Virus record (IMG/VR): IMGVR_UViG_3300045930_000147
Coordinates: 1 to 48,989 of that record
Strand: one strand, 5' to 3'
From: a virus
Length of the DNA: 48,989 bases
Shown: in pieces, positions 1 to 48,989 of the stretch
How positions within the stretch are numbered: the stretch's first letter is position 1
Layout: each line of letters begins with the position of its first letter
Notes under the pieces: model-generated
What the model was told of the DNA's origin: nothing
Database searches by the model: none
The model's input: the letters and a program-made list of their open reading frames with translations, nothing else
Position numbers and translations under genes: made by a program

Positions 1-8
1 TCCGATCT
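1..8. other. Residual sequencing-adapter bases
   Basis: TCCGATCT equals the last eight bases of the common Illumina adapter. These are the only left-end bases not matched by the right end of the window, and they do not continue the reading frame that crosses the genome join. I treat them as a technical remnant, not phage DNA. Confidence 0.85.
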
Positions 9-134
9 GTGCATGCGGTCCTCCTGGAAAAGGCCTTCACCGACCGTTGCGAGCGCGAACGCCAATTTGGAGTCCGCGATATTGCCGCCGGCGTCGATTA
101 GTCCTGCCGCCTTGAAGGTCTCAGCGAGACCTAA
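9..134. repeat. Terminal direct repeat, left copy (circle closure)
   Basis: This 126-base stretch is identical to 48864-48989. It lies wholly inside the scaffold-type coding sequence, and that frame is intact only when the two copies are merged. This is what an assembler leaves on a circular or circularly permuted genome. A physical terminal repeat is possible but would split the gene. Confidence 0.9.
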
Positions 135-722
135 CCCCCGGAGCCCTGCTTTCGCATGACCGATATTCTTGATGTAGCCTTCGCCATCGGTCGGACCCCA
201 CTTTGCCAGGATCTCCTGGTGAGCACTGCCCACCCGACGCTTCATGCCTTCCTGCGCTTCATCCATTTGCTTGGCGAAGCGCTGCACAAATTTGTCGTGA
301 AGATGCTGGGCCTGCCTGGGGGACAAGTCAGCCTCATGCGACCAATTCTTGTATTCGGTCGCGAAGGCATCATCGTACGGGAAATTTTCCGGGACCCCCT
401 GCGGCAACTTGAAAGCGTAGTCGCCGGGAGTCTTCGGTTTCCCTAAGGCGGTATAGACCTTGTCGTAGTCTTCCCGCGGCGCGTTTGCCTCGGGAATGAC
501 AATGGCCTTACCGAGACGACCCTCCAATTCCCTGTACGAGTTTATCACTACGTCCGGGGTATTGGATTTGTCCCATCCCTTTTTCGTGACGAGATCACGG
601 TTGCCTGCATCCTGCAGACCGGAAAGCCACGACGAGTCGCCAACGACGGGCGAGGCCGGCGTTGACGGTTGCTGACCTTGGGGTTGCCCGCTTTGCGCGG
701 ACCCGCTCGGTGCATCTGGCAT
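9..722 (-). CDS. Capsid scaffolding/assembly protein (5' part, gene crosses the join)
   Basis: The ATG at 722 follows a strong GGAGGG ribosome site. Reading leftward gives 238 codons to base 9, then continues in frame at 48863 to a stop at 48687, for 296 residues in all. The N-terminus (about 30 residues) is Ser/Gln/Pro-rich. Next comes a segment with YDKVYTALGKPKTPGDYAFK, a pattern common in phage scaffold or capsid-assembly proteins, then an acidic helical middle (about residues 110-160). The position between portal and major capsid gene is the usual place for scaffold. Function is inferred from position and family pattern; no catalytic motif is seen. Confidence 0.75.
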
Positions 723-725
723 CTT

Positions 726-1079
726 TTATCCCTCCAATGGATTTGGCGCAATCCCGGTTGTACCTGCGGCCGTTTGTCGAGCGGCTAATTCCAATGAAAG
801 GATTTCTGCGTCCGACATTCGCAGGTATTGAAAGATGCGCCCGTAAGCTGCTCGCATCCCTTCATTGAAAACGATGGTGTCGCGATCGCCGGTCTCCGGC
901 GGCGTCACCCGATAAAATCCTGTGTAATTCGCAAGATCGACCAGGACCAGGCCTTGGTCCTCGCCATCCGGTGTCCCCGTAAAAACGCGCTGATAGGCGA
1001 GCGCGATACGCGCTTCGGCTTCAAAGCGCGAAGCCGGCTGACCTGACAAAAGCCTTATCAGGCTTTGGAAGAAGGGCAT
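726..1079 (-). CDS. Hypothetical protein between portal and scaffold
   Basis: 117 residues if translation starts at the ATG at 1079 (MPFFQSLIRLL). A longer in-frame start at 1157 lies inside the upstream zinc-protein gene and has no better ribosome site. The protein looks soluble and mixed alpha/beta, with helical N- and C-terminal parts. The start overlaps the end of the zinc gene by 22 bases, suggesting translational coupling. It ends three bases before the scaffold start. Its position fits a small head-completion or assembly accessory protein, but no family is recognised. Confidence 0.65.
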   Translation of the reverse strand: MPFFQSLIRLLSGQPASRFEAEARIALAYQRVFTGTPDGEDQGLVLVDLANYTGFYRVTPPETGDRDTIVFNEGMRAAYGRIFQYLRMSDAEILSLELAARQTAAGTTGIAPNPLEG

Positions 1080-1300
1080 GGGATCTTTCGCGCATAAAGA
1101 ATGCCTTTGATGGTTCGGTAGGCATAGCCGTCCTGGGTCGGACCCGGACACGGACAATCGGCATAATCAATGTCACAGTTCGGGCAAATACCGAAGGCGC
1201 CGCAATCAGCGGCGAAGACGACGCGGATCCACTTACGCGCCGGACGGGAAGCCCGACGACGGCGGGACCGGGGCCTTTCCGAATTGGCTAAGGAGTGCAT
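1058..1300 (-). CDS. Small cysteine-rich (zinc-binding-like) protein
   Basis: 80 residues: a very basic N-terminus (SRRRRASRPARK) followed by CGAFGICPNCDIDYADCPCPG, a Cys-dense stretch resembling a zinc ribbon. It begins inside the last 68 bases of the portal frame. No good ribosome site is visible, so translation may be coupled to the portal. The first part of the ORF may be an over-extension, but I find no alternative ATG/GTG/TTG before the Cys cluster. Cellular role unknown. Confidence 0.6.
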   Translation of the reverse strand: MHSLANSERPRSRRRRASRPARKWIRVVFAADCGAFGICPNCDIDYADCPCPGPTQDGYAYRTIKGILYARKIPCPSSKA

Positions 1301-3134
1301 TTGTTGACTGCATTGCTTGGTCCGTTGCCGTCGGATTGTTGGTCATTCCGCCCTTCATGCGATCGAGCAAGCCGCCCATGGCGTCGGCAATCGCCGGAGC
1401 GGTTTGCGCAGTTTCACCGACATTGCGGCCGGCAATCGAGGCGTCTTTCGCCATTTCGGCGCCTTGTTTGCCCATGGCCATGGCCTTCATCATGTTCTGT
1501 TGCTGCATCGTGGCCTGACGATTTTGCGCCATGACCGTCTCGGGCACGATCACGTCGGCCGGCGCTCCAAAGATCTCGCGCAACAGGCGCACGGTCTTAT
1601 CGAGATCGAAATTGTCGAGAATGTCCGGCTTCACCTTCACCATTGGCAGGGCGACATTGAGCAATTGCGTGGTGCCGACACCTTCATTGGCCCGCCGCAT
1701 GCGGTCCAATGGCGAGGTCATCTTGACCGAGATCGGCATGCCGCGCAGCGATTCGGGCGGCGCCAGCGGCGAATTCGGACGGAAAATCCCGCGCCGGCTC
1801 AGAATGCCGAGCTCGCGATCGCACATGACAGACAGGGCGCCTTGGATCTTGCCGCCGGCCGGACCGAGCAATTCGCCCTTTTCGTTCGACCGAATCATCG
1901 CCTCGGTCGCGGTCATTTCCGGGTTTTTAATGAGTGTTTGGAACAGGTTAATGTAGAGGGTTTCCTTGACCTGGGTGCGCCGCACCTCCATGACTTTCTC
2001 GGCAAAGTCGGGCGATTGCGCCGTAATCAGCGGCTTGACCCGCAGCGAGCCGTCGGCGCCGACCGCGCCCAAATTGACGGCGCGGGGATTGAGGTTCGGC
2101 CGGTTCATCACCCCGTCATTGGGCATTCCGAGCGGCGGATCGGTCCACTGCCCGAAGGCGCGGAGCTCGCCCTTGCCCATGAGTTGCAGCGATTTGATTT
2201 CCGAGAGCGCCAGCATGATCGGGCTTTCGGCATAAGGCCCGTTGTCTTGCTGCAGCCAGTGATAGACGGAGAAGGGGAATTCGTGAAAGCCGCCGTCGCC
2301 CAGCATGTGCTCGGTGTCGATCTCACAATAGTAGGAAGCGATTTGGCTTCCCCGCATTGTGCCCTCGAGATTGGCGCTTCCCATTTCCATGCGCGGGCAG
2401 ACAGCGTGAATAACCGGCACGATCACATCGTATTCGCCGTTATCCCAAGCTTGCTGCACCCTGGTTGAGACGCGCTTACGCTCGAACTTCTGCACCAATT
2501 GCTTCACGGTGAAGCGTCGGATCCGGAAATTGGTATCGACGTTGCCGTAGTCGTTGGTCGCCAGCAGGTTTTCGGTGAGCGGACAGTATTGATAGCGGTA
2601 GGGCGTCGGCACGTCGCCTGGCCGGATGCGCATGTCGTCTTGCTCGATATACATAACGCCGGTCCCGAAGGCGACACACGATCGCATGGCTTTTTGGTGT
2701 GACGGGATAAAGCCGGCGCGGGGATCGTAGCGCAGCGCAAATTGGAAATTGCGTAGCCGTTCCAGGTAAATGTTTTCCTCATCCGTGGTCTTGTCGTGCA
2801 TGATGTCGGCAACGCTCAAGCCGTGCCACTTTTCCGATTGCGGCGTGACGAGCGATTCCATGCCGGACGCCAGCCGGTCGCAGGCCATCATGCCGGTATT
2901 GTCGTAGATCGATTTCACGCGATTGGTGGAATTCGGGCCAGGCATGGTGCTGCCGCTAATGCGACCGCTGCCATAACCACTGACGCCGCCGCCGTACATC
3001 ATGTACGAGAATGCGGTCTCCACCGATTCGGTCGGCATCACCAGCTTGGCAATGTCGAGCCAGATCGTGACCCAATTCACGCGATCGGAAGACATGACAT
3101 TGGCGCGATCAATAATGTCTGCCGCTATGCCCAC
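1233..3134 (-). CDS. Portal protein (head-to-tail connector)
   Basis: 633 residues. It resembles the phage head-tail connecting protein family of T7-like and related podoviruses. The N-terminal helical region has MACDRLASGMESLVTPQSEK, matching the family pattern of an ASG-type turn before a 'large-portion' wing. The centre has long alternating strands, and the C-terminus is rich in Met/Gln/Ala, as portals often are at the DNA-channel end. The product would form the ring at one capsid vertex through which TerL pumps DNA and to which the gp11-like adaptor (46540-47124) docks. It is followed by head-assembly genes in the usual order. Confidence 0.9.
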   Translation of the reverse strand: MGIAADIIDRANVMSSDRVNWVTIWLDIAKLVMPTESVETAFSYMMYGGGVSGYGSGRISGSTMPGPNSTNRVKSIYDNTGMMACDRLASGMESLVTPQSEKWHGLSVADIMHDKTTDEENIYLERLRNFQFALRYDPRAGFIPSHQKAMRSCVAFGTGVMYIEQDDMRIRPGDVPTPYRYQYCPLTENLLATNDYGNVDTNFRIRRFTVKQLVQKFERKRVSTRVQQAWDNGEYDVIVPVIHAVCPRMEMGSANLEGTMRGSQIASYYCEIDTEHMLGDGGFHEFPFSVYHWLQQDNGPYAESPIMLALSEIKSLQLMGKGELRAFGQWTDPPLGMPNDGVMNRPNLNPRAVNLGAVGADGSLRVKPLITAQSPDFAEKVMEVRRTQVKETLYINLFQTLIKNPEMTATEAMIRSNEKGELLGPAGGKIQGALSVMCDRELGILSRRGIFRPNSPLAPPESLRGMPISVKMTSPLDRMRRANEGVGTTQLLNVALPMVKVKPDILDNFDLDKTVRLLREIFGAPADVIVPETVMAQNRQATMQQQNMMKAMAMGKQGAEMAKDASIAGRNVGETAQTAPAIADAMGGLLDRMKGGMTNNPTATDQAMQSTNALLSQFGKAPVPPSSGFPSGA

Positions 3135-3137
3135 GAT

Positions 3138-3446
3138 CTAGCCTCCGTACCGGTTATAGGCTTCGATCTCGTACGGATTTTTGCGGTAGCCTACGCGCAA
3201 CAAAAACCAAAAATACTTAAGGTGCCAGCGGATCAATCCTTCGCGTTCCATCTGTTCGTAGTGCACCCGCTCATGCTGGCGTAGCACCTCGAGTTGGCCG
3301 CGGGCATAAATGTCGCGCCGGACGTGAACGCAACGCCATGGCATCGGGATTGCCCACATATCGAACGGCCGCAGGAAGCAGTGTTCCCACAGCCAATTGG
3401 CCGGCCTAAACCATGGTTCCCAATACAGCTTGGCGGGCGGTCCCAT
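3138..3446 (-). CDS. Small HExxH-containing protein (putative metallopeptidase)
   Basis: 102 residues. The central LRQHERVHYEQMEREG contains HERVH, a textbook HExxH zinc-protease signature. It is followed by an aromatic helix and NPYEIEAYNR, where the Glu could act as a third metal ligand. The N-terminus is Trp-rich (EPWFRPANWLWEH). The start ATG shares one base with the stop of the upstream gene (TAATG). It sits immediately before the portal among virion genes, so it may process or remodel a virion or host envelope protein. Catalysis is inferred from the motif alone. Confidence 0.7.
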   Translation of the reverse strand: MGPPAKLYWEPWFRPANWLWEHCFLRPFDMWAIPMPWRCVHVRRDIYARGQLEVLRQHERVHYEQMEREGLIRWHLKYFWFLLRVGYRKNPYEIEAYNRYGG

Positions 3447-3640
3447 TACGTAACCTGTGAAGCGGCGCGGCTCGCGCCCAGCACGACCGGCGGGTTATCC
3501 TGAATTTTTTGCGTCAATTGTTTGTCGGACTCGTCCAACCGGTTCAGACGATCACGCTGTTCCTGGTCAGTTTGCGACGGCCCCGTCGAAGACGACGGAT
3601 AAGGCACGTACTGCGTTTGGCCGCTGGAAAAGCACATCAT
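3446..3640 (-). CDS. Small Met-Cys N-terminal protein, tandem paralogue D
   Basis: 64 residues starting MMCFSSGQTQYVP and ending QDNPPVVLGASRAASQVT. It resembles its upstream neighbour at 3637-3849 in the MMCF start, the QYxP element, the DNPP...LG segment and the S-x-VT end. The two are therefore probably tandem duplicates that have diverged. The middle is a charged helix (EQRDRLNRLDESDKQLTQK). Start and upstream stop overlap as ATGA. Function unknown; the location among virion genes suggests a minor virion or ejection component. Confidence 0.75.
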   Translation of the reverse strand: MMCFSSGQTQYVPYPSSSTGPSQTDQEQRDRLNRLDESDKQLTQKIQDNPPVVLGASRAASQVT

Positions 3641-3849
3641 GTCACCCCTGACACTGCGGAGCCCTTGGCGGTCCCGCCCAGCGTGTCGGCCGGCGGATTG
3701 TCAATCAATTGCGTTTGCCCGGAGAGCAAGCCGGCGCGGATCTCCTGAAAGCGCTGGAATGAATCGGAACCGGGCGGCGCCGGCGTGTCTTTTGGCGCCT
3801 GCGGTTGTGGCATGTATTGCGGTGAACTTCCTCCCCCGAAGCACATCAC
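3637..3849 (-). CDS. Small Met-Cys N-terminal protein, tandem paralogue C
   Basis: 70 residues starting MMCFGGGSSPQYMPQPQAPK, then a short charged helix and IDNPPADTLGGTAKG, ending SGVT. It is the closest relative of the 3446-3640 product. Gly-rich then Pro/Gln-rich N-terminus, low complexity, no signal peptide. ATGA overlaps on both sides place it in one translational chain. No known function; see the finding on the Met-Cys array. Confidence 0.75.
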   Translation of the reverse strand: MMCFGGGSSPQYMPQPQAPKDTPAPPGSDSFQRFQEIRAGLLSGQTQLIDNPPADTLGGTAKGSAVSGVT

Positions 3850-4052
3850 TCGTTTCCTCGCTGTTTTCTATCAGGCTCGGAAATTTTGGTTGCGTTCGAT
3901 CCGTACTTATCGATCGCCTGCGCATTCTTGGCGGCATCATCGCCAAGCGCTGCATGCAATCGCGCCAATCGCGCCACCTCGGCCTGGCTGGCGCCGCCCG
4001 GATCGGGCGGAGTGTAGTATTGAACTTGATTGCCGCCGCCGCCCATGCACAT
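3846..4052 (-). CDS. Small Met-Cys N-terminal protein, tandem member B
   Basis: 68 residues starting MCMGGGGNQVQYYTPPDPGG, followed by an Ala-rich helix (QAEVARLARLHAALGDDAAK) and a charged tail. It shares the MC-x-G start and the QYxxP element with its neighbours, but the C-terminal half does not match them. It sits 9 bases after the previous gene and has an ATGA overlap with the next one. Likely a minor virion protein by position only. Confidence 0.75.
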   Translation of the reverse strand: MCMGGGGNQVQYYTPPDPGGASQAEVARLARLHAALGDDAAKNAQAIDKYGSNATKISEPDRKQRGNE

Positions 4053-4061
4053 GGCGGTCTC

Positions 4062-4268
4062 CTATGCGACGTTTGATTGACCGAGTTTGACGGCTTGCGA
4101 AGTCGTGCCGTAGTCGGATGCACCAAGGCCGCCGGTGAGAACGGTTGACCCCAGGCCGGCCGCGGCGATCGCCTTTTGCCGTTCCTGTTGCACTCGCGTC
4201 AAAGCTTCTTGTTTGTCAGTTGACGGTGGCTGGGGCGGAGGGGGCGGAGGCGGGCTTCCCATGCACAT
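4062..4268 (-). CDS. Small Met-Cys N-terminal polyproline protein, tandem member A
   Basis: The ATG at 4268 has a GGAG site eight bases upstream, giving 68 residues: MCMGSPPPPPPPQPP, then a helix (KQEALTRVQQERQKAIAAA) and a Gly/Thr-rich tail. It begins inside the last 53 bases of the GNAT-like gene. The polyproline stretch and Met-Cys start link it to the three genes that follow. Similar short 'MCxGG' proteins occur near portal genes in other podoviruses (established pattern). Function unknown. Confidence 0.75.
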   Translation of the reverse strand: MCMGSPPPPPPPQPPSTDKQEALTRVQQERQKAIAAAGLGSTVLTGGLGASDYGTTSQAVKLGQSNVA

Positions 4269-4815
4269 GGTCTTTGTCTCCGAAGGTGGCGTTGCCGTGC
4301 TTCCCGAATCCGGCAAATTCGGAACGTAGCCAGCTATACTGCAGGAATCGCTCTTTGTCTTTACCCCACTGCGGGAGCTCGCAATCCTGCCGGAAACCAA
4401 GCCATTCCAGCCAGCGGTGTGCTTGATGGTGCGTGGCGATTGAACGCGCCTCGATGCGGATGGCGCCGAGCGCATCGAGTCGATCGATCAATGATGGTTT
4501 GGCTTTTGCCCAGCGGGCTATCTCGGCCATGCACAGGTTCTTTTTGGGCGACCCCCAGGCCCAGGCCGACAACAGGTGCGGCATCAAAAGATGCTGCGGG
4601 GTAAATCCAAACGCGAATTCCGGATTGTCGTTAAGCCAGGCGCACCAGGCAATTCCGCCGTAGGCATCGAGCGCTTCCCAGGTCAGATAGCCGCATTCGG
4701 TCATGTTACGCGGACCTGAGGCTAAGATTTCCTGCTTATCCTCTGCGGTCGCGTTGGCGGCGACGTAACAAAGGTCACGTCGGGTTGCCAGGCGGATCTC
4801 CACCTTCACTGCCAT
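4216..4815 (-). CDS. GNAT-fold-like internal virion protein (T7 gp13-like)
   Basis: 199 residues. The segment from residue 1 to about 150 resembles phage proteins of the gp13/GNAT-like group. It has an RxATRRDLCYVAANATAED start, a MTECGYLTWEAL loop, strands around FAFGFTPQHLL, a helix with LCMAEIARWAKAK, and ATHHQAHRWLEWLGF, which resembles the acetyltransferase ending. The Pro/Ser tail overlaps the next gene. In T7 the gp13 relative is needed for virion assembly. Whether this one still acetylates anything cannot be told. It overlaps the upstream gene by 41 bases. Confidence 0.65.
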   Translation of the reverse strand: MAVKVEIRLATRRDLCYVAANATAEDKQEILASGPRNMTECGYLTWEALDAYGGIAWCAWLNDNPEFAFGFTPQHLLMPHLLSAWAWGSPKKNLCMAEIARWAKAKPSLIDRLDALGAIRIEARSIATHHQAHRWLEWLGFRQDCELPQWGKDKERFLQYSWLRSEFAGFGKHGNATFGDKDHVHGKPASAPSAPATVN

Positions 4816-5158
4816 TGCCTTTTTTGCCTTTTTGTTCGTCGCCGTAGGACGGTTCGCGCACCATGATAATGGCCGGTTGCTGGCGCTTTGCTTTGCAGGC
4901 GATATAGAACAAGGCCCGCCCTGGCCCCGTCGCTTTGACGACGGTCTCGGGCGGGCCGTGATCGTGATAGCCGTTTTCGCGCAACAGCTTTAGAAAATGC
5001 CGGGACGCCGATAGCGCGGCGGATTTCATTTCGTCTTCCGGCGAAAAATCCCCCGCCGCGATGAACAGCATTTCGACCGAGAACACCTGCAGCTTGGGGT
5101 CGTAGATCACGCTACCAATTTGCAGGGTCCCCGCGCTGCGCGGTTGCAAAGGTTTCAT
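4775..5158 (-). CDS. Hypothetical virion-block protein
   Basis: 127 residues. The first ~95 residues look like a compact alpha/beta domain (IGSVIYDPKLQVFSVEMLFIAAG, then a helix, then strands). The last ~25 are low-complexity Lys/Gly/Pro. Ten bases separate it from the upstream gene and it overlaps the next by 41 bases. No family recognised. Confidence 0.65.
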   Translation of the reverse strand: MKPLQPRSAGTLQIGSVIYDPKLQVFSVEMLFIAAGDFSPEDEMKSAALSASRHFLKLLRENGYHDHGPPETVVKATGPGRALFYIACKAKRQQPAIIMVREPSYGDEQKGKKGNGSEGGDPPGNPT

Positions 5159-5167
5159 CCGTTCGCG

Positions 5168-5467
5168 TCACGTAGATGCGGCGGCCACATTGGTAGCGCC
5201 GCCGGCCGGCGGCGGCGACTTTCCCAGGTCAACGTCCTCGATCTTGACGCTTTGCATGTTGACCATAAACGGAGGCTGACCAAACCGATGCACGATTATC
5301 TGGTCAGGGTTGTTGTCGTGAATGGCGGAACTGCCGCCCATGCGATCGACAAGCGCCAGGATGAGCGGGCGTATCCGCTCCTCCTCGGCGGACTTTTTCG
5401 CCGCCTTGCGGACGCGCTTCTTGGCCCTTTTCTTGGCGGCTTTTTTCGTCTTTTTACCCTTCGGCAT
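5168..5467 (-). CDS. Lys/Arg-rich N-terminus hypothetical protein
   Basis: The start at 5467 has a good GGGAG site nine bases upstream, giving 99 residues. Residues 1-25 are nearly all Lys, Arg and Ala (MPKGKKTKKAAKKRAKKRV), like histone-tail-type DNA- or RNA-binding segments. The rest is an acidic-to-neutral domain (PLILALVDRMGG...FMVNMQSVKIEDVDLG). A longer in-frame start at 5524 lies inside the preceding gene and lacks a ribosome site. Nucleic-acid binding is a guess from composition only. Confidence 0.7.
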   Translation of the reverse strand: MPKGKKTKKAAKKRAKKRVRKAAKKSAEEERIRPLILALVDRMGGSSAIHDNNPDQIIVHRFGQPPFMVNMQSVKIEDVDLGKSPPPAGGATNVAAAST

Positions 5468-5663
5468 TTTCGATTCTCCCTGTTGACAGGTCGACCACAA
5501 TGGCCGGCCCCCGCGGTCTCTCAATCACGACGATGTCGGAGTCGTAGATTGTGTACCGAAGATCGAGACGCATGAGTAGGCGATAGAAGGCGGAACGAGC
5601 GCAACGATTTTGCTCGGCCAGCTTCATGTAGGGGACGCGATCGAGCGCCAGGTCAAGCGACAC
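5454..5663 (-). CDS. Small hypothetical protein (GTG start)
   Basis: 69 residues if started at the GTG at 5663, which has an AAAGG site upstream and overlaps the stop of the previous gene. The N-terminal half (LAEQNRCARSAFYRLLMRL) could form a short helix pair of HTH type. The C-terminal half is strand-like (IYDSDIVVIERPRGPAIVVD). It overlaps the Lys-rich gene by 14 bases. The in-frame extension to 5834 is antisense-like sequence over the previous gene and is not included. Confidence 0.55.
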   Translation of the reverse strand: MSLDLALDRVPYMKLAEQNRCARSAFYRLLMRLDLRYTIYDSDIVVIERPRGPAIVVDLSTGRIENAEG

Positions 5664-5919
5664 TGAATGCACCTTTGCGTTCACGCATTTCGAGCGAGGC
5701 CTTGAGCACATCGTCCTCGCGCTGGGCCAGGTCGCGGGCTCGGGCATCCAGGCACACCGCGGCGAATTCAATCTCTGCGCACAGCCGGTCGAGGGTGGCG
5801 GCGCGGCGGATGAGATCGGCGGCCATGCTGTCAAGCATTTGCGCGTCGATAAGGCTGGCGTTCACCTTTGCCGGCGCAAGGCTTGGCGCGTCATGTTTAT
5901 TGCCGAACATTTCCATCAT
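5653..5919 (-). CDS. Helical hypothetical protein
   Basis: 88 residues. The start at 5919 overlaps the upstream stop (ATGA). From residue 20 on it is almost entirely helical with heptad-like spacing (LDSMAADLIRRAATLDRLCAEIEF... ARARDLAQREDDVLKASLEM), suggesting a coiled coil. No motif or family recognised. Confidence 0.65.
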   Translation of the reverse strand: MMEMFGNKHDAPSLAPAKVNASLIDAQMLDSMAADLIRRAATLDRLCAEIEFAAVCLDARARDLAQREDDVLKASLEMRERKGAFSVA

Positions 5920-6227
5920 CCTATTGTCGGCGGGCCGGCCTGCGGATGCTCCGGTCCGTACAATCGCAGCACCTCCGCTTTGGTCTTGTCCGCGACGTAT
6001 TGCTTGAATCGGAACAGGATCAGGTCGGCAATCTGGTAGTCGTCCATGCCGCCCTTGCGGCATTCCTTCATCCATTCGACGATTTTCTCCGCCGCCATCG
6101 AATAGGCGGCGTTTGCCAGGGCCTCGCGCACAGGTCGCGGCAGCATGTCGAAATAGTCAAAATGATTGGCCTCAAGGACGATCTTTTCGCCCTTGATGTT
6201 TCCGTGCTTCGAATCAGTCGTGCTCAT
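5916..6227 (-). CDS. Conserved-type phage hypothetical protein, first gene after a promoter
   Basis: 103 residues. A compact helical core contains DYFDMLPRPVREALANAA and a KTKAEVLRLYGPEHPQ end; short proteins with an 'LPxxVRxAL' core are frequent in alphaproteobacterial phages (recalled pattern, not checked). It starts only a few bases after the likely transcription start of the promoter at 6235-6263, so the message may be nearly leaderless. The nearest SD-like sequence (GAGG) is 13 bases upstream. Confidence 0.7.
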   Translation of the reverse strand: MSTTDSKHGNIKGEKIVLEANHFDYFDMLPRPVREALANAAYSMAAEKIVEWMKECRKGGMDDYQIADLILFRFKQYVADKTKAEVLRLYGPEHPQAGPPTIG

Positions 6228-6234
6228 GGCAGCG

Positions 6235-6276
6235 AATAATCCTCGATTTTTGCCGGAGGTCAAGAGTGGCCTTGAC
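6235..6276 (-). promoter_or_regulatory. Leftward promoter overlapping a GTCAAG-N6-CTTGAC palindrome
   Basis: The palindrome GTCAAG-agtggc-CTTGAC lies at 6259-6276. On the minus strand its outer arm supplies a -35 (TTGACC, 6263-6258), with a -10-like GATTAT 16 bases on (6241-6236). Predicted initiation is near 6229, almost at the ATG at 6227. Read as a promoter with an operator-like element over the -35; not tested. Confidence 0.5.
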
Positions 6277-6288
6277 AGGTCCACAGAC

Positions 6289-6627
6289 TTAAAAGGTCCC
6301 CGCAATGCGCAGGTCCCATGGCAGAAAACGCAGCAGAATATCAAGCGGGACCGGCGTTATGAGAAGCGGCCCCCGCGGGGCAAGCGCCACGGCAGCGACC
6401 GGGAGGCGAACCGCGCCATAGGCCGGAACGGGCGGCTTTTTGCCCATCCTGTGCCGGGTGCGGCCGCGCTGGTTATCCCAGCATCGCGCCGGCCCATGCC
6501 AATATAGATGGTCCCGCGGGTACTTAGCGCGGGCTTCCCGCATCGTCATGCAGGATGGCGAGGCATCCACCCGCACGATCGCAATGGCAAGCGCGATGGC
6601 CAGGCTACTTAAGAGCAACGCCCGCAT
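6289..6627 (-). CDS. Secreted hypothetical protein resembling Rhizobiales exported proteins
   Basis: 112 residues with a clear N-terminal signal peptide (MRALLLSSLAIALAIAIVRVDA). The mature part has a two-Cys motif around CMTMREARAKYP...HLYWHGPARCWD, a pattern I know from exported Rhizobiales proteins (established pattern, not searched). The tail is Pro/Leu-rich. The start overlaps the end of the upstream coiled-coil gene by 23 bases. It probably acts in the periplasm; role unknown. It is one of the better host clues in the window. Confidence 0.7.
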   Translation of the reverse strand: MRALLLSSLAIALAIAIVRVDASPSCMTMREARAKYPRDHLYWHGPARCWDNQRGRTRHRMGKKPPVPAYGAVRLPVAAVALAPRGPLLITPVPLDILLRFLPWDLRIAGTF

Positions 6628-7009
6628 TCTCGCCCCCGTTGACCGGCAAGCGTCGAATCAGGTTTTCCAGCCTGGCAGTATCAACCGCCGCAGGTTCCGG
6701 CTTGGGCTGTGGCACGGCCGCCGGGGCAAAGGCTGCAGCCTTGGCGGCGCGCATGGCCTCATCGATGGTCATGCGGACGGTGTTCAGATTGGTGACGAGC
6801 TCCGTTGAGAAGCGCATGTAGTGGTCACGCTCGGCCATGGCCTGGGCCAGGCGACTTTCGAGTTGCGATGATTTTTCGCGGAACAGCGCCAGGTCGACCC
6901 GCAGGCGATCGTTCTCGGCCTGCAATTGGTCGCGATGGATCACGATTTGATTGAGCGCTTCCACCCCCTTGGCCGCTGTTTCCTGCAGCGTCGGCGTTTT
7001 CGGTGTCAT
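6605..7009 (-). CDS. Coiled-coil hypothetical protein
   Basis: The ATG at 7009 has an AGGAG site, giving 134 residues. Residues 10-85 form a long heptad-type helix (LNQIVIHRDQLQAENDRLRV... LESRLAQAMAERDHYMRF), followed by a Pro/Ala hinge and a short C-terminal helix. Probably an elongated dimer; function unknown. Confidence 0.7.
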   Translation of the reverse strand: MTPKTPTLQETAAKGVEALNQIVIHRDQLQAENDRLRVDLALFREKSSQLESRLAQAMAERDHYMRFSTELVTNLNTVRMTIDEAMRAAKAAAFAPAAVPQPKPEPAAVDTARLENLIRRLPVNGGENAGVALK

Positions 7010-7025
7010 GGCTTTCTCCTGTTGC

Positions 7026-7349
7026 TTAAACACGGCGATAGATCCGCACGACTGACGCATGCCGTGACTTGGTCCGCGCCATCCGGTAGCGACCGGTGAA
7101 TTTGAGAACGCCCTCGCGTTCCGCCTTTTTGGTGAGGGGACCCCATATATTGGTCGAATGCGGGTACGGGCACCCGGCCTGCAGGATGATGACCCGAATG
7201 TCCTCGCAGGCGACGTCGATCCCCCAAGGGGTTAATTTCCTGAGGTACGCATAGGCGAGATCGAACCACTCGCCGGAATTGGCGGTCACTTTCTCCATGC
7301 CGGCGTCCCGCAATGCCATGCCGGCAAACAGGTCAAATTGGCTCGACAT
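7026..7349 (-). CDS. Hypothetical protein with winged-helix-like pattern
   Basis: 107 residues. After a short N-terminal helix the main body (WFDLAYAYLRKLT... WGPLTKKAEREGVLKFTGRY) reads like a small helical domain with a basic beta wing ending KSRHASVVRIYRRV. This pattern occurs in small phage proteins near control regions. It is the first gene of the left block after the divergent region at 7350-7473, with a GGTGGAG ribosome site. DNA binding is possible but unproven. Confidence 0.65.
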   Translation of the reverse strand: MSSQFDLFAGMALRDAGMEKVTANSGEWFDLAYAYLRKLTPWGIDVACEDIRVIILQAGCPYPHSTNIWGPLTKKAEREGVLKFTGRYRMARTKSRHASVVRIYRRV

Positions 7350-7407
7350 TGCTCCACCTTTCCCCAGCTTTCCCGTCGTTGCTGGCGCGAATCAGCGCAA
7401 GGCTAAC

Positions 7408-7438
7408 CTTGACGACTGTCAAGCCGGACGTCTAGCAT
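7408..7438 (+). promoter_or_regulatory. Rightward promoter with CTTGAC-N4-GTCAAG palindrome
   Basis: The inverted repeat CTTGAC-gact-GTCAAG lies at 7408-7423. TTGACG (7409-7414) can serve as -35, with TAGCAT (7433-7438) as -10 at 18-base spacing. It lies in the divergent gap before the gene at 7474. The same palindrome type with the same N4 spacing recurs at 19473-19488. Confidence 0.5.
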
Positions 7439-7473
7439 GCCGAATCGCTTATCAACAGCTACGGAGAGAGCCA

Positions 7474-8082
7474 ATGAAGCGCAAATCGGTGTTTGCAAAG
7501 ACCCGGCATAAATTCCTCCTCAAATACGAGGATGGCGAGGGCCGTGAGCACAAGATCGTGGCCTGGGCCAGAGTGCGGCCGGCCAAGCGGGCGGTTGACC
7601 TTGTGCTCGAGGACAAGCACGTCAGAAAGTCGATCAAGCTTGGTGGCGTTGGTTCCACCTCATCGTGTGCGGTCGCGGTGTGCGGCTCCAATCACAAGGA
7701 CGCCTTCCCGCACAAGGTCACAGGTTTGATTGACATAAGCCCGACGCGGGCCTGGGTCGCATCCAAGCTTGACCGCTTCGGCCTGCCGGCCGAGTGCGTT
7801 CAGTATGACCATCATCATGGCGACATTGTCTATTTGAACGACACCCATGGCGGCCAGGAAAAGTTGCTCGCCCAAATCGAGCGCGACGGTCCGATGACCA
7901 TTTCGCTTTTGCCCAAGCGGGTGCGGTCCAAGGCTGGCCGCTCCGGCAAGGGGCGGGTGAAGCGCGGCACCCGCGATGCCGACGTGCTTCTCGGTAAGCG
8001 CGGTGGCAAAAGGCGTTATGCGTTTGCGCAATTGTCGAGTGAGCAGGCCAAGATTGCCGCGGCCGCGAACGGCGTCACCTGA
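7474..8082 (+). CDS. Basic hypothetical protein, lone rightward gene
   Basis: The ATG at 7474 follows GGAGAG, giving 202 residues. The first ~75 residues are Lys/Arg-rich strands and helices. The middle has HHHGDIVYLNDTHGG, a His/Asp-rich stretch that could bind metal. Residues ~150-185 are very basic (RVRSKAGRSGKGRVKRG), suggesting nucleic-acid binding. It is the only rightward gene in the left 12 kb and has its own promoter-like sequence. Antisense frames at this locus lack ribosome sites. No family recognised. Confidence 0.7.
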   Translation: MKRKSVFAKTRHKFLLKYEDGEGREHKIVAWARVRPAKRAVDLVLEDKHVRKSIKLGGVGSTSSCAVAVCGSNHKDAFPHKVTGLIDISPTRAWVASKLDRFGLPAECVQYDHHHGDIVYLNDTHGGQEKLLAQIERDGPMTISLLPKRVRSKAGRSGKGRVKRGTRDADVLLGKRGGKRRYAFAQLSSEQAKIAAAANGVT

Positions 8083-8087
8083 GAGCG

Positions 8088-8123
8088 AAAAGGCCGCCGG
8101 CGTTGCCTCACTTGCCGGCGGCC
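8088..8123 (-). terminator. Terminator-like hairpin ending the 12155-8131 leftward operon
   Basis: A ten-base-pair GC stem (GGCCGCCGGC / GCCGGCGGCC, 12-base loop) followed on the minus strand by TTTT. It lies between the convergent ends at 8082 and 8131. On the plus strand it lacks a T run. Confidence 0.65.
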
Positions 8124-8130
8124 CTCCCCA

Positions 8131-8427
8131 CTAGCGCAGAAGCTTGGCGCGGTGCACTCGGTACACCGCATTCCTTATCATTTGGACGCGATCGTCTTTC
8201 GACACATCGCGCTCCTCGGCGGGCGTCAATTTCCGCAATTGCAAATTCTCATCGAAGGCCAGCACGTTTCCGCAAGCGATGCAGACGGTGAAGTCGCCGG
8301 GTGAAGGGGTAGGGACACCCTCGGTTTTATCGGCAACAACACCGGCTGCACCGGTGCATTGTAATCCGCATGATGGGCATTGCGAGCCCGGTTTGACCTT
8401 GACTGATTCCGTAATGTGCATGCTCAT
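8131..8427 (-). CDS. Zinc-ribbon-type hypothetical protein
   Basis: The ATG at 8427 overlaps the upstream stop (ATGA), giving 98 residues. CPSC (residues ~17-20) and CIAC (~49-52) form a two-knuckle zinc ribbon around a PTPSPGDFTV loop. The C-terminal half is a charged helix (TPAEERDVSKDDRVQMIRNA). Last gene of its operon, just before the hairpin at 8088-8123. Binding partner unknown. Confidence 0.7.
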   Translation of the reverse strand: MSMHITESVKVKPGSQCPSCGLQCTGAAGVVADKTEGVPTPSPGDFTVCIACGNVLAFDENLQLRKLTPAEERDVSKDDRVQMIRNAVYRVHRAKLLR

Positions 8428-8624
8428 AGCGGCAACCGCGGTTCGTCCTGTTCGGCCAATTTTCGATAGTCTTCGACGATTGCCGCCATCACCGCGATTT
8501 GGCGATCGGCCACTTCCTGGCTTAACTGATTTTCCGCGACCCAGCGCGGATAGACCTTGCGGCGCATTCGGAGCTCGCGCTCGGCGCATTTAAGTTTCGT
8601 CCGTGCATCGATCGGCGTCGTCAT
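8424..8624 (-). CDS. Small helical hypothetical protein
   Basis: 66 residues, mostly helix: an Arg/Lys-rich first helix (LKCAERELRMRRKVYPRWVA) then QEVADRQIAVMAAIVEDYRKL. This resembles small phage proteins with a two-helix fold that have no assigned function. ATGA overlaps with both neighbours make it a firm member of the translational chain. Confidence 0.7.
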   Translation of the reverse strand: MTTPIDARTKLKCAERELRMRRKVYPRWVAENQLSQEVADRQIAVMAAIVEDYRKLAEQDEPRLPL

Positions 8625-9271
8625 GTCGGCGTCGGCGGCAGCAGCGGATTGGCAACCGGGTAGAACACCATTTCGCGCACAAAGCCCCTCGGATCGACGC
8701 GATAGACGTTATCGCCGGTTGCGATGTAGAGCGCGTCCTCGCCTTCGAATTTTCCGAAAGCCATGGCGGTAACGACATTGCCGCGGGTAAAGGAGGCGAA
8801 GGTCACGCCTAAAACCGGCGCTTCCACCGAGACCGTCAAGAGGGCTTGGTGTGCGATCTCCTGGTCGCCGCTGTCAAAAACGACCGGGATCCGCATGAAA
8901 TTCGGCACAAAGCTTGTATCGAGGATGGCGTCATCGGTGAGGGCGAACACCTTGAATTGCGCCGGCGTTGCATCTGACTGCAGCTTTATCTTGGCGTTTT
9001 TGCGCAGCACCGATTGCAGCACCGCGGTCGCGTCGTTGCCGGCTTGCGTGGTGCAACTGAGATACAAAAACGTCGACTCGTTTTGCTTGGTGTGATTGGC
9101 GCGGACCGTGCCGGTGAGCGGCGGCGGCGTTTGCGCCTGGGCGTTGAAATCCCAAGGCCCCTGACTGAGGAAAATATGCTGTGACGGGATGCCCGGTCCG
9201 CCGCCCGGCACTGGCGTAAGCACGTCCGGGTTTTTGATAGCGACGTCGGCTGGGCTATCCGGCACTGCCAT
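8621..9271 (-). CDS. Hypothetical beta-rich protein
   Basis: The ATG at 9271 has a GAGAGG site, giving 216 residues; the in-frame ATG at 9310 is weaker. After a Pro/Gly-rich lead, the protein is mainly strand-like (TFLYLSCTTQ, IPVVFDSGDQEI, LTVSVEAPVLGVTFASF), and a C-terminal piece (ALYIATGDNVYRVDPRGFV) looks like a single propeller-type blade. It may be a surface or structural protein, but it sits in the accessory operon rather than the virion block. No family recognised. Confidence 0.65.
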   Translation of the reverse strand: MAVPDSPADVAIKNPDVLTPVPGGGPGIPSQHIFLSQGPWDFNAQAQTPPPLTGTVRANHTKQNESTFLYLSCTTQAGNDATAVLQSVLRKNAKIKLQSDATPAQFKVFALTDDAILDTSFVPNFMRIPVVFDSGDQEIAHQALLTVSVEAPVLGVTFASFTRGNVVTAMAFGKFEGEDALYIATGDNVYRVDPRGFVREMVFYPVANPLLPPTPT

Positions 9272-9294
9272 GATTTTGACCTCTCGCGTGGGGA

Positions 9295-9371
9295 CCGCCG
9301 CCCGGATCAATGTGTTTGCGATGGATCGTCCGGGCGGCGGCTTTTTCCGGGAGATTGGGACCCCGGAAAAA
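9295..9371 (+). terminator. Two adjacent hairpins, first with a rightward T run
   Basis: Hairpin 1: CCGCCGCCCGGA (9295-9306) pairs with TCCGGGCGGCGG (9329-9340), followed by CTTTTT, a good rightward terminator. Hairpin 2 (9342-9351 with 9362-9371) reuses the T run in a TTTTTCCGGG / CCCGGAAAAA stem. No rightward gene ends here, so it may stop antisense transcription coming from the 7474 gene. Confidence 0.5.
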
Positions 9372-9375
9372 TTCG

Positions 9376-9660
9376 CTATTTTTTCGCCTTTGCCGGCGCT
9401 GCGGCCGGCTCATCGAGCGGCGGGGTGGATTGCAGCGGTTCGGTCGGATCGCCGCCGGTAAGGCCGATTTGGTCGGTTCCCGGTCCTTCCGGGGCTGGCT
9501 GTTTGATGATGCCTTCCTCGGTTTCGTTCGGTCCGGTCGGGGATCCTGGCGCTCCCATTTGCGCGCTTGGATTGGCCCCTTTTTGTCCTGCCCCTGCCGG
9601 GCCGCCGGATGGCCTGGTATCGCGGGAAGCCTGCGGTCGGTCCTGTGTCTGTTCAGCCAT
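9376..9660 (-). CDS. Disordered Pro/Gly-rich hypothetical protein
   Basis: The ATG at 9660 has an excellent AGGAGG site, giving 94 residues. Composition is dominated by Pro, Gly, Ala, Gln and Thr with no predicted core (for example SGGPAGAGQKGANPSAQMGAP), ending in AAAPAKAKK. Probably intrinsically disordered. The two hairpins at 9295-9371 follow it directly. Function unknown. Confidence 0.65.
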   Translation of the reverse strand: MAEQTQDRPQASRDTRPSGGPAGAGQKGANPSAQMGAPGSPTGPNETEEGIIKQPAPEGPGTDQIGLTGGDPTEPLQSTPPLDEPAAAPAKAKK

Positions 9661-9707
9661 GGATTTCCTCCTCTGAGGAGTTTGGTGTTGCAACGCTCAA
9701 GTCTTTA

Positions 9708-10169
9708 TCACGTCTTTTCGAGGAGCGCTTCCTTCGGCGCCGGCAGCATATTTTGCTCAAGCATTCTTTCGACCAGGGGCTTTCCGTCGGCCATGAGCAT
9801 GTAGGGCATGAAGACGGCTTCGAATGACAGGACGCCGGTTTCGACTGCCGTCACCTGACCTTTGACCCAATCGCGCAGGATGGAATTGACCGCGATTTGC
9901 CCTTGGCGGAGCGCGTCCTGTTCGTAGGCGTGGCGGGTCCTTCGCCGGTGCGAATTGTATGGCTTGGCCTTCATGTGCATGGCGGCCCAGCCTTTGGCGG
10001 AGGCGCGCAACTGGATGGCACGGCCGCGGTGGGTGAAGGCGAGGATGATTTCGTGCGCTTCGTAATCGTCCATGAATCCGATTGATTCGCAGCCGAAGCG
10101 GCGCAGGATTTTGGTGATTTCGCTCCGCGCATTCTCGCCGCTCGTTGCCGTTTCGTAGGGCGTGGTCAT
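9708..10169 (-). CDS. Conserved-type phage hypothetical protein
   Basis: The start at 10169 overlaps the upstream stop (ATGA), giving 153 residues. Core pieces such as LRRFGCESIGFMDDYEAHEI, RAIQLRASAKGWAAMHMK and GQIAVNSILRDWVKGQVTAV are ones I associate with proteins frequent in Rhodobacterales and Rhizobiales phages and prophages (recollection, not searched). It reads as a globular alpha/beta protein, first a strand pair and helix, then two long helices. No catalytic motif is evident. Confidence 0.75.
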   Translation of the reverse strand: MTTPYETATSGENARSEITKILRRFGCESIGFMDDYEAHEIILAFTHRGRAIQLRASAKGWAAMHMKAKPYNSHRRRTRHAYEQDALRQGQIAVNSILRDWVKGQVTAVETGVLSFEAVFMPYMLMADGKPLVERMLEQNMLPAPKEALLEKT

Positions 10170-10366
10170 TTCTTTTTCCGCTTCCCACGTTTGACTTCCT
10201 CGACCACACCTTTGAGGCATTTGACTTCCGAGAGCGTATAGACGCCGACGCCGGCGATCTCGCCAACTTCAACGGTTGCATCCTTGTATTCGGTTGCGGA
10301 AAACCAATCCGGGCCGTTGGCTTCGGTCTCGCGTTTGACAAAGAGGACTTTCGGGAAGTTGCTCAT
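10166..10366 (-). CDS. Small hypothetical protein with basic tail
   Basis: 66 residues: alternating strands (VLFVKRETEANGPDWFSATE... ATVEVGEIAGVGVYTLSEV), then a basic end VKRGKRKKK that could contact nucleic acid. ATGA overlaps on both sides. No family recognised. Confidence 0.7.
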   Translation of the reverse strand: MSNFPKVLFVKRETEANGPDWFSATEYKDATVEVGEIAGVGVYTLSEVKCLKGVVEEVKRGKRKKK

Positions 10367-10581
10367 CTAAAACCCTCGACAAAGCGCCGAGCTCCGGGCA
10401 GGTCGCGTTGCATGATGTAGAGCATGCCGACCTGCGCAAAGCCGGCTTCGCTCAAGCCCCTGGTTTCCGGGTGTTTGGAAAGGTCGGACAGCATTGAGGT
10501 GACGCCGTTCGCGATCTCGCCCTTGTCGAGATATTCACGCGCCCGGACCTTGCACCATTCCAGGTGCTCCTCGCGACTCAT
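10363..10581 (-). CDS. Small helical hypothetical protein
   Basis: 72 residues beginning MSREEHLEWCKVRAREYLDK. Three predicted helices: a charged N-terminal one, a middle amphipathic one (GVTSMLSDLSKHPET) and a C-terminal one. Short phage proteins with this start are common in operons of this kind, with no function known to me. ATGA overlaps on both sides. Confidence 0.7.
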   Translation of the reverse strand: MSREEHLEWCKVRAREYLDKGEIANGVTSMLSDLSKHPETRGLSEAGFAQVGMLYIMQRDLPGARRFVEGFR

Positions 10582-10871
10582 GCGTGGCCCTCCATTTCGG
10601 GCTGGCCTTCGAAGCGTTTGATTTGCTCTTTCATGAAGGCGACGACGTCGCGCCGATCGGCACCGTTGGAAATGTAATTGCAGCGGCCGCCTTGCGCGCC
10701 GAACGGGAACACCAGCAGCACAAAGCCGGTGAGCCGATCCTTGCCGCGGCGATCGCCGTTGAAGACGGCATCGAGCGCTTGTGCCAGGGCGTTCATTTTT
10801 TCGCGGTATTCGTCAGAAATTTCCGCGTCCCCCAGCTTTTTGTCATCCGGCAATTTTTCGAATTCGCTCAT
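10578..10871 (-). CDS. Small hypothetical alpha/beta protein
   Basis: 97 residues: an acidic N-terminus (EFEKLPDDKKLGDAEISDEY), a helix, then FVLLVFPFGAQGGRCNYISNG and a C-terminal helix. The strand-turn with GxxGGRCNYISN resembles short phage proteins of unknown role. ATGA overlaps with neighbours. Confidence 0.7.
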   Translation of the reverse strand: MSEFEKLPDDKKLGDAEISDEYREKMNALAQALDAVFNGDRRGKDRLTGFVLLVFPFGAQGGRCNYISNGADRRDVVAFMKEQIKRFEGQPEMEGHA

Positions 10872-11113
10872 TCCGCAAGCCTTTGTCTGCCATCGATGAT
10901 GACGTTTTTGACGCCGGCCTGTTTGAGCAGCACCACGGCCAGCGACTCACAATCGCTGGCAGGCAGCGCCAGCCAAGTGACCGCCGTACCAAAATCAATA
11001 AACACCTGATCGCCCCGTCGTGAGACGGCGACCGCGAGCCCGCCTTTATCGTCGGGACGCAGCTTGCCTTGCGGGAATTGCCCGCTCGGTCCGGGCCTGT
11101 TCATATCGGCCAT
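10868..11113 (-). CDS. Small hypothetical protein
   Basis: 81 residues. A Gly/Pro-rich lead is followed by a strand-rich core (GGLAVAVSRRGDQVFIDFGTAVTWLALP) and a helix-strand end (LAVVLLKQAGVKNVIIDG). Member of the ATGA-overlap chain. No family recognised. Confidence 0.65.
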   Translation of the reverse strand: MADMNRPGPSGQFPQGKLRPDDKGGLAVAVSRRGDQVFIDFGTAVTWLALPASDCESLAVVLLKQAGVKNVIIDGRQRLAE

Positions 11114-11322
11114 CGTCGCTCGACCTGTCTTTTCAGATCATTGTTTAATTTCTCGACGCCTGTCATGGCGTCATCGCGGTCACGCGCAACCATGATGATG
11201 GCGGCGCCGAGAATGGCGGTTGTCACCAAAACCACTTCCCTGGTTGTCGCGTTCATGTCCTCGGCCGCCTGTTTCCAGGCTTTCGACAATTGCATTTCGC
11301 GATTGCTCAATGGCTCGCTCAT
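11101..11322 (-). CDS. Small single-pass membrane protein
   Basis: 73 residues with one hydrophobic segment at about residues 30-47 (EVVLVTTAILGAAIIMVARD), flanked by an acidic/polar N-terminal helix and a basic C-terminal helix. The start overlaps the stop of the next-upstream gene, and its end overlaps the following gene by 13 bases. Probably an inner-membrane protein; it could be a regulator or lysis accessory, but it is far from the lysis cluster. Confidence 0.65.
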   Translation of the reverse strand: MSEPLSNREMQLSKAWKQAAEDMNATTREVVLVTTAILGAAIIMVARDRDDAMTGVEKLNNDLKRQVERRWPI

Positions 11323-11552
11323 TCAACCTTCTCATAGGTTGCCAGGAAGATCGCATTGTCGATGGCGTAGATCTCGCCGGCCGCGCCCTTGGCGATCCAA
11401 TCGCCGCGCTTGCCGGTCATGACGCCTTCCATGGTGGCGATCAAAAAATGGTTGATGCGCTCCGTCACCTGTTCCCCTGCCCAGGCCGGCGCATCGCCGC
11501 GCTTGAACCACTGCACCGCCTCGATCGTCGTTTTCTTGCGGTACGTGCTCAC
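11319..11552 (-). CDS. PGDYG-like small phage protein
   Basis: 77 residues: STYRKKTTIEAVQWFK start, a TMEGVMTGKRGDWIAKGAAGEIY core and an AIFLATYEKVE end. This is the familiar pattern of small phage proteins with a 'GDWIIKG..GE.YP' core. The fold is a small beta-rich domain; biological role not established. ATGA overlaps both sides. Confidence 0.75.
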   Translation of the reverse strand: MSTYRKKTTIEAVQWFKRGDAPAWAGEQVTERINHFLIATMEGVMTGKRGDWIAKGAAGEIYAIDNAIFLATYEKVE

Positions 11553-11836
11553 AGCTTGACCCCGGCTTGGCGGAAGATCGCAACAATGTGCCGGACGATT
11601 TCCTCGCCCAGCACCATTTCATATTCGGCGCTGTTCTCGCGCTGGGTCGCAAAGCCAATCAGGTGCACGTGCGCTTTGTCACCCTCATGCCCGCAATCCT
11701 CGACCACGGTGCGCTCGGCCGACGGGATCCTGCGGCCGTAATAGTCCCGCGTCCGCCGGAGCTCGAAAACATTATTGCCATCGGCCATGCAAAACGTCTC
11801 TTGATACAGACCTTTGAGAAAATCCCGCATACTCAC
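11549..11836 (-). CDS. Hypothetical protein (GTG start)
   Basis: 95 residues from a GTG at 11836 that overlaps the stop of the 33-residue membrane peptide (GTGA); an ATG six bases on is an alternative. It has a charged core with VFELRRTRDYYGRRIPSAER and DCGHEGDKAHVHLIGFATQ; the Cys/His pairs could bind metal. No family recognised. Confidence 0.65.
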   Translation of the reverse strand: MSMRDFLKGLYQETFCMADGNNVFELRRTRDYYGRRIPSAERTVVEDCGHEGDKAHVHLIGFATQRENSAEYEMVLGEEIVRHIVAIFRQAGVKL

Positions 11837-11934
11837 CAGAACAGCACCAGCAGAACGACCGCCGCAAACAAGACGCTGCCGACAAGAAGCCAGTTCGCCA
11901 GCAGCCAGCTTTTGAGAAAATCAAAGTGCTGCAT
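11833..11934 (-). CDS. 33-residue membrane peptide
   Basis: A very short ORF, ATG at 11934: MQHFDFLKSWLLANWLLVGS, then a Val/Leu-rich stretch ending in FW. Almost the whole peptide is hydrophobic, one transmembrane helix. Support comes from the junctions: its ATG shares a base with the upstream stop (TGATG), and its stop overlaps the downstream GTG (GTGA). Being locked between two genes by overlaps argues that it is translated. Confidence 0.65.
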   Translation of the reverse strand: MQHFDFLKSWLLANWLLVGSVLFAAVVLLVLFW

Positions 11935-12155
11935 CACGTCCGCGGGGCGCCATCCGCCTGCCGGCTGATCGCCACGTTCACCCACATGGCAACCTCGCGA
12001 AGTTTGCGCAAAATAAACGTCTTGTCCGGACCGTCCGGCACCAGAACGTCAATCGCATCGGCATAGGCCTTGGCCGCCTGCCGCATGGTCGCCATGTCGT
12101 CAGCCTGCGCATCGGAAGGCTTGAGATAGCCAAACGTCTCTGGATGCAAAGTCAT
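11934..12155 (-). CDS. acb2: Acb2-like anti-CBASS cyclic-nucleotide sponge (hook-domain family)
   Basis: 73 residues. The C-terminal two-thirds matches the Acb2/Tad1 hook-domain pattern: a helix (MRQAAKAYADAIDVL), the turn VPDGPDKTF, then LRKLREVAMWVNVAISRQ, in which the LxKLxEvxMWxNxAIxR spacing is characteristic. Family knowledge: Acb2 proteins form hexamers that sequester the cyclic di- and trinucleotides made by CBASS, so the effector is not activated. First gene of its leftward operon, with a GGGAG site. The assignment rests on motif recall, not a search. Confidence 0.7.
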   Translation of the reverse strand: MTLHPETFGYLKPSDAQADDMATMRQAAKAYADAIDVLVPDGPDKTFILRKLREVAMWVNVAISRQADGAPRT

Positions 12156-12414
12156 CGCAAAACTCCCAATAGGGTGGAGGGGGCCGGATTGGATACCGGG
12201 GCAATTTTAGCGCCAGGACGCGCCAAGACGGGCTTCGCCCTGTTGATGCGCGATCGTCTGCCTTCCCAGGTCAGCACTCACCCCTCCAAAACCGGTGGCC
12301 GGCAACTCAGGCTTCTGGTCGTCAGACTTACGCCGTTAAGGTCCCATCACCCGTCAAGGCCGATGGCTCACCTGTTGCCGGCCAACACCAAACAAACCCC
12401 GACCCTCAAACAAT

Positions 12415-12432
12415 GTCAAGCGTAGGCTTGAT
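12415..12432. promoter_or_regulatory. Operator-like palindrome GTCAAG-N6-CTTGAT
   Basis: GTCAAG-cgtagg-CTTGAT has one mismatch in the second arm. The spacer CGNAGG is shared with the site at 26941-26958, and the leading TGTCAAGCG with both 23490 and 26941. Confidence 0.5.
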
Positions 12433-12676
12433 GCGCTGTGAATAGCTTTTATTTTTTACCGGCGTCCACTGCCAGCGAACCCACAAACGATGCTTGCGTA
12501 ACCAACTCGCACCCCTCACCAAAGACCCCCCGCGATCGTCCAACATGAAAAATATCGCACGACCACGACCCCAGCGCGGAACGATCGCATGATGAGACAA
12601 GCGCATGCTTGACAGCCTTGCATATAGGGCCTTGGGCAGGTGAGGGAGGCTGCCTACCCCGGCAACGAATTGAAAA

Positions 12677-12693
12677 CCCCCTCCCCACCCCCC
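12677..12693 (-). other. Possible G-quadruplex-forming run
   Basis: The minus strand reads GGGGGG-T-GGGG-A-GGGGG just beyond the terS stop, followed by TTTT. Such runs can fold into G-quadruplexes or act as pause sites. The folding is inference. Confidence 0.35.
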
Positions 12694-12713
12694 TCCACAA
12701 AAAGGGGACCCAA

Positions 12714-13433
12714 TCAAGCCTTGTCCTGCGCTTGGGCCGCGGCTGGGCTCACCGGCTTGGCCGGCGTGACGTCGATCGCCTGGGCCTCGATCAACCTGCG
12801 GGCATCGGGCAGGGATTGTGCGCTTACGATCGCCTGCCGCTGCAGGATGGTGGCGAGCGCTCTTGCCCGCTCATCGTCTGAGATCGTGTGGTGCACGGTC
12901 AAGGCGCCGCTTGTCACTGTTTCAACGCGGTCCGCGTACACCTTCGGCCGCAACTTGCTCGCCATCCACTGCCGGGTATTGACGCGCAACTTGGCCGCAT
13001 TCACCGCGGCCGGCTCGGCCTCGCCTTCCGCGTCGTCTGCAATTGCAATGCAATCATCGGCCAGAGCATCGGCGCCGGCTTCACGTGCCCGACTGTAGCA
13101 CTCCGCGAAAGTCGGATCATCCCGCAACCAATTAAACCAGGCCATCCGTGCTGGGCCTTGCGGGAATGCGCTGCAGAATGCGACCAGGGATTTACCTGCG
13201 GTCAACCATTCACAGAGGGCGGCTTGCCAATGGGCCTTTTCCTCCGGAGGCCATGCCCGCGGTTGTGTGACCATGGGCGGGGAGACTTTCGGCTTATGAC
13301 CGTTGCGGTATTCCGCGGCTTTGCGCTGGGGCTTGTTTTTGCGCTTTTTGCGCACGTATTCGCGGTCCGCCTTGCGTTTACGGGCTTTGCGTTCGAGGCC
13401 GGCGAGGAATGCCGGCGCCTGTAGTCGTTTCAT
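12714..13433 (-). CDS. terS: Terminase small subunit
   Basis: 239 residues. A very basic N-terminal third (KRKADREYVRKKRKNKPQRK) is followed by an HTH-like region (ALCEWLTAGKSLVAFCSAF... ARMAWFNWLRDDPTFAECY). Then comes the Sf6/P22-type terminase-small pattern: SRAREAGADALADDCIAIAD and LRVNTRQWMASKLRPKVYAD. The product should recognise the packaging site and load TerL. Unusually, terL (27854-29437) is 14 kb away on the other strand. The ribosome site is AAAGGG. Gene-free DNA flanks it on both sides, so it is probably transcribed as a single-gene unit. Confidence 0.85.
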   Translation of the reverse strand: MKRLQAPAFLAGLERKARKRKADREYVRKKRKNKPQRKAAEYRNGHKPKVSPPMVTQPRAWPPEEKAHWQAALCEWLTAGKSLVAFCSAFPQGPARMAWFNWLRDDPTFAECYSRAREAGADALADDCIAIADDAEGEAEPAAVNAAKLRVNTRQWMASKLRPKVYADRVETVTSGALTVHHTISDDERARALATILQRQAIVSAQSLPDARRLIEAQAIDVTPAKPVSPAAAQAQDKA

Positions 13434-13600
13434 GAGGCACCCTTTGCGAATGCTGCGCTGATTCGTTTGCGCCCTGGGGAAAACTATTCGCTTTCCCGAG
13501 GCGCATCAAAGCATTGCACCCCGATCGCTGGGCATTGACCTATATGTAGTAGGTCCGCGGCCGGACACATACAAGCCGAGCTCCTAAGCCAATGGTTTCA

Positions 13601-13630
13601 TTGACACTAAAATAATTTGCGCAAAATACT
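13601..13630 (+). promoter_or_regulatory. Rightward promoter candidate 1
   Basis: TTGACA (13601-13606), an 18-base A/T-rich spacer and AATACT (13625-13630). A perfect -35 and a fair -10, in a short AT-rich island within GC-rich sequence, facing the 13886 operon. Confidence 0.55.
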
Positions 13631-13639
13631 GGCGCTAGG

Positions 13640-13669
13640 CTTGACAGGCTTCGCACCCCCCCTTACGTT
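13640..13669 (+). promoter_or_regulatory. Rightward promoter candidate 2
   Basis: CTTGACA (13640-13646), a 17-base spacer and TACGTT (13664-13669), 40 bases after candidate 1. CTTGAC matches the Rhizobiales sigma-70 -35 consensus. It carries a CTTGAC half-site like the palindromic sites elsewhere. Confidence 0.5.
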
Positions 13670-13811
13670 CGGCTTGCTTTTCGGCCCCATCGCTACGGCA
13701 ACCGCCGGCGCCAATGGCTCAAGCGGGGACTTCCGACGGCACACTTTAGCGGCAAGTGCCACGCTATGGCGCACCGCTACCGGGTAGCCGCACTAATCAC
13801 ATGGTCAAGAA

Positions 13812-13885
13812 TGCAAGCCCATGCCGCGGGCAATTAAAGCGCGGCATGTTCGAGCATTCACGCTCGGCAACCAGGAGAGAAGACC
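13812..13885 (+). promoter_or_regulatory. Two-hairpin structured leader, copy 1
   Basis: GCAAGCC, stem 1 CATGCCGCG (13820-13828) with CGCGGCATG (13840-13848), TT, stem 2 CGAGC (13851-13855) with GCTCG (13862-13866), then GCAAC, GGAG and ATG. Stem 2 differs from the other five copies (CGTGC/GCACG) by a matched pair of changes, which supports real base pairing. Confidence 0.7.
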
Positions 13886-14068
13886 ATGAAACTGAACAAC
13901 CCATACAAGTGGACCGCAAAGGACCGCGCCGAATACGTGACCGAAGTCGAGACCGGCGAGGAAGTCTTTAGCTGCTGCCATGGCCATATCAATTGCGCGA
14001 CATACCCGCACGGCCCTTGCGTTAACGAAGTCATGATTTGCATGGAAGAAAAAGGCGAAAGCGAATGA
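13886..14068 (+). CDS. Small Cys-rich hypothetical protein
   Basis: 60 residues: a charged N-terminal half (YKWTAKDRAEYVTEVETGEE), then CCHGHINCATYPHGPC and MICMEEKGESE. Five Cys and two His in a short span suggest metal binding. First gene of the small-gene operon, preceded by leader copy 1 and a GGAG ribosome site. Function unknown. Confidence 0.65.
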   Translation: MKLNNPYKWTAKDRAEYVTEVETGEEVFSCCHGHINCATYPHGPCVNEVMICMEEKGESE

Positions 14069-14256
14069 AAACCCCGCAAGTGCCGGCCCTGCCCGGCATG
14101 ACCCCGCTCGGCATCAAGCCCTATGCCCAAATTCTGGCAGAGGCGCCGTTAAAGCCTAAGGCCAACCAGGAGGCTTGCGACGTCGGCCTATTCGGGGACG
14201 ACGCAAAGCAATTGGACCTCATCGACATAAGGGCGAAGCCCGTCTCATGCCCATAA
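14065..14256 (+). CDS. Small hypothetical protein
   Basis: 63 residues; the start overlaps the previous stop (ATGA). Pro-rich N-terminus (KTPQVPALPGMTPLGIKPYA), then an acidic C-terminal half (CDVGLFGDDAKQLDLIDI). Translationally coupled to the Cys-rich protein. No family recognised. Confidence 0.6.
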   Translation: MKTPQVPALPGMTPLGIKPYAQILAEAPLKPKANQEACDVGLFGDDAKQLDLIDIRAKPVSCP

Positions 14257-14325
14257 GTGCAAGCCATAGAGCCCCGCGGGGCTCTATTTCGTGCACTCAA
14301 GCACGGCAACGAAAACGGAGAGACC
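14257..14325 (+). promoter_or_regulatory. Two-hairpin structured leader, copy 2
   Basis: Begins directly after the upstream stop: GTGCAAGCC, stem 1 ATAGAGCCCC (14266-14275) with GGGGCTCTAT (14278-14287), TT, stem 2 CGTGC (14290-14294) with GCACG (14301-14305), GCAAC, GGAG, ATG at 14326. Confidence 0.7.
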
Positions 14326-14550
14326 ATGACAGACCTGCGCATAGCCCTGGTTATCAAAGGCACCCCAGGAGAAGCAGCCGCCGCGGCCGCAGCCCGCGGA
14401 ATTCCGCTTTTATTCAAACGCGAGGCTTTGGGCGAAACCATTGGCGAAACCAGCGAAGACTACCGCGACAAGGTGGGCGCCTGGTTTGCCGAACAGCCGG
14501 CCAGCGCACCATTCCCAGCCGGGACCTTGCTGCTCTACCAGGACGCCTAA
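14326..14550 (+). CDS. Small hypothetical protein
   Basis: 74 residues: a strand-helix start (DLRIALVIKGTPGEAAAAAA), a strand (GIPLLFKREA), an acidic helix and a final strand (TLLLYQDA). Reads as a small alpha/beta protein. It has its own structured leader and a GGAG site. No family recognised. Confidence 0.6.
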   Translation: MTDLRIALVIKGTPGEAAAAAAARGIPLLFKREALGETIGETSEDYRDKVGAWFAEQPASAPFPAGTLLLYQDA

Positions 14551-14633
14551 GCCATCCTCGCGATTGCAAGCCCAAGGCGCCGCAACACGGCGCCTTGTTC
14601 GTGCAATCCCGCACGGCAACAGGAGACTAGACC
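14551..14633 (+). promoter_or_regulatory. Two-hairpin structured leader, copy 3
   Basis: Core GCAAGCCC at 14566-14573; stem 1 AAGGCGCCG (14574-14582) with CGGCGCCTT (14588-14596); stem 2 CGTGC (14600-14604) with GCACG (14611-14615); GCAAC, AGGAG, ATG at 14634. Precedes the largest gene of the operon. Confidence 0.7.
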
Positions 14634-15695
14634 ATGAAGACCGGATTAAGCCTTTCAGAATTGGCCGCCAAGATCGAAGGCAATAAAGCCCTGAAACAGG
14701 ATTTTATTGCAGACACCGCGGCGACCACGATGCAAGTGCAAGCCGATAAAACGATCGTGCTTGAAATCCCGCAGCCTGGGACCGCTATCCCGAATAGCTT
14801 TCCCATCCTGCCAATCGCGCACGATCAAATCGGCGCACGGCTGAACATTCCGGCCAAATACTACGACCGGATGCAGGCCGAGGCGCCCGATTTGCTGGCG
14901 ACAAACGTAAATGCTTGGTTCCGCAAGAACCCCGAAAAGCGGATGATAAGAACGCTCGGCGGCGACGCCCGCGCCTTCCTGTCAAACCGCTACAATCGCA
15001 TCGAAAACGAGGAAATTGCAGAGGTTGTTTTGCCAATCCTGGCAGACATCCCCGGCGTTCGAATCCTTTCGAGCGAAATCACGGACCGGCGAATGTATAT
15101 CCAAGCCCTGACCCCGCGCACCGAAGGCGAGGTAAAAAAGGGCGACGTCGTACAGGCCGGAGTCGTGATCTCCAACTCAGAGACCGGACACGGCGCCGTC
15201 AGCATTTCCCCGCTGGTTTATCGCCTGGTCTGCCTCAATGGCATGATCGCCAACGATGGACGCCTGCGGGCAAACCACGTCGGCGGCCGTATCGAGGAGA
15301 CGGAAGCGCTCTACCAGGACGACACCAGGAAAGCGGACGACCGGGCAATCTTGCTCAAGGTCCGCGACCACGTCCGCAATGCGGTCGACTCGGTGGCGTT
15401 TGCTGCCCGCGTCGAAGCCATGGCCGGCCTTGTGCGCCAGCCGATCGCCGGCGATCCGGTGGCGGCCGTCGAAGTGCTGGCCAAAAAAGTCGGCGCCACC
15501 GACGGCGAGCGGGGCGGGATCCTGCGCTCGCTGATCGAGGGCGGCGACCTGTCCGCCTGGGGATTGCTGAACGCAGTCACCGCGCAAGCCCACGCGGCGC
15601 CCGACTATGACCGCTCAATCGATTTTGAGCGCATGGGCGGCGCCTTGCTTGAGCTCCCCCGCAACGAATGGACGCGAGTCCTTGAGGCGGCCTAA
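14634..15695 (+). CDS. DUF932-family phage/plasmid protein
   Basis: 353 residues, typical of DUF932 (phage and plasmid-like) proteins. The N-terminus is a helix (LSELAAKIEGNKALKQDF), then IAHDQIGARLNIPAKYYDRM and RTLGGDARAFLSNRYNRIEN, the most recognisable family stretch (G-x-x-RAFLSxRYxRxxN), followed by QAGVVISNSETGHGAVSI and YRLVCLNGMI. The family is widespread on plasmids and phages, often near replication or recombination genes; its biochemical role is not established to my knowledge. It has its own structured leader, suggesting separate translational control. Confidence 0.85.
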   Translation: MKTGLSLSELAAKIEGNKALKQDFIADTAATTMQVQADKTIVLEIPQPGTAIPNSFPILPIAHDQIGARLNIPAKYYDRMQAEAPDLLATNVNAWFRKNPEKRMIRTLGGDARAFLSNRYNRIENEEIAEVVLPILADIPGVRILSSEITDRRMYIQALTPRTEGEVKKGDVVQAGVVISNSETGHGAVSISPLVYRLVCLNGMIANDGRLRANHVGGRIEETEALYQDDTRKADDRAILLKVRDHVRNAVDSVAFAARVEAMAGLVRQPIAGDPVAAVEVLAKKVGATDGERGGILRSLIEGGDLSAWGLLNAVTAQAHAAPDYDRSIDFERMGGALLELPRNEWTRVLEAA

Positions 15696-15772
15696 CGATG
15701 CAAGCCCAGGCGGCCGGCTTCACAAGCCGGCCGCCTGATCGTGCACCGCACGGCAACAGAGGAGAAAGAACG
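15696..15772 (+). promoter_or_regulatory. Two-hairpin structured leader, copy 4
   Basis: TGCAAGCCC at 15699-15707; stem 1 AGGCGGCCGGCTT (15708-15720) with AAGCCGGCCGCCT (15724-15736), 13 pairs and the longest of the set; stem 2 CGTGC (15740-15744) with GCACG (15748-15752), three-base loop; GCAAC, GGAG, ATG at 15773. Confidence 0.7.
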
Positions 15773-15925
15773 ATGTCCGACCATGATGCAATGCTCGCCA
15801 TCCAAGAATGCTTGGACGGCACCGAATGGAATTCGAACACGCTTGAGGAGGTTGCGGCGATCATGACCGCGGCCGGCTACAAAATCCGCGACCTCGACGA
15901 CGTCGAACGCGAGGCCACACCATGA
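15773..15925 (+). CDS. Small acidic hypothetical protein
   Basis: 50 residues, acidic and helical (DHDAMLAIQECLDGTEWNSN, then TLEEVAAIMTAAGYKIRDLD). The pattern of two helices with a GY turn resembles small phage proteins of unknown role. Followed by an ATGA overlap. Confidence 0.6.
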   Translation: MSDHDAMLAIQECLDGTEWNSNTLEEVAAIMTAAGYKIRDLDDVEREATP

Positions 15926-16176
15926 ACCCGCTAACAATCGGAGCGCTCATGCTGGCCGGCTTTGCGTTCCTAACCTGGGCAACCGCGCCGGCAAAATACG
16001 GCGCCGAGCCGCGGCTAACACCGAATGCCGAAGACTCTGACTTTTGCATGCCGGCCGAAGTCACAGGCGGAGCCGCGATCGCCTACCACTGCCACGCCGG
16101 CGAGATCGGTTGCAAAACGCACCCCGTAACGGATTGCGAGGCCGACGATCGCGACGACTTTGCAGAAGATGATTAG
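15922..16176 (+). CDS. Small membrane-anchored or secreted Cys-containing protein
   Basis: 84 residues. A hydrophobic N-terminus (IGALMLAGFAFLTWATAPA) may be a signal anchor. The rest has four Cys (FCMPAEV... YHCHAGEIGCKTHPVTDCEA) and an acidic end, so disulfide pairing outside the cytoplasm is plausible. ATGA overlap with the previous gene. Function unknown. Confidence 0.6.
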   Translation: MNPLTIGALMLAGFAFLTWATAPAKYGAEPRLTPNAEDSDFCMPAEVTGGAAIAYHCHAGEIGCKTHPVTDCEADDRDDFAEDD

Positions 16177-16251
16177 TGCAAGCCCAAGGCGCTGCGGACC
16201 CCGCGGCGCTTTGTTCGTGCACTTTCGCACGGCAACAGAGGAGATAAGACC
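16177..16251 (+). promoter_or_regulatory. Two-hairpin structured leader, copy 5
   Basis: TGCAAGCCC directly after the stop; stem 1 AAGGCGCTGCGG (16186-16197) with CCGCGGCGCTTT (16201-16212), pairing with two G-U wobbles; stem 2 CGTGC (16216-16220) with GCACG (16227-16231); GCAAC, GGAG, ATG at 16252. Confidence 0.7.
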
Positions 16252-16755
16252 ATGAGCACCTTTATTGAGCCGGCCGAGATCCTGGCCGGCCACGTCTCAC
16301 CGGAGACCGCGTACGTTGTCGCGGATTACCCGTATGGCTATACGCTGCGCTGCAAAATCCGCTATTGGCTGGAATTCAAATCGGGCAAGGGAGTCCGATT
16401 CTGGTCGCAAACGACAAACCCCAAGCGACCCGGCGAAGTCTGGAACAAGCCGAAGTCTTCCACTTACTGCCGTTTCGGCGGCGCCATGTACCTGGACGAA
16501 AACGGCCACTGCAAATGGAGCGGACTCACCGAATACAGCACGGCCGCCGAGGCGCAAGCCTGGGCGAGCAAATGGCGCGAAGGCGTCCCACCGGAAGCCC
16601 TGCCCGACCTTGACCGCTGGATTGCGGGCAAGGTTGCGTATGAGCAAGCCCGCGCCAAGGCGGCCGGCGAGGAGCCCACCCATACCCTGCCGCTCGCCGT
16701 CGGCCTGGTCGAGGCTCACCAGGCGATGGCCGCGGCCGACAAGACCGAGAAATAG
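16252..16755 (+). CDS. Hypothetical phage protein
   Basis: 167 residues. The beta-rich N-terminal half has YPYGYTLRCKIRYWLEFKSG, FWSQTTNPKRP and CRFGGAMYLDENGHCKW. The C-terminal half is helical and Ala-rich. Proteins with this core occur in phages, where I know no assigned function. Own structured leader and GGAG site. Confidence 0.65.
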   Translation: MSTFIEPAEILAGHVSPETAYVVADYPYGYTLRCKIRYWLEFKSGKGVRFWSQTTNPKRPGEVWNKPKSSTYCRFGGAMYLDENGHCKWSGLTEYSTAAEAQAWASKWREGVPPEALPDLDRWIAGKVAYEQARAKAAGEEPTHTLPLAVGLVEAHQAMAAADKTEK

Positions 16756-16835
16756 CGCAAGCCCAGGCGGCCGGCTTTTTGGAGCTCGGCCGCCTGATCG
16801 TGCGCTTAAGCACGGCAACGAAAGGAGCGAAGACC
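16756..16835 (+). promoter_or_regulatory. Two-hairpin structured leader, copy 6
   Basis: GCAAGCCC; stem 1 AGGCGGCCG (16765-16773) with CGGCCGCCT (16787-16795), longer loop; stem 2 CGTGC (16799-16803) with GCACG (16810-16814); GCAAC, AGGAG, ATG at 16836. Confidence 0.7.
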
Positions 16836-17072
16836 ATGCCTATTGATTGGGACGACCCGGCCGCCCGCGGCCGGTTGATCGAAAGAGTCGGCGCCGAGGA
16901 ATACAGCCGACTCCTTGCAATCCACTTCAAGCAAAGCACCCTTGCGACCATCAACGGCCACGCAATTCGGCCGGTTATGTCGCGCTTCGGGCGCCTGTTT
17001 TCGGTGGGAAACACTAACCGCGCTTTTGCCACCCTGGGCGAGGCGGCCGCCTTTGCGAGGGCAACGCCATGA
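16836..17072 (+). CDS. Small hypothetical protein
   Basis: 78 residues: helical start (DDPAARGRLIERVGAEEYSR), a basic strand region (INGHAIRPVMSRFGRLFSVG) and a helical end. No motif recognised. Preceded by leader copy 6 and followed by an ATGA overlap. Confidence 0.6.
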   Translation: MPIDWDDPAARGRLIERVGAEEYSRLLAIHFKQSTLATINGHAIRPVMSRFGRLFSVGNTNRAFATLGEAAAFARATP

Positions 17073-17392
17073 GCATCGACGGCAAAGCAATCGCCTACGG
17101 CGCCCTTTTCCTGGCGGCCGTAGCGGTGGCCCTGGCCGGCCACCTCATAACCCCGCCGGCCGCAACCCCGCCGCGACCTATCCCAGCGATTAAGCCGATG
17201 GACATGGGCCGGCACCTTGAGGAAATGATCGACCGGCAACAGAGTCGGGACCTTAACAGCCTGGGCAAGATCGGCCCCGAGCACGATGCCTGGATCCTGA
17301 AACGCTACCAGAAGCCGGCACCGGCGCCGCAACCTGCAAAACCACCGGACACCCGAGTCCGGCCGCGGCCCTTGATATTTCAGACGACCTAA
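17069..17392 (+). CDS. Small membrane-anchored Pro-rich protein
   Basis: 107 residues. One N-terminal hydrophobic helix (AIAYGALFLAAVAVALAGHL), a Pro-rich linker (PPAATPPRPIP), a polar helix and a Pro-rich basic tail. Probably anchored in the inner membrane with a periplasmic tail. Last gene of the operon, followed by a terminator. Confidence 0.6.
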   Translation: MSIDGKAIAYGALFLAAVAVALAGHLITPPAATPPRPIPAIKPMDMGRHLEEMIDRQQSRDLNSLGKIGPEHDAWILKRYQKPAPAPQPAKPPDTRVRPRPLIFQTT

Positions 17393-17395
17393 CGA

Positions 17396-17467
17396 AACCG
17401 GCCGCGAGCGATCGCGGCCGGCCACTCCCCCGCCCGCCCGGCACCCGCCGCGGCGGGCTTTTTTTGC
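17396..17467 (+). terminator. Rightward terminator region (two hairpins, T run)
   Basis: A CCGGCCGCGA / TCGCGGCCGG stem, then GCCCGCC...GGCGGGC followed by TTTTTTT at about 17460-17466. This is a clear intrinsic terminator for the 13886-17392 operon. Confidence 0.8.
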
Positions 17468-17492
17468 GCCGACCGGCGCCGGCCGGCCCAAG

Positions 17493-17544
17493 CCTGGACG
17501 GGCAGCCCGATTCAACAAAACCTGGACGGGCAGCCCGATTCAAC
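17493..17544. repeat. Two tandem 24-base direct repeats
   Basis: 17493-17516 and 17521-17544 are identical 24-mers beginning CCTGGACGGGCAG and separated by AAAA. They lie between the rightward terminator and the end of the leftward cassette. A replication slip or an iteron-like binding site are both possible. Confidence 0.85.
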
Positions 17545-17553
17545 GTGGGCCGG

Positions 17554-17877
17554 TTATTTTTGCCGCATCGCATTGCCCTTGGCGTCGAGAACGACGCGAA
17601 GGCAAGAGAACCGGACGCGAGCATCGGGTTCGATAAATTTTTCGTGCACCCGGCGCATCCAGAGACAATGGCCAGGCCCGCCGGAGCCGACAAAGACCAG
17701 CGCATCGGCCGGAAACCGTGGCGAGCGCGGGTTAGGCACAGGAACGGCAAGCCCCGAGCGCTCACGCATCAAGACGCTCGCCTCCGTGGACGCCAAGAGC
17801 TTAGGCGCAGGCGCAGCCTTAGGCTGGGGCGCGAGGGTGGCGATCGCGATGACGGAAACCAGAAAGACCCAGCGCAA
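17554..17877 (-). CDS. Putative secreted protein (TTG start)
   Basis: 107 residues from a TTG at 17877. A hydrophobic signal-like start (MRWVFLVSVIAIATLAPQPK) is followed by a mature part with two Cys (GPGHCLWMRR... VRFSCLRVVLD). The longer in-frame ORF to 18003 overlaps the upstream gene and lacks a ribosome site, so the start is uncertain. It may belong to the PEP-CTERM cassette, but the terminator at 18043-18075 lies upstream of it. Confidence 0.45.
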   Translation of the reverse strand: MRWVFLVSVIAIATLAPQPKAAPAPKLLASTEASVLMRERSGLAVPVPNPRSPRFPADALVFVGSGGPGHCLWMRRVHEKFIEPDARVRFSCLRVVLDAKGNAMRQK

Positions 17878-17885
17878 AGGCTCGA

Positions 17886-18026
17886 TCAGATGATCCCGAG
17901 CAAGTATGCGATGGCGAGCGGCGGGCCAAGTATCGCGGTCAATGCGAGACACGCGAGCCAGCAGGCGCCGATTGTGAAGCAAATTCCGATGGTCGCGCTG
18001 CACAGGTAGCCTCTAACGCGCTGCAA
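17886..18026 (-). CDS. Small two-segment membrane protein (TTG start)
   Basis: The TTG at 18026 has a GGAGG site six bases upstream, giving 46 residues: a basic N-terminus (MQRVRGYLCSA), then two hydrophobic stretches (IGICFTIGACWLACLALTA and PPLAIAYLLGII). Size and topology would suit a small holin or toxin-like membrane peptide, but nothing else supports that. A longer ORF in frame runs through the terminator and is not used. Confidence 0.5.
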   Translation of the reverse strand: MQRVRGYLCSATIGICFTIGACWLACLALTAILGPPLAIAYLLGII

Positions 18027-18042
18027 GCAAATCCTCCGCAAT

Positions 18043-18075
18043 GAAAAAGGCCGGACGGGGGCGCCCGTCCGGCCT
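18043..18075 (-). terminator. Leftward intrinsic terminator after the PEP-CTERM genes
   Basis: AGGCCGGACGGG / CCCGTCCGGCCT (12 pairs, 4-base loop), followed on the minus strand by TTTTTC. It lies seven bases past the stop of the 18083 gene. Confidence 0.8.
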
Positions 18076-18082
18076 GGATGGT

Positions 18083-18652
18083 TCAAGCGGTTGCGAGACG
18101 ACCGCGGGTAAAGAACGCCCGGATCTTTTCGCGATTGCTTACACCGAACAGCGCAGCCAAGCCGCTGAGAAACAGCCACACGGCGGCAGGCAGCGGCACC
18201 GGCGGCGGGACGGTGGCAAGGTTGCCGCCGTAGCCGGACGTGCCGTTGGCAAAGCCCGCTATGTTGAGGAAGTAATCCCCCGCAAGCAGGAAAGCCGAGC
18301 CGGCCATACCCTGACAATTCGGGATGGGTCCGCAGCCGAGTACGGCAAGGACCGGCCCGATGACGGTTGCGCCAGGAATTGCCGGCGTTCCCGCAATCAC
18401 CGACGCATTAAAGCCGGTGATGAAGTCAGAGGCTTGCGCAAAGACGTTGGTCACGGACGCGATGGTCAGTGTCGCGTTTTGCGTCAGGTGGAAGGTGTAT
18501 TGATCCGAAAACGCGCCGACGAGTGCGCCCAACGAGTGATTGAAGGCACCAGCCGCCGATGTCGGATCATCACCGAAGCTAGTGATGGTTGCCGCCTTGA
18601 GTGGCGTTGCAAGCGCCACCAATGCAGCAATAGCAAAGACAACTCTCCTCAT
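18083..18652 (-). CDS. VPLPA-CTERM (PEP-CTERM-type) exported protein
   Basis: 189 residues. A signal peptide (MRRVVFAIAALVALATPLKA) is followed by a Thr/Ala/Gly-rich low-complexity mature domain. The C-terminus is the tripartite sorting signal: VPLPAAVWLFLSGLAALFG (from residue 152), a basic cluster, then a short tail. This is the VPLPA variant of PEP-CTERM, cleaved by an exosortase in Gram-negative bacteria that make exopolysaccharide (established). No exosortase gene is in the window, so it would rely on the host enzyme. AAGGA ribosome site. Expected location: envelope or cell surface. Confidence 0.85.
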   Translation of the reverse strand: MRRVVFAIAALVALATPLKAATITSFGDDPTSAAGAFNHSLGALVGAFSDQYTFHLTQNATLTIASVTNVFAQASDFITGFNASVIAGTPAIPGATVIGPVLAVLGCGPIPNCQGMAGSAFLLAGDYFLNIAGFANGTSGYGGNLATVPPPVPLPAAVWLFLSGLAALFGVSNREKIRAFFTRGRLATA

Positions 18653-18667
18653 GAGAAGGTCCTTTCG

Positions 18668-19372
18668 TTATGCCCGCTGAGATCGTCCCGCATCGGGCGA
18701 CGGGTCGTTGTTTTTGCGGCGTCTGTTCAGCAGGTACAAACCAACGAGACCTGTGCCGAACAACCAAACGGCGCCCGGAATTGGCACTTCCGGAACACTG
18801 AAAGGCGTGGGACCGCCGCTAAGATCGACAAAGCCAGTGCGGCCATTCGTGCCGCTCAAAATGTCGAGCACCATGAACGCCAAGGTATCCCCCGGCGGAG
18901 TGGTTGACAGTTCAGCGAAGCTCGCCAGCGTGAGACCGGCGCCGCTGATTGAGAACGACGCAGAGGTGGGACCATTGCCCCCGCTCCATGTCCCCTCGAT
19001 GCCGTATTCAAAGTTGCCGAAGCCATCGGCGGCAAGAACCCCGGCGTTTTGCTGGTTGACCGGGATCACACCGGGAATCGAGAACGATGCCGATAGGCCG
19101 GAGTAGGTGATCGTTGGATTGCCGACCAGGTTGAAACCAAAGACGACGTCCTGCCCGCCATTGGCAAAATTGTTGCCATTGAGAAAGGCGATCGCAATAT
19201 CGATGGTGCCATTTTCATGATCGGTTGCGGTGATGGTGGCAAAGCCGTTGGCTTGCGGGCCGCACAGATTGGTACAGTGATCGGAGAAAAAAGTGCCCGT
19301 CGCGACCGTGACACCCTTGGCCGGCAGCGTTGTGGCGGCGAGCAGCGCCGCGAGCAGCAGGATTTTTCGCAT
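18668..19372 (-). CDS. PEP-CTERM/VPLPA-like exported protein
   Basis: 234 residues. Signal peptide (MRKILLLAALLAATTLPAKG), then a beta-rich Gly/Asn/Thr domain with one early Cys pair (HCTNLCGPQANG), typical of choice-of-anchor PEP-CTERM proteins. It ends in VPIPGAVWLFGTGLVGLYLL (from residue 196) plus RRRKNN and a short extra tail. Strong AGGAGG site. First gene of the cassette; the second PEP-CTERM gene starts 15 bases after its stop. The two share architecture but little sequence outside the sorting signal. Confidence 0.85.
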   Translation of the reverse strand: MRKILLLAALLAATTLPAKGVTVATGTFFSDHCTNLCGPQANGFATITATDHENGTIDIAIAFLNGNNFANGGQDVVFGFNLVGNPTITYSGLSASFSIPGVIPVNQQNAGVLAADGFGNFEYGIEGTWSGGNGPTSASFSISGAGLTLASFAELSTTPPGDTLAFMVLDILSGTNGRTGFVDLSGGPTPFSVPEVPIPGAVWLFGTGLVGLYLLNRRRKNNDPSPDAGRSQRA

Positions 19373-19472
19373 GGGGCCTCCTTTGTAAGGGTAGCGTTAA
19401 GCAAAAGCTTGACACACACGCCGGCACCTCCGCAAGGGGGGAGGTATAAATTTGGGGAAAAGAACCATTAAC

Positions 19473-19502
19473 CTTGACAGGCGTCAAGGCCACACTTAAC
19501 AA
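19473..19502 (+). promoter_or_regulatory. Rightward promoter overlapping CTTGAC-N4-GTCAAG palindrome
   Basis: CTTGAC-aggc-GTCAAG lies at 19473-19488, extended by C/G to seven-base arms. TTGACA (19474-19479), a 17-base spacer and TAACAA (19497-19502) make a good sigma-70-like promoter for the 19636 set. A repressor on the palindrome would block it. Confidence 0.6.
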
Positions 19503-19553
19503 GGACCTATCACGCCGGCCGGATTTGTATGGTCTCCTTCCGGTGTTTTGCAT

Positions 19554-19639
19554 CATGCGCCCGGCCGGTTTCCCAAATCCCATCGCCGCTGCGGGCGACC
19601 GGACCGGGCGCATGTTCGCATGTAGGATAAACCGCATGC
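19554..19639 (+). promoter_or_regulatory. Possible structured leader before the 19636 gene
   Basis: CATGCGCCCGG (19554-19564) pairs with CCGGGCGCATG (19604-19614), then TTC and a GCATG...CATGC pair (19619-19623 with 19635-19639) that would cover the start codon. The layout echoes the six leaders of the neighbouring operon but lacks their GCAAGCC and GGCAAC boxes. Confidence 0.35.
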
Positions 19640-19857
19640 CACACCCCAAAAGCAAAAAGCCGATCGACCCGATCATCCGGAAATTGCGGGAAAGGCGCAT
19701 CGCTAAAGGCTTGAGCCAATACGAATTGGCCCGCCGGCTTGGCTACACCGATGGCCTGGTTTGCCTGTGGGAGACCGGCCGCTATCGTCCGCGCCGGCAA
19801 GCCCTGGTCGATTGGTGCACAGGCCTGGGCGTCGAACCGCCTCGCGACGGCACATGA
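19636..19857 (+). CDS. XRE-family HTH regulator
   Basis: 73 residues from the ATG at 19636. The helix-turn-helix is clear: IIRKLRERRIAKGLSQYELARRLGY, then GLVCLWETGRYRPRRQALVDW. It resembles Cro/CI-type DNA-binding domains with no dimerisation or sensor domain, so it is probably a Cro-like repressor of nearby promoters. Upstream in-frame starts (19555, 19613) would add a tail without motifs. ATGA overlap with the next gene. Confidence 0.8.
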   Translation: MPHPKSKKPIDPIIRKLRERRIAKGLSQYELARRLGYTDGLVCLWETGRYRPRRQALVDWCTGLGVEPPRDGT

Positions 19858-19958
19858 AAACAGACCGCATCAAGCTTTGGATGGCGATTTCCGCGCTGGC
19901 CTTGCTCGCCTATGTCGCTTTCGTGATCTGGTACATCGGCCTTGTCGTGGTCCGATGA
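19854..19958 (+). CDS. 34-residue membrane peptide
   Basis: MKTDRIKLWMAISALALLAY followed by more hydrophobic residues and a VVR end: one transmembrane helix with a charged N-terminus. ATGA overlaps join it to both HTH genes, which is strong support for translation. Function unknown; position within a regulatory set is unusual. Confidence 0.65.
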   Translation: MKTDRIKLWMAISALALLAYVAFVIWYIGLVVVR

Positions 19959-20218
19959 AACGTAAGCGGCCGCATACCGGCATGAGCGCCGACGACGTCA
20001 AGATCGCGGTCGCAGCGCTCGGCCTGTCAGTCAAGGCGATCGCCGCGTCATTCGGCGTGCATGAGCGAACCGTCTGGACCTGGATGGCGTGGGGAGCTCC
20101 CGGCCATATCGCGATTGCGCTCGAGACCTGGCTTGCCGGAGACATCACCGGCAAACAGGTCAAGAAATTCCTGCGCAAAATCGGCAAGTCTCGCGATGAC
20201 GGAGACCGTTACCGATGA
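19955..20218 (+). CDS. Small HTH DNA-binding protein
   Basis: 87 residues: basic start (KRKRPHTGMSADDVKIAVAA), then an HTH (LGLSVKAIAASFGVHERTVWTWMAWG) of XRE or transposase-like type, and a helical basic tail (KQVKKFLRKIGKSRDD). Probably a regulator. ATGA overlap with both neighbours. Confidence 0.7.
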   Translation: MKRKRPHTGMSADDVKIAVAALGLSVKAIAASFGVHERTVWTWMAWGAPGHIAIALETWLAGDITGKQVKKFLRKIGKSRDDGDRYR

Positions 20219-20421
20219 CCGAGGAGGAGGCCACCAAACGCGGCTGGAAGCGGGAGCGGTGCTTTTGTTGCCACGGCACCGGTCAGGTCAGTGACTATGG
20301 CCCTTTCGGTATGGATTTTGAGGGACCCAAGGAATGCGATATGTGCGCCGGCGGCGGGTCCTATTGGGTCACGCCCAGCGGCCGAGCTCATGCCCAATGG
20401 CCAGGCGGTCCGTTCTGTTGA
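20215..20421 (+). CDS. DnaJ-type CxxCxG zinc protein
   Basis: 68 residues: CFCCHGTGQVSDYGPFG and CDMCAGGGSYWV give two CxxC(x)G knuckles spaced like one DnaJ central zinc unit. Many phages carry such mini zinc modules; they may bind unfolded protein or nucleic acid. Last gene of the rightward set. Confidence 0.7.
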   Translation: MTEEEATKRGWKRERCFCCHGTGQVSDYGPFGMDFEGPKECDMCAGGGSYWVTPSGRAHAQWPGGPFC

Positions 20422-20538
20422 CATAGATCAACATATAGCGTGAACGGACGTAGAACGCCGATTCGATCTACATATAGTACCATACCCTAATACCGTCTTC
20501 GCATGCGCGAGATCTTGGAAATTCCGGAATGCAGGGTT
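20422..20538. other. Intergenic region with repeated ACATATAG element
   Basis: AT-richer than its surroundings. It contains TTGACATAGATCAACATATAG (overlapping TTGA/TCAA arms) near 20420 and CTACATATAG near 20470. The same 10-mer occurs on the minus strand near 13546. It separates convergent gene ends; no terminator is obvious. Confidence 0.4.
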
Positions 20539-20745
20539 TCAGCGGCGATGCTCTGCGCGGTGACAAGGCCGGCACAGCCATACGACCTCGAGCGGCTTTG
20601 AATAGTTGGGGTGATGTTTCTCGACGAACCTTTCCCCGCCGCATTGCCGGCATGGCTCCGGGGTCAGCTTGCCGCGCCGCTGATAAACCTTTGCAATTCC
20701 TCTAGCTCTAACCTTTTGGGTGTATTCGTCTGGATGCGTCCGCAT
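20539..20745 (-). CDS. HNH-like zinc protein
   Basis: 68 residues: a basic helix (EYTQKVRARGIAKVYQRRGK), then CRQCGGERFVEKHHPNYSKP and WLCRPCHRAEHRR. The C-x2-C ... HH ... C-x2-CH arrangement is that of small HNH nuclease-like phage proteins. It is much shorter than full homing endonucleases and may be only a zinc module. Last gene of the leftward control set. Confidence 0.75.
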   Translation of the reverse strand: MRTHPDEYTQKVRARGIAKVYQRRGKLTPEPCRQCGGERFVEKHHPNYSKPLEVVWLCRPCHRAEHRR

Positions 20746-20889
20746 ATCACCCTTGGGGTGAAAGGGTGACAGGGCACATGGCTGCGTCAGATTCGGACGT
20801 AGCCCTCACCAAAGTTTCTGCGACCACTTGACCCACGCAGGTGCGCGAGGCCATAAAGGAACACAAGGAAGAGATCGAGAGGTTGCGCG

Positions 20890-20993
20890 GTGGCACTCAC
20901 TGATCGCCAACAGATCGCCCGCCGAGGCAAGCTGACGGCCGGCGACCCGTCATTCGTCCCGAAAGACTTCTCCGACAACTGGGCCGTCCAACT
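20890..20993 (+). pseudogene. Remnant of a YqaJ-type exonuclease gene
   Basis: The frame from the GTG at 20890 reads MALTDRQQIARRGKLTA-GDPSF...DFSDNWAVQL. It parallels the start of the intact exonuclease at 23679 (MALSERQEIARKGKMTG...GDPSF...DYSNNFAVQL) but lacks about 23 residues of the conserved TGSRIG region. After 20993 the similarity ends and the sequence is the coding strand of the small zinc gene read backwards. An upstream coil fragment (about 20826-20893) looks like decayed coding DNA too. Confidence 0.6.
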
Positions 20994-21087
20994 TGCGCCA
21001 GGTCCGCATGTAGGCGTTGTGGCAAAGCCGGCAGTATCGTTGTCCCTTCATTGGCTCGGCGGCACGGCATTTGCTGCAGTCTGCCAT
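20950..21087 (-). CDS. 45-residue zinc-finger phage protein
   Basis: A short ORF from the ATG at 21087: ADCSKCRAAEPMKGQRYCRL, then CHNAYMRTWRK. The CxxC...CxxCH set with 'GQRYCRxCHNAYMRxWR' is a pattern I recognise from small phage proteins. The start overlaps the upstream stop (TGATG). The last ~14 residues are encoded antisense to the exonuclease remnant, so the original C-terminus may have been replaced. Confidence 0.7.
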   Translation of the reverse strand: MADCSKCRAAEPMKGQRYCRLCHNAYMRTWRKLDGPVVGEVFRDE

Positions 21088-21524
21088 CAAAGCCTCCGCA
21101 GCCGGCATAGGGTCCGCGTCTTCTCCCAAGCGACAAACGCCGGGCTTGGGTTCCTTGCTCCTTCGAATTCAATTCGATCCCTTCTTAGGGTTTCAGTGGG
21201 TTTAAGTAAGGTTTCATGCTTGTCAGAGAGCAGACAAGGGTCCCTTGTCAGAGTGTGACAAGGGTCCTTGTCAGCAGTGACAAGGGTCAGCTTCGACGTC
21301 CTGCCCGACCTCTCCTGCCGTATGACAAGACCTTTTTCGATCAGCCGGCGAAGGGTCCGGTTGATTTCGCTGCGTGAGATCCCCAGGCGCCGGCTTACAA
21401 AGGTCAGCGACGGGAAACATTCATGCGGTGGCTTGATGGCATGGTCGGCCAGAGCAACCAGCACCAGCTTGTCGAGCGGTCGTAGTTTTTGGTCGAGAGC
21501 CCAGCGAACAGGGTGGATCGGCAT
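21087..21524 (-). CDS. Helix-turn-helix replication-type protein
   Basis: 145 residues. The start MPIHPVRWALDQKLRPLDKL, then a winged HTH (FPSLTFVSRRLGISRSEINRTLRRLIEKGLV), matches the HTH_36-type domain of phage replication initiators and GntR-like helix pairs. The C-terminal third is polar and disordered. With no DNA polymerase or helicase in the window, it could mark an origin and recruit host replication. Regulation is an equal possibility. GGGAGG ribosome site. Confidence 0.75.
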   Translation of the reverse strand: MPIHPVRWALDQKLRPLDKLVLVALADHAIKPPHECFPSLTFVSRRLGISRSEINRTLRRLIEKGLVIRQERSGRTSKLTLVTADKDPCHTLTRDPCLLSDKHETLLKPTETLRRDRIEFEGARNPSPAFVAWEKTRTLCRLRRL

Positions 21525-21649
21525 GGCTTTTCCTCCCGGAAATGCCGGTTAAAGGGGTGGCTTGACAGATTTTGTGGGGTGTTTAGTTTGCTGGGCGATT
21601 GACCTCCTGACTCCGGCTGAACCTGCCGGTTTTGTTTGGTCTTTCTCCG

Positions 21650-21676
21650 GAGGGCGGTCCCACAAGGGCCGCCCTC
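21650..21676 (-). terminator. Hairpin between 21689 and 21524 genes
   Basis: GAGGGCGG / CCGCCCTC with an 11-base loop. No T run on either strand, so it may be a pause, processing or Rho-linked site rather than a full terminator. The surrounding 21525-21688 has no gene I can support. Confidence 0.4.
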
Positions 21677-21688
21677 GTTGCATTCCGG

Positions 21689-21886
21689 TCAGGCTACGTC
21701 GTCAGGCTGAAACTTGTCGAGCTGATTTTCAATGTTTCCTCGGCCAACAACTTCGGCTGTTCGCTCACAAAGCTCTAAGGCTTCTTCGAGGCTCAATTCA
21801 CGCTTGGGCCGCGTGTGCCAGATAAAGCGACACAGCAGCAGTTTTTCCTCTTTGCGAATCTCGTCGGCCCAATTCGTCAGCGCCAC
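21689..21886 (-). CDS. Small acidic hypothetical protein (GTG start)
   Basis: 65 residues; the GTG at 21886 has a GGAGGG site. Helical and charged (NWADEIRKEEKLLLCRFIWH... LSLEEALELCERTAEVVGR). No family recognised. Belongs to the leftward control set. Confidence 0.65.
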   Translation of the reverse strand: MALTNWADEIRKEEKLLLCRFIWHTRPKRELSLEEALELCERTAEVVGRGNIENQLDKFQPDDVA

Positions 21887-21910
21887 AATTCCCTCCGTGG
21901 TTACGCCAGT

Positions 21911-22177
21911 CTAGCCATTAACGGGCCACCGCAGCGTTTCGTAAGCCTCCACTGCATCGGCCAAACTGTTTACTTCTATTGCTTCCTGGGTGTCCGGCTG
22001 AGCGTCCGTGAGTTTATCAATCCTGGCGAGACACAGTTCGTTAAGCCGATCCGCCTTCTCAATCTGAGCCGCCGCATCCCATAGGTCTTCCTTGAGGCGG
22101 TCTGGTAAACCGAGAAGGCGCTGACCCTTCATCATGTCAGCCCACCCCCTAAGCCTTTCGAGCAAATCCGTCGCCAT
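21911..22177 (-). CDS. Small helical hypothetical protein
   Basis: The ATG at 22177 follows GGAGAGG, giving 88 residues; an upstream in-frame ATG at 22204 has no ribosome site. Mostly helical, with KGQRLLGLPDRLKEDLWDAA and NELCLARIDKLTDAQPD. Its leader (GGAGAGGATAACAGTAATG) is nearly identical to an internal stretch of the next-upstream gene. Function unknown. Confidence 0.6.
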   Translation of the reverse strand: MATDLLERLRGWADMMKGQRLLGLPDRLKEDLWDAAAQIEKADRLNELCLARIDKLTDAQPDTQEAIEVNSLADAVEAYETLRWPVNG

Positions 22178-22210
22178 TACTGTTATCCTCTCCGTTCTAG
22201 CCATAAACAG

Positions 22211-22648
22211 TCATGGCGAACCGAATGGGTCCGACATAACCCATAAATCATGCCACGTTACATTGAGACAGCCGGATATTGGAGTTTGCTGTTCGCCAAG
22301 CCACGGGGCGGCGTCGAATAGCTCGCGCAGATGTTTCCGCGCCACATGCTTCCGGCAGTCTGTGAGCGCAAATTTCTGCGGACATGGGACTGGCGGGTGA
22401 TCGTCGGGATGGCAGGTGCAGGGCCATGTCTTTGGCTCCGCTGCCGCAGTTGCCTTATCCATTCCTGTTATCCTCTCCTTCCTTCGGAATCGGTTTTTCC
22501 TCATCGTGTTTTCGATATGGGCGTCTTTCAGGCATTTCCAACACGGCTCGCCGTAGTCCCAGCCGGAGCCGCCACATACAGGACAGTGCCCTTGGGTCAA
22601 TTCGGGTGGCTTTGGGTCGGCTTGGGTCGATTTGGGTAAAACTCTCAT
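22211..22648 (-). CDS. Zinc-binding-like protein with a possible internal start
   Basis: 145 residues from the ATG at 22648, which overlaps the methyltransferase stop (ATGA). Residues 20-45 contain CPVCGGSGWDYGEPCWKCLK, a zinc knuckle. The second half has CTCHPDDHPPVPCPQK, another Cys/His cluster. At 22462 an in-frame ATG has its own strong site (GGAGAGGATAACAGGA), so an 83-residue C-terminal product may also be made. The longer ORF to 22867 overlaps the methyltransferase and is not used. Confidence 0.65.
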   Translation of the reverse strand: MRVLPKSTQADPKPPELTQGHCPVCGGSGWDYGEPCWKCLKDAHIENTMRKNRFRRKERITGMDKATAAAEPKTWPCTCHPDDHPPVPCPQKFALTDCRKHVARKHLRELFDAAPWLGEQQTPISGCLNVTWHDLWVMSDPFGSP

Positions 22649-23229
22649 ATGCCGTCCAATTGGTTGCCGAAACAAACCCATTCCTTCGACTTCGGTGTTG
22701 CCGGCCGGCGCCGAGCAAAGAGCTCGAGCCGCGGGCCGGCACAGAATTCCTCGATGCGCCGATGCGCTTCTATCGGCTTGCGCGAATGCTCCGAGACCGG
22801 CGCGACAATCAATTCGGCCACAGACTTGGACCTGCGCACAGGCGAGCCCCGCCTTCCGACCAGGCAAAACTCCGCATTGTGCCGGCTGTTATAGCCAAGC
22901 CCGTAGAACCATCCGAGATCGTTCTCGGTGCGCTTGGCCCAGGTGAACATGACCCCCGACGGCTTGAACCCCCAGGCCATCATCACGTCGACGTGAGCAC
23001 CGATCGTAAGGAAGGGACCTGTTACCCATAGGAATAGGAAGGCGTCCCGCTTGCACAGATCGGCAACGGGGAAGGCGCGAATGTCTTTCAGCGTTAGCGT
23101 CGGATAGTAGCGCTCGGCCGACCGGCCCAGGCCTTTGTCGGACCAGACCTTGAAGCGCCAGGGTGGATCCGCGAGCACACAGGCAAAATGGTCCCGCGGT
23201 AGTTTCTCAAAGACTCGCGTGGCTTGCAC
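22645..23229 (-). CDS. MT-A70-family adenine methyltransferase
   Basis: 194 residues from a GTG at 23229 with an AAAGG site. The catalytic DPPW is at residues 21-24 (FACVLADPPWRFKVW). It continues with FLFLWVTGPFL, MMAWGFKPSGVMFTWAKRTE and a C-terminal HSRKPIEAHRRIEEFC, in which the Lys-Pro follows the family pattern. The family transfers methyl from S-adenosylmethionine to adenine N6, in DNA for phage members. Likely role: protection from host restriction or marking of replication or packaging DNA. It overlaps the repressor gene by 23 bases. Confidence 0.85.
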   Translation of the reverse strand: MQATRVFEKLPRDHFACVLADPPWRFKVWSDKGLGRSAERYYPTLTLKDIRAFPVADLCKRDAFLFLWVTGPFLTIGAHVDVMMAWGFKPSGVMFTWAKRTENDLGWFYGLGYNSRHNAEFCLVGRRGSPVRRSKSVAELIVAPVSEHSRKPIEAHRRIEEFCAGPRLELFARRRPATPKSKEWVCFGNQLDGI

Positions 23230-23473
23230 TTGATCGTTTGCCTTTGCGCCGCTTTTTCGGACGGGTGAAAATATCAGGGCGCAAATCGGCGCGGTCGATG
23301 CCTGTGAATTCCTCGACCTCACCAAGGCGATTGATAGGGACAACCGGCCAATCCGAAATAGCCTGCCGTGTCACTCCGAGGTGACGGGCTAGTTTCGATT
23401 GCATGCCAAGGGTTTCCCGGATCTTGCTAAGGCCTGGACTAACGGCCTGCTTTTCGCGCTTTATGCGGGGCAT
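23207..23473 (-). CDS. YdaS/Cro-like repressor
   Basis: 88 residues. A basic start is followed by the HTH: LSKIRETLGMQSKLARHLGVTRQAISDW, then VVPINRLGEVEEFTGIDRAD, the YdaS/Cro pattern in which RQAISDW forms the recognition helix. The tail is Lys/Arg/Ser-rich. It is divergent from the recombination genes and has a palindrome (23490-23507) between its -10 and its start. Autoregulation and control of the rightward operon are therefore likely (inference). No integrase accompanies it. Confidence 0.8.
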   Translation of the reverse strand: MPRIKREKQAVSPGLSKIRETLGMQSKLARHLGVTRQAISDWPVVPINRLGEVEEFTGIDRADLRPDIFTRPKKRRKGKRSSASHASL

Positions 23474-23489
23474 GTTCTACACTTCCATT

Positions 23490-23537
23490 GTCAAGCGAAC
23501 ACTTGACTATCAATAGACCATAGGGCATTTTTGTCAA
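23490..23537 (-). promoter_or_regulatory. Repressor promoter plus operator-like palindrome
   Basis: Minus-strand TTGACA (23537-23532), a 16-base spacer and TATTGA (23515-23510) form a promoter for the repressor. The palindrome GTCAAG-cgaaca-CTTGAC (23490-23507) begins just past the -10. Its right arm could double as a rightward -35, though the -10 there (CATTTT) is weak. Confidence 0.6.
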
Positions 23538-23557
23538 CCAGACCAAAGGGAAATGCA

Positions 23558-23764
23558 ATGCCGAACCTCGACAAGGCTAGGGCCTGCATTCAATCAATCC
23601 TCAACTTGCCCTTTGTCAATAAGAACGTCCGTTACTACGCGGAGGTGGCGCTGTCCCACCTGCAACCGGAGAAAGATTATGGCACTGAGCGAGAGACAGG
23701 AGATCGCCCGCAAGGGCAAGATGACAGGGAGCCGGATCGGAACGCTGGTAAGCGGGAGCTCTGA
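23558..23764 (+). CDS. Small hypothetical protein before the exonuclease
   Basis: 68 residues from the ATG at 23558 (AGGGA site). The first half is a helical domain (NLDKARACIQSILNLPFVNK, YYAEVALSHLQ). The second half, overlapping the exonuclease gene by 86 bases, is hydrophilic low-complexity and probably the by-product of the overlap. First gene of the rightward recombination operon. Confidence 0.6.
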   Translation: MPNLDKARACIQSILNLPFVNKNVRYYAEVALSHLQPEKDYGTERETGDRPQGQDDREPDRNAGKREL

Positions 23765-24500
23765 GGATCTTTACAATCTATGGCTAGAGCTCACCGGCGA
23801 TCCATCGTTTAAGCCGCCCGACTACAGCAACAATTTCGCCGTCCAACTCGGCAACGCCACCGAGAAATTCCACCTCGATTGGATTGAGCGGGCGCTCGGC
23901 ACCATCGATTGCCGCGGCGATAGCCTGCAGCACCCCAAGGTGGAATGGGCGGCCGTCACGCTCGACGGCTGGGCAAAACGCGACGGGGTCCCGGTCGAAG
24001 CCAAGCACACCGGCGGCTTTGAAAGCATGGATACCATTATCGATCGCTACATGCCGCAGATGCAATGGACCATGTTTTGCGCCGGCGTGAAGGAGGTCGC
24101 CTTCTCGGTCATTCAGGGCGCCAAAGAGCCAAAGCCGCTTTTCATCGGCTACGACTCCGAATACGTCGACGACCTGGTAGACGAAGCCGAAGCGTTCATG
24201 AAATGCGTTCGCGAATTGCGCGAGCCGATTCCAAACCCCTTCATTAAACCACCCAAGCCGGTCTTCACTCGTATCGTTGACATGACCGGCAATAATGAAT
24301 GGGGCTTTCACGCCAGCGCATGGTTAAGCAATCGCGTGGCGTTCCAGAAATACAACGAGTCCGCCAAAGCCATCAAAAACCTAATGCCATCCGATGCCAA
24401 AGAGGGCTGGGGTCACGGCATTATCGTGAAGCGCAGTAAGGCCGGAGCGCTCACAATCAAATTGGAGAACGACGATGACGAAGCAAAAGCCGAAGACTAA
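23679..24500 (+). CDS. YqaJ-family recombination exonuclease
   Basis: 273 residues from the ATG at 23679 (GGAG site). Family hallmarks: GKMTGSRIGTLVSGSSEDLY, then QLGNATEKFHLDWIER (Glu of the active site), HPKVEWAAVTLDGWAKRDGV and VEAKHTGG (the D-x(n)-E-x-K type metal site), followed by MPQMQWTMFCAGVKEVAFSV. A lambda-exonuclease-like 5'-3' nuclease that generates 3' single strands for annealing. It overlaps by 26 bases with the ERF annealing gene, its functional partner. Confidence 0.85.
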   Translation: MALSERQEIARKGKMTGSRIGTLVSGSSEDLYNLWLELTGDPSFKPPDYSNNFAVQLGNATEKFHLDWIERALGTIDCRGDSLQHPKVEWAAVTLDGWAKRDGVPVEAKHTGGFESMDTIIDRYMPQMQWTMFCAGVKEVAFSVIQGAKEPKPLFIGYDSEYVDDLVDEAEAFMKCVRELREPIPNPFIKPPKPVFTRIVDMTGNNEWGFHASAWLSNRVAFQKYNESAKAIKNLMPSDAKEGWGHGIIVKRSKAGALTIKLENDDDEAKAED

Positions 24501-25368
24501 AGCCCTGGTCAAAGCCGAGCCCCGGCCGCCGGCGCTGTCTCCCACCCTGGCGCTGATCGAGCGGGCCGCCCGCGATAAGAAAATTGACATCGCCAAGATG
24601 CGCGAGCTCCTGGCAATGCAAAGCGAGGAGGAGAAGCGGATCGCGGCTCGCATTTTCGAAGCGCAGATGAATGAGGTGCAGACGAAGATCGAGCCGGTGC
24701 GCAAGGATGCCGATAACCCGCACACTAAATCCAGGTTTGCGACATATCACGCGCTCGATGCCGCCATCCGGCCGATCTATGTCGAGCATGGATTCTCGGT
24801 CTCATTCGACACCGAGGAAACCGACAAGCCCGACACCGTTGTCGTGCTCTGCTACGTCGGGCACCGGGCCGGACACAATCGCGTCTATCGGATTGCCATG
24901 CCGGCGGAGGGCAAAGGCGCCAAGGGTGGCGACGTGATGAGCAAGACCCACGCCACCGGTTCGGCCGTCACCTACGGTCGACGTTATCTGTTGTCGATGA
25001 TTTTCAATATCGCCACCCTGCAGGACGACGATGGCAATGCCGCCGGCCGCTATCGGCCAGCCGAGCGGCGCCAGGAAACCAGGCCGGCCGGCAATGGCGG
25101 CGAGCAACCAGCACCGCCGCCACAGGAGCAAGCCAAGCCGGCCGAGAAGCAAGCCCCGCATGCGATCGAGCGGCCAGCCGGTATCAGTGCCGCGGCCTGG
25201 GGCGGCAAGGTGATTGAGCAAGTGTTGTTATGCGAGACCGTGCCGGAGGTGGACGCCTGGACAAAAGCGAATGACCAATCGCTGGCGGATCTCGAGAAGG
25301 CGGCGCCGGCAATTTACGAGAAGGTCAAGAGGACGATCGACGATCGCATCAAATGGATTACGAAATGA
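24475..25368 (+). CDS. ERF-family single-strand annealing protein
   Basis: 297 residues. ERF pattern: NEVQTKIEPVRKDADNPHTK, SRFATYHALDAAIRPIYVEH, then GDVMSKTHATGSAVTYGRRY, and LLSMIFNIATLQDDDGNAAG. The region after residue ~200 is Pro/Gln-rich and disordered, then a short helical end. It anneals the 3' strands made by the exonuclease, supporting replication restart and genome circularisation as P22 Erf does (family knowledge). GGAG site inside the end of the exonuclease gene. Confidence 0.85.
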   Translation: MTKQKPKTKALVKAEPRPPALSPTLALIERAARDKKIDIAKMRELLAMQSEEEKRIAARIFEAQMNEVQTKIEPVRKDADNPHTKSRFATYHALDAAIRPIYVEHGFSVSFDTEETDKPDTVVVLCYVGHRAGHNRVYRIAMPAEGKGAKGGDVMSKTHATGSAVTYGRRYLLSMIFNIATLQDDDGNAAGRYRPAERRQETRPAGNGGEQPAPPPQEQAKPAEKQAPHAIERPAGISAAAWGGKVIEQVLLCETVPEVDAWTKANDQSLADLEKAAPAIYEKVKRTIDDRIKWITK

Positions 25369-25799
25369 AGCAACGCGGATTATTCCGCGCTGCCAACTCG
25401 GCGCCGCCATGCCTTGTACCGATCGACAAGCGGGCACAGGAGATCATGGCGGAGCTCGGGGCCGACAAGAAGGCGTTGGTCTCGGTGCACACGCCACGCT
25501 ACCCCGAGCATCACGGCTTTGTGTTCATGGTGCTGGGGAAGATCGCGAAGGCAACAGACCATGATGTGCGCAGCGTCTTGCTTTCGCTTCTCTACGAGAC
25601 CGGCCGCTTCGACTACGTGCGCTTGCTCGACAATACCGTCGTGCCGGATCCGCAATCGCTATCGCCGGAGAGCATGACCCAGCCAGAATTTCAAAAGTTT
25701 TGGGATGAGGCGAGGGGAATCATCCGCACCAAATGGCAGAGGTTCATGAGCCCGCAAGACTTTGCAGAGATCGACAAACTAATCGGAGAAAGACAATGA
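25365..25799 (+). CDS. DUF1367-like phage protein
   Basis: 144 residues from the ATG at 25365, which overlaps the ERF stop (ATGA); an ATG at 25353 lacks a ribosome site. Core pieces VSVHTPRYPEHHGFVFMVLG, YETGRFDYVRLLDNTVVPD and SLSPESMTQPEFQKFWDEAR fit the DUF1367 pattern, often found beside phage recombination genes. Biochemical role unknown. ATGA overlap with the next gene. Confidence 0.65.
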   Translation: MKQRGLFRAANSAPPCLVPIDKRAQEIMAELGADKKALVSVHTPRYPEHHGFVFMVLGKIAKATDHDVRSVLLSLLYETGRFDYVRLLDNTVVPDPQSLSPESMTQPEFQKFWDEARGIIRTKWQRFMSPQDFAEIDKLIGERQ

Positions 25800-26029
25800 C
25801 CAGGTTCAGATTGGTTCCAAAGGAAAGAGCCACCGAGGTAAGCCAAGGTCTCGAACAGACCTTTACGGACCTGCTTAAGGCCCGCACCGAATTGGAGGCC
25901 GCAGTCACACTGGCGAATGCCGCCCTCAAAAGGGTGGATGCGTCAATCACAACGATTGAAGCACTGTGCGGCAATTTCGATCCGCGTAAGCCGTACGCAA
26001 ACCCCGACTACAGGGGAACCGGCAAATGA
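25796..26029 (+). CDS. Small helical hypothetical protein
   Basis: 77 residues; helix-rich (KERATEVSQGLEQTFTDLLK... LEAAVTLANAALKRVDASIT) with a short Pro/Asp end. Heptad-like spacing suggests a coiled coil. GGAG site and ATGA overlaps. No family recognised. Confidence 0.65.
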   Translation: MTRFRLVPKERATEVSQGLEQTFTDLLKARTELEAAVTLANAALKRVDASITTIEALCGNFDPRKPYANPDYRGTGK

Positions 26030-26226
26030 CATCACCATTCGCCAAGCTTGCTGCCGAAGCTGCCTTCGGGCCTGACGCCGGCGAACGCCTGGAACGTGGC
26101 GCCTGCCCCATGTGCGGGAACCCGGACCCGAAGGCGACGATCGAGGATTTAATGAGCGAACGCGAATTCAAATTGAGCGGCCTGTGCCAGGACTGTCAGG
26201 ACAAATGTTTCGGAGACCAGAAATGA
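26026..26226 (+). CDS. Small zinc-ribbon protein
   Basis: 66 residues: CPMCGNPDP at about residues 28-36 and CQDCQDKC near the end form a zinc ribbon around an acidic helix (IEDLMSEREFKLSG). Short phage proteins of this design are common. ATGA overlaps both sides. Confidence 0.7.
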   Translation: MTSPFAKLAAEAAFGPDAGERLERGACPMCGNPDPKATIEDLMSEREFKLSGLCQDCQDKCFGDQK

Positions 26227-26489
26227 GGCGCATTCCCTTTGACTTCTACGACGACGGAACCACGATCGTTAATGGTCAGTCGTTGCCTTGGCGCTACCGC
26301 CATAGAGTCGGGCTCATTCTGTACGAGAGCACCGAAACGTGGGGCGCCGATATGCTTGGCAAGGATGCCCGCCATTCCCTGCACGACATCAAGCGGATCC
26401 TAAGACACAAATTTCAGATGGGAGCGATCGCGGAGTCGCGGCGCAAATATGTCGAAACCATTGGCACCGGGGAGAAGATAAGTGCGTGA
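26223..26489 (+). CDS. Small hypothetical protein
   Basis: 88 residues from the ATG at 26223 (ATGA overlap). N-terminal strand region (IPFDFYDDGTTIVNGQSLPW), then a basic helical half (HSLHDIKRILRHKFQMGAIA). No family recognised. Confidence 0.6.
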   Translation: MRRIPFDFYDDGTTIVNGQSLPWRYRHRVGLILYESTETWGADMLGKDARHSLHDIKRILRHKFQMGAIAESRRKYVETIGTGEKISA

Positions 26490-26865
26490 TCGACCGACTG
26501 ACAAAGTCGAGCGCGGCCGCTTCCTCGGTGGCCGGCTGGGGTCGCCGGCCGGCATGCGTTACGGCGCCTTCAAGGTCAACGGCCCATGCGACCGAGAGCT
26601 TGTCATCATTGCGGACGATGGCAACGAAACCGCATGGGAGCATGTATCGGTCTCGGTCGACGCCAAGCATCCACCGAACTGGCAGGAAATGTCCTGGGTC
26701 AAAGACCAATTCTGGCGCGACGACGAGACCGTGCTGCAATTCCACCCGCGCAAATCTGAATATGTGAATTGTCATCCAAGCTGTTTGCACCTCTGGCGCA
26801 ACATCGGACTAGATCACCCGTTGCCGCCCTCAATTTTGGTCGGGCCGAAGCTTGGGCCGCAATGA
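26482..26865 (+). CDS. DUF7694-type phage protein
   Basis: 127 residues from a GTG at 26482 with a GGAG site. The pattern ERGRFLGGRLGSPAGMRYGA, WEHVSVSVDAKHPPNWQEMS, WVKDQFWRDDETVLQFHPRK and YVNCHPSCLHLWRN is one I know from a phage protein family of unknown function (recalled as DUF7694). The Cys/His/Asp content suggests a metal site. Last gene before the AT-rich control stretch at 26866-27054. Confidence 0.7.
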   Translation: MRDRPTDKVERGRFLGGRLGSPAGMRYGAFKVNGPCDRELVIIADDGNETAWEHVSVSVDAKHPPNWQEMSWVKDQFWRDDETVLQFHPRKSEYVNCHPSCLHLWRNIGLDHPLPPSILVGPKLGPQ

Positions 26866-27054
26866 CTTCTACGATCGTAGAAAGAAAACTGACTCGGTTT
26901 GAGTCAATGTTTATCGTGTCAAGAAAAATTATTTTTGCCTGTCAAGCGCAGGCATGACGCACACTTTTGCAACGCCGACTCCAATGGAATCGAAAAATCC
27001 GGAATCGCGATTTGCTATGGTGGCTCCGTTGACTGCAACAAACGGAGAAAGATC
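26866..27054. promoter_or_regulatory. AT-rich control stretch with three inverted repeats
   Basis: Contains a perfect 16-base palindrome TTCTACGATCGTAGAA (26867-26882), TGACTC-ggttt-GAGTCA (26890-26906), a GTCAAG at 26918, and the operator-like GTCAAG-cgcagg-CATGAC (26941-26958). An extended -10-like TGCTATGGT lies near 27013, before the 27055 gene. It probably carries that gene's promoter. Confidence 0.5.
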
Positions 27055-27486
27055 ATGAAGACGAGAGACGAGAAGCTTGCCGACATCGACGCCAGCATCA
27101 AGCGTTGGCTGTCACGGATCCGGCGGGCAACCAACGCAATCCACAAACTGGAACAGCGTAGGGTGCGTTTGCTTAAGCCGCGTGACCCCATGCGCGTCGG
27201 CAAAATGTCGCCGGCCATGGCGAAGGCATTGGAGATTGCCGACCAGCATGTCGCGGACAACCCGCCGGTCTATGTCGAGCCGGTCGTCACACGCAAGCAG
27301 GTCGAGGAGGATCCGCTCAAGATCCCGGATGAGTTCAGGCGTGACCCGAATGCCGATGCGCTCAAGAAAATGAACGAGCGCATTGAGAAGCGGGCCGGTC
27401 AGCGCAGGAAGGAAAAGCCGGTTAAATCTCCCTTGCTTGCCAAGGCAATTGCTGACAACAATCGTCGCAATTCCCCGAAGACATAG
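27055..27486 (+). CDS. Charged coiled-coil hypothetical protein
   Basis: 143 residues with a GGAG site. Long charged helices (DEKLADIDASIKRWLSRIRR, AIHKLEQRRVRLL) precede a Pro/Val hinge (NPPVYVEPVVTRKQVEEDP) and a Lys/Arg-rich C-terminus. Probably nucleic-acid or protein binding. It stands alone between the control stretch and a strong terminator, so it is expressed on its own message. Confidence 0.65.
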   Translation: MKTRDEKLADIDASIKRWLSRIRRATNAIHKLEQRRVRLLKPRDPMRVGKMSPAMAKALEIADQHVADNPPVYVEPVVTRKQVEEDPLKIPDEFRRDPNADALKKMNERIEKRAGQRRKEKPVKSPLLAKAIADNNRRNSPKT

Positions 27487-27505
27487 CTTGTGATGAACCC
27501 CACCC

Positions 27506-27536
27506 CCCCCCGCACTGCCCGGTGCGGGGGGTTTTT
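27506..27536 (+). terminator. Strong rightward intrinsic terminator
   Basis: CCCCCCGCAC / GTGCGGGGGG (ten pairs, 6-base loop) followed by TTTTT. It separates the 27055 gene from the terL pair. Confidence 0.9.
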
Positions 27537-27551
27537 GCTATAAGGCGACTC

Positions 27552-27854
27552 ATGAAATACACGACCGAGAAAGAGATCTCTCGCTACCCATCGGCCAGGG
27601 CAACCGGCCGAACCATGACCGTTGATGGCGTTCTCTTTCAGGACTACCGGCTTTTGAACCGCAACCTTTGGCGGACCCCCGACCAATTCAGCATTGAGGT
27701 CGGCCGGCATGGCGCCGAAAACACCAATTATTACGTCAAGATCCACAATCTGATTCTTGAAGTCAGCTATCCCAAAGCGCGAAGCGCGGCCCAGGCCGGC
27801 ATCAAGACGCTCGCTAAATACATTGGCCCACGCGCTACGGCATTCGGCATTTGA
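27552..27854 (+). CDS. Small hypothetical protein coupled to TerL
   Basis: 100 residues with an AGGCG site: KYTTEKEISRYPSARATGRT, a strand region (MTVDGVLFQDYRLLN) and VKIHNLILEVSYPKARSAA with a helical end. Its stop shares a base with the terL start (TGATG). It occupies the place where a terminase small subunit normally sits, but it does not resemble one. It may be a decayed or unrelated gene. Confidence 0.65.
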   Translation: MKYTTEKEISRYPSARATGRTMTVDGVLFQDYRLLNRNLWRTPDQFSIEVGRHGAENTNYYVKIHNLILEVSYPKARSAAQAGIKTLAKYIGPRATAFGI

Positions 27855-29437
27855 TGCAGCCCAGCCAATCAGATCCGCTCGAGCCCTATCGCGCCATGCT
27901 GGCGACGATGGACCCGAAGGCGAAAGCCGAACTAGACCGCATCATCAAAAAGGAAATGTCGGCGCTATGGTCCCCGGATCCGCGCAACATTCCGCAGATG
28001 GTCGCCTACGAAAGCCGGGCCGACCTGTTGCTCTACGGCGGCGCCGCCGGCGGCGGTAAGACCGACCTGTTATGCGGCACTGCACTCACCCGGCACCAAC
28101 GCTCGGTGATCTTTCGCGCCCAATACAAGGATCTCCGCGCCGTCGAGGAGCGCGTCCTGCAGCTTGCCAATAAAGGCGGCCGCGAGGGCTACAACGGCCA
28201 GGACATGGTCCTCAAGAAGGACGGCATGGTGATCGAATTCGGCGCGATCGGCGGCGCCGGCCAGGAAATGGATTGGCAGGGCCGGCCGCACGACTTCTAC
28301 GGCTTCGACGAGGGCGCCCAGCTATCCGCGCAAAAGGTGAATTTCGTCACCGCCTGGAAACGCACCACGATAAAGGGCCAGCGCACACGAATCATCATCG
28401 CCAGTAACCCGCCAATAGGGGGAGAGGGTGAATGGCTGATCGAATGGTTCGCTCCCTGGCTGGACCCGATGTATTCCAACCCGGCACAGCCGGGAGAGCT
28501 CCGGTGGGCATTTGTGGGGCCGGACGGTCATACCGTTTGGTGTGAGAACGGTGACGTCGTGATGGTCGGCACCGAAGAATACACGCCGATGACGCGGACC
28601 TTCATCCCCGCGCACCTCGAGGATAACCCCTACCTCGATCCCAGCTATAAGGCGCAAATCCAATCTCTGCCCGAGCCGCTGCGCTCCAAGCTATGGAAGG
28701 GCGACTTCCTCGCCGGTCGCGAAGACCACGCCTGGCAGGTGATCCCCACCGAATGGGTGCGCCAGGCGCAAGCCCGCTGGAAACCAGGCGCCCCGGAAGG
28801 CCTGCGCATGCTGTGCATGGGTGTTGATATTAGCGGGGGCGGTTCGAACGATCCGCATTGTATTGCAAAGCTTTACGGCAATTGGTTCGACCGATTGACC
28901 GTGTTGAATGGCGTCGACGCCAAGAACGGCCAGCAGCTTGCCGGCCAAATCATTGCCCACCAGCAGGATAGCGCCCTGATCGTGCTAGACATGACCGGCG
29001 GCTGGGGAGGGTCGGCTCGCGATCACCTCGCCAGTAACCGCATCCAGGTCGAATCCTGCATTTTCAACGCCAAGTCGGCCGAGCGAACCAAGGACGACAA
29101 ATTCCGCTTCTCCAATCAGCGGGCGGAAATGCTTTGGCGGTTTCGGGAAGCGCTCGACCCAGCGAGCGGCGACAATGTCGCCTTGCCGCCGGACGAGCGG
29201 CTGACCGCGGAACTGACAGCGGCCCGATGGCGTCCGAAGATGGACACCATCCAGGTCGAAGACAAAGACGAGATCCGGCATCGGCTCGGCGGCTCACCCG
29301 ATCGCGCCGACGCTGTGATGATGGCCTGGCATTATCGGCGCCGCGCCATGCGCGCCGGCCTGTTTGCCGATGCGGAGGTCAGGGAAGCCGTCGAGATCGA
29401 CGATCCCTTTAAGCTTTTGACCGAGTTAGAGAATTAA
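27854..29437 (+). CDS. terL: Terminase large subunit
   Basis: 527 residues from the ATG at 27854 (a TTG at 27851 is possible). Walker A GGAAGGGKT near residues 61-69 and Walker B-like FYGFDEGAQ near 147-155 form the ATPase. ASNPPIGGEGEWLIEW is the coupling region. The RNase H-like nuclease follows, with GVDISGGG, LIVLDMTGG and ADAVMMAW supplying acidic metal ligands. It powers DNA packaging through the portal and cuts concatemers. Its stop overlaps the end of a convergent 36-residue ORF. Confidence 0.95.
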   Translation: MQPSQSDPLEPYRAMLATMDPKAKAELDRIIKKEMSALWSPDPRNIPQMVAYESRADLLLYGGAAGGGKTDLLCGTALTRHQRSVIFRAQYKDLRAVEERVLQLANKGGREGYNGQDMVLKKDGMVIEFGAIGGAGQEMDWQGRPHDFYGFDEGAQLSAQKVNFVTAWKRTTIKGQRTRIIIASNPPIGGEGEWLIEWFAPWLDPMYSNPAQPGELRWAFVGPDGHTVWCENGDVVMVGTEEYTPMTRTFIPAHLEDNPYLDPSYKAQIQSLPEPLRSKLWKGDFLAGREDHAWQVIPTEWVRQAQARWKPGAPEGLRMLCMGVDISGGGSNDPHCIAKLYGNWFDRLTVLNGVDAKNGQQLAGQIIAHQQDSALIVLDMTGGWGGSARDHLASNRIQVESCIFNAKSAERTKDDKFRFSNQRAEMLWRFREALDPASGDNVALPPDERLTAELTAARWRPKMDTIQVEDKDEIRHRLGGSPDRADAVMMAWHYRRRAMRAGLFADAEVREAVEIDDPFKLLTELEN

Positions 29438-29544
29438 CAGGTCTTTTGCGCCTTGCTCGGCGCTGGCAGATTGACCGGCGTGGTCATATCCGCGGCCTCC
29501 TCAAGGTCCTGATCCGTCGGCAGATCTTGTTCGAACGGGGTCAT
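29434..29544 (-). CDS. 36-residue acidic peptide, end of the lysis-side operon
   Basis: A short ORF from the ATG at 29544: MTPFEQDLPTDQDLEEAADM, then TTPVNLPAPSKAQKTC. The start overlaps the stop of the DPBB-like gene (ATGA), and the stop overlaps the convergent terL stop. Acidic, likely unstructured. Translation is supported by coupling only. Confidence 0.55.
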   Translation of the reverse strand: MTPFEQDLPTDQDLEEAADMTTPVNLPAPSKAQKTC

Positions 29545-29960
29545 ACGATGATCTCCTCTTGTTGAAACCGGAAGGGAAAGGCGACTTCGATAATGTCGTC
29601 TGTTGCTACGCCGAGCGCCTGCATCAAGGCAGGGCTTATGTCGGCAACGCGACCGGTGTCTTCATGAGGTCCCCAATCGGCGGGGAAAGCAAGTAGGACT
29701 CTCCCGGTCTCGGGAGAGCGGACGAGCGCGAAATTCGACAAAAGCATAGCCGGCGGAGTTTCGTCGTAATCCCAGCGACATGCGATATACGGCATGTCAG
29801 GGTTCAATCGCCGCGCCAGGCCCGTTGTCCCCTCCGGTTGCTCATCGAGAAACAGGTACGGCGCCTCATCGTAGTCGTAGATAAAGGCCAGCCCTTCGTC
29901 GGGCGCTACGCCTTCATCGTCCGGACCGCCGAACCAACTAACCCGCCCCTCGACGTGCAT
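29541..29960 (-). CDS. Double-psi beta-barrel-like protein (candidate cell-wall enzyme)
   Basis: 139 residues. GRVSWFGGPDDEGVAPDEGL at the start and PADWGPHEDTGRVADISPAL near the end parallel the RlpA/DPBB signature (G-x-ASWYG ... D-x-GP ... GRIxDLSxAAA), with LGVATDDIIEV closing the barrel. RlpA-type proteins are lytic transglycosylases. Position beside the fibre and the holin-like gene suggests an endolysin role. No signal peptide. The fold call is motif-based and moderate. Confidence 0.55.
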   Translation of the reverse strand: MHVEGRVSWFGGPDDEGVAPDEGLAFIYDYDEAPYLFLDEQPEGTTGLARRLNPDMPYIACRWDYDETPPAMLLSNFALVRSPETGRVLLAFPADWGPHEDTGRVADISPALMQALGVATDDIIEVAFPFRFQQEEIIV

Positions 29961-29961
29961 G

Positions 29962-30279
29962 TCACCTCGGTTGCGGCCTTGTCGCGCACCGTTCCCAAAT
30001 CGCCGGTATCAGGAAATTGCCTGTTTTCGGCCCGTTGACCAGGTCAAAGCCTGGATCGCCCTTGCCGGTGCTGACTGCAATGCGCGGATCGCAGGACGTT
30101 CGCCGTATCAGGTCGAAGGCGACGGCTGCCGGCGGCACGGCGATCAACGGGATGGTCGCCGGCTGTTGTGCCGGCGCCGGCGGCGAGGGCTTGTAGATCC
30201 GCACATGCTTACGCTTGGCCGCGTCAGCCACCGAACAGGCGAGCACGACGATCGCGCCGGCAATCAGTAATCGCTTCAT
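29962..30279 (-). CDS. Secreted Pro-rich hypothetical protein
   Basis: 105 residues: a signal peptide (MKRLLIAGAIVVLACSVADA), a basic/Pro-rich linker (KPSPPAPAQQPATIPL), then a domain with two Cys (RTSCDPRIAV... IWERCATRPQPR). No lipobox is certain, although a Cys lies inside the signal region (VLACSVADA). It could be a periplasmic lysis accessory; spanin-like helices are absent. Confidence 0.6.
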   Translation of the reverse strand: MKRLLIAGAIVVLACSVADAAKRKHVRIYKPSPPAPAQQPATIPLIAVPPAAVAFDLIRRTSCDPRIAVSTGKGDPGFDLVNGPKTGNFLIPAIWERCATRPQPR

Positions 30280-30509
30280 TTTTTCCCCCTGTTATTGGAG
30301 CTCTCGATCTTTTCTCGCACCTGGTCGGCACTTTCCTTCACGCACAATGTCGTCTGCAGCACCCGGATCACAGCCTTGGCCGTCGGACCGCACTCATTGG
30401 CGCGTATTTTAATGACCTGCACTTGAGTCGATTCGACCCACACCGGACTGCCATCCAGTTGGGTCAGCATAATCAACGCGAACGCGATCGCCTCATGAGT
30501 CGGGCGCAT
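30276..30509 (-). CDS. FlbD-like small protein
   Basis: 77 residues. FALIMLTQLDGSPVWVESTQ and LCVKESADQVREKIE mirror the FlbD-type pattern (LTxLNGxxxxLNxxxI ... VVKESxxEVxxxI), with two Cys in between. Such domains occur widely in alphaproteobacterial phages; the role there is unknown. ATGA overlap with the next gene. Confidence 0.6.
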   Translation of the reverse strand: MRPTHEAIAFALIMLTQLDGSPVWVESTQVQVIKIRANECGPTAKAVIRVLQTTLCVKESADQVREKIESSNNRGKK

Positions 30510-30681
30510 GGTGATAGTGGTAGCGCCGGTAGTTTTGATGGCGCGTGTGATAGCGCCTCACCATATCGGACGTCTCATTCGGCACTATGCACTGCGGCGC
30601 GAGGCCGGTCGAACCGCTTTCGCCACCCCAGCCGGAGCCAAACGGGCTGACTTGCTGGTCTTCGGATCCTGATTGCTGCAT
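30493..30681 (-). CDS. Small hypothetical protein
   Basis: 62 residues: Ser/Gly-rich N-terminus (QSGSEDQQVSPFGSGWGGES), then a His/Arg/Tyr-rich tail (RRYHTRHQNYRRYHYHHAPD). Low complexity; overlaps the next gene by 17 bases. Coding status is moderate. Confidence 0.5.
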   Translation of the reverse strand: MQQSGSEDQQVSPFGSGWGGESGSTGLAPQCIVPNETSDMVRRYHTRHQNYRRYHYHHAPDS

Positions 30682-30690
30682 TTCACTCTC

Positions 30691-30864
30691 CTACCGATGT
30701 AAAGGCGGGCCAAATATCTGCCAGCCGAGCAAGGCGAACAGGACAAACAACAGCACCGTGTTCGTGCCGAGCGCATACGCACCGCCGACAAAGCCGAAAT
30801 GAACCAGCAAACCGAAGACGGCCCAAATCAGCATGAGTACCCAAAAGGCTAAACCCAACGTCAT
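30691..30864 (-). CDS. Small two-segment membrane protein (holin candidate)
   Basis: The ATG at 30864 has a GGGAGG site, giving 57 residues: TLGLAFWVLMLIWAVFGLLV, a turn (HFGFVGGAYALGTN) and TVLLFVLFALLGWQIFG. Two transmembrane helices with short ends, directly after the tail fibre gene, the position of the T7 class II holin (gp17.5). Holin function is inferred from topology and position. Confidence 0.65.
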   Translation of the reverse strand: MTLGLAFWVLMLIWAVFGLLVHFGFVGGAYALGTNTVLLFVLFALLGWQIFGPPLHR

Positions 30865-30874
30865 GATTTCCTCC

Positions 30875-33800
30875 CTACGGGATACACGCATCCGAAAGTG
30901 TCCAATTATACGGGAAGGCTTCCACCCACGCCGACACCGTTTCGTCTTCGTCCCAAGCAGTTTCGCCGTTTCCTGTTGGGACATCGCTCCCCATGACAAG
31001 CATGGTGCCATCCGACAGCGCGACCATGACGACACACTCTGAGCCGGAGCTTGAGGTGCTTTTGCCGTAGGACATCACCTTGCTGATGGTCACGCCGGAG
31101 CCGCGAGTTACCGGAACTTCTACCGGGTTGGCAGTGTTGCTTTCCGACTGCGATGCGCCGTCGAGGAAGTCATTTCCCCAAGCGAGCAGCTTGTCGCTGG
31201 CGAGCAGCGCGTAGATTGCATACTCGCCCTGCGTCGTGGTGCAGCATGGACCGCAGGTAGACATGATCTGTGCGGGTGTCCCGCTCAACAAACCTTGTGC
31301 TTGTGTCGGCGTCGAGATATTGCCGTCAGCCGTCGTGATCGGCAGGTTGTTGCCGCTTTTCTGTCCCCAGCAGTAGACCGCGCCGCTGGTTAGCTGACAG
31401 ATAAAAGCGCCAACGTCAGAGCGGGAATGAGAATTAAAAATCCGCTCGACCGTGCCGTTGAGCGTCGATGCAACAGCGGTGCCAACGCCAACCTTGAGCG
31501 GATTGTTCTTGCTGACAATCGTGCCGTCGCCCATCTGGCCCTGTGCGCCATAGCCCCAAGCGTAGGCGCACTTGTCGGCGCACCGGAGGACGATGGTGTC
31601 CTGCGCTTGGATGAGAACGTCGATGCCTTGGTAATCGGACGGCAAGGTGCCGAAGCCGTCGGCAACGGTATAGACCGGACGAAAGACGTTCTGTGAGCCG
31701 GTGCCTGTGTTGCGTCCGACCGCGCCAGCCCGCAACGCGCCAGCCAGCCGCAGCTTGCCGCTGGCGTCGAGGTAGGCGACGGAGCCTTGATTGCCGCCCG
31801 CCGCGACCACCTTCTTGCAGTCGGCCACTGCAACATTGCCCGCGCCGTCGTTTTTCAGGCATTGGGTCGGCACCAGCAGTTGCGTGGTGTTGCCCTGTGC
31901 CAGTTGGCCGAAGCCGTTGTAGCCGCAAGCCCAAAGCGTGTCGTCAGCGCAACGGAAATAAACCGATGCAGCCGTCGCGCCAAATGCAGTGCCCTGACCG
32001 GTGTGAGCAATCTCGACCACTGCACGGCTTGCCCCGCCCGCAGAGCGCGGTGAGATGTTCGCGGCGGAGATCAGCGTCATCACCTGGATCGCGGTGCCTG
32101 CCGCGCCGCCAGTCGCACATTCACCTGTGATGTTCTTGCCGGAGACGCAAACGTCACCTTGGTCTGTCAGCACGTAGAGGTCGAAGCCGTTGTAAAAAAG
32201 CGAGACAGGCGTTCCCAGCAGACCGTTGGGCATTGCGATACTTGTAAGTTCAAAATTGGCGTACCCGTTTCGTGTTAGCCCCTGACCTTTCGCGGCGACC
32301 GTATTTGCGGCGGCAGAATTGACCGCAAACGGCACTCCGCTGGTGCGGACCTTTCCGTCCGCTGTGATGGCTGCCCAGAGGGAGTGGTCCTCATTCACAT
32401 GCGACGTGAAGACAGACGGCATGGTGCTGTTGGGGAGCGCAGTCACGCGCTTGAACGCTGGAAGTTCGCTTCCAACTCCGGCTGCGGCAATAGCCGCCGT
32501 CACAAAGGCCGTCGTCGCAAGGGAGGTGTCATTGTCGCCAGCCGTCGGCGTCGGCGCTTGCGGATTGCCGGTAAAGACCGGCGAGGCGAGCGGTGCCTTC
32601 GGGGCGAGGCCAGCGGTGAGGGAATTATCGACGTACTGCTTGGTGGCAACGCCGAGCGCGGCAGTCGGGTCGCCTTGAATGGTGATAAGGCCACTCTGCC
32701 GGTTAATGCTGAACGGCGACTCCGCTATGATCGCGCCAGCGTCGTCGTAGCGATAGATCACAAAATTAGAACCGGCATTGCCGCCACTCTCAGCCGCGTT
32801 GTTGCCGGGGATGACAACCCAACGGTCTAAATCGTCCTTCTGACCGAAAAGATAACAAGCCTCATCATCCGTCCTGTTCAACGTCAGTGCTGGCGACGCC
32901 TTGCTGATCGTCAAGTCACCCGTCATCGTGTCGCCGGACTTGGCAACCTTGTCGGCGGCCAATGCAGCAAAGCGGGCATCATCGCCAGCCGCAACGGTGC
33001 CTGCCGCCGTGCCGACGTCCTTGACCGCAGCGTCACCCAGCCCGAGGTTGTCACGCGAGGTTGATATGCTCGCCACGTCGGACAGATTGTTCGCGGCCAG
33101 CATGTCGCCGCCGCCGCCGCCGGGTCCGCCTGTGCCGTCGTTGCCCTTTTGCGCCAGAAGGTCCCAATCGGCCGGGTTCGCCGCCGGCGATTTGTTCGTG
33201 TTGCTGGTCTTTGCGATGTACGAGGTGCCGCCATCCTGGACGGCATCGTTCGGCGCATAGGCCGTCGCGCTATTCCACGGCCCTTGCCATTCGATTTTGG
33301 CAACCTCTGCCGCGCTCGCGGACGCTGCCGCCGCGCTGGCTGAACCAGCCGCCGCAACCGCCGCGGTTTCGGCATCCTCCGCATAGCCGGCCGCCAGCAT
33401 GGACGAATTGGTCGCCGCCGCTTGTGCCGCCTGGGCCACATTGGCAGACGCCGCCGCGCCGGAAGCAGAATTGGCGGAATCATTCGCCGCTTGTTGCGCG
33501 GCATCGACGAGGCCGACCAAGGTTTCGGCGTCGGGAACCTCATCCTCCGGCGTGTAATCGGGAGCTCGCACGGCCCGCGAAATTCGATCATCGAGCCGCT
33601 GGCAGATTTTGGTCAGGCGATCGAGCGCTTGCTCATGGCTATCGGCCGGGAAATCATCGGCGTTGATGTAGTGCGTTTGCTGAGTGATGTCGGGCGAATT
33701 GATGATGATAACGGTCACGCCGACCGGCGGCGCCACTGCAAAGGCGACTGTGCCGCCCGTCGGGTTCATGACCCCGGTCACGGTGTAGTCTGTGCCGATT

Positions 33801-33946
33801 ATCTGCAGGGTGCCGTTGCTGGTTGCGTCATCGAACAACCAAACCTCGAGATCGTTCGACTGATAGAATTGGTACGGGTAGGAAAATTCCGTAACGACGC
33901 CATTGCCGGCGTATTCTTTCCTGGCTTCGGCTGCGGTGACGGTCAA
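30875..33946 (-). CDS. Tail fibre: T7-type anchor, carbohydrate-binding-like module, RCC1-like repeats
   Basis: 1023 residues from a TTG at 33946 behind an AGGAGG site. Residues 1-~115 follow the T7 gp17 N-terminal anchor (EYAGNGVVTEFSYPYQF, GTDYTVTGVMNPTGGTVAFA, QALDRLTKICQRLDDRISRA). Residues ~150-215 are an Ala/Ser-rich coil. Residues ~218-268 (WQGPWNSATAYAPNDAVQDG... ADWDLLAQKG) resemble a CBM5/12-type module. A Gly-rich hinge and phage-fibre repeats follow. From ~500 to the end, units such as TLWACGYNGFGQLAQGN, AYAWGYGAQGQMGDG and AVYCWGQKSGN match RCC1 blades. This is probably the receptor-binding part. Confidence 0.85.
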   Translation of the reverse strand: MTVTAAEARKEYAGNGVVTEFSYPYQFYQSNDLEVWLFDDATSNGTLQIIGTDYTVTGVMNPTGGTVAFAVAPPVGVTVIIINSPDITQQTHYINADDFPADSHEQALDRLTKICQRLDDRISRAVRAPDYTPEDEVPDAETLVGLVDAAQQAANDSANSASGAAASANVAQAAQAAATNSSMLAAGYAEDAETAAVAAAGSASAAAASASAAEVAKIEWQGPWNSATAYAPNDAVQDGGTSYIAKTSNTNKSPAANPADWDLLAQKGNDGTGGPGGGGGDMLAANNLSDVASISTSRDNLGLGDAAVKDVGTAAGTVAAGDDARFAALAADKVAKSGDTMTGDLTISKASPALTLNRTDDEACYLFGQKDDLDRWVVIPGNNAAESGGNAGSNFVIYRYDDAGAIIAESPFSINRQSGLITIQGDPTAALGVATKQYVDNSLTAGLAPKAPLASPVFTGNPQAPTPTAGDNDTSLATTAFVTAAIAAAGVGSELPAFKRVTALPNSTMPSVFTSHVNEDHSLWAAITADGKVRTSGVPFAVNSAAANTVAAKGQGLTRNGYANFELTSIAMPNGLLGTPVSLFYNGFDLYVLTDQGDVCVSGKNITGECATGGAAGTAIQVMTLISAANISPRSAGGASRAVVEIAHTGQGTAFGATAASVYFRCADDTLWACGYNGFGQLAQGNTTQLLVPTQCLKNDGAGNVAVADCKKVVAAGGNQGSVAYLDASGKLRLAGALRAGAVGRNTGTGSQNVFRPVYTVADGFGTLPSDYQGIDVLIQAQDTIVLRCADKCAYAWGYGAQGQMGDGTIVSKNNPLKVGVGTAVASTLNGTVERIFNSHSRSDVGAFICQLTSGAVYCWGQKSGNNLPITTADGNISTPTQAQGLLSGTPAQIMSTCGPCCTTTQGEYAIYALLASDKLLAWGNDFLDGASQSESNTANPVEVPVTRGSGVTISKVMSYGKSTSSSGSECVVMVALSDGTMLVMGSDVPTGNGETAWDEDETVSAWVEAFPYNWTLSDACIP

Positions 33947-33964
33947 TGTTGCCTCCTATGTTCC

Positions 33965-36900
33965 TTACCGCCCTGCTTCGGCCGGCAGAGACAATGGCGC
34001 TGCTTTGCCTTTCTTGACAGTCACGCCGCCGGCGTCGACGGCGCCGCGGCCGCTTCGCCTGCCGCCGCCCTCATAACCCTGTGAGGCGGCCTGCAGGCTT
34101 ATCGTCTTTAGCTGGTTTGCAAGCTGATTGGGATTAACAGATTCGCCGGCCCGCAGGATACGCTGGGCTTTCGGCCAATAGGTTTGAATGCTGCTAATCG
34201 GCATGACCTTGTTACGAGCCAATTGACCGCTCAATTCTCGCCCCACCTCCGGCGAGACCTTGTTGATGACGTCGAGATAGGGCTGGGTGTCGACGATCGG
34301 CAGATATTTGTAGCCCGGAAGCCCTTGCACGATATTGGAATTGCGCGCCTCAATCGCGGTGTATTCGTTAAGCGCCTGCACCAGAATGTCGACCTTGCCC
34401 TTTTCGACCTTGATGCGAATGCTGGGATCGCGAAGCGTGGCCAGGCCGCCCTCCGCCAAAAGCCCGTTTTTCAGAGACCGCGTCACCGATGCGAGCGCAG
34501 AGGCGCGATCGAGCGGATGCAGTACCTTGGAAAGCGGCCCGCCCGCCGTTTGGTGAACACGCACATAGTCGCGCTGTGCATCGTCGAGCGTGTTGAAATA
34601 CGTGGTGGCGGCAACGGTGTCGCCATCCTTGACCAATTTGCTCATCGATTTATTGGCAACCGTCAGCCGGCCGCCGTTCTGCCCAATCTGATTATAGAGT
34701 TCGTTCATGGGCTCGCCCATGGCCATGCGATCTTTGACGAAAGCGCGCAACGCCGGCACGTCGCTGATCTTGAAATTGGCTTCCTGGCCAGAGAGCCCAT
34801 TTATGAGGGACCGGCCAATTCCACCAATGCCGCCGAGCTCCCGCGGCCAATCCCCGAACATGCCCTGCATGAGATATTGCGCTTCCATCGGGGACCAGGC
34901 GGCCCCGATCATGGCGCCGACAACCGGAATGTTTTTGCGGAACCAATCACGCGCATCCTCCGAATTCCAAATCATGTTCATGCCCTGGGCCAGGGCAACG
35001 TAGAATTTGTTGGTGTATTCATTGGCTTGCAGATGCGGCGCCACGCCCTGCAGGCTTTGCGACACGATCGGCCGCTGAAAGAAACTATCGTAATTCGACG
35101 CCAGGCCGGTTGCCGTCTTGATCGCCGGCAATTCGAACGGGTTAGGAACGCTGAATGTGTAGCGCATCGAGGCGAGGAATTTTACCGCTTGCTGCGGATC
35201 GCCGGAGTGCAGGAATTCAACCGCCTTCTCCGCCAGGTTGAAGGCAGTGCCAGGCTCCCAGGGCTTCGGAATGAAGATCCAGGCGCCTTGCATCCCCTCC
35301 GGCAAATTCACTGTGCCGCCGCCGAGCATGTCGTACACGCCTGCTTTGAGGAACGGCAGGCGGAAGATCCAGTTTTGCGAGCGCTGTTGCACCGAAAGCC
35401 GCTGATAGACCGGATCGTCTTGCCAGGCATAGGTGATGCCGGCCGAGATCGCCGCGAGTGCGCCGATGCGGGGAATGAGAGTTTGCCGCAAGGCCTGTTG
35501 ATACTCGGCCTGTTGCTTGGTGAAGGGCTTGAAGAACATGCCAGGCGAATTCGGGGTGCCGGAATAGGTGCGGATGAACTTGTCGAGACCCTGAATGTTT
35601 GCGTTCATGAACGGCACCAGGCGCGACCACATTTCCATCTTTGAGCCCATGCGGCCGTAATCGATGAAATCCCGCGCCTTCATTGCCGCATCAAACATGG
35701 CGTAACGCGGATCCCGATTGGCGGCGATATTGGCCTCATAGACCGCACGAAACAGCCCGACGCGACCGGCGGTTTCCGATATTTCCATGCGCGACATAAG
35801 TTCCTTGACGTTGCCGATCCAAATTTGCTTGTGCGGTTCGACGCCGGCCACGCCCAGGGTCTTCGCCATTTCGACGCGGGACGCCTGCAGGGCGGATGGA
35901 TTGAATTTGCTTTTCCCGATCGCCGGCGTCGTCTCGGTTGCTTCCTCGGTGAAGCGCTTAATCTGCCGTTCGAATTCGACCTGTTGCGTACTGCGGGAAA
36001 GACCTGAGGCGCCGACACCGCCGCGAATGCCGCCGGTCGACAAATACATGCGGTAAAAATCATCGCCCAAAAGATACGAGCGGCCGCCGCGGACAGCGTT
36101 CGCCAGGGCAAGCGTAGAAGCGTCAGCTTCCGGCACCAAAAGAAACTGCATGAAAGCGTCACGCAGCAGGTTTTTCGCCATGAAGGTCGGCGTCCCCGTT
36201 GCGCCGGTGCGCAGGGTTTGCGAGGTGAAGGTGAGCGTGTCCATCATAAGACCGCCGGCCTGTGCCCAGGTCGCCATGCCCTTCGGCCCGAGCGAATCCA
36301 TCACCTCGACTAGGTGCTGCCCGAACAATCCATCCGGCAATCGCATGGCAAAGCGTTCGCCATTTTCCCAGCCGAAGATGATCGGCCGGCTGCCGGCCTT
36401 GATGGCTTCCTGGCGATAAAGCTTGGTGCGAATATCGGGACCGAGTTCGTGCTGCAGATTACGCACAAGGCCCTTGGCGTCTTCCGGCATCCAGCCCGCG
36501 GCAGTCGCGGCCTTATAAACCGCCTCCTCGACGTTGATGTCCATTGCGCGCAATTCATTGCTCGGAATCATTTCGGCAATGCGAGCGCCTTCCTTGCCGC
36601 CGACCAGGTTCACCAGGTCACGCAATGCCCGGACGATCATATTCTGATGTGCTTGGTTGTTGATGTCGGCCAGGCGAACCATGAGGCTTTCGGTCGGGGA
36701 AAGAATGTCGCGGCCGGAACCGGTGCGCTTAAAGCGGCCAAGCTCCTCGAGCGGCTTGTCGCCACGGAATGAACCGCCGACACCGAGCGATTCTGTGATA
36801 CCGCTCATATCGCGATAGAGGTGCACAAATCGGTGATTCCGGTCGTGCATGATGTCGTTATAGGACTCGGTCGTGCGCAGGCCATTCTCATGTTCAAGCT

Positions 36901-39900
36901 TGGCGACAAGCTTGTGGACGCCGTAGATCTCCTCGGCGTAACCACTCCACTCCGGATGCAACTTTTCAACTTGCGCAATCTTTTGCGCGGCTTCGCCATC
37001 GGTCAGCCCTGTGGGCATGCGCGTGAGATCAATCTCGCCATTCGACATTTGCCGGCGCAATTCGATATGCCAGCGAGCCGTCAGATAGCCGTCAAAGGAC
37101 TTGCGGCGGGCAAGATATTCCGCGGCGGTCGACACCTCCTTGCCGGTCAGAGGGTCGCTTGTGACCTTGCGCAGGATACTAAAAACGGATGCGCCCTCCG
37201 GCGTCAGGTCGCGCATGCTTTGAATGCCGTAGGTGAGATCCATCACCGTCTTCTGGAAACCGGCGTCCCCGAGCACTTGCGCCAAAAGCCGCGGGTCCTG
37301 GTCCGGCCGCAGGTCGAGAAGCTTGCCGTGCTTCTTTTCGTATTCCTGGGCCAGGTAGCGGAACGCCACCGTTAGCGGATGCTGCTTGTTGACGTAGTTC
37401 CAATAGAAATTGGACATGGCTCGCGCCAGCGGACCGCGTTGCAGCGGATCGCCGGGGATTGGCGCCGGCACTTCGCCGTGTGTTCTGATAATCGCATCAA
37501 CCGCTTGATCGGACGGCGCCGCATTCCAGCGTTCGAATGAGGCATGCGCATCATCGAGCGTTGCCAACAATTCCGGGTTCTCGCGGGCCATGGTCTCGCG
37601 AAAATCCTTCACGAATTTCGGGTCAATGCGCTCGAGACGTGCCCGATTGGTGACGTAGCCGGCCATGAATTCGGCAAAGCCTTCCGAGCGCAATTCGGCG
37701 CCTTCCAGGCCTTCGCCCATCACGCCGGCAAAGGCGCGCATGCTTTCATCCTTGTTCTCAATCAAGGTCGTAATCGCGGGGACCCTGTCTTCGACCGCAT
37801 GGCCAACTTCATGCGACCAGGTCGTAACCGCATCCGGACCGTCTTCTTTGATGCGAACGATTTTGGTGTCGTAGTTATAGGTCCCGAGTGCACCGCGTTC
37901 ATGCACCCCCTTGCGCACAATCAGATCCAGCTTGTCGGAAATGCGCCGCATCATCTGGCGCAGGTTTTCAATCGGCGTTAGCGGGCCATGGAAATTGGCG
38001 CTCGCCACGCCTTCCCCTGGGCGGGTTTGGCCGGGTGGGCGACCAATGCCCTGCCCAGCCATCCCCTTCAATCGCTTGGCAATTCTGACTTCCTCTGCCG
38101 ACGGAGCGACCCCTCCGCCGCCCTCCGGTGCAGCCGCGCCAGGGGCGCGTTCCCCTCCGGGTCCCACTTCTCCAATTGCGCCGCCCTCGCCAGGTGTTGC
38201 TCTGGCGAAAGCACCTTCCTCGAAGCCTGGGAGGACGTCGCCTGGGTCGTGGGCGGTGCCGGTGAACTTTTGTTCGGCAATGGCGGCGGCATGCTGATCG
38301 TACTCCCTCATAGCCCGGTCAAACGCGACCTCGGGGGTGATGTCCTTTTCGGTGTAGGCAATCTCGATTGCACGGTTGCGTATGTCCTTGGCGACTTTCT
38401 TGTCGACGCCCTTGAGTTGGCTGGGATGCTGGTTGACTTCCCGCAGGTGGACGTCGATCTCGTCCATCGTCTGAATAAGCTTCGGATCGCGCCGCGCTTC
38501 GGCGGCCTGGGCCTTCGCCGTCTCGCCGGGATGGTAGTGCTTAACGCCCTTGTTTTCGTCGGCCAGGCGCTTGAGCACGTCATTGGGTGTCGACGTCGCC
38601 ATGCCACCTGACTCAAGGCCTTCGTCCGGGATCCAGCCCTGTTGAACGGCCGCCTCGCGAATCTCATCCAGCGACTTGCCGCCCTTCGCCCTTTTGCGCA
38701 CCAGGTCGCTTTTGGTGTAGCCGTAGATTGCCTTGAGCTCCGGACCTGGCTCGATGCCGCCTTGCGAGCGGACCCATTGCGTGAAGGTTTGCGGCTCCTC
38801 GCCCTTGCGGGTCGCCTTGTCAAAATCGGTCAGGTTTTCGAAGACGCTTCTTTCCGCCGGCGCGGATAGAATTTGCTGCGCTTCCGCCGGCGTCATTGTC
38901 TTGATTTGCTCCGGCGTATAGCCGCGCTCCGCCAGTTGCGCCCTCATGTCCTGCGTAATCATGAAGGGGATGCCTTCGGCGGTCGTTCGAATGTCCGGCG
39001 GGATTTCTTGCGCGGCCCTGGCAAACTCGGCCGGCAAAGACACGCGATCGCCCTTCGCCTCCGCGGCCGCAAAGGCTTCCGGCACATCGATGAAATGCGT
39101 GGCACCGGGGAATTCGTGGGTCGTGAACTGCAGCGCTTTGACGGCGTCGTCACCTTCGCCGGCGGCACGGAACAGCCGCACCGTACCCTCGGCGCCTTCC
39201 GGCATAGTGCCGACGGATACGCCACGATTGGCCGGCACCCCAGGAACCTCTTGCGCTGCACCAACCTCGAATGTGTCGGCCGGCGCCCGCGGCGGCTCCG
39301 CCGGAATGTGCGGTTTGACCTCCGGCGTCAATTGCGGGCCGACCATGACACCGTCGATCATGTAGCGCTCGAGCGCCCTGGATCCGTAACGGAATAGCGC
39401 AGCGCCGCCATGACTTAGCGCGGCCAGGCCGCCGCCGAAGGCAAAGCCTTCCGGATAGGCCAGCATTGCCTCGACCGGATCGAACTTCTTTCGCAGCCCG
39501 GCCTTGATTTGCTGATCCTGAATAACCGGATTGGCGGCGCCCTGAATTGCCGCCTGGCCAAAGCCGAAGGAAATCACACTCGACATGAGCGGATGCGCCG
39601 CCTGCCAGGCGGCATTGCCCCATTTGATCTCCGGGAAGACCAGGCCTTCGGGCGAGGCCATACCGCCCGCAAATTGGCCGGCCAGCGAATAGGCGCCTTC
39701 GACCAGGCCCTTCCAGGCCGGCATATTTTTATAGGCCAGATCGTCAGCCTGGATCTTGATGAGGTGATCCTTGGCGTCATTCTGGATGGCGTCGAAATTC
39801 ACGTCCTTCGCGCCGGAAAGATCGACCGGCAATTCCGCGCCGGATGCGATGACGCCCTGCTCGACGTCTTTCTGGAAGGCGGCGCGTTGCTCCGGCGTCA

Positions 39901-40162
39901 TGTCCTTGGCTTGCTGCGCTGCACCTGCAGCAGCAGTCGCGCCGAGCAACGTCTTGCGGTGCATGTCCTGGAAATTCAGCCGGACGCGCTCCTCGCGCTC
40001 CTCGCCTGGCGTCAGTGGCGTGAATGGATCCGGTTTTTCGCCGGGCTTGGCGGCGACCTTGTTCGCCATCGTTTCGGAAAAATCGCCCGGCGCCGGCGGG
40101 ACCGCGAAGCTGTCCGGCGTTCCTGGTAGCGACGGATCGACCTGATATGAGTCTTCCGCCAT
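33965..40162 (-). CDS. Giant internal virion/ejection protein with HExxH zinc-protease motif
   Basis: 2065 residues. The N-terminal ~250 include hydrophobic, Gly/Ala-rich segments. Around residues 780-790, TTWSHEVGHAVEDRV carries HEVGH (H784, E785, H788), with EGFAEFMAGY some 45 residues later as a likely third ligand. The region near 1300-1345 (TLRTGATGTPTFMAKNLLRD) matches the large polyvalent protein-associated (LPD38-like) segment of phage ejection proteins. By analogy with T7 gp16 it would enter the cell with the genome. Protease action on virion or host protein is inferred. It starts directly after the upstream stop. Confidence 0.8.
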   Translation of the reverse strand: MAEDSYQVDPSLPGTPDSFAVPPAPGDFSETMANKVAAKPGEKPDPFTPLTPGEEREERVRLNFQDMHRKTLLGATAAAGAAQQAKDMTPEQRAAFQKDVEQGVIASGAELPVDLSGAKDVNFDAIQNDAKDHLIKIQADDLAYKNMPAWKGLVEGAYSLAGQFAGGMASPEGLVFPEIKWGNAAWQAAHPLMSSVISFGFGQAAIQGAANPVIQDQQIKAGLRKKFDPVEAMLAYPEGFAFGGGLAALSHGGAALFRYGSRALERYMIDGVMVGPQLTPEVKPHIPAEPPRAPADTFEVGAAQEVPGVPANRGVSVGTMPEGAEGTVRLFRAAGEGDDAVKALQFTTHEFPGATHFIDVPEAFAAAEAKGDRVSLPAEFARAAQEIPPDIRTTAEGIPFMITQDMRAQLAERGYTPEQIKTMTPAEAQQILSAPAERSVFENLTDFDKATRKGEEPQTFTQWVRSQGGIEPGPELKAIYGYTKSDLVRKRAKGGKSLDEIREAAVQQGWIPDEGLESGGMATSTPNDVLKRLADENKGVKHYHPGETAKAQAAEARRDPKLIQTMDEIDVHLREVNQHPSQLKGVDKKVAKDIRNRAIEIAYTEKDITPEVAFDRAMREYDQHAAAIAEQKFTGTAHDPGDVLPGFEEGAFARATPGEGGAIGEVGPGGERAPGAAAPEGGGGVAPSAEEVRIAKRLKGMAGQGIGRPPGQTRPGEGVASANFHGPLTPIENLRQMMRRISDKLDLIVRKGVHERGALGTYNYDTKIVRIKEDGPDAVTTWSHEVGHAVEDRVPAITTLIENKDESMRAFAGVMGEGLEGAELRSEGFAEFMAGYVTNRARLERIDPKFVKDFRETMARENPELLATLDDAHASFERWNAAPSDQAVDAIIRTHGEVPAPIPGDPLQRGPLARAMSNFYWNYVNKQHPLTVAFRYLAQEYEKKHGKLLDLRPDQDPRLLAQVLGDAGFQKTVMDLTYGIQSMRDLTPEGASVFSILRKVTSDPLTGKEVSTAAEYLARRKSFDGYLTARWHIELRRQMSNGEIDLTRMPTGLTDGEAAQKIAQVEKLHPEWSGYAEEIYGVHKLVAKLEHENGLRTTESYNDIMHDRNHRFVHLYRDMSGITESLGVGGSFRGDKPLEELGRFKRTGSGRDILSPTESLMVRLADINNQAHQNMIVRALRDLVNLVGGKEGARIAEMIPSNELRAMDINVEEAVYKAATAAGWMPEDAKGLVRNLQHELGPDIRTKLYRQEAIKAGSRPIIFGWENGERFAMRLPDGLFGQHLVEVMDSLGPKGMATWAQAGGLMMDTLTFTSQTLRTGATGTPTFMAKNLLRDAFMQFLLVPEADASTLALANAVRGGRSYLLGDDFYRMYLSTGGIRGGVGASGLSRSTQQVEFERQIKRFTEEATETTPAIGKSKFNPSALQASRVEMAKTLGVAGVEPHKQIWIGNVKELMSRMEISETAGRVGLFRAVYEANIAANRDPRYAMFDAAMKARDFIDYGRMGSKMEMWSRLVPFMNANIQGLDKFIRTYSGTPNSPGMFFKPFTKQQAEYQQALRQTLIPRIGALAAISAGITYAWQDDPVYQRLSVQQRSQNWIFRLPFLKAGVYDMLGGGTVNLPEGMQGAWIFIPKPWEPGTAFNLAEKAVEFLHSGDPQQAVKFLASMRYTFSVPNPFELPAIKTATGLASNYDSFFQRPIVSQSLQGVAPHLQANEYTNKFYVALAQGMNMIWNSEDARDWFRKNIPVVGAMIGAAWSPMEAQYLMQGMFGDWPRELGGIGGIGRSLINGLSGQEANFKISDVPALRAFVKDRMAMGEPMNELYNQIGQNGGRLTVANKSMSKLVKDGDTVAATTYFNTLDDAQRDYVRVHQTAGGPLSKVLHPLDRASALASVTRSLKNGLLAEGGLATLRDPSIRIKVEKGKVDILVQALNEYTAIEARNSNIVQGLPGYKYLPIVDTQPYLDVINKVSPEVGRELSGQLARNKVMPISSIQTYWPKAQRILRAGESVNPNQLANQLKTISLQAASQGYEGGGRRSGRGAVDAGGVTVKKGKAAPLSLPAEAGR

Positions 40163-43100
40163 TTATTGCGCCCCTTCCTCGGTCGTCTCCTCCTCGGGGA
40201 CTGTCACGGTCGGCGGTTGCGTCAGGACGTCCGGTTGTGCGGGTAGCGGGATAGGCGAATCGAAAATGTCCTGTTTTTCCTGTTCCGGCGTGGGGGTCGA
40301 AAGCGGCGAAATGGTCGGCACATTCTTGCCGCCCTCGAGGAAATACTTAGCCGCGCCAGGGCCATAGCCGGGCCGGGTCGAACTGCCTTCATCGAACACG
40401 GTCGCCAGGGTCGGGTCCTTGAGCAATTGCTCGATGTGCTTGGCAGGAATGAACTTGGTGCCAGGCTGGAAGCTTGCGGCTTCCGCGAAGGGCGGATCGG
40501 CATAATCGGCTGACGGCTCATCCTGCCGGCCAATGTAGGCCGGCAATTCGGGCGAGTAGCCGAAGAAATACCCGTCCTTCGACATATAGCTGAGATCGTA
40601 ATTTTTCGGCTTGCCATCGTTGGGCGTTAGCGGCGACGGCGCCGGATGCTGCGCTTGCACCAACGCATCGGCCGTTGCAGCGGCTTGGTCATTGGTGATT
40701 TTCTTTTCTTTCAATACCGTCTGCAGCGCCCGTTGCGCTAGATCGGGGATGCCTTCGGCCGTCGCCTTGCCGACAAATTCAACCACTGATTTTGCGACCT
40801 CGGTGCCGGCGGTGTCACGGTTCGGCCTGGCGCGATCGAGCAGCGGTTGCGCCAAGATCCTGGCTTGCTCATTGGAGATCGGAGTGCGCAGCGCCGGGTC
40901 GATTTGCAAGTGCTCTTGACGGCTCATGCGCGCCGTAATCAAGGCCTGGATTTTCTCCGGATTGCGTGGATCCTTGCGGGCTTCCTCGAGCGCGGCGGCA
41001 ACGGCAGGATGCTTGTCGGCATAGCCGGCCGGATCGGCATTGCGGTCATTGTTGATCTTTTGCGCCTTTTTCAGCACCTCGTTATAGACCTTGGCTTGCT
41101 CCGGATAATACGGCGAATTTTCGTCCGGCTTGATGCTTTTCAGCCGCTCGACAATGCCCGCTCGCGTCATGTCCTCCATGTTCGCGCCGCCGTTATAGAT
41201 TTTTTGCGCGTAATCCTTTTCCTGTTGCCACTTGATCGCGGTCGCGGTGCCAAGCTTGGAAGCGATAAGGTCAAAAGAGAGCTCGGGCGTCGGATGCTTG
41301 TAATAGTCCTGCAACTCCTTCGGCATGGTGATGCCCTTGCCGTTGAGTTGCGTGGTGACGATGTCGGCGCGAACGCGGCCCTCCAATGACGTCTTGAAAT
41401 CGTGCGCCTGTGAGGCGGCCTTCATGGTGCTGCCGTCCAAACGATTGTTTATCGTCACGCCAAGCTGTTCCCAGCGTGAGAGCGGAACGCCGCCCGGCGT
41501 GGTCGGACCGGTCGGAGCGCCAGGGCCGGCAACCTGTACGGTCCCAGCGCGGCCACCGACAAAGGCCGGCGCCGGGGTCCCGGAGCGCACCAGGTTCACC
41601 AATTCGATGGCTTCGTCTGGATGGCGGGATCCGCCCTGGATTTGGCCGTGACCGACCACGTTCTCGGCCGGAATGTTGTAGCGCTGTTGCAGGTGGGCCG
41701 TGAGCGCATGCGCCGATTGCAATTGCTCCGGAGTTGGCTTGCCGGTGCCGACAAAGGAAACGCCGATCGCATTGTTATTGCTAATGTCGGGCCGTGCCGT
41801 TCGCGTCGACTCGCCAGGCGAGCGTACGTGATTGGTCCGCGCATCGAGTGGGGCGCCCTGCACAACCGTACCGTCTTTGTCGATATAGAAATGATAGCCG
41901 AATGACTTGCCGCCGCGGGACGGGTCGCCTTTGAGCGTCGACAAGGCGGAATCGAGGCTATCGCCGCCGGTGTAGTGCGCAACGATCGCCCGGAAGGGCT
42001 GGGCGCCCGCAGTTGCCGATCGCCCGAAGGTTTGCCCAGGCACATGCGCCTGGCGCACCCCCGCAATCACGCGATCGTCAGTCGGCGCTCCGCCGACATT
42101 CATACCGCCGAGATAGGTCGGCGGCCGGGTGTCCGAGATCACGCTGCCGTCGGCCGAAGCGACCACCACTTGCCTTGCCATGGCCGGGTGCACTTCCGGC
42201 GGCTGCATGCGCGCCGTCGTGACGGCTTCGTCGATGCCGCCGCCGGAGACCTGGGTCCCCTTGATCGCAACGAAATCGGCGGAGGAGACGCGGGTCGCAT
42301 CGCCGTCATACAGGCGCTTAAGCACGTCCGCGGGGACATTGCCTTTGACGGCGGCCTTGGCCCAGGCCTCGCCTTTTTCCTTGCCCTCGGTCGTGGCCAG
42401 CAATGTCTTCCAAGCCGGCTGATTAGGGTTCTGGATATGCGCGACGGTGCCGCCCACTCCCTGGTTATGGGAGAGATAGAGCTCCTGATTGGTCGGCGGC
42501 CGGCCGAGCGCATTGGTCAGCAGGGGCTCATTACGCTTGAGCACTCCCACAAAGGCGCGGGCATTGGCTTCCGGATCGGTGCGATCGCCGCCACCGTGCA
42601 TACCCTGTTCGGCCGTCGTCAATTGGAATAGGCCGACGTGGTCGCCGCTTTTTGATTTTGCCTTGGGATTGCCGCTCGATTCGATCGAGGCGGCGACCTT
42701 GAGCATGTTCGCATCCATGCCGGTCTCGGCCGCCACCTTTTCGATCGCCGCCTTGATTTGCGGCTTGCCATCGATCTCGGCAATGCGGCTTTGATTAAGC
42801 GCATCCTGCGGCCTGGCCGGCGGCTCCGTACCGCCGGCGGCCGCCGGCAACGGCCGGGTCCCGGTTTCCTCGGGCGTAAAACGACTTTGCGGTCCAGGAC
42901 CGGTCGGAGCGGCTGGCTGGCCGGTCTTCGGCTCCTCGCCTGGCTTGCGGGCGCCTGGCGCGGCCGGCGCGGTTGACGGCACACCGGGCGCCGGCACTCG
43001 CTGCGCTTTCTCCTCGGCCACGCGATCCTTGATAAATTGATCGAGGATGACCTTGCCTTGCTCTTGTCTTCCCTGCCTCTCGAATCCCTCGGTGGCGGCC

Positions 43101-43717
43101 TTCGCCAATTGGTTCAAATAGGCTTCATCCATGATGCGCTTTTGCGCATCGGTGTGGCCGCTCACCGGACCAATATCGACCATCGCCTTGCGGATTTGCG
43201 CAACCGCCTGGTTGATGCTGTCCGGATTCTTTTTGACGCTATCGACAAGCTGGCTGTTGATTTGATCTAGCTGTTTCTTGCCGTACTCATTGCGTTTCAT
43301 GTTCTCCGCATGAGCCGACCCTTGCGAGGCCGATTGCTGGGCGCTGTTGCCATACATTTTATAGTCGTCTGCCAGGTGCGCCGGCGCCTGGGCCTGAAAC
43401 TGTGCAACCGCCTGACCAACGCGGGCATTGATCCGCTCATGCAATGCGCCGAGCGAATCCTTGGCCGGGTCGAACTTGGTCAATTCCTCCGCTTCGATAA
43501 TTTGGATTTGCTGCAGCAGAAGCCCACGCTGTTGGTGCATGTTCAGCCGATCGTGGCTGTCCTGCTTGGCCCGCCAATGCGCCGCGACTTGCGCCAAGGC
43601 GCTGCCGGCTTCTTTCAGGCCCTTACCGATCGAGAGATCGGCGCTAAAGCGGGGGAGTGTTTGCGCGCCAGCGTCTAATTGAACGCGCCGCTCATAGGTT
43701 GGGATGCGGACGGCCAT
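40163..43717 (-). CDS. Internal virion protein with lytic transglycosylase and amidase domains
   Basis: 1184 residues. After ~200 residues of coil and a Pro-rich linker, an SLT-type domain begins near residue 330: VAASIESSGNPKAKSKSGDH with catalytic-type E346, then GLFQLT and YLSHNQGVGG. Near 570-700 lies an N-acetylmuramoyl-L-alanine amidase (Amidase_2): AIVAHYTGGD (H581), SFGYHFYIDKDGTVVQ, NNNAIGVSFVGTG, VVGHGQIQGGSRHPDE. The C-terminal 450 residues are helical and Lys/Pro-rich. Two wall-cutting domains would open the peptidoglycan during ejection. The start is 2 bases after the upstream stop. Confidence 0.85.
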   Translation of the reverse strand: MAVRIPTYERRVQLDAGAQTLPRFSADLSIGKGLKEAGSALAQVAAHWRAKQDSHDRLNMHQQRGLLLQQIQIIEAEELTKFDPAKDSLGALHERINARVGQAVAQFQAQAPAHLADDYKMYGNSAQQSASQGSAHAENMKRNEYGKKQLDQINSQLVDSVKKNPDSINQAVAQIRKAMVDIGPVSGHTDAQKRIMDEAYLNQLAKAATEGFERQGRQEQGKVILDQFIKDRVAEEKAQRVPAPGVPSTAPAAPGARKPGEEPKTGQPAAPTGPGPQSRFTPEETGTRPLPAAAGGTEPPARPQDALNQSRIAEIDGKPQIKAAIEKVAAETGMDANMLKVAASIESSGNPKAKSKSGDHVGLFQLTTAEQGMHGGGDRTDPEANARAFVGVLKRNEPLLTNALGRPPTNQELYLSHNQGVGGTVAHIQNPNQPAWKTLLATTEGKEKGEAWAKAAVKGNVPADVLKRLYDGDATRVSSADFVAIKGTQVSGGGIDEAVTTARMQPPEVHPAMARQVVVASADGSVISDTRPPTYLGGMNVGGAPTDDRVIAGVRQAHVPGQTFGRSATAGAQPFRAIVAHYTGGDSLDSALSTLKGDPSRGGKSFGYHFYIDKDGTVVQGAPLDARTNHVRSPGESTRTARPDISNNNAIGVSFVGTGKPTPEQLQSAHALTAHLQQRYNIPAENVVGHGQIQGGSRHPDEAIELVNLVRSGTPAPAFVGGRAGTVQVAGPGAPTGPTTPGGVPLSRWEQLGVTINNRLDGSTMKAASQAHDFKTSLEGRVRADIVTTQLNGKGITMPKELQDYYKHPTPELSFDLIASKLGTATAIKWQQEKDYAQKIYNGGANMEDMTRAGIVERLKSIKPDENSPYYPEQAKVYNEVLKKAQKINNDRNADPAGYADKHPAVAAALEEARKDPRNPEKIQALITARMSRQEHLQIDPALRTPISNEQARILAQPLLDRARPNRDTAGTEVAKSVVEFVGKATAEGIPDLAQRALQTVLKEKKITNDQAAATADALVQAQHPAPSPLTPNDGKPKNYDLSYMSKDGYFFGYSPELPAYIGRQDEPSADYADPPFAEAASFQPGTKFIPAKHIEQLLKDPTLATVFDEGSSTRPGYGPGAAKYFLEGGKNVPTISPLSTPTPEQEKQDIFDSPIPLPAQPDVLTQPPTVTVPEEETTEEGAQ

Positions 43718-43719
43718 GG

Positions 43720-44196
43720 TCAGGCCTCATCGACGTTGGTCGATCCGCCGAAAGAAAAATTGCCTCCGGACAGGCCGCTTGCGCCCTTTATCAGCGGCGA
43801 TAGCGCTCCGAAAAGACCGCCGATTTGTTGCCCCTCTGCCTTCGTCCGCAAGGCTCGCGCCTGCATTTCGAAGTTTTGCGCTTTTATCTCACCGTTGTAT
43901 TTGATCGCCTGCACGTCGAGATCGGTTTGTTGCGTCGTGTCGACGATGACGTCGCTCGGTGTACCGGCCAGCGAAACGCCGGCCGATAGGAAGGCCGCCC
44001 GCTGGCTTGAGATTAGTTTGATCGCCTTGTGCTGTTGCTGTTCGGCGTTATAGGCGGCCTGTTGACGCTCGAGTGCCGCCTGCCGCTCATAGGCTTGAGC
44101 CTGTTGCTGGGAAGCCTGCGCTGCCATCATGCCGGACATAACCGAGCCGGCCGCCCCTACGACCGCGCCGATGATTCCGAGCGCCATGACACACAT
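43720..44196 (-). CDS. Small internal virion protein (T7 gp14-like position)
   Basis: 158 residues. A hydrophobic N-terminus (MCVMALGIIGAVVGAAGSVM) leads into long Gln/Ala helices (ASQQQAQAYERQAALERQQA, LDVQAIKYNGEIKAQNFEMQ) and a Gly-rich end. Size, composition and position between nozzle and ejection proteins match gp14-like internal proteins that line the ejection channel. It also starts Met-Cys, like the four small proteins at 3446-4268. The start at 44196 has a GGAG site; M4 is an alternative. Confidence 0.75.
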   Translation of the reverse strand: MCVMALGIIGAVVGAAGSVMSGMMAAQASQQQAQAYERQAALERQQAAYNAEQQQHKAIKLISSQRAAFLSAGVSLAGTPSDVIVDTTQQTDLDVQAIKYNGEIKAQNFEMQARALRTKAEGQQIGGLFGALSPLIKGASGLSGGNFSFGGSTNVDEA

Positions 44197-44198
44197 CG

Positions 44199-46535
44199 CT
44201 ATGGCTCCGACTCAAAAACAGGCGTGATGGACCGGATCGTAGCAGGCAATGGTTTATCGGTCTGCATTACGACTTGTCCACCGTCCCGCCAAGACCGGTC
44301 AAAGCGATACGCATGAATGCCGGAGAACAGCGGCGGCGCGGTATCCATTGGATCGCCTACGTGACGCAAACCGATCTTGACCTGCAATTCCCTGGCCGAC
44401 GGTGAGCCAGCCTCGAGGTAGCCGGTCTCCATCACGTCTATGTTTGCCGCGATGATATTTTTGCGCCGGCCGATACCGGTGCCATCCGGTTGACCCTGCG
44501 CAATCGGCAACGTCATTGCCCGCGAGGTGTAATTGAACCCGAAAGTGATCTTTTCGGCCGTCTTACCATTGGCGAGCGTAAAGCGGCCGGTCTCATCCAT
44601 TTCCCGCACCGGCACGACGGCGCCGTCGGCCAAGATCGAGACGATTTCATTACTCAGCCAATTGGCGCCTGCAATGGCGTTTGTTGCGGTGCCGTCATAG
44701 GAATAGCTGGCGTCCACAAAGACCGCGTCTTCCTTTTTCATGTTTTCGAAGGTGACGGTCATGCGCTCGATATGCCGGACGTCGGCGCCGTTTATCGTCC
44801 GCCGGCAACTCATCCAGACTTCGGAGCGATTGGCGCCAGGGATCGATGCAACGCTTTCCACAATGGCGAAGGGGGTATTGGGATCGTCCGGATCGTCCGG
44901 ATTGGTGACACCGAGAACCTGGCCGCCAATGCGGTGCCGCTGGCAAGCGACGATTTGCTGGTCACGATCGTAGGTGACACCGACCAATTCGCCATTGCCC
45001 ATGGCGTTCCAGATGATCGAATCCTTATCCTGGGCATAGGTGAATGATTTGACGCCGGACGTCAGCATGTGCTCGGACAGGATGGTGAGCTCCGGCGAGG
45101 TGTAGCCGTTGACCTGGAAATTGAACATAAACTCACGCAGCGAGAGCCCGTAATAGCTGGCATAGATCGCCACCTCGCCCACCTGCACAGGCTGCAGATC
45201 GATTGAGCCAAAGGTCGATTGCCGCTTCTGCATGAAGTTGTCCGGCCCGAAATTCTTGCCGGTGTCTGCCGGCCCAACGGTGCGCATGGCTCCATTGGTC
45301 CCGATAAGAAGATCGGCGCCCTCTGCCAGCCAGGAAATTGCGTTGACCTGGCCGGCGAGGATGGTGAGCGTGATCGCATCATCGGCCTGCAGCGGCGAGG
45401 TAGTGGCGAAATTGTCGAGGACGCCGGCCTTGCTCATCCACAAGGTTTGCGGTTGCGTATCGGTACGCGCCCACACAAGCCGCTGTTGATAAAACGAAAC
45501 GCAGCCAGGCCAGCCGGTAATCACGTTCCAGGCGCCAAGCCGCCAGCCACCGGTCGCGCCGGTGCCGGGCAGGGTCGTAATCACGTCGCCATCGTCTTCA
45601 ACCAGACCGAAGACTTCCGCCTGCACATGCGTCGTATCGGTGACGCTTGTGATCTTGAGGTAGTACCATTTGCTCGAGTATTTCAACGACAAGGCGCGGC
45701 CGACGTCCGTTGCCTGGAAGCCGGTGTTGCCATTGATGCCGGTAACGGCGGAAGCGGTGACGGTGACGGTGCCGGACGTGGCGCTCGGGTCCATCGTGGT
45801 TGTCGTGGTGTTGTCCGGCAAATAGGGTCCGTCGTAGCCGCTATAGGTGAGCAACGAGAAGGTCGACCCCGAGAAGCGTGAGAGCATTCGCTGTTGGTGC
45901 TCGGTCGAGGCGATGTAAAGCACGTCCGCGCTTTGCGCGAATTGCAGCTTCCAGACTTCATCGAGAGTGTAGGGCGTAGCGACTTCAACCGGCGCCAAGC
46001 CGCCATTCGTGCCGTCGCCGGTTGTGGTCCAGGCGATCGCCGTCCCGCCGGGCGTGTCTGAAATGCGAAAGCGATCGGCGTTCGGCACTGAGACGATGTA
46101 ATAGGTTTTGCCGACAAGCAGCGGCTCCGGCAGATGCCCGGTTGTCGAGAACGTGACCGGATCGCCCACTGCCAGGCCGTGCGCCGTCCAAGTCACAAGG
46201 TCGGGCGGATCGAAATAAATGAAGGTCGCAGCGTTTTTATTGACGACGCCGCCATTGGCGTAAAAGCGAATGTATTGCTCGCCAAATTCGAGCACGTAGG
46301 CCTGCAGCGTCGAGAACACAAACGGCACAAGGCGAACGCGCTTGGTCGGATCCTTGGCGAAATTGATCCATTCGGTGCCCGGCCGGCGGCGGAGGCCGCC
46401 TTGCTTCATCACCATCCAATTGACGCATTGCGCCAGGCCCATGCGCCAATGATCGATGTCCACCCGCGAGAACAAACGGGGGGAGAGTTCGCCGCGAACG
46501 AAAGTCGGCTGGATCGGGTAAAGCGGGCCAGCCAT
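44199..46535 (-). CDS. Tail tubular protein B / nozzle (T7 gp12-like)
   Basis: 778 residues. The N-terminal PTFVRGELSPRLFSRVDIDH and CVNWMVMKQGGLRRRPGTEW are hallmarks of the gp12-like nozzle family. The rest is beta-rich with Thr/Gly loops (TMDPSATSGTVTVTASAVTG) and a conserved middle (WLAEGADLLIGTNGAMRTVG). Forms the tail tip through which DNA leaves. GAGG site; four bases after the adaptor gene. Confidence 0.9.
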   Translation of the reverse strand: MAGPLYPIQPTFVRGELSPRLFSRVDIDHWRMGLAQCVNWMVMKQGGLRRRPGTEWINFAKDPTKRVRLVPFVFSTLQAYVLEFGEQYIRFYANGGVVNKNAATFIYFDPPDLVTWTAHGLAVGDPVTFSTTGHLPEPLLVGKTYYIVSVPNADRFRISDTPGGTAIAWTTTGDGTNGGLAPVEVATPYTLDEVWKLQFAQSADVLYIASTEHQQRMLSRFSGSTFSLLTYSGYDGPYLPDNTTTTTMDPSATSGTVTVTASAVTGINGNTGFQATDVGRALSLKYSSKWYYLKITSVTDTTHVQAEVFGLVEDDGDVITTLPGTGATGGWRLGAWNVITGWPGCVSFYQQRLVWARTDTQPQTLWMSKAGVLDNFATTSPLQADDAITLTILAGQVNAISWLAEGADLLIGTNGAMRTVGPADTGKNFGPDNFMQKRQSTFGSIDLQPVQVGEVAIYASYYGLSLREFMFNFQVNGYTSPELTILSEHMLTSGVKSFTYAQDKDSIIWNAMGNGELVGVTYDRDQQIVACQRHRIGGQVLGVTNPDDPDDPNTPFAIVESVASIPGANRSEVWMSCRRTINGADVRHIERMTVTFENMKKEDAVFVDASYSYDGTATNAIAGANWLSNEIVSILADGAVVPVREMDETGRFTLANGKTAEKITFGFNYTSRAMTLPIAQGQPDGTGIGRRKNIIAANIDVMETGYLEAGSPSARELQVKIGLRHVGDPMDTAPPLFSGIHAYRFDRSWRDGGQVVMQTDKPLPATIRSITPVFESEP

Positions 46536-46539
46536 GGCC

Positions 46540-47124
46540 TCACCTCACCATTATGATTTCGGAATCGTCGGGCTCCTCGGGAAATCCCTCGAGACTGTCA
46601 ATGCGGACGGCTTCCAGGAACGAGACATTGGCAACGTCGAGCAATTGCTTGGAAAACGACGCCTTGCCTGTAATCCAGAAAGCATAGTTTGCGGCCAGGA
46701 TTTGCGATAGCAGGTCGACAAAGATCGGCGTGAACAGCGCACTATTTTCCTGCCGAAAGATATAGCGCACCGGCAGCGGCGCCGGCTTATCGGTCAGGAT
46801 CTTGGTGCCTTCGACGATGTAGGGAATTTGCGGAGAGTTGCGCCGGCCGTCTGCCGTGAGCGGCAGGATGCGCAGGGAATCGTCGGGCACCTGGTACTGA
46901 TAGCGCCATTCGAAGGCGGGCTTTTCCGTATCCGTGGCCAGCAATTTGCGACTGAGCGCAAAATTCCAGGTGTGCCGCTGCAGCAGGACGTCGCGCTGCA
47001 GCGGGTAATTGCGGTTAAGCCAGCGGGCAACCGCCTTTTCGTCCGTTGTGGAGAGGACCGACTCCTCCGCCAGTTTATCGAGCACAGCGTTGAATATCTG
47101 TGTCTCCGAAAACCCGGAAGGCAT
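46540..47124 (-). CDS. Tail tubular protein A / adaptor (T7 gp11-like)
   Basis: 194 residues, close to the size of gp11. Pattern: NYPLQRDVLLQRHTWNFALS, FEWRYQYQVPDDSLRILPL, then VRYIFRQENSALFTPIFVDL and a helix to SEIIMVR. It connects the portal ring to the nozzle. AAGGGGG ribosome site. Order adaptor, nozzle, internal proteins, fibre is the usual podovirus order. Confidence 0.9.
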   Translation of the reverse strand: MPSGFSETQIFNAVLDKLAEESVLSTTDEKAVARWLNRNYPLQRDVLLQRHTWNFALSRKLLATDTEKPAFEWRYQYQVPDDSLRILPLTADGRRNSPQIPYIVEGTKILTDKPAPLPVRYIFRQENSALFTPIFVDLLSQILAANYAFWITGKASFSKQLLDVANVSFLEAVRIDSLEGFPEEPDDSEIIMVR

Positions 47125-47133
47125 GCGTCCCCC

Positions 47134-47328
47134 TTACGGCAGCGACGGTTGTGGCACTACGCCGAGACGTTGCCGACGCGCCTTGCGCGATTCGTATAGC
47201 GCCGCCTGTTGTGGATTGGTGAAACCGGTCGGCGTCCCCGGCCGGAAGGGCGGCGGATCGTCTTCGATTGGCACCTTTTTCGATGCCTCGACAATCATGC
47301 TCCGATCGATGGTGCGCGGATCCGTCAA
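47134..47328 (-). CDS. Small hypothetical protein (TTG start)
   Basis: 64 residues from a TTG at 47328 overlapping the upstream stop (TTGA). Pro-rich middle (KKVPIEDDPPPFRPGTPTGF) and basic end (YESRKARRQRLGVVPQP). Located between capsid and adaptor genes; likely a minor head component by position only. Confidence 0.6.
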   Translation of the reverse strand: MTDPRTIDRSMIVEASKKVPIEDDPPPFRPGTPTGFTNPQQAALYESRKARRQRLGVVPQPSLP

Positions 47329-47540
47329 CCGCCACTCTCCTCTTGCGGAACAGCGCGAAGCGCCTTTTGGCTACGAATCGCCCGGCCGCGCAGGCCCACC
47401 TTACCAAAGGCGATGTCGATAGCGCGATGGGCCGCCCGTTCGGCGCCTCCCATTTGGCTCTCGACCTCTTTTTGCTCCTCGAGATATTTGCGATTGGCTT
47501 CCGCCAGCGTGACGGTCCCGTCGGGCTCTCTCTTTGCCAT
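47325..47540 (-). CDS. Small helical hypothetical protein
   Basis: The ATG at 47540 has a GGGAG site, giving 71 residues; an ATG at 47564 is weaker. Charged helix (LAEANRKYLEEQKEVESQMG) then a basic helix (AIDIAFGKVGLRGRAIRSQK). Follows the capsid gene hairpin. No family recognised. Confidence 0.65.
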   Translation of the reverse strand: MAKREPDGTVTLAEANRKYLEEQKEVESQMGGAERAAHRAIDIAFGKVGLRGRAIRSQKALRAVPQEESGG

Positions 47541-47572
47541 GGTCGGCTCCCTGGCTTTCGGCATGGGAAGAT

Positions 47573-47607
47573 GGACGGGCGGCGAATGCCGAGTTCGCCA
47601 CCCGTCC
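47573..47607 (-). terminator. Hairpin after the major capsid gene
   Basis: Minus-strand GGACGGGTGGCGAA pairs with TTCGCCGCCCGTCC (14 pairs, one G-U, 7-base loop). No T run follows, so it is probably a partial terminator, processing site or mRNA-protecting hairpin. It would let capsid message exceed that of the downstream tail genes, as the terminator after T7 gene 10 does. Confidence 0.55.
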
Positions 47608-47631
47608 AGACTCGCGAGTCAAACTACCACG

Positions 47632-48645
47632 TCAGCCGTTACTCTGCAGGCAGGCGATCGGGATTTGCTTGCGCTCGGGATAGACGCGCAGCCAGTTCGC
47701 CGCGGCCCGCAGTTCGGTATCGGTCGGGGAGCGCCCGGCCATGGACGACGAGGTCCACTTGATGCCGTACGGGTGCATGCAGTATTGGCGCCGCGTCCAC
47801 AATTCCTCTACGCCAGCACCATTGCCCTGGGCCGGATAGCGGAACGTCTCCACCGGCACGTCGGGCGGCACTTCCGCCCAGCCAAAGGCATTCTTACCGA
47901 CCAGGTAGGTGTGATACATGAGGCGATTGGTGCCGGCGATCGCCGGGCAACCGTCATCCTTCACGACCTGATAGCCGAGATAGGTAGGAAAGCGGACCTT
48001 GCCTTCGCTATCCGGAATGAAGTCGATCAGGTTTTGCTTGGCGAGGTTCGTATAGACGACCGAGTGCATGAGGATGGTGTCGAGCACGTCGGACGCATCG
48101 CCCATGGTCTGTGCCGCGTCGAGGATGGCGTTGGCCGAGACCTTTTCCGCCGCCGTTGGGGCGCCGGCCGCATCGGTGCCGATGATGGTGGAGAAATCGC
48201 CACCGTTCGAGGCGGTATTTGAGGCAATGACCCCGCGCAGTGTCGAGACCAGGTGCCGCTGGAATTCACGCGCCCACCAGGCGGAGACGCGGGAAGAAAT
48301 GCGTTTCATCGGATCGTCGCCGGCGAGCTCCGAGACCAGGTCGGCGTCGGACCAGGCCTTGTTCCGGTTCTGCCGGATGGCGATGTCAGTTGCCGCCGCG
48401 ATCTTGTCGGGCGTGGCCAGCACTGCCGGATCGTCGGACGAGATATTGGCAGTCGAGGCGTCTGCCAGGTCATTCCAGAATGGCACGTTGACGGTTTGCC
48501 CGCCGCCACTCAGGAAGGACGAAAGTTGGGCGTCCTGCCGCAGGATGCCGGATTGAAAGATGGCCGTTTTGGTCATCGTTTCTTTCAGCATGTAGGGCAC
48601 GAAGACGGCCGGGATGACGGCGTCGGAGAGTCGGGTAACAGCCAT
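47632..48645 (-). CDS. Major capsid protein (HK97-type)
   Basis: 337 residues. The start DAVIPAVFVPYMLKETMTKT, GGQTVNVPFWNDLADASTAN, and ISSRVSAWWAREFQRHLVST (spine-helix-like) are typical of a group of HK97-fold coat proteins in podoviruses and siphoviruses. The C-terminal half has NLIDFIPDSEGKVRFPTYLG and YHTYLVGKNAFGWAEVPPDV. Position directly after the scaffold, with a GGAG site and a hairpin behind it, agrees. It would assemble with the scaffold into the procapsid. Confidence 0.9.
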   Translation of the reverse strand: MAVTRLSDAVIPAVFVPYMLKETMTKTAIFQSGILRQDAQLSSFLSGGGQTVNVPFWNDLADASTANISSDDPAVLATPDKIAAATDIAIRQNRNKAWSDADLVSELAGDDPMKRISSRVSAWWAREFQRHLVSTLRGVIASNTASNGGDFSTIIGTDAAGAPTAAEKVSANAILDAAQTMGDASDVLDTILMHSVVYTNLAKQNLIDFIPDSEGKVRFPTYLGYQVVKDDGCPAIAGTNRLMYHTYLVGKNAFGWAEVPPDVPVETFRYPAQGNGAGVEELWTRRQYCMHPYGIKWTSSSMAGRSPTDTELRAAANWLRVYPERKQIPIACLQSNG

Positions 48646-48686
48646 GAGCGGTCTCCATCGGGTTATGGCCGCTCATGGCCTTGAGG

Positions 48687-48989
48687 TTATTGATCCTTTC
48701 CGAAGCGGTTTTTGAACAGCGCTTTTTCAGGGTCTTTGCCTGCGGCTTTGATGAGCGACCGGGCTAGGTCCGGATTCTCGCGGGCGATGCGACCTTGCTC
48801 GGTGAGGTTTTCCTGGCCGTCCTTCCACGGATTGGCATTCGTGAAATGGCCTGGGCCGCCGCCGTGCATGCGGTCCTCCTGGAAAAGGCCTTCACCGACC
48901 GTTGCGAGCGCGAACGCCAATTTGGAGTCCGCGATATTGCCGCCGGCGTCGATTAGTCCTGCCGCCTTGAAGGTCTCAGCGAGACCTAA
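48687..48989 (-). CDS. Capsid scaffolding/assembly protein (3' part)
   Basis: C-terminal part of the gene that starts at 722 across the genome join; 48864-48989 duplicates 9-134. The last 58 residues are unique to this end: a Gly-rich link (GGGPGHF), then a charged helical tail ending in KNRFGKDQ. Basic C-terminal helices contact the coat protein in several scaffold families, so this tail is a candidate coat-binding region (inference). The TTG at 48920 is internal to the joined gene, not a start. The gene lies 41 bases downstream of the capsid gene's start on this strand's upstream side, consistent with co-transcription. Confidence 0.72.
   Translation of the reverse strand, partial: LGLAETFKAAGLIDAGGNIADSKLAFALATVGEGLFQEDRMHGGGPGHFTNANPWKDGQENLTEQGRIARENPDLARSLIKAAGKDPEKALFKNRFGKDQ
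48864..48989. repeat. Terminal direct repeat, right copy (circle closure)
   Basis: Exact copy of 9-134. Merging the two gives a unique length of about 48,855 bp and restores a 296-residue scaffold-type protein. Confidence 0.9.

Follow-up and report, generated by a model that had tools for sequence, protein, structure and literature searches.

The element and its operon

The locus considered here raises the question of why one short structured element should recur along a single phage operon, and what that element does there. The window, that is, the whole 48,989-nt stretch of the IMG/VR virus record IMGVR_UViG_3300045930_000147, contains six copies of an element of about 60 nt, all on the + strand and spanning positions 13806-16816. 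The pattern GCAAGCCN{15,45}TCGNGCN{2,10}GCNCGGCAAC, which served as the search definition, matched six times in the window and not once in 100 dinucleotide-preserving shuffles, with the GCAAGCC starts at 13813, 14259, 14566, 15700, 16178, and 16757. All six copies with a shared layout that the initial annotation had listed are thus present, at coordinates that were correct to 1-2 nt.

The operon consists of nine genes arranged in six units, three monocistronic and three dicistronic. The three genes that have no element of their own start in an ATGA overlap with the previous stop codon, and the earlier proposal of one element per translation unit is right. The related statement, which places each copy after a stop codon and before the next start, applies to copies 2-6 and not to copy 1, which lies in the leader of the first gene. 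The features of the region, all on the + strand, are the following:

13601..13630, +, promoter-like site TTGACA-18-AATACT, a consensus match only and not above the chance count, about 170 nt before copy 1
13806..13866, +, copy 1: P0 13809-13814/13854-13859 (GAATGC/GCATTC, no stop codon in it), stem 1 13820-13828/13840-13848, P2 13851-13855/13862-13866 (CGAGC/GCTCG)
13886..14256, +, unit 1: two small genes (60 and 63 aa) with ATGA overlap, no family found
14252..14305, +, copy 2: P0 14255-14260/14293-14298 (AGTGC/GCACT), stem 1 14266-14274/14279-14287, P2 14290-14294/14301-14305; the upstream TAA stop (14254-14256) extends into P0
14326..14550, +, unit 2: gene of 74 aa, no family found
14559..14615, +, copy 3: P0 14562-14567/14603-14608 (GATTGC/GCAATC), stem 1 14573-14581/14589-14597, P2 14600-14604/14611-14615; upstream of the DUF932 gene
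14634..15695, +, unit 3: protein of 353 aa, DUF932 (PF06067, E 2.9e-9; phrog_1362)
15693..15752, +, copy 4: stem 1 15707-15715/15729-15737 (up to 14 bp), P2 15740-15744/15748-15752 with a 3-nt loop; P0 weak (GATGC/GCACC, one A-C mismatch)
15773..16176, +, unit 4: two genes (50 aa, phrog_15104; 84 aa) with ATGA overlap
16171..16231, +, copy 5: P0 16174-16179/16219-16224 (AGTGC/GCACT, upstream TAG stop inside), stem 1 16185-16193/16205-16213, P2 16216-16220/16227-16231
16252..16755, +, unit 5: gene of 167 aa, no family above cut-off
16750..16814, +, copy 6: P0 16753-16758/16802-16807 (AGCGC/GCGCT, upstream TAG stop inside), stem 1 16764-16772/16788-16796, P2 16799-16803/16810-16814
16836..17392, +, unit 6: two genes (78 and 107 aa) with ATGA overlap
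17444..17464, +, terminator-like hairpin with T-run at the operon end, from the strand scan

Two further observations concern the neighborhood. The 167-aa product of unit 5 has a sub-threshold match to the antitoxin VbhA (PF18495, E 0.006, 17.0 bits vs a cut-off of 25.9), and positions 17490-17544, just past the operon terminator, hold a tandem 27-nt repeat, AAGCCTGGACGGGCAGCCCGATTCAAC, in two copies that are 96% identical.

Three strands and two exclusive folds

The element had been described as two independent hairpins, stem 1 and a short stem 2 (here P2). This description did not survive the folding of each copy, which revealed an overlooked outer helix below stem 1, named P0, that overlaps stem 2 and belongs to the minimum-energy structure in five of the six window copies. 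The element is built instead from three strands: strand A, the 5' strand of P0, ends in GC just before AAGCC; strand B, the 3' strand of P0, starts with the GC of CGNGC and runs on into the P2 loop; and strand C is the 3' strand of P2. Strand B pairs either with A, forming P0, or with C, forming P2, and because the GC and the P2 loop are common to both pairings the two helices are mutually exclusive. A classical pseudoknot, with P0 and P2 together, was considered and rejected in favor of alternative folds, since both helices would need the GC of strand B and since some copies (window copy 4, L354:5385-5441) have P2 loops of 3-4 nt, too short to accommodate it.

The two states are nearly equal in computed energy, with medians of -21.2 kcal/mol for P0 plus stem 1 and -21.9 kcal/mol for stem 1 plus P2 (41-42 copies). 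In predictions from single sequences, the median probability of P2 is 0.03 in the full RNA and rises to 0.98 when strand A is masked, which mimics a terminating ribosome, or when the RNA starts at CGNGC, which mimics the product of a cut. P2 is thus predicted to form once strand A is masked or removed. The predicted accessibility of the Shine-Dalgarno (SD) sequence is alike in the three conditions (medians 0.585, 0.576, and 0.566), and the distance from the end of P2 to the ATG is nearly fixed, with a median of 19 nt. The earlier suggestion of a translational control element is, in its usual form, not favored by this equality of SD accessibility between the states.

P0 is weak in some relatives of the window phage, as it is in copy 4. 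As a separate observation, in the phage group formed by L281:1455-1506 (-), L286:4667-4718 (+), and L291 the first of two copies has no 3' strand of P2 (CGTGCAATCCCcagggaccg), so that only P0 is possible there.

Covariation and the conserved core

Within the window, four sequence families of stem 1 can be told apart (copy 1; copy 2; copies 3 and 5; copies 4 and 6), and the stem pairs in all six copies, in agreement with the first reading of this stem as variable in sequence and constant in pairing. P2 is CGTGC/GCACG in five copies, and the change on both sides to CGAGC/GCTCG that had been reported for copy 1 is seen. The form of P0 found in copy 3 is the commonest among the other phages that carry the element.

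Sets of 18, 47, and 56 distinct copies were tested, with a similar outcome in all three. Among the 56 copies, standard pairs occupy 96.4% of the pair cells, vs 70.9% after shuffling and no more than 41.8% when the partners are slid; 14 of the 18 pairs vary on both sides, and five measures were reached by no shuffle. The covarying pairs comprise all nine in stem 1, all four tested in P0, and one in P2. This last is the middle pair, UA in 36 copies and AU in 16; the other four pairs of P2 show no variation beyond a few mispairs, and the support for P2 thus consists of its middle pair and its conservation. Alignments A4 and A5 were fitted to the model, and copies inside one phage group are kin; the MAFFT alignment A3, which was not fitted to the model, gave the same picture. 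The case for a selected RNA structure, first argued from paired changes in six copies, is strengthened by covariation in 56, with the stems altered independently. A last scan, in which the outermost P0 pair was left free, added nine distinct new copies, four of them paired at that position (CG, AU, CG, GU) and five unpaired (four GA, one AC), which indicates that this outermost pair is optional.

Between the 6-bp P0 and the 8-14-bp stem 1 lies an internal loop, AAGNN/NNCGN (5/5), in which A11-G52 and G12-C51 show no change across 47 copies. Watson-Crick combinations occur at the next two positions, 14/49 and 13/50, in 0 and 4 of the 47 copies, respectively, whereas shuffling predicts 6.0 and 14.0; this avoidance of pairing argues that the loop is selected to stay open. 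Because strand B uses its GC to pair with A as well as with C, the invariance of that GC is accounted for. Pairing does not explain the invariance of AAG/CG, which needs another reason.

Distribution among phages

IMG/VR was scanned first with patterns and then with a covariance model (R1) made from 18 copies, and many further copies with compensatory changes were found. The element occurs in about 40 further IMG/VR phage contigs, many of them near-duplicates, with 1-16 copies each; L011 and L029/L035 represent the window phage itself. The largest number, 16 copies on a single strand, belongs to the 39-kb G009, and the other carriers have one to three. The carriers fall into at least five phage groups with almost no proteins in common: the window phage, with head-tail adaptor and tail proteins and RecE/Erf; G009; the 69-72-kb contractile phages G007/G013/G014/G015, whose tail sheath is related to those of Agrobacterium phages Milano and 7-7-1 and of two phages listed under Synechococcus; G008; and G019/G020. 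Further carriers are L059 and several phages of 51 kb (L418, L425-L427). No protein common to all of the carriers compared was found, nor was an RNase III encoded by a phage, 13 carriers having no RNase III gene. The genes downstream are mostly unrelated as well (31 singletons of 54).

Stem 1 can differ wholly and yet pair even between orthologous sites whose downstream proteins share 90-94% identity, as in L232:4755 and L389:6462, in L418 and L425, and in L281:1455 and L286:4667. One recent duplication, an origin that would have told against the first reading, does not account for this replacement with retained pairing. It is plausible that the replacement of stems avoids recombination, and hence gene deletion, between six to sixteen identical direct repeats.

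Beyond these carriers, a strict-pattern scan, in one form, of about 800 bacterial (proteobacterial) genomes and a scan of the genome collection with the GTGC variant gave chance-level matches only. A BLAST search with pieces of the consensus returned no carrier among 50,697 phage records, and the element is absent from eight isolate phages related to the carriers and from the DUF932 relatives L056-L058. Most matches of the first pattern pass (L001-L006, L008-L010, L012-L028, and others) have no stem-1 hairpin and are due to chance. Three contigs (L007:79-122, L031:8756-8798, L034:1533-1576) have a conserved leader, GCAAGCCGCGC...CTTTTCGGGCGAGGCGCGGCAAC, that fits the first pattern without a stem-1 hairpin and is either a different element or chance.

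A candidate processing site

Of the three functions that had been offered for the element (translational control, processing, and recombination), processing fits best, because of the anatomical match to the RNase III sites of bacteriophage T7. Whether each copy is an intercistronic mRNA-processing site of the T7 RNase III type, with a strand exchange built into it, is in our judgment an evenly balanced matter.

The position of the upstream stop codon is part of this match. In 44 of 54 copies the stop of the upstream gene lies at -10 to -3 from GCAAG, where 8.8% would be expected for random positions, and in 27 of these 44 it is at exactly -5 (as in TGATTGCAAG). Where the stop is elsewhere, the T before GATT is mostly missing and GATT itself is often kept; the helix therefore does not seem to be defined by the stop, which was apparently accommodated within it.

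The T7 gaps 0.4/0.5, 0.7/1, 4.5/4.7, 6.3/6.5, and 18/18.5 and the 0.3 leader, which we take to hold RNase III sites, fold, as does the gap 1/1.1, into a lower stem, an internal loop, and an upper stem, and the upstream UGA is inside the lower stem at 0.4/0.5, 6.3/6.5, and 18/18.5. The T7 sites (R0.3, R0.5, R1, R1.1, R1.3, and late) and the element are both about 60 nt long and extend from a stop codon to the next SD; both consist of a lower stem, a small internal loop, and an upper stem (9-12 bp in T7), and the element shares with several T7 sites an upstream stop within the lower stem. One site precedes the first gene in T7 and in the window alike. As expected of a T7-type site, the element is found in the gap that separates a stop codon from the next ribosome-binding site, or else in the operon leader, and P0, the 5/5 loop, and stem 1 make up an irregular hairpin of about two helical turns. 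In T7, cutting at five sites divides the early RNA into mono- and dicistronic messages (PMC4858673), and the six sites of the window likewise delimit three units of each kind. At R1.1, which is 60 nt long and has a 4/5 internal loop, one main cut yields 47 and 13 nt (PMC6121014).

The two systems also differ. The T7 loop, ACUC/UAUGA with AAGG/CCUU, is not the AAGNN/NNCGN of the element, and the exclusive P2 hairpin is a feature of the element that has no general equivalent in the T7 folds. Sequence homology to T7 was not detected: the best score of model R2, 10.2 bits (E 0.4), is at chance level and not at a processing site. One T7 site merits separate mention. The 1/1.1 gap (L417:150-230, T7 5849-5929) has a low-energy fold with the hairpin AUUGACC/GGUUAAU, the 5' strand of which (UGACCUU) could pair with an upstream AAGGUCA, a possible exchange similar to that between A:B and B:C.

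We infer a sequence of events as follows. As the polycistronic RNA is being made, strand A (in most cases GAUUGC, and often including the upstream stop) would pair with strand B (GCAAUC) around stem 1, giving a hairpin of about 20-25 base-pair steps made of the 6-bp P0, the open AAGNN/NNCGN loop, and an 8-14-bp stem of free sequence. Cleavage of the 3' strand at the internal loop would fall to a double-strand-specific endonuclease of the host, with RNase III the most likely candidate, and would leave an upstream mono- or dicistronic mRNA that ends in stem 1 as a cap. The downstream mRNA would begin near CGNGC, with strand B released from A and free to pair with strand C (GCNCG) in P2, a 5'-terminal hairpin some 19 nt upstream of the start codon, and this hairpin may shield the message against 5'-end-dependent decay. 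The factor required could come from the host, given that the carriers have no protein in common and that 13 of them have no RNase III gene. RNase III needs no conserved sequence, and the invariant GCAAG/CGNGC core is thus only partly explained by such cleavage. The weak P0 of copy 4 and of some relatives, the copy that has no P2 3' strand, and the isolate relatives of carriers in which the element is absent also count against this reading. RNase III preferences differ as well: a longer dsRNA is required by the S. meliloti enzyme than by the E. coli one (PMC6121014).

Alternative explanations

The strongest rival to processing is a switch driven by the ribosome, in which a ribosome that terminates at the upstream stop covers strand A and opens P0, so that P2 forms and initiation at the next gene is altered. 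The clustering of stops just before GCAAG, most often at -5, and the near-equal energies of two states that masking of strand A flips toward P2 speak for such a switch. However, the predicted SD accessibility does not respond to the flip, copy 1 precedes the first gene and has no stop codon in P0, and the lower stems of T7 hold stops too, so that the overlap may reflect compactness only. We consider this explanation unlikely.

Less likely still is a binding site at which a host RNA-binding protein, a ribosomal protein, or a small ligand reads the GCAAG/CGNGC loop and regulates the phage operon. Loop nucleotides that are invariant beyond the needs of pairing, at positions kept open, are consistent with this idea. 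Against it, the carriers share no phage protein, the roughly 800 bacterial genomes gave only chance-level matches to the one strict pattern form, and the mostly unrelated downstream genes do not suggest a metabolite switch.

A recombination or cassette boundary that acts as DNA, allowing small genes to be exchanged between phages, appears very improbable. It would agree with the complete replacement of stem 1 between close relatives and with the presence of the element in unrelated phages beside different genes, but the fixed orientation, the near-fixed 19-nt distance to the start codon, the covariation with conserved mispairs, and the strand common to P2 and P0 all point to RNA, and the flanking genes remain orthologous while the stem changes. 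Finally, intrinsic terminators or attenuators between genes, suggested by a stable GC-rich hairpin after most upstream stops, can be dismissed almost entirely, as stem 1 is followed by NNCGNGC and not by the U-run that defines this class together with a GC-rich hairpin, and the + strand scan found no terminator-like site at any copy and a good one at 17444.

Relation to described elements

The window and six other carrier loci gave no match in Rfam 15 at the gathering threshold, and the sub-threshold matches were far under the cut-off; the earlier impression that no named RNA family has this layout thus held at gathering and relaxed thresholds. No description of the element was found in the open-access literature, which is weak evidence. 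We rate the element as a new RNA family of a known kind of element.

Strand-exchange leaders, such as attenuators and riboswitch platforms, resemble the element in having one strand poised between two exclusive partners; the element differs in having no aptamer-like core, terminator, or SD sequestration, in preceding mostly unrelated genes, and in being repeated along an operon. Returning to the processing reading, a broader proposal is possible, though we think it somewhat doubtful: a new class of phage RNA in which a strand is held in a cleavable helix and, upon cleavage or arrival of a terminating ribosome, forms a new 5'-terminal hairpin, turning polycistronic RNA into individually protected messages, and which has spread across unrelated phages with its stems replaced so that the copies do not recombine.

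The significance of the element lies first in its being a strongly covarying, previously undescribed RNA family in several unrelated phage groups, and a natural, nearly iso-energetic three-strand switch. If the mechanism is true, phages unrelated to T7 cut their early operon into translatable units by the same three-part architecture, in a different sequence and with a self-capping hairpin added. How phages maintain many repeats in direct orientation and still lose no genes could become clear from the exchange of stems seen between close relatives.

The nearest described multi-copy, start-associated phage elements are the SAS and ESAS, which are nonetheless different. Like the element, they occur in multiple copies directly upstream of the start codons of small non-structural genes and include inverted repeats with a variable spacer (PMC3203893). 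The ESAS of cluster K mycobacteriophages consists of two imperfect 17-bp inverted repeats of conserved sequence beside GGGATAGGAGCCC, and its authors found little support for mRNA hairpins (PMC3203893). Its arms are conserved in sequence, whereas those of the element vary freely and covary; membership in the ESAS class was rejected, as the arms of stem 1 have no consensus. A likeness of another kind is seen in G009 (L239, L354), where after most copies the SD lies in a small third hairpin, for instance TTGCC-TAGGAG-GGCAA. The arms of this extra hairpin covary between copies (ACAGCC/GGCTGC, TTGCC/GGCAA), and in shape (GCC-TAGGAG-GGC) it resembles the mycobacteriophage SAS.
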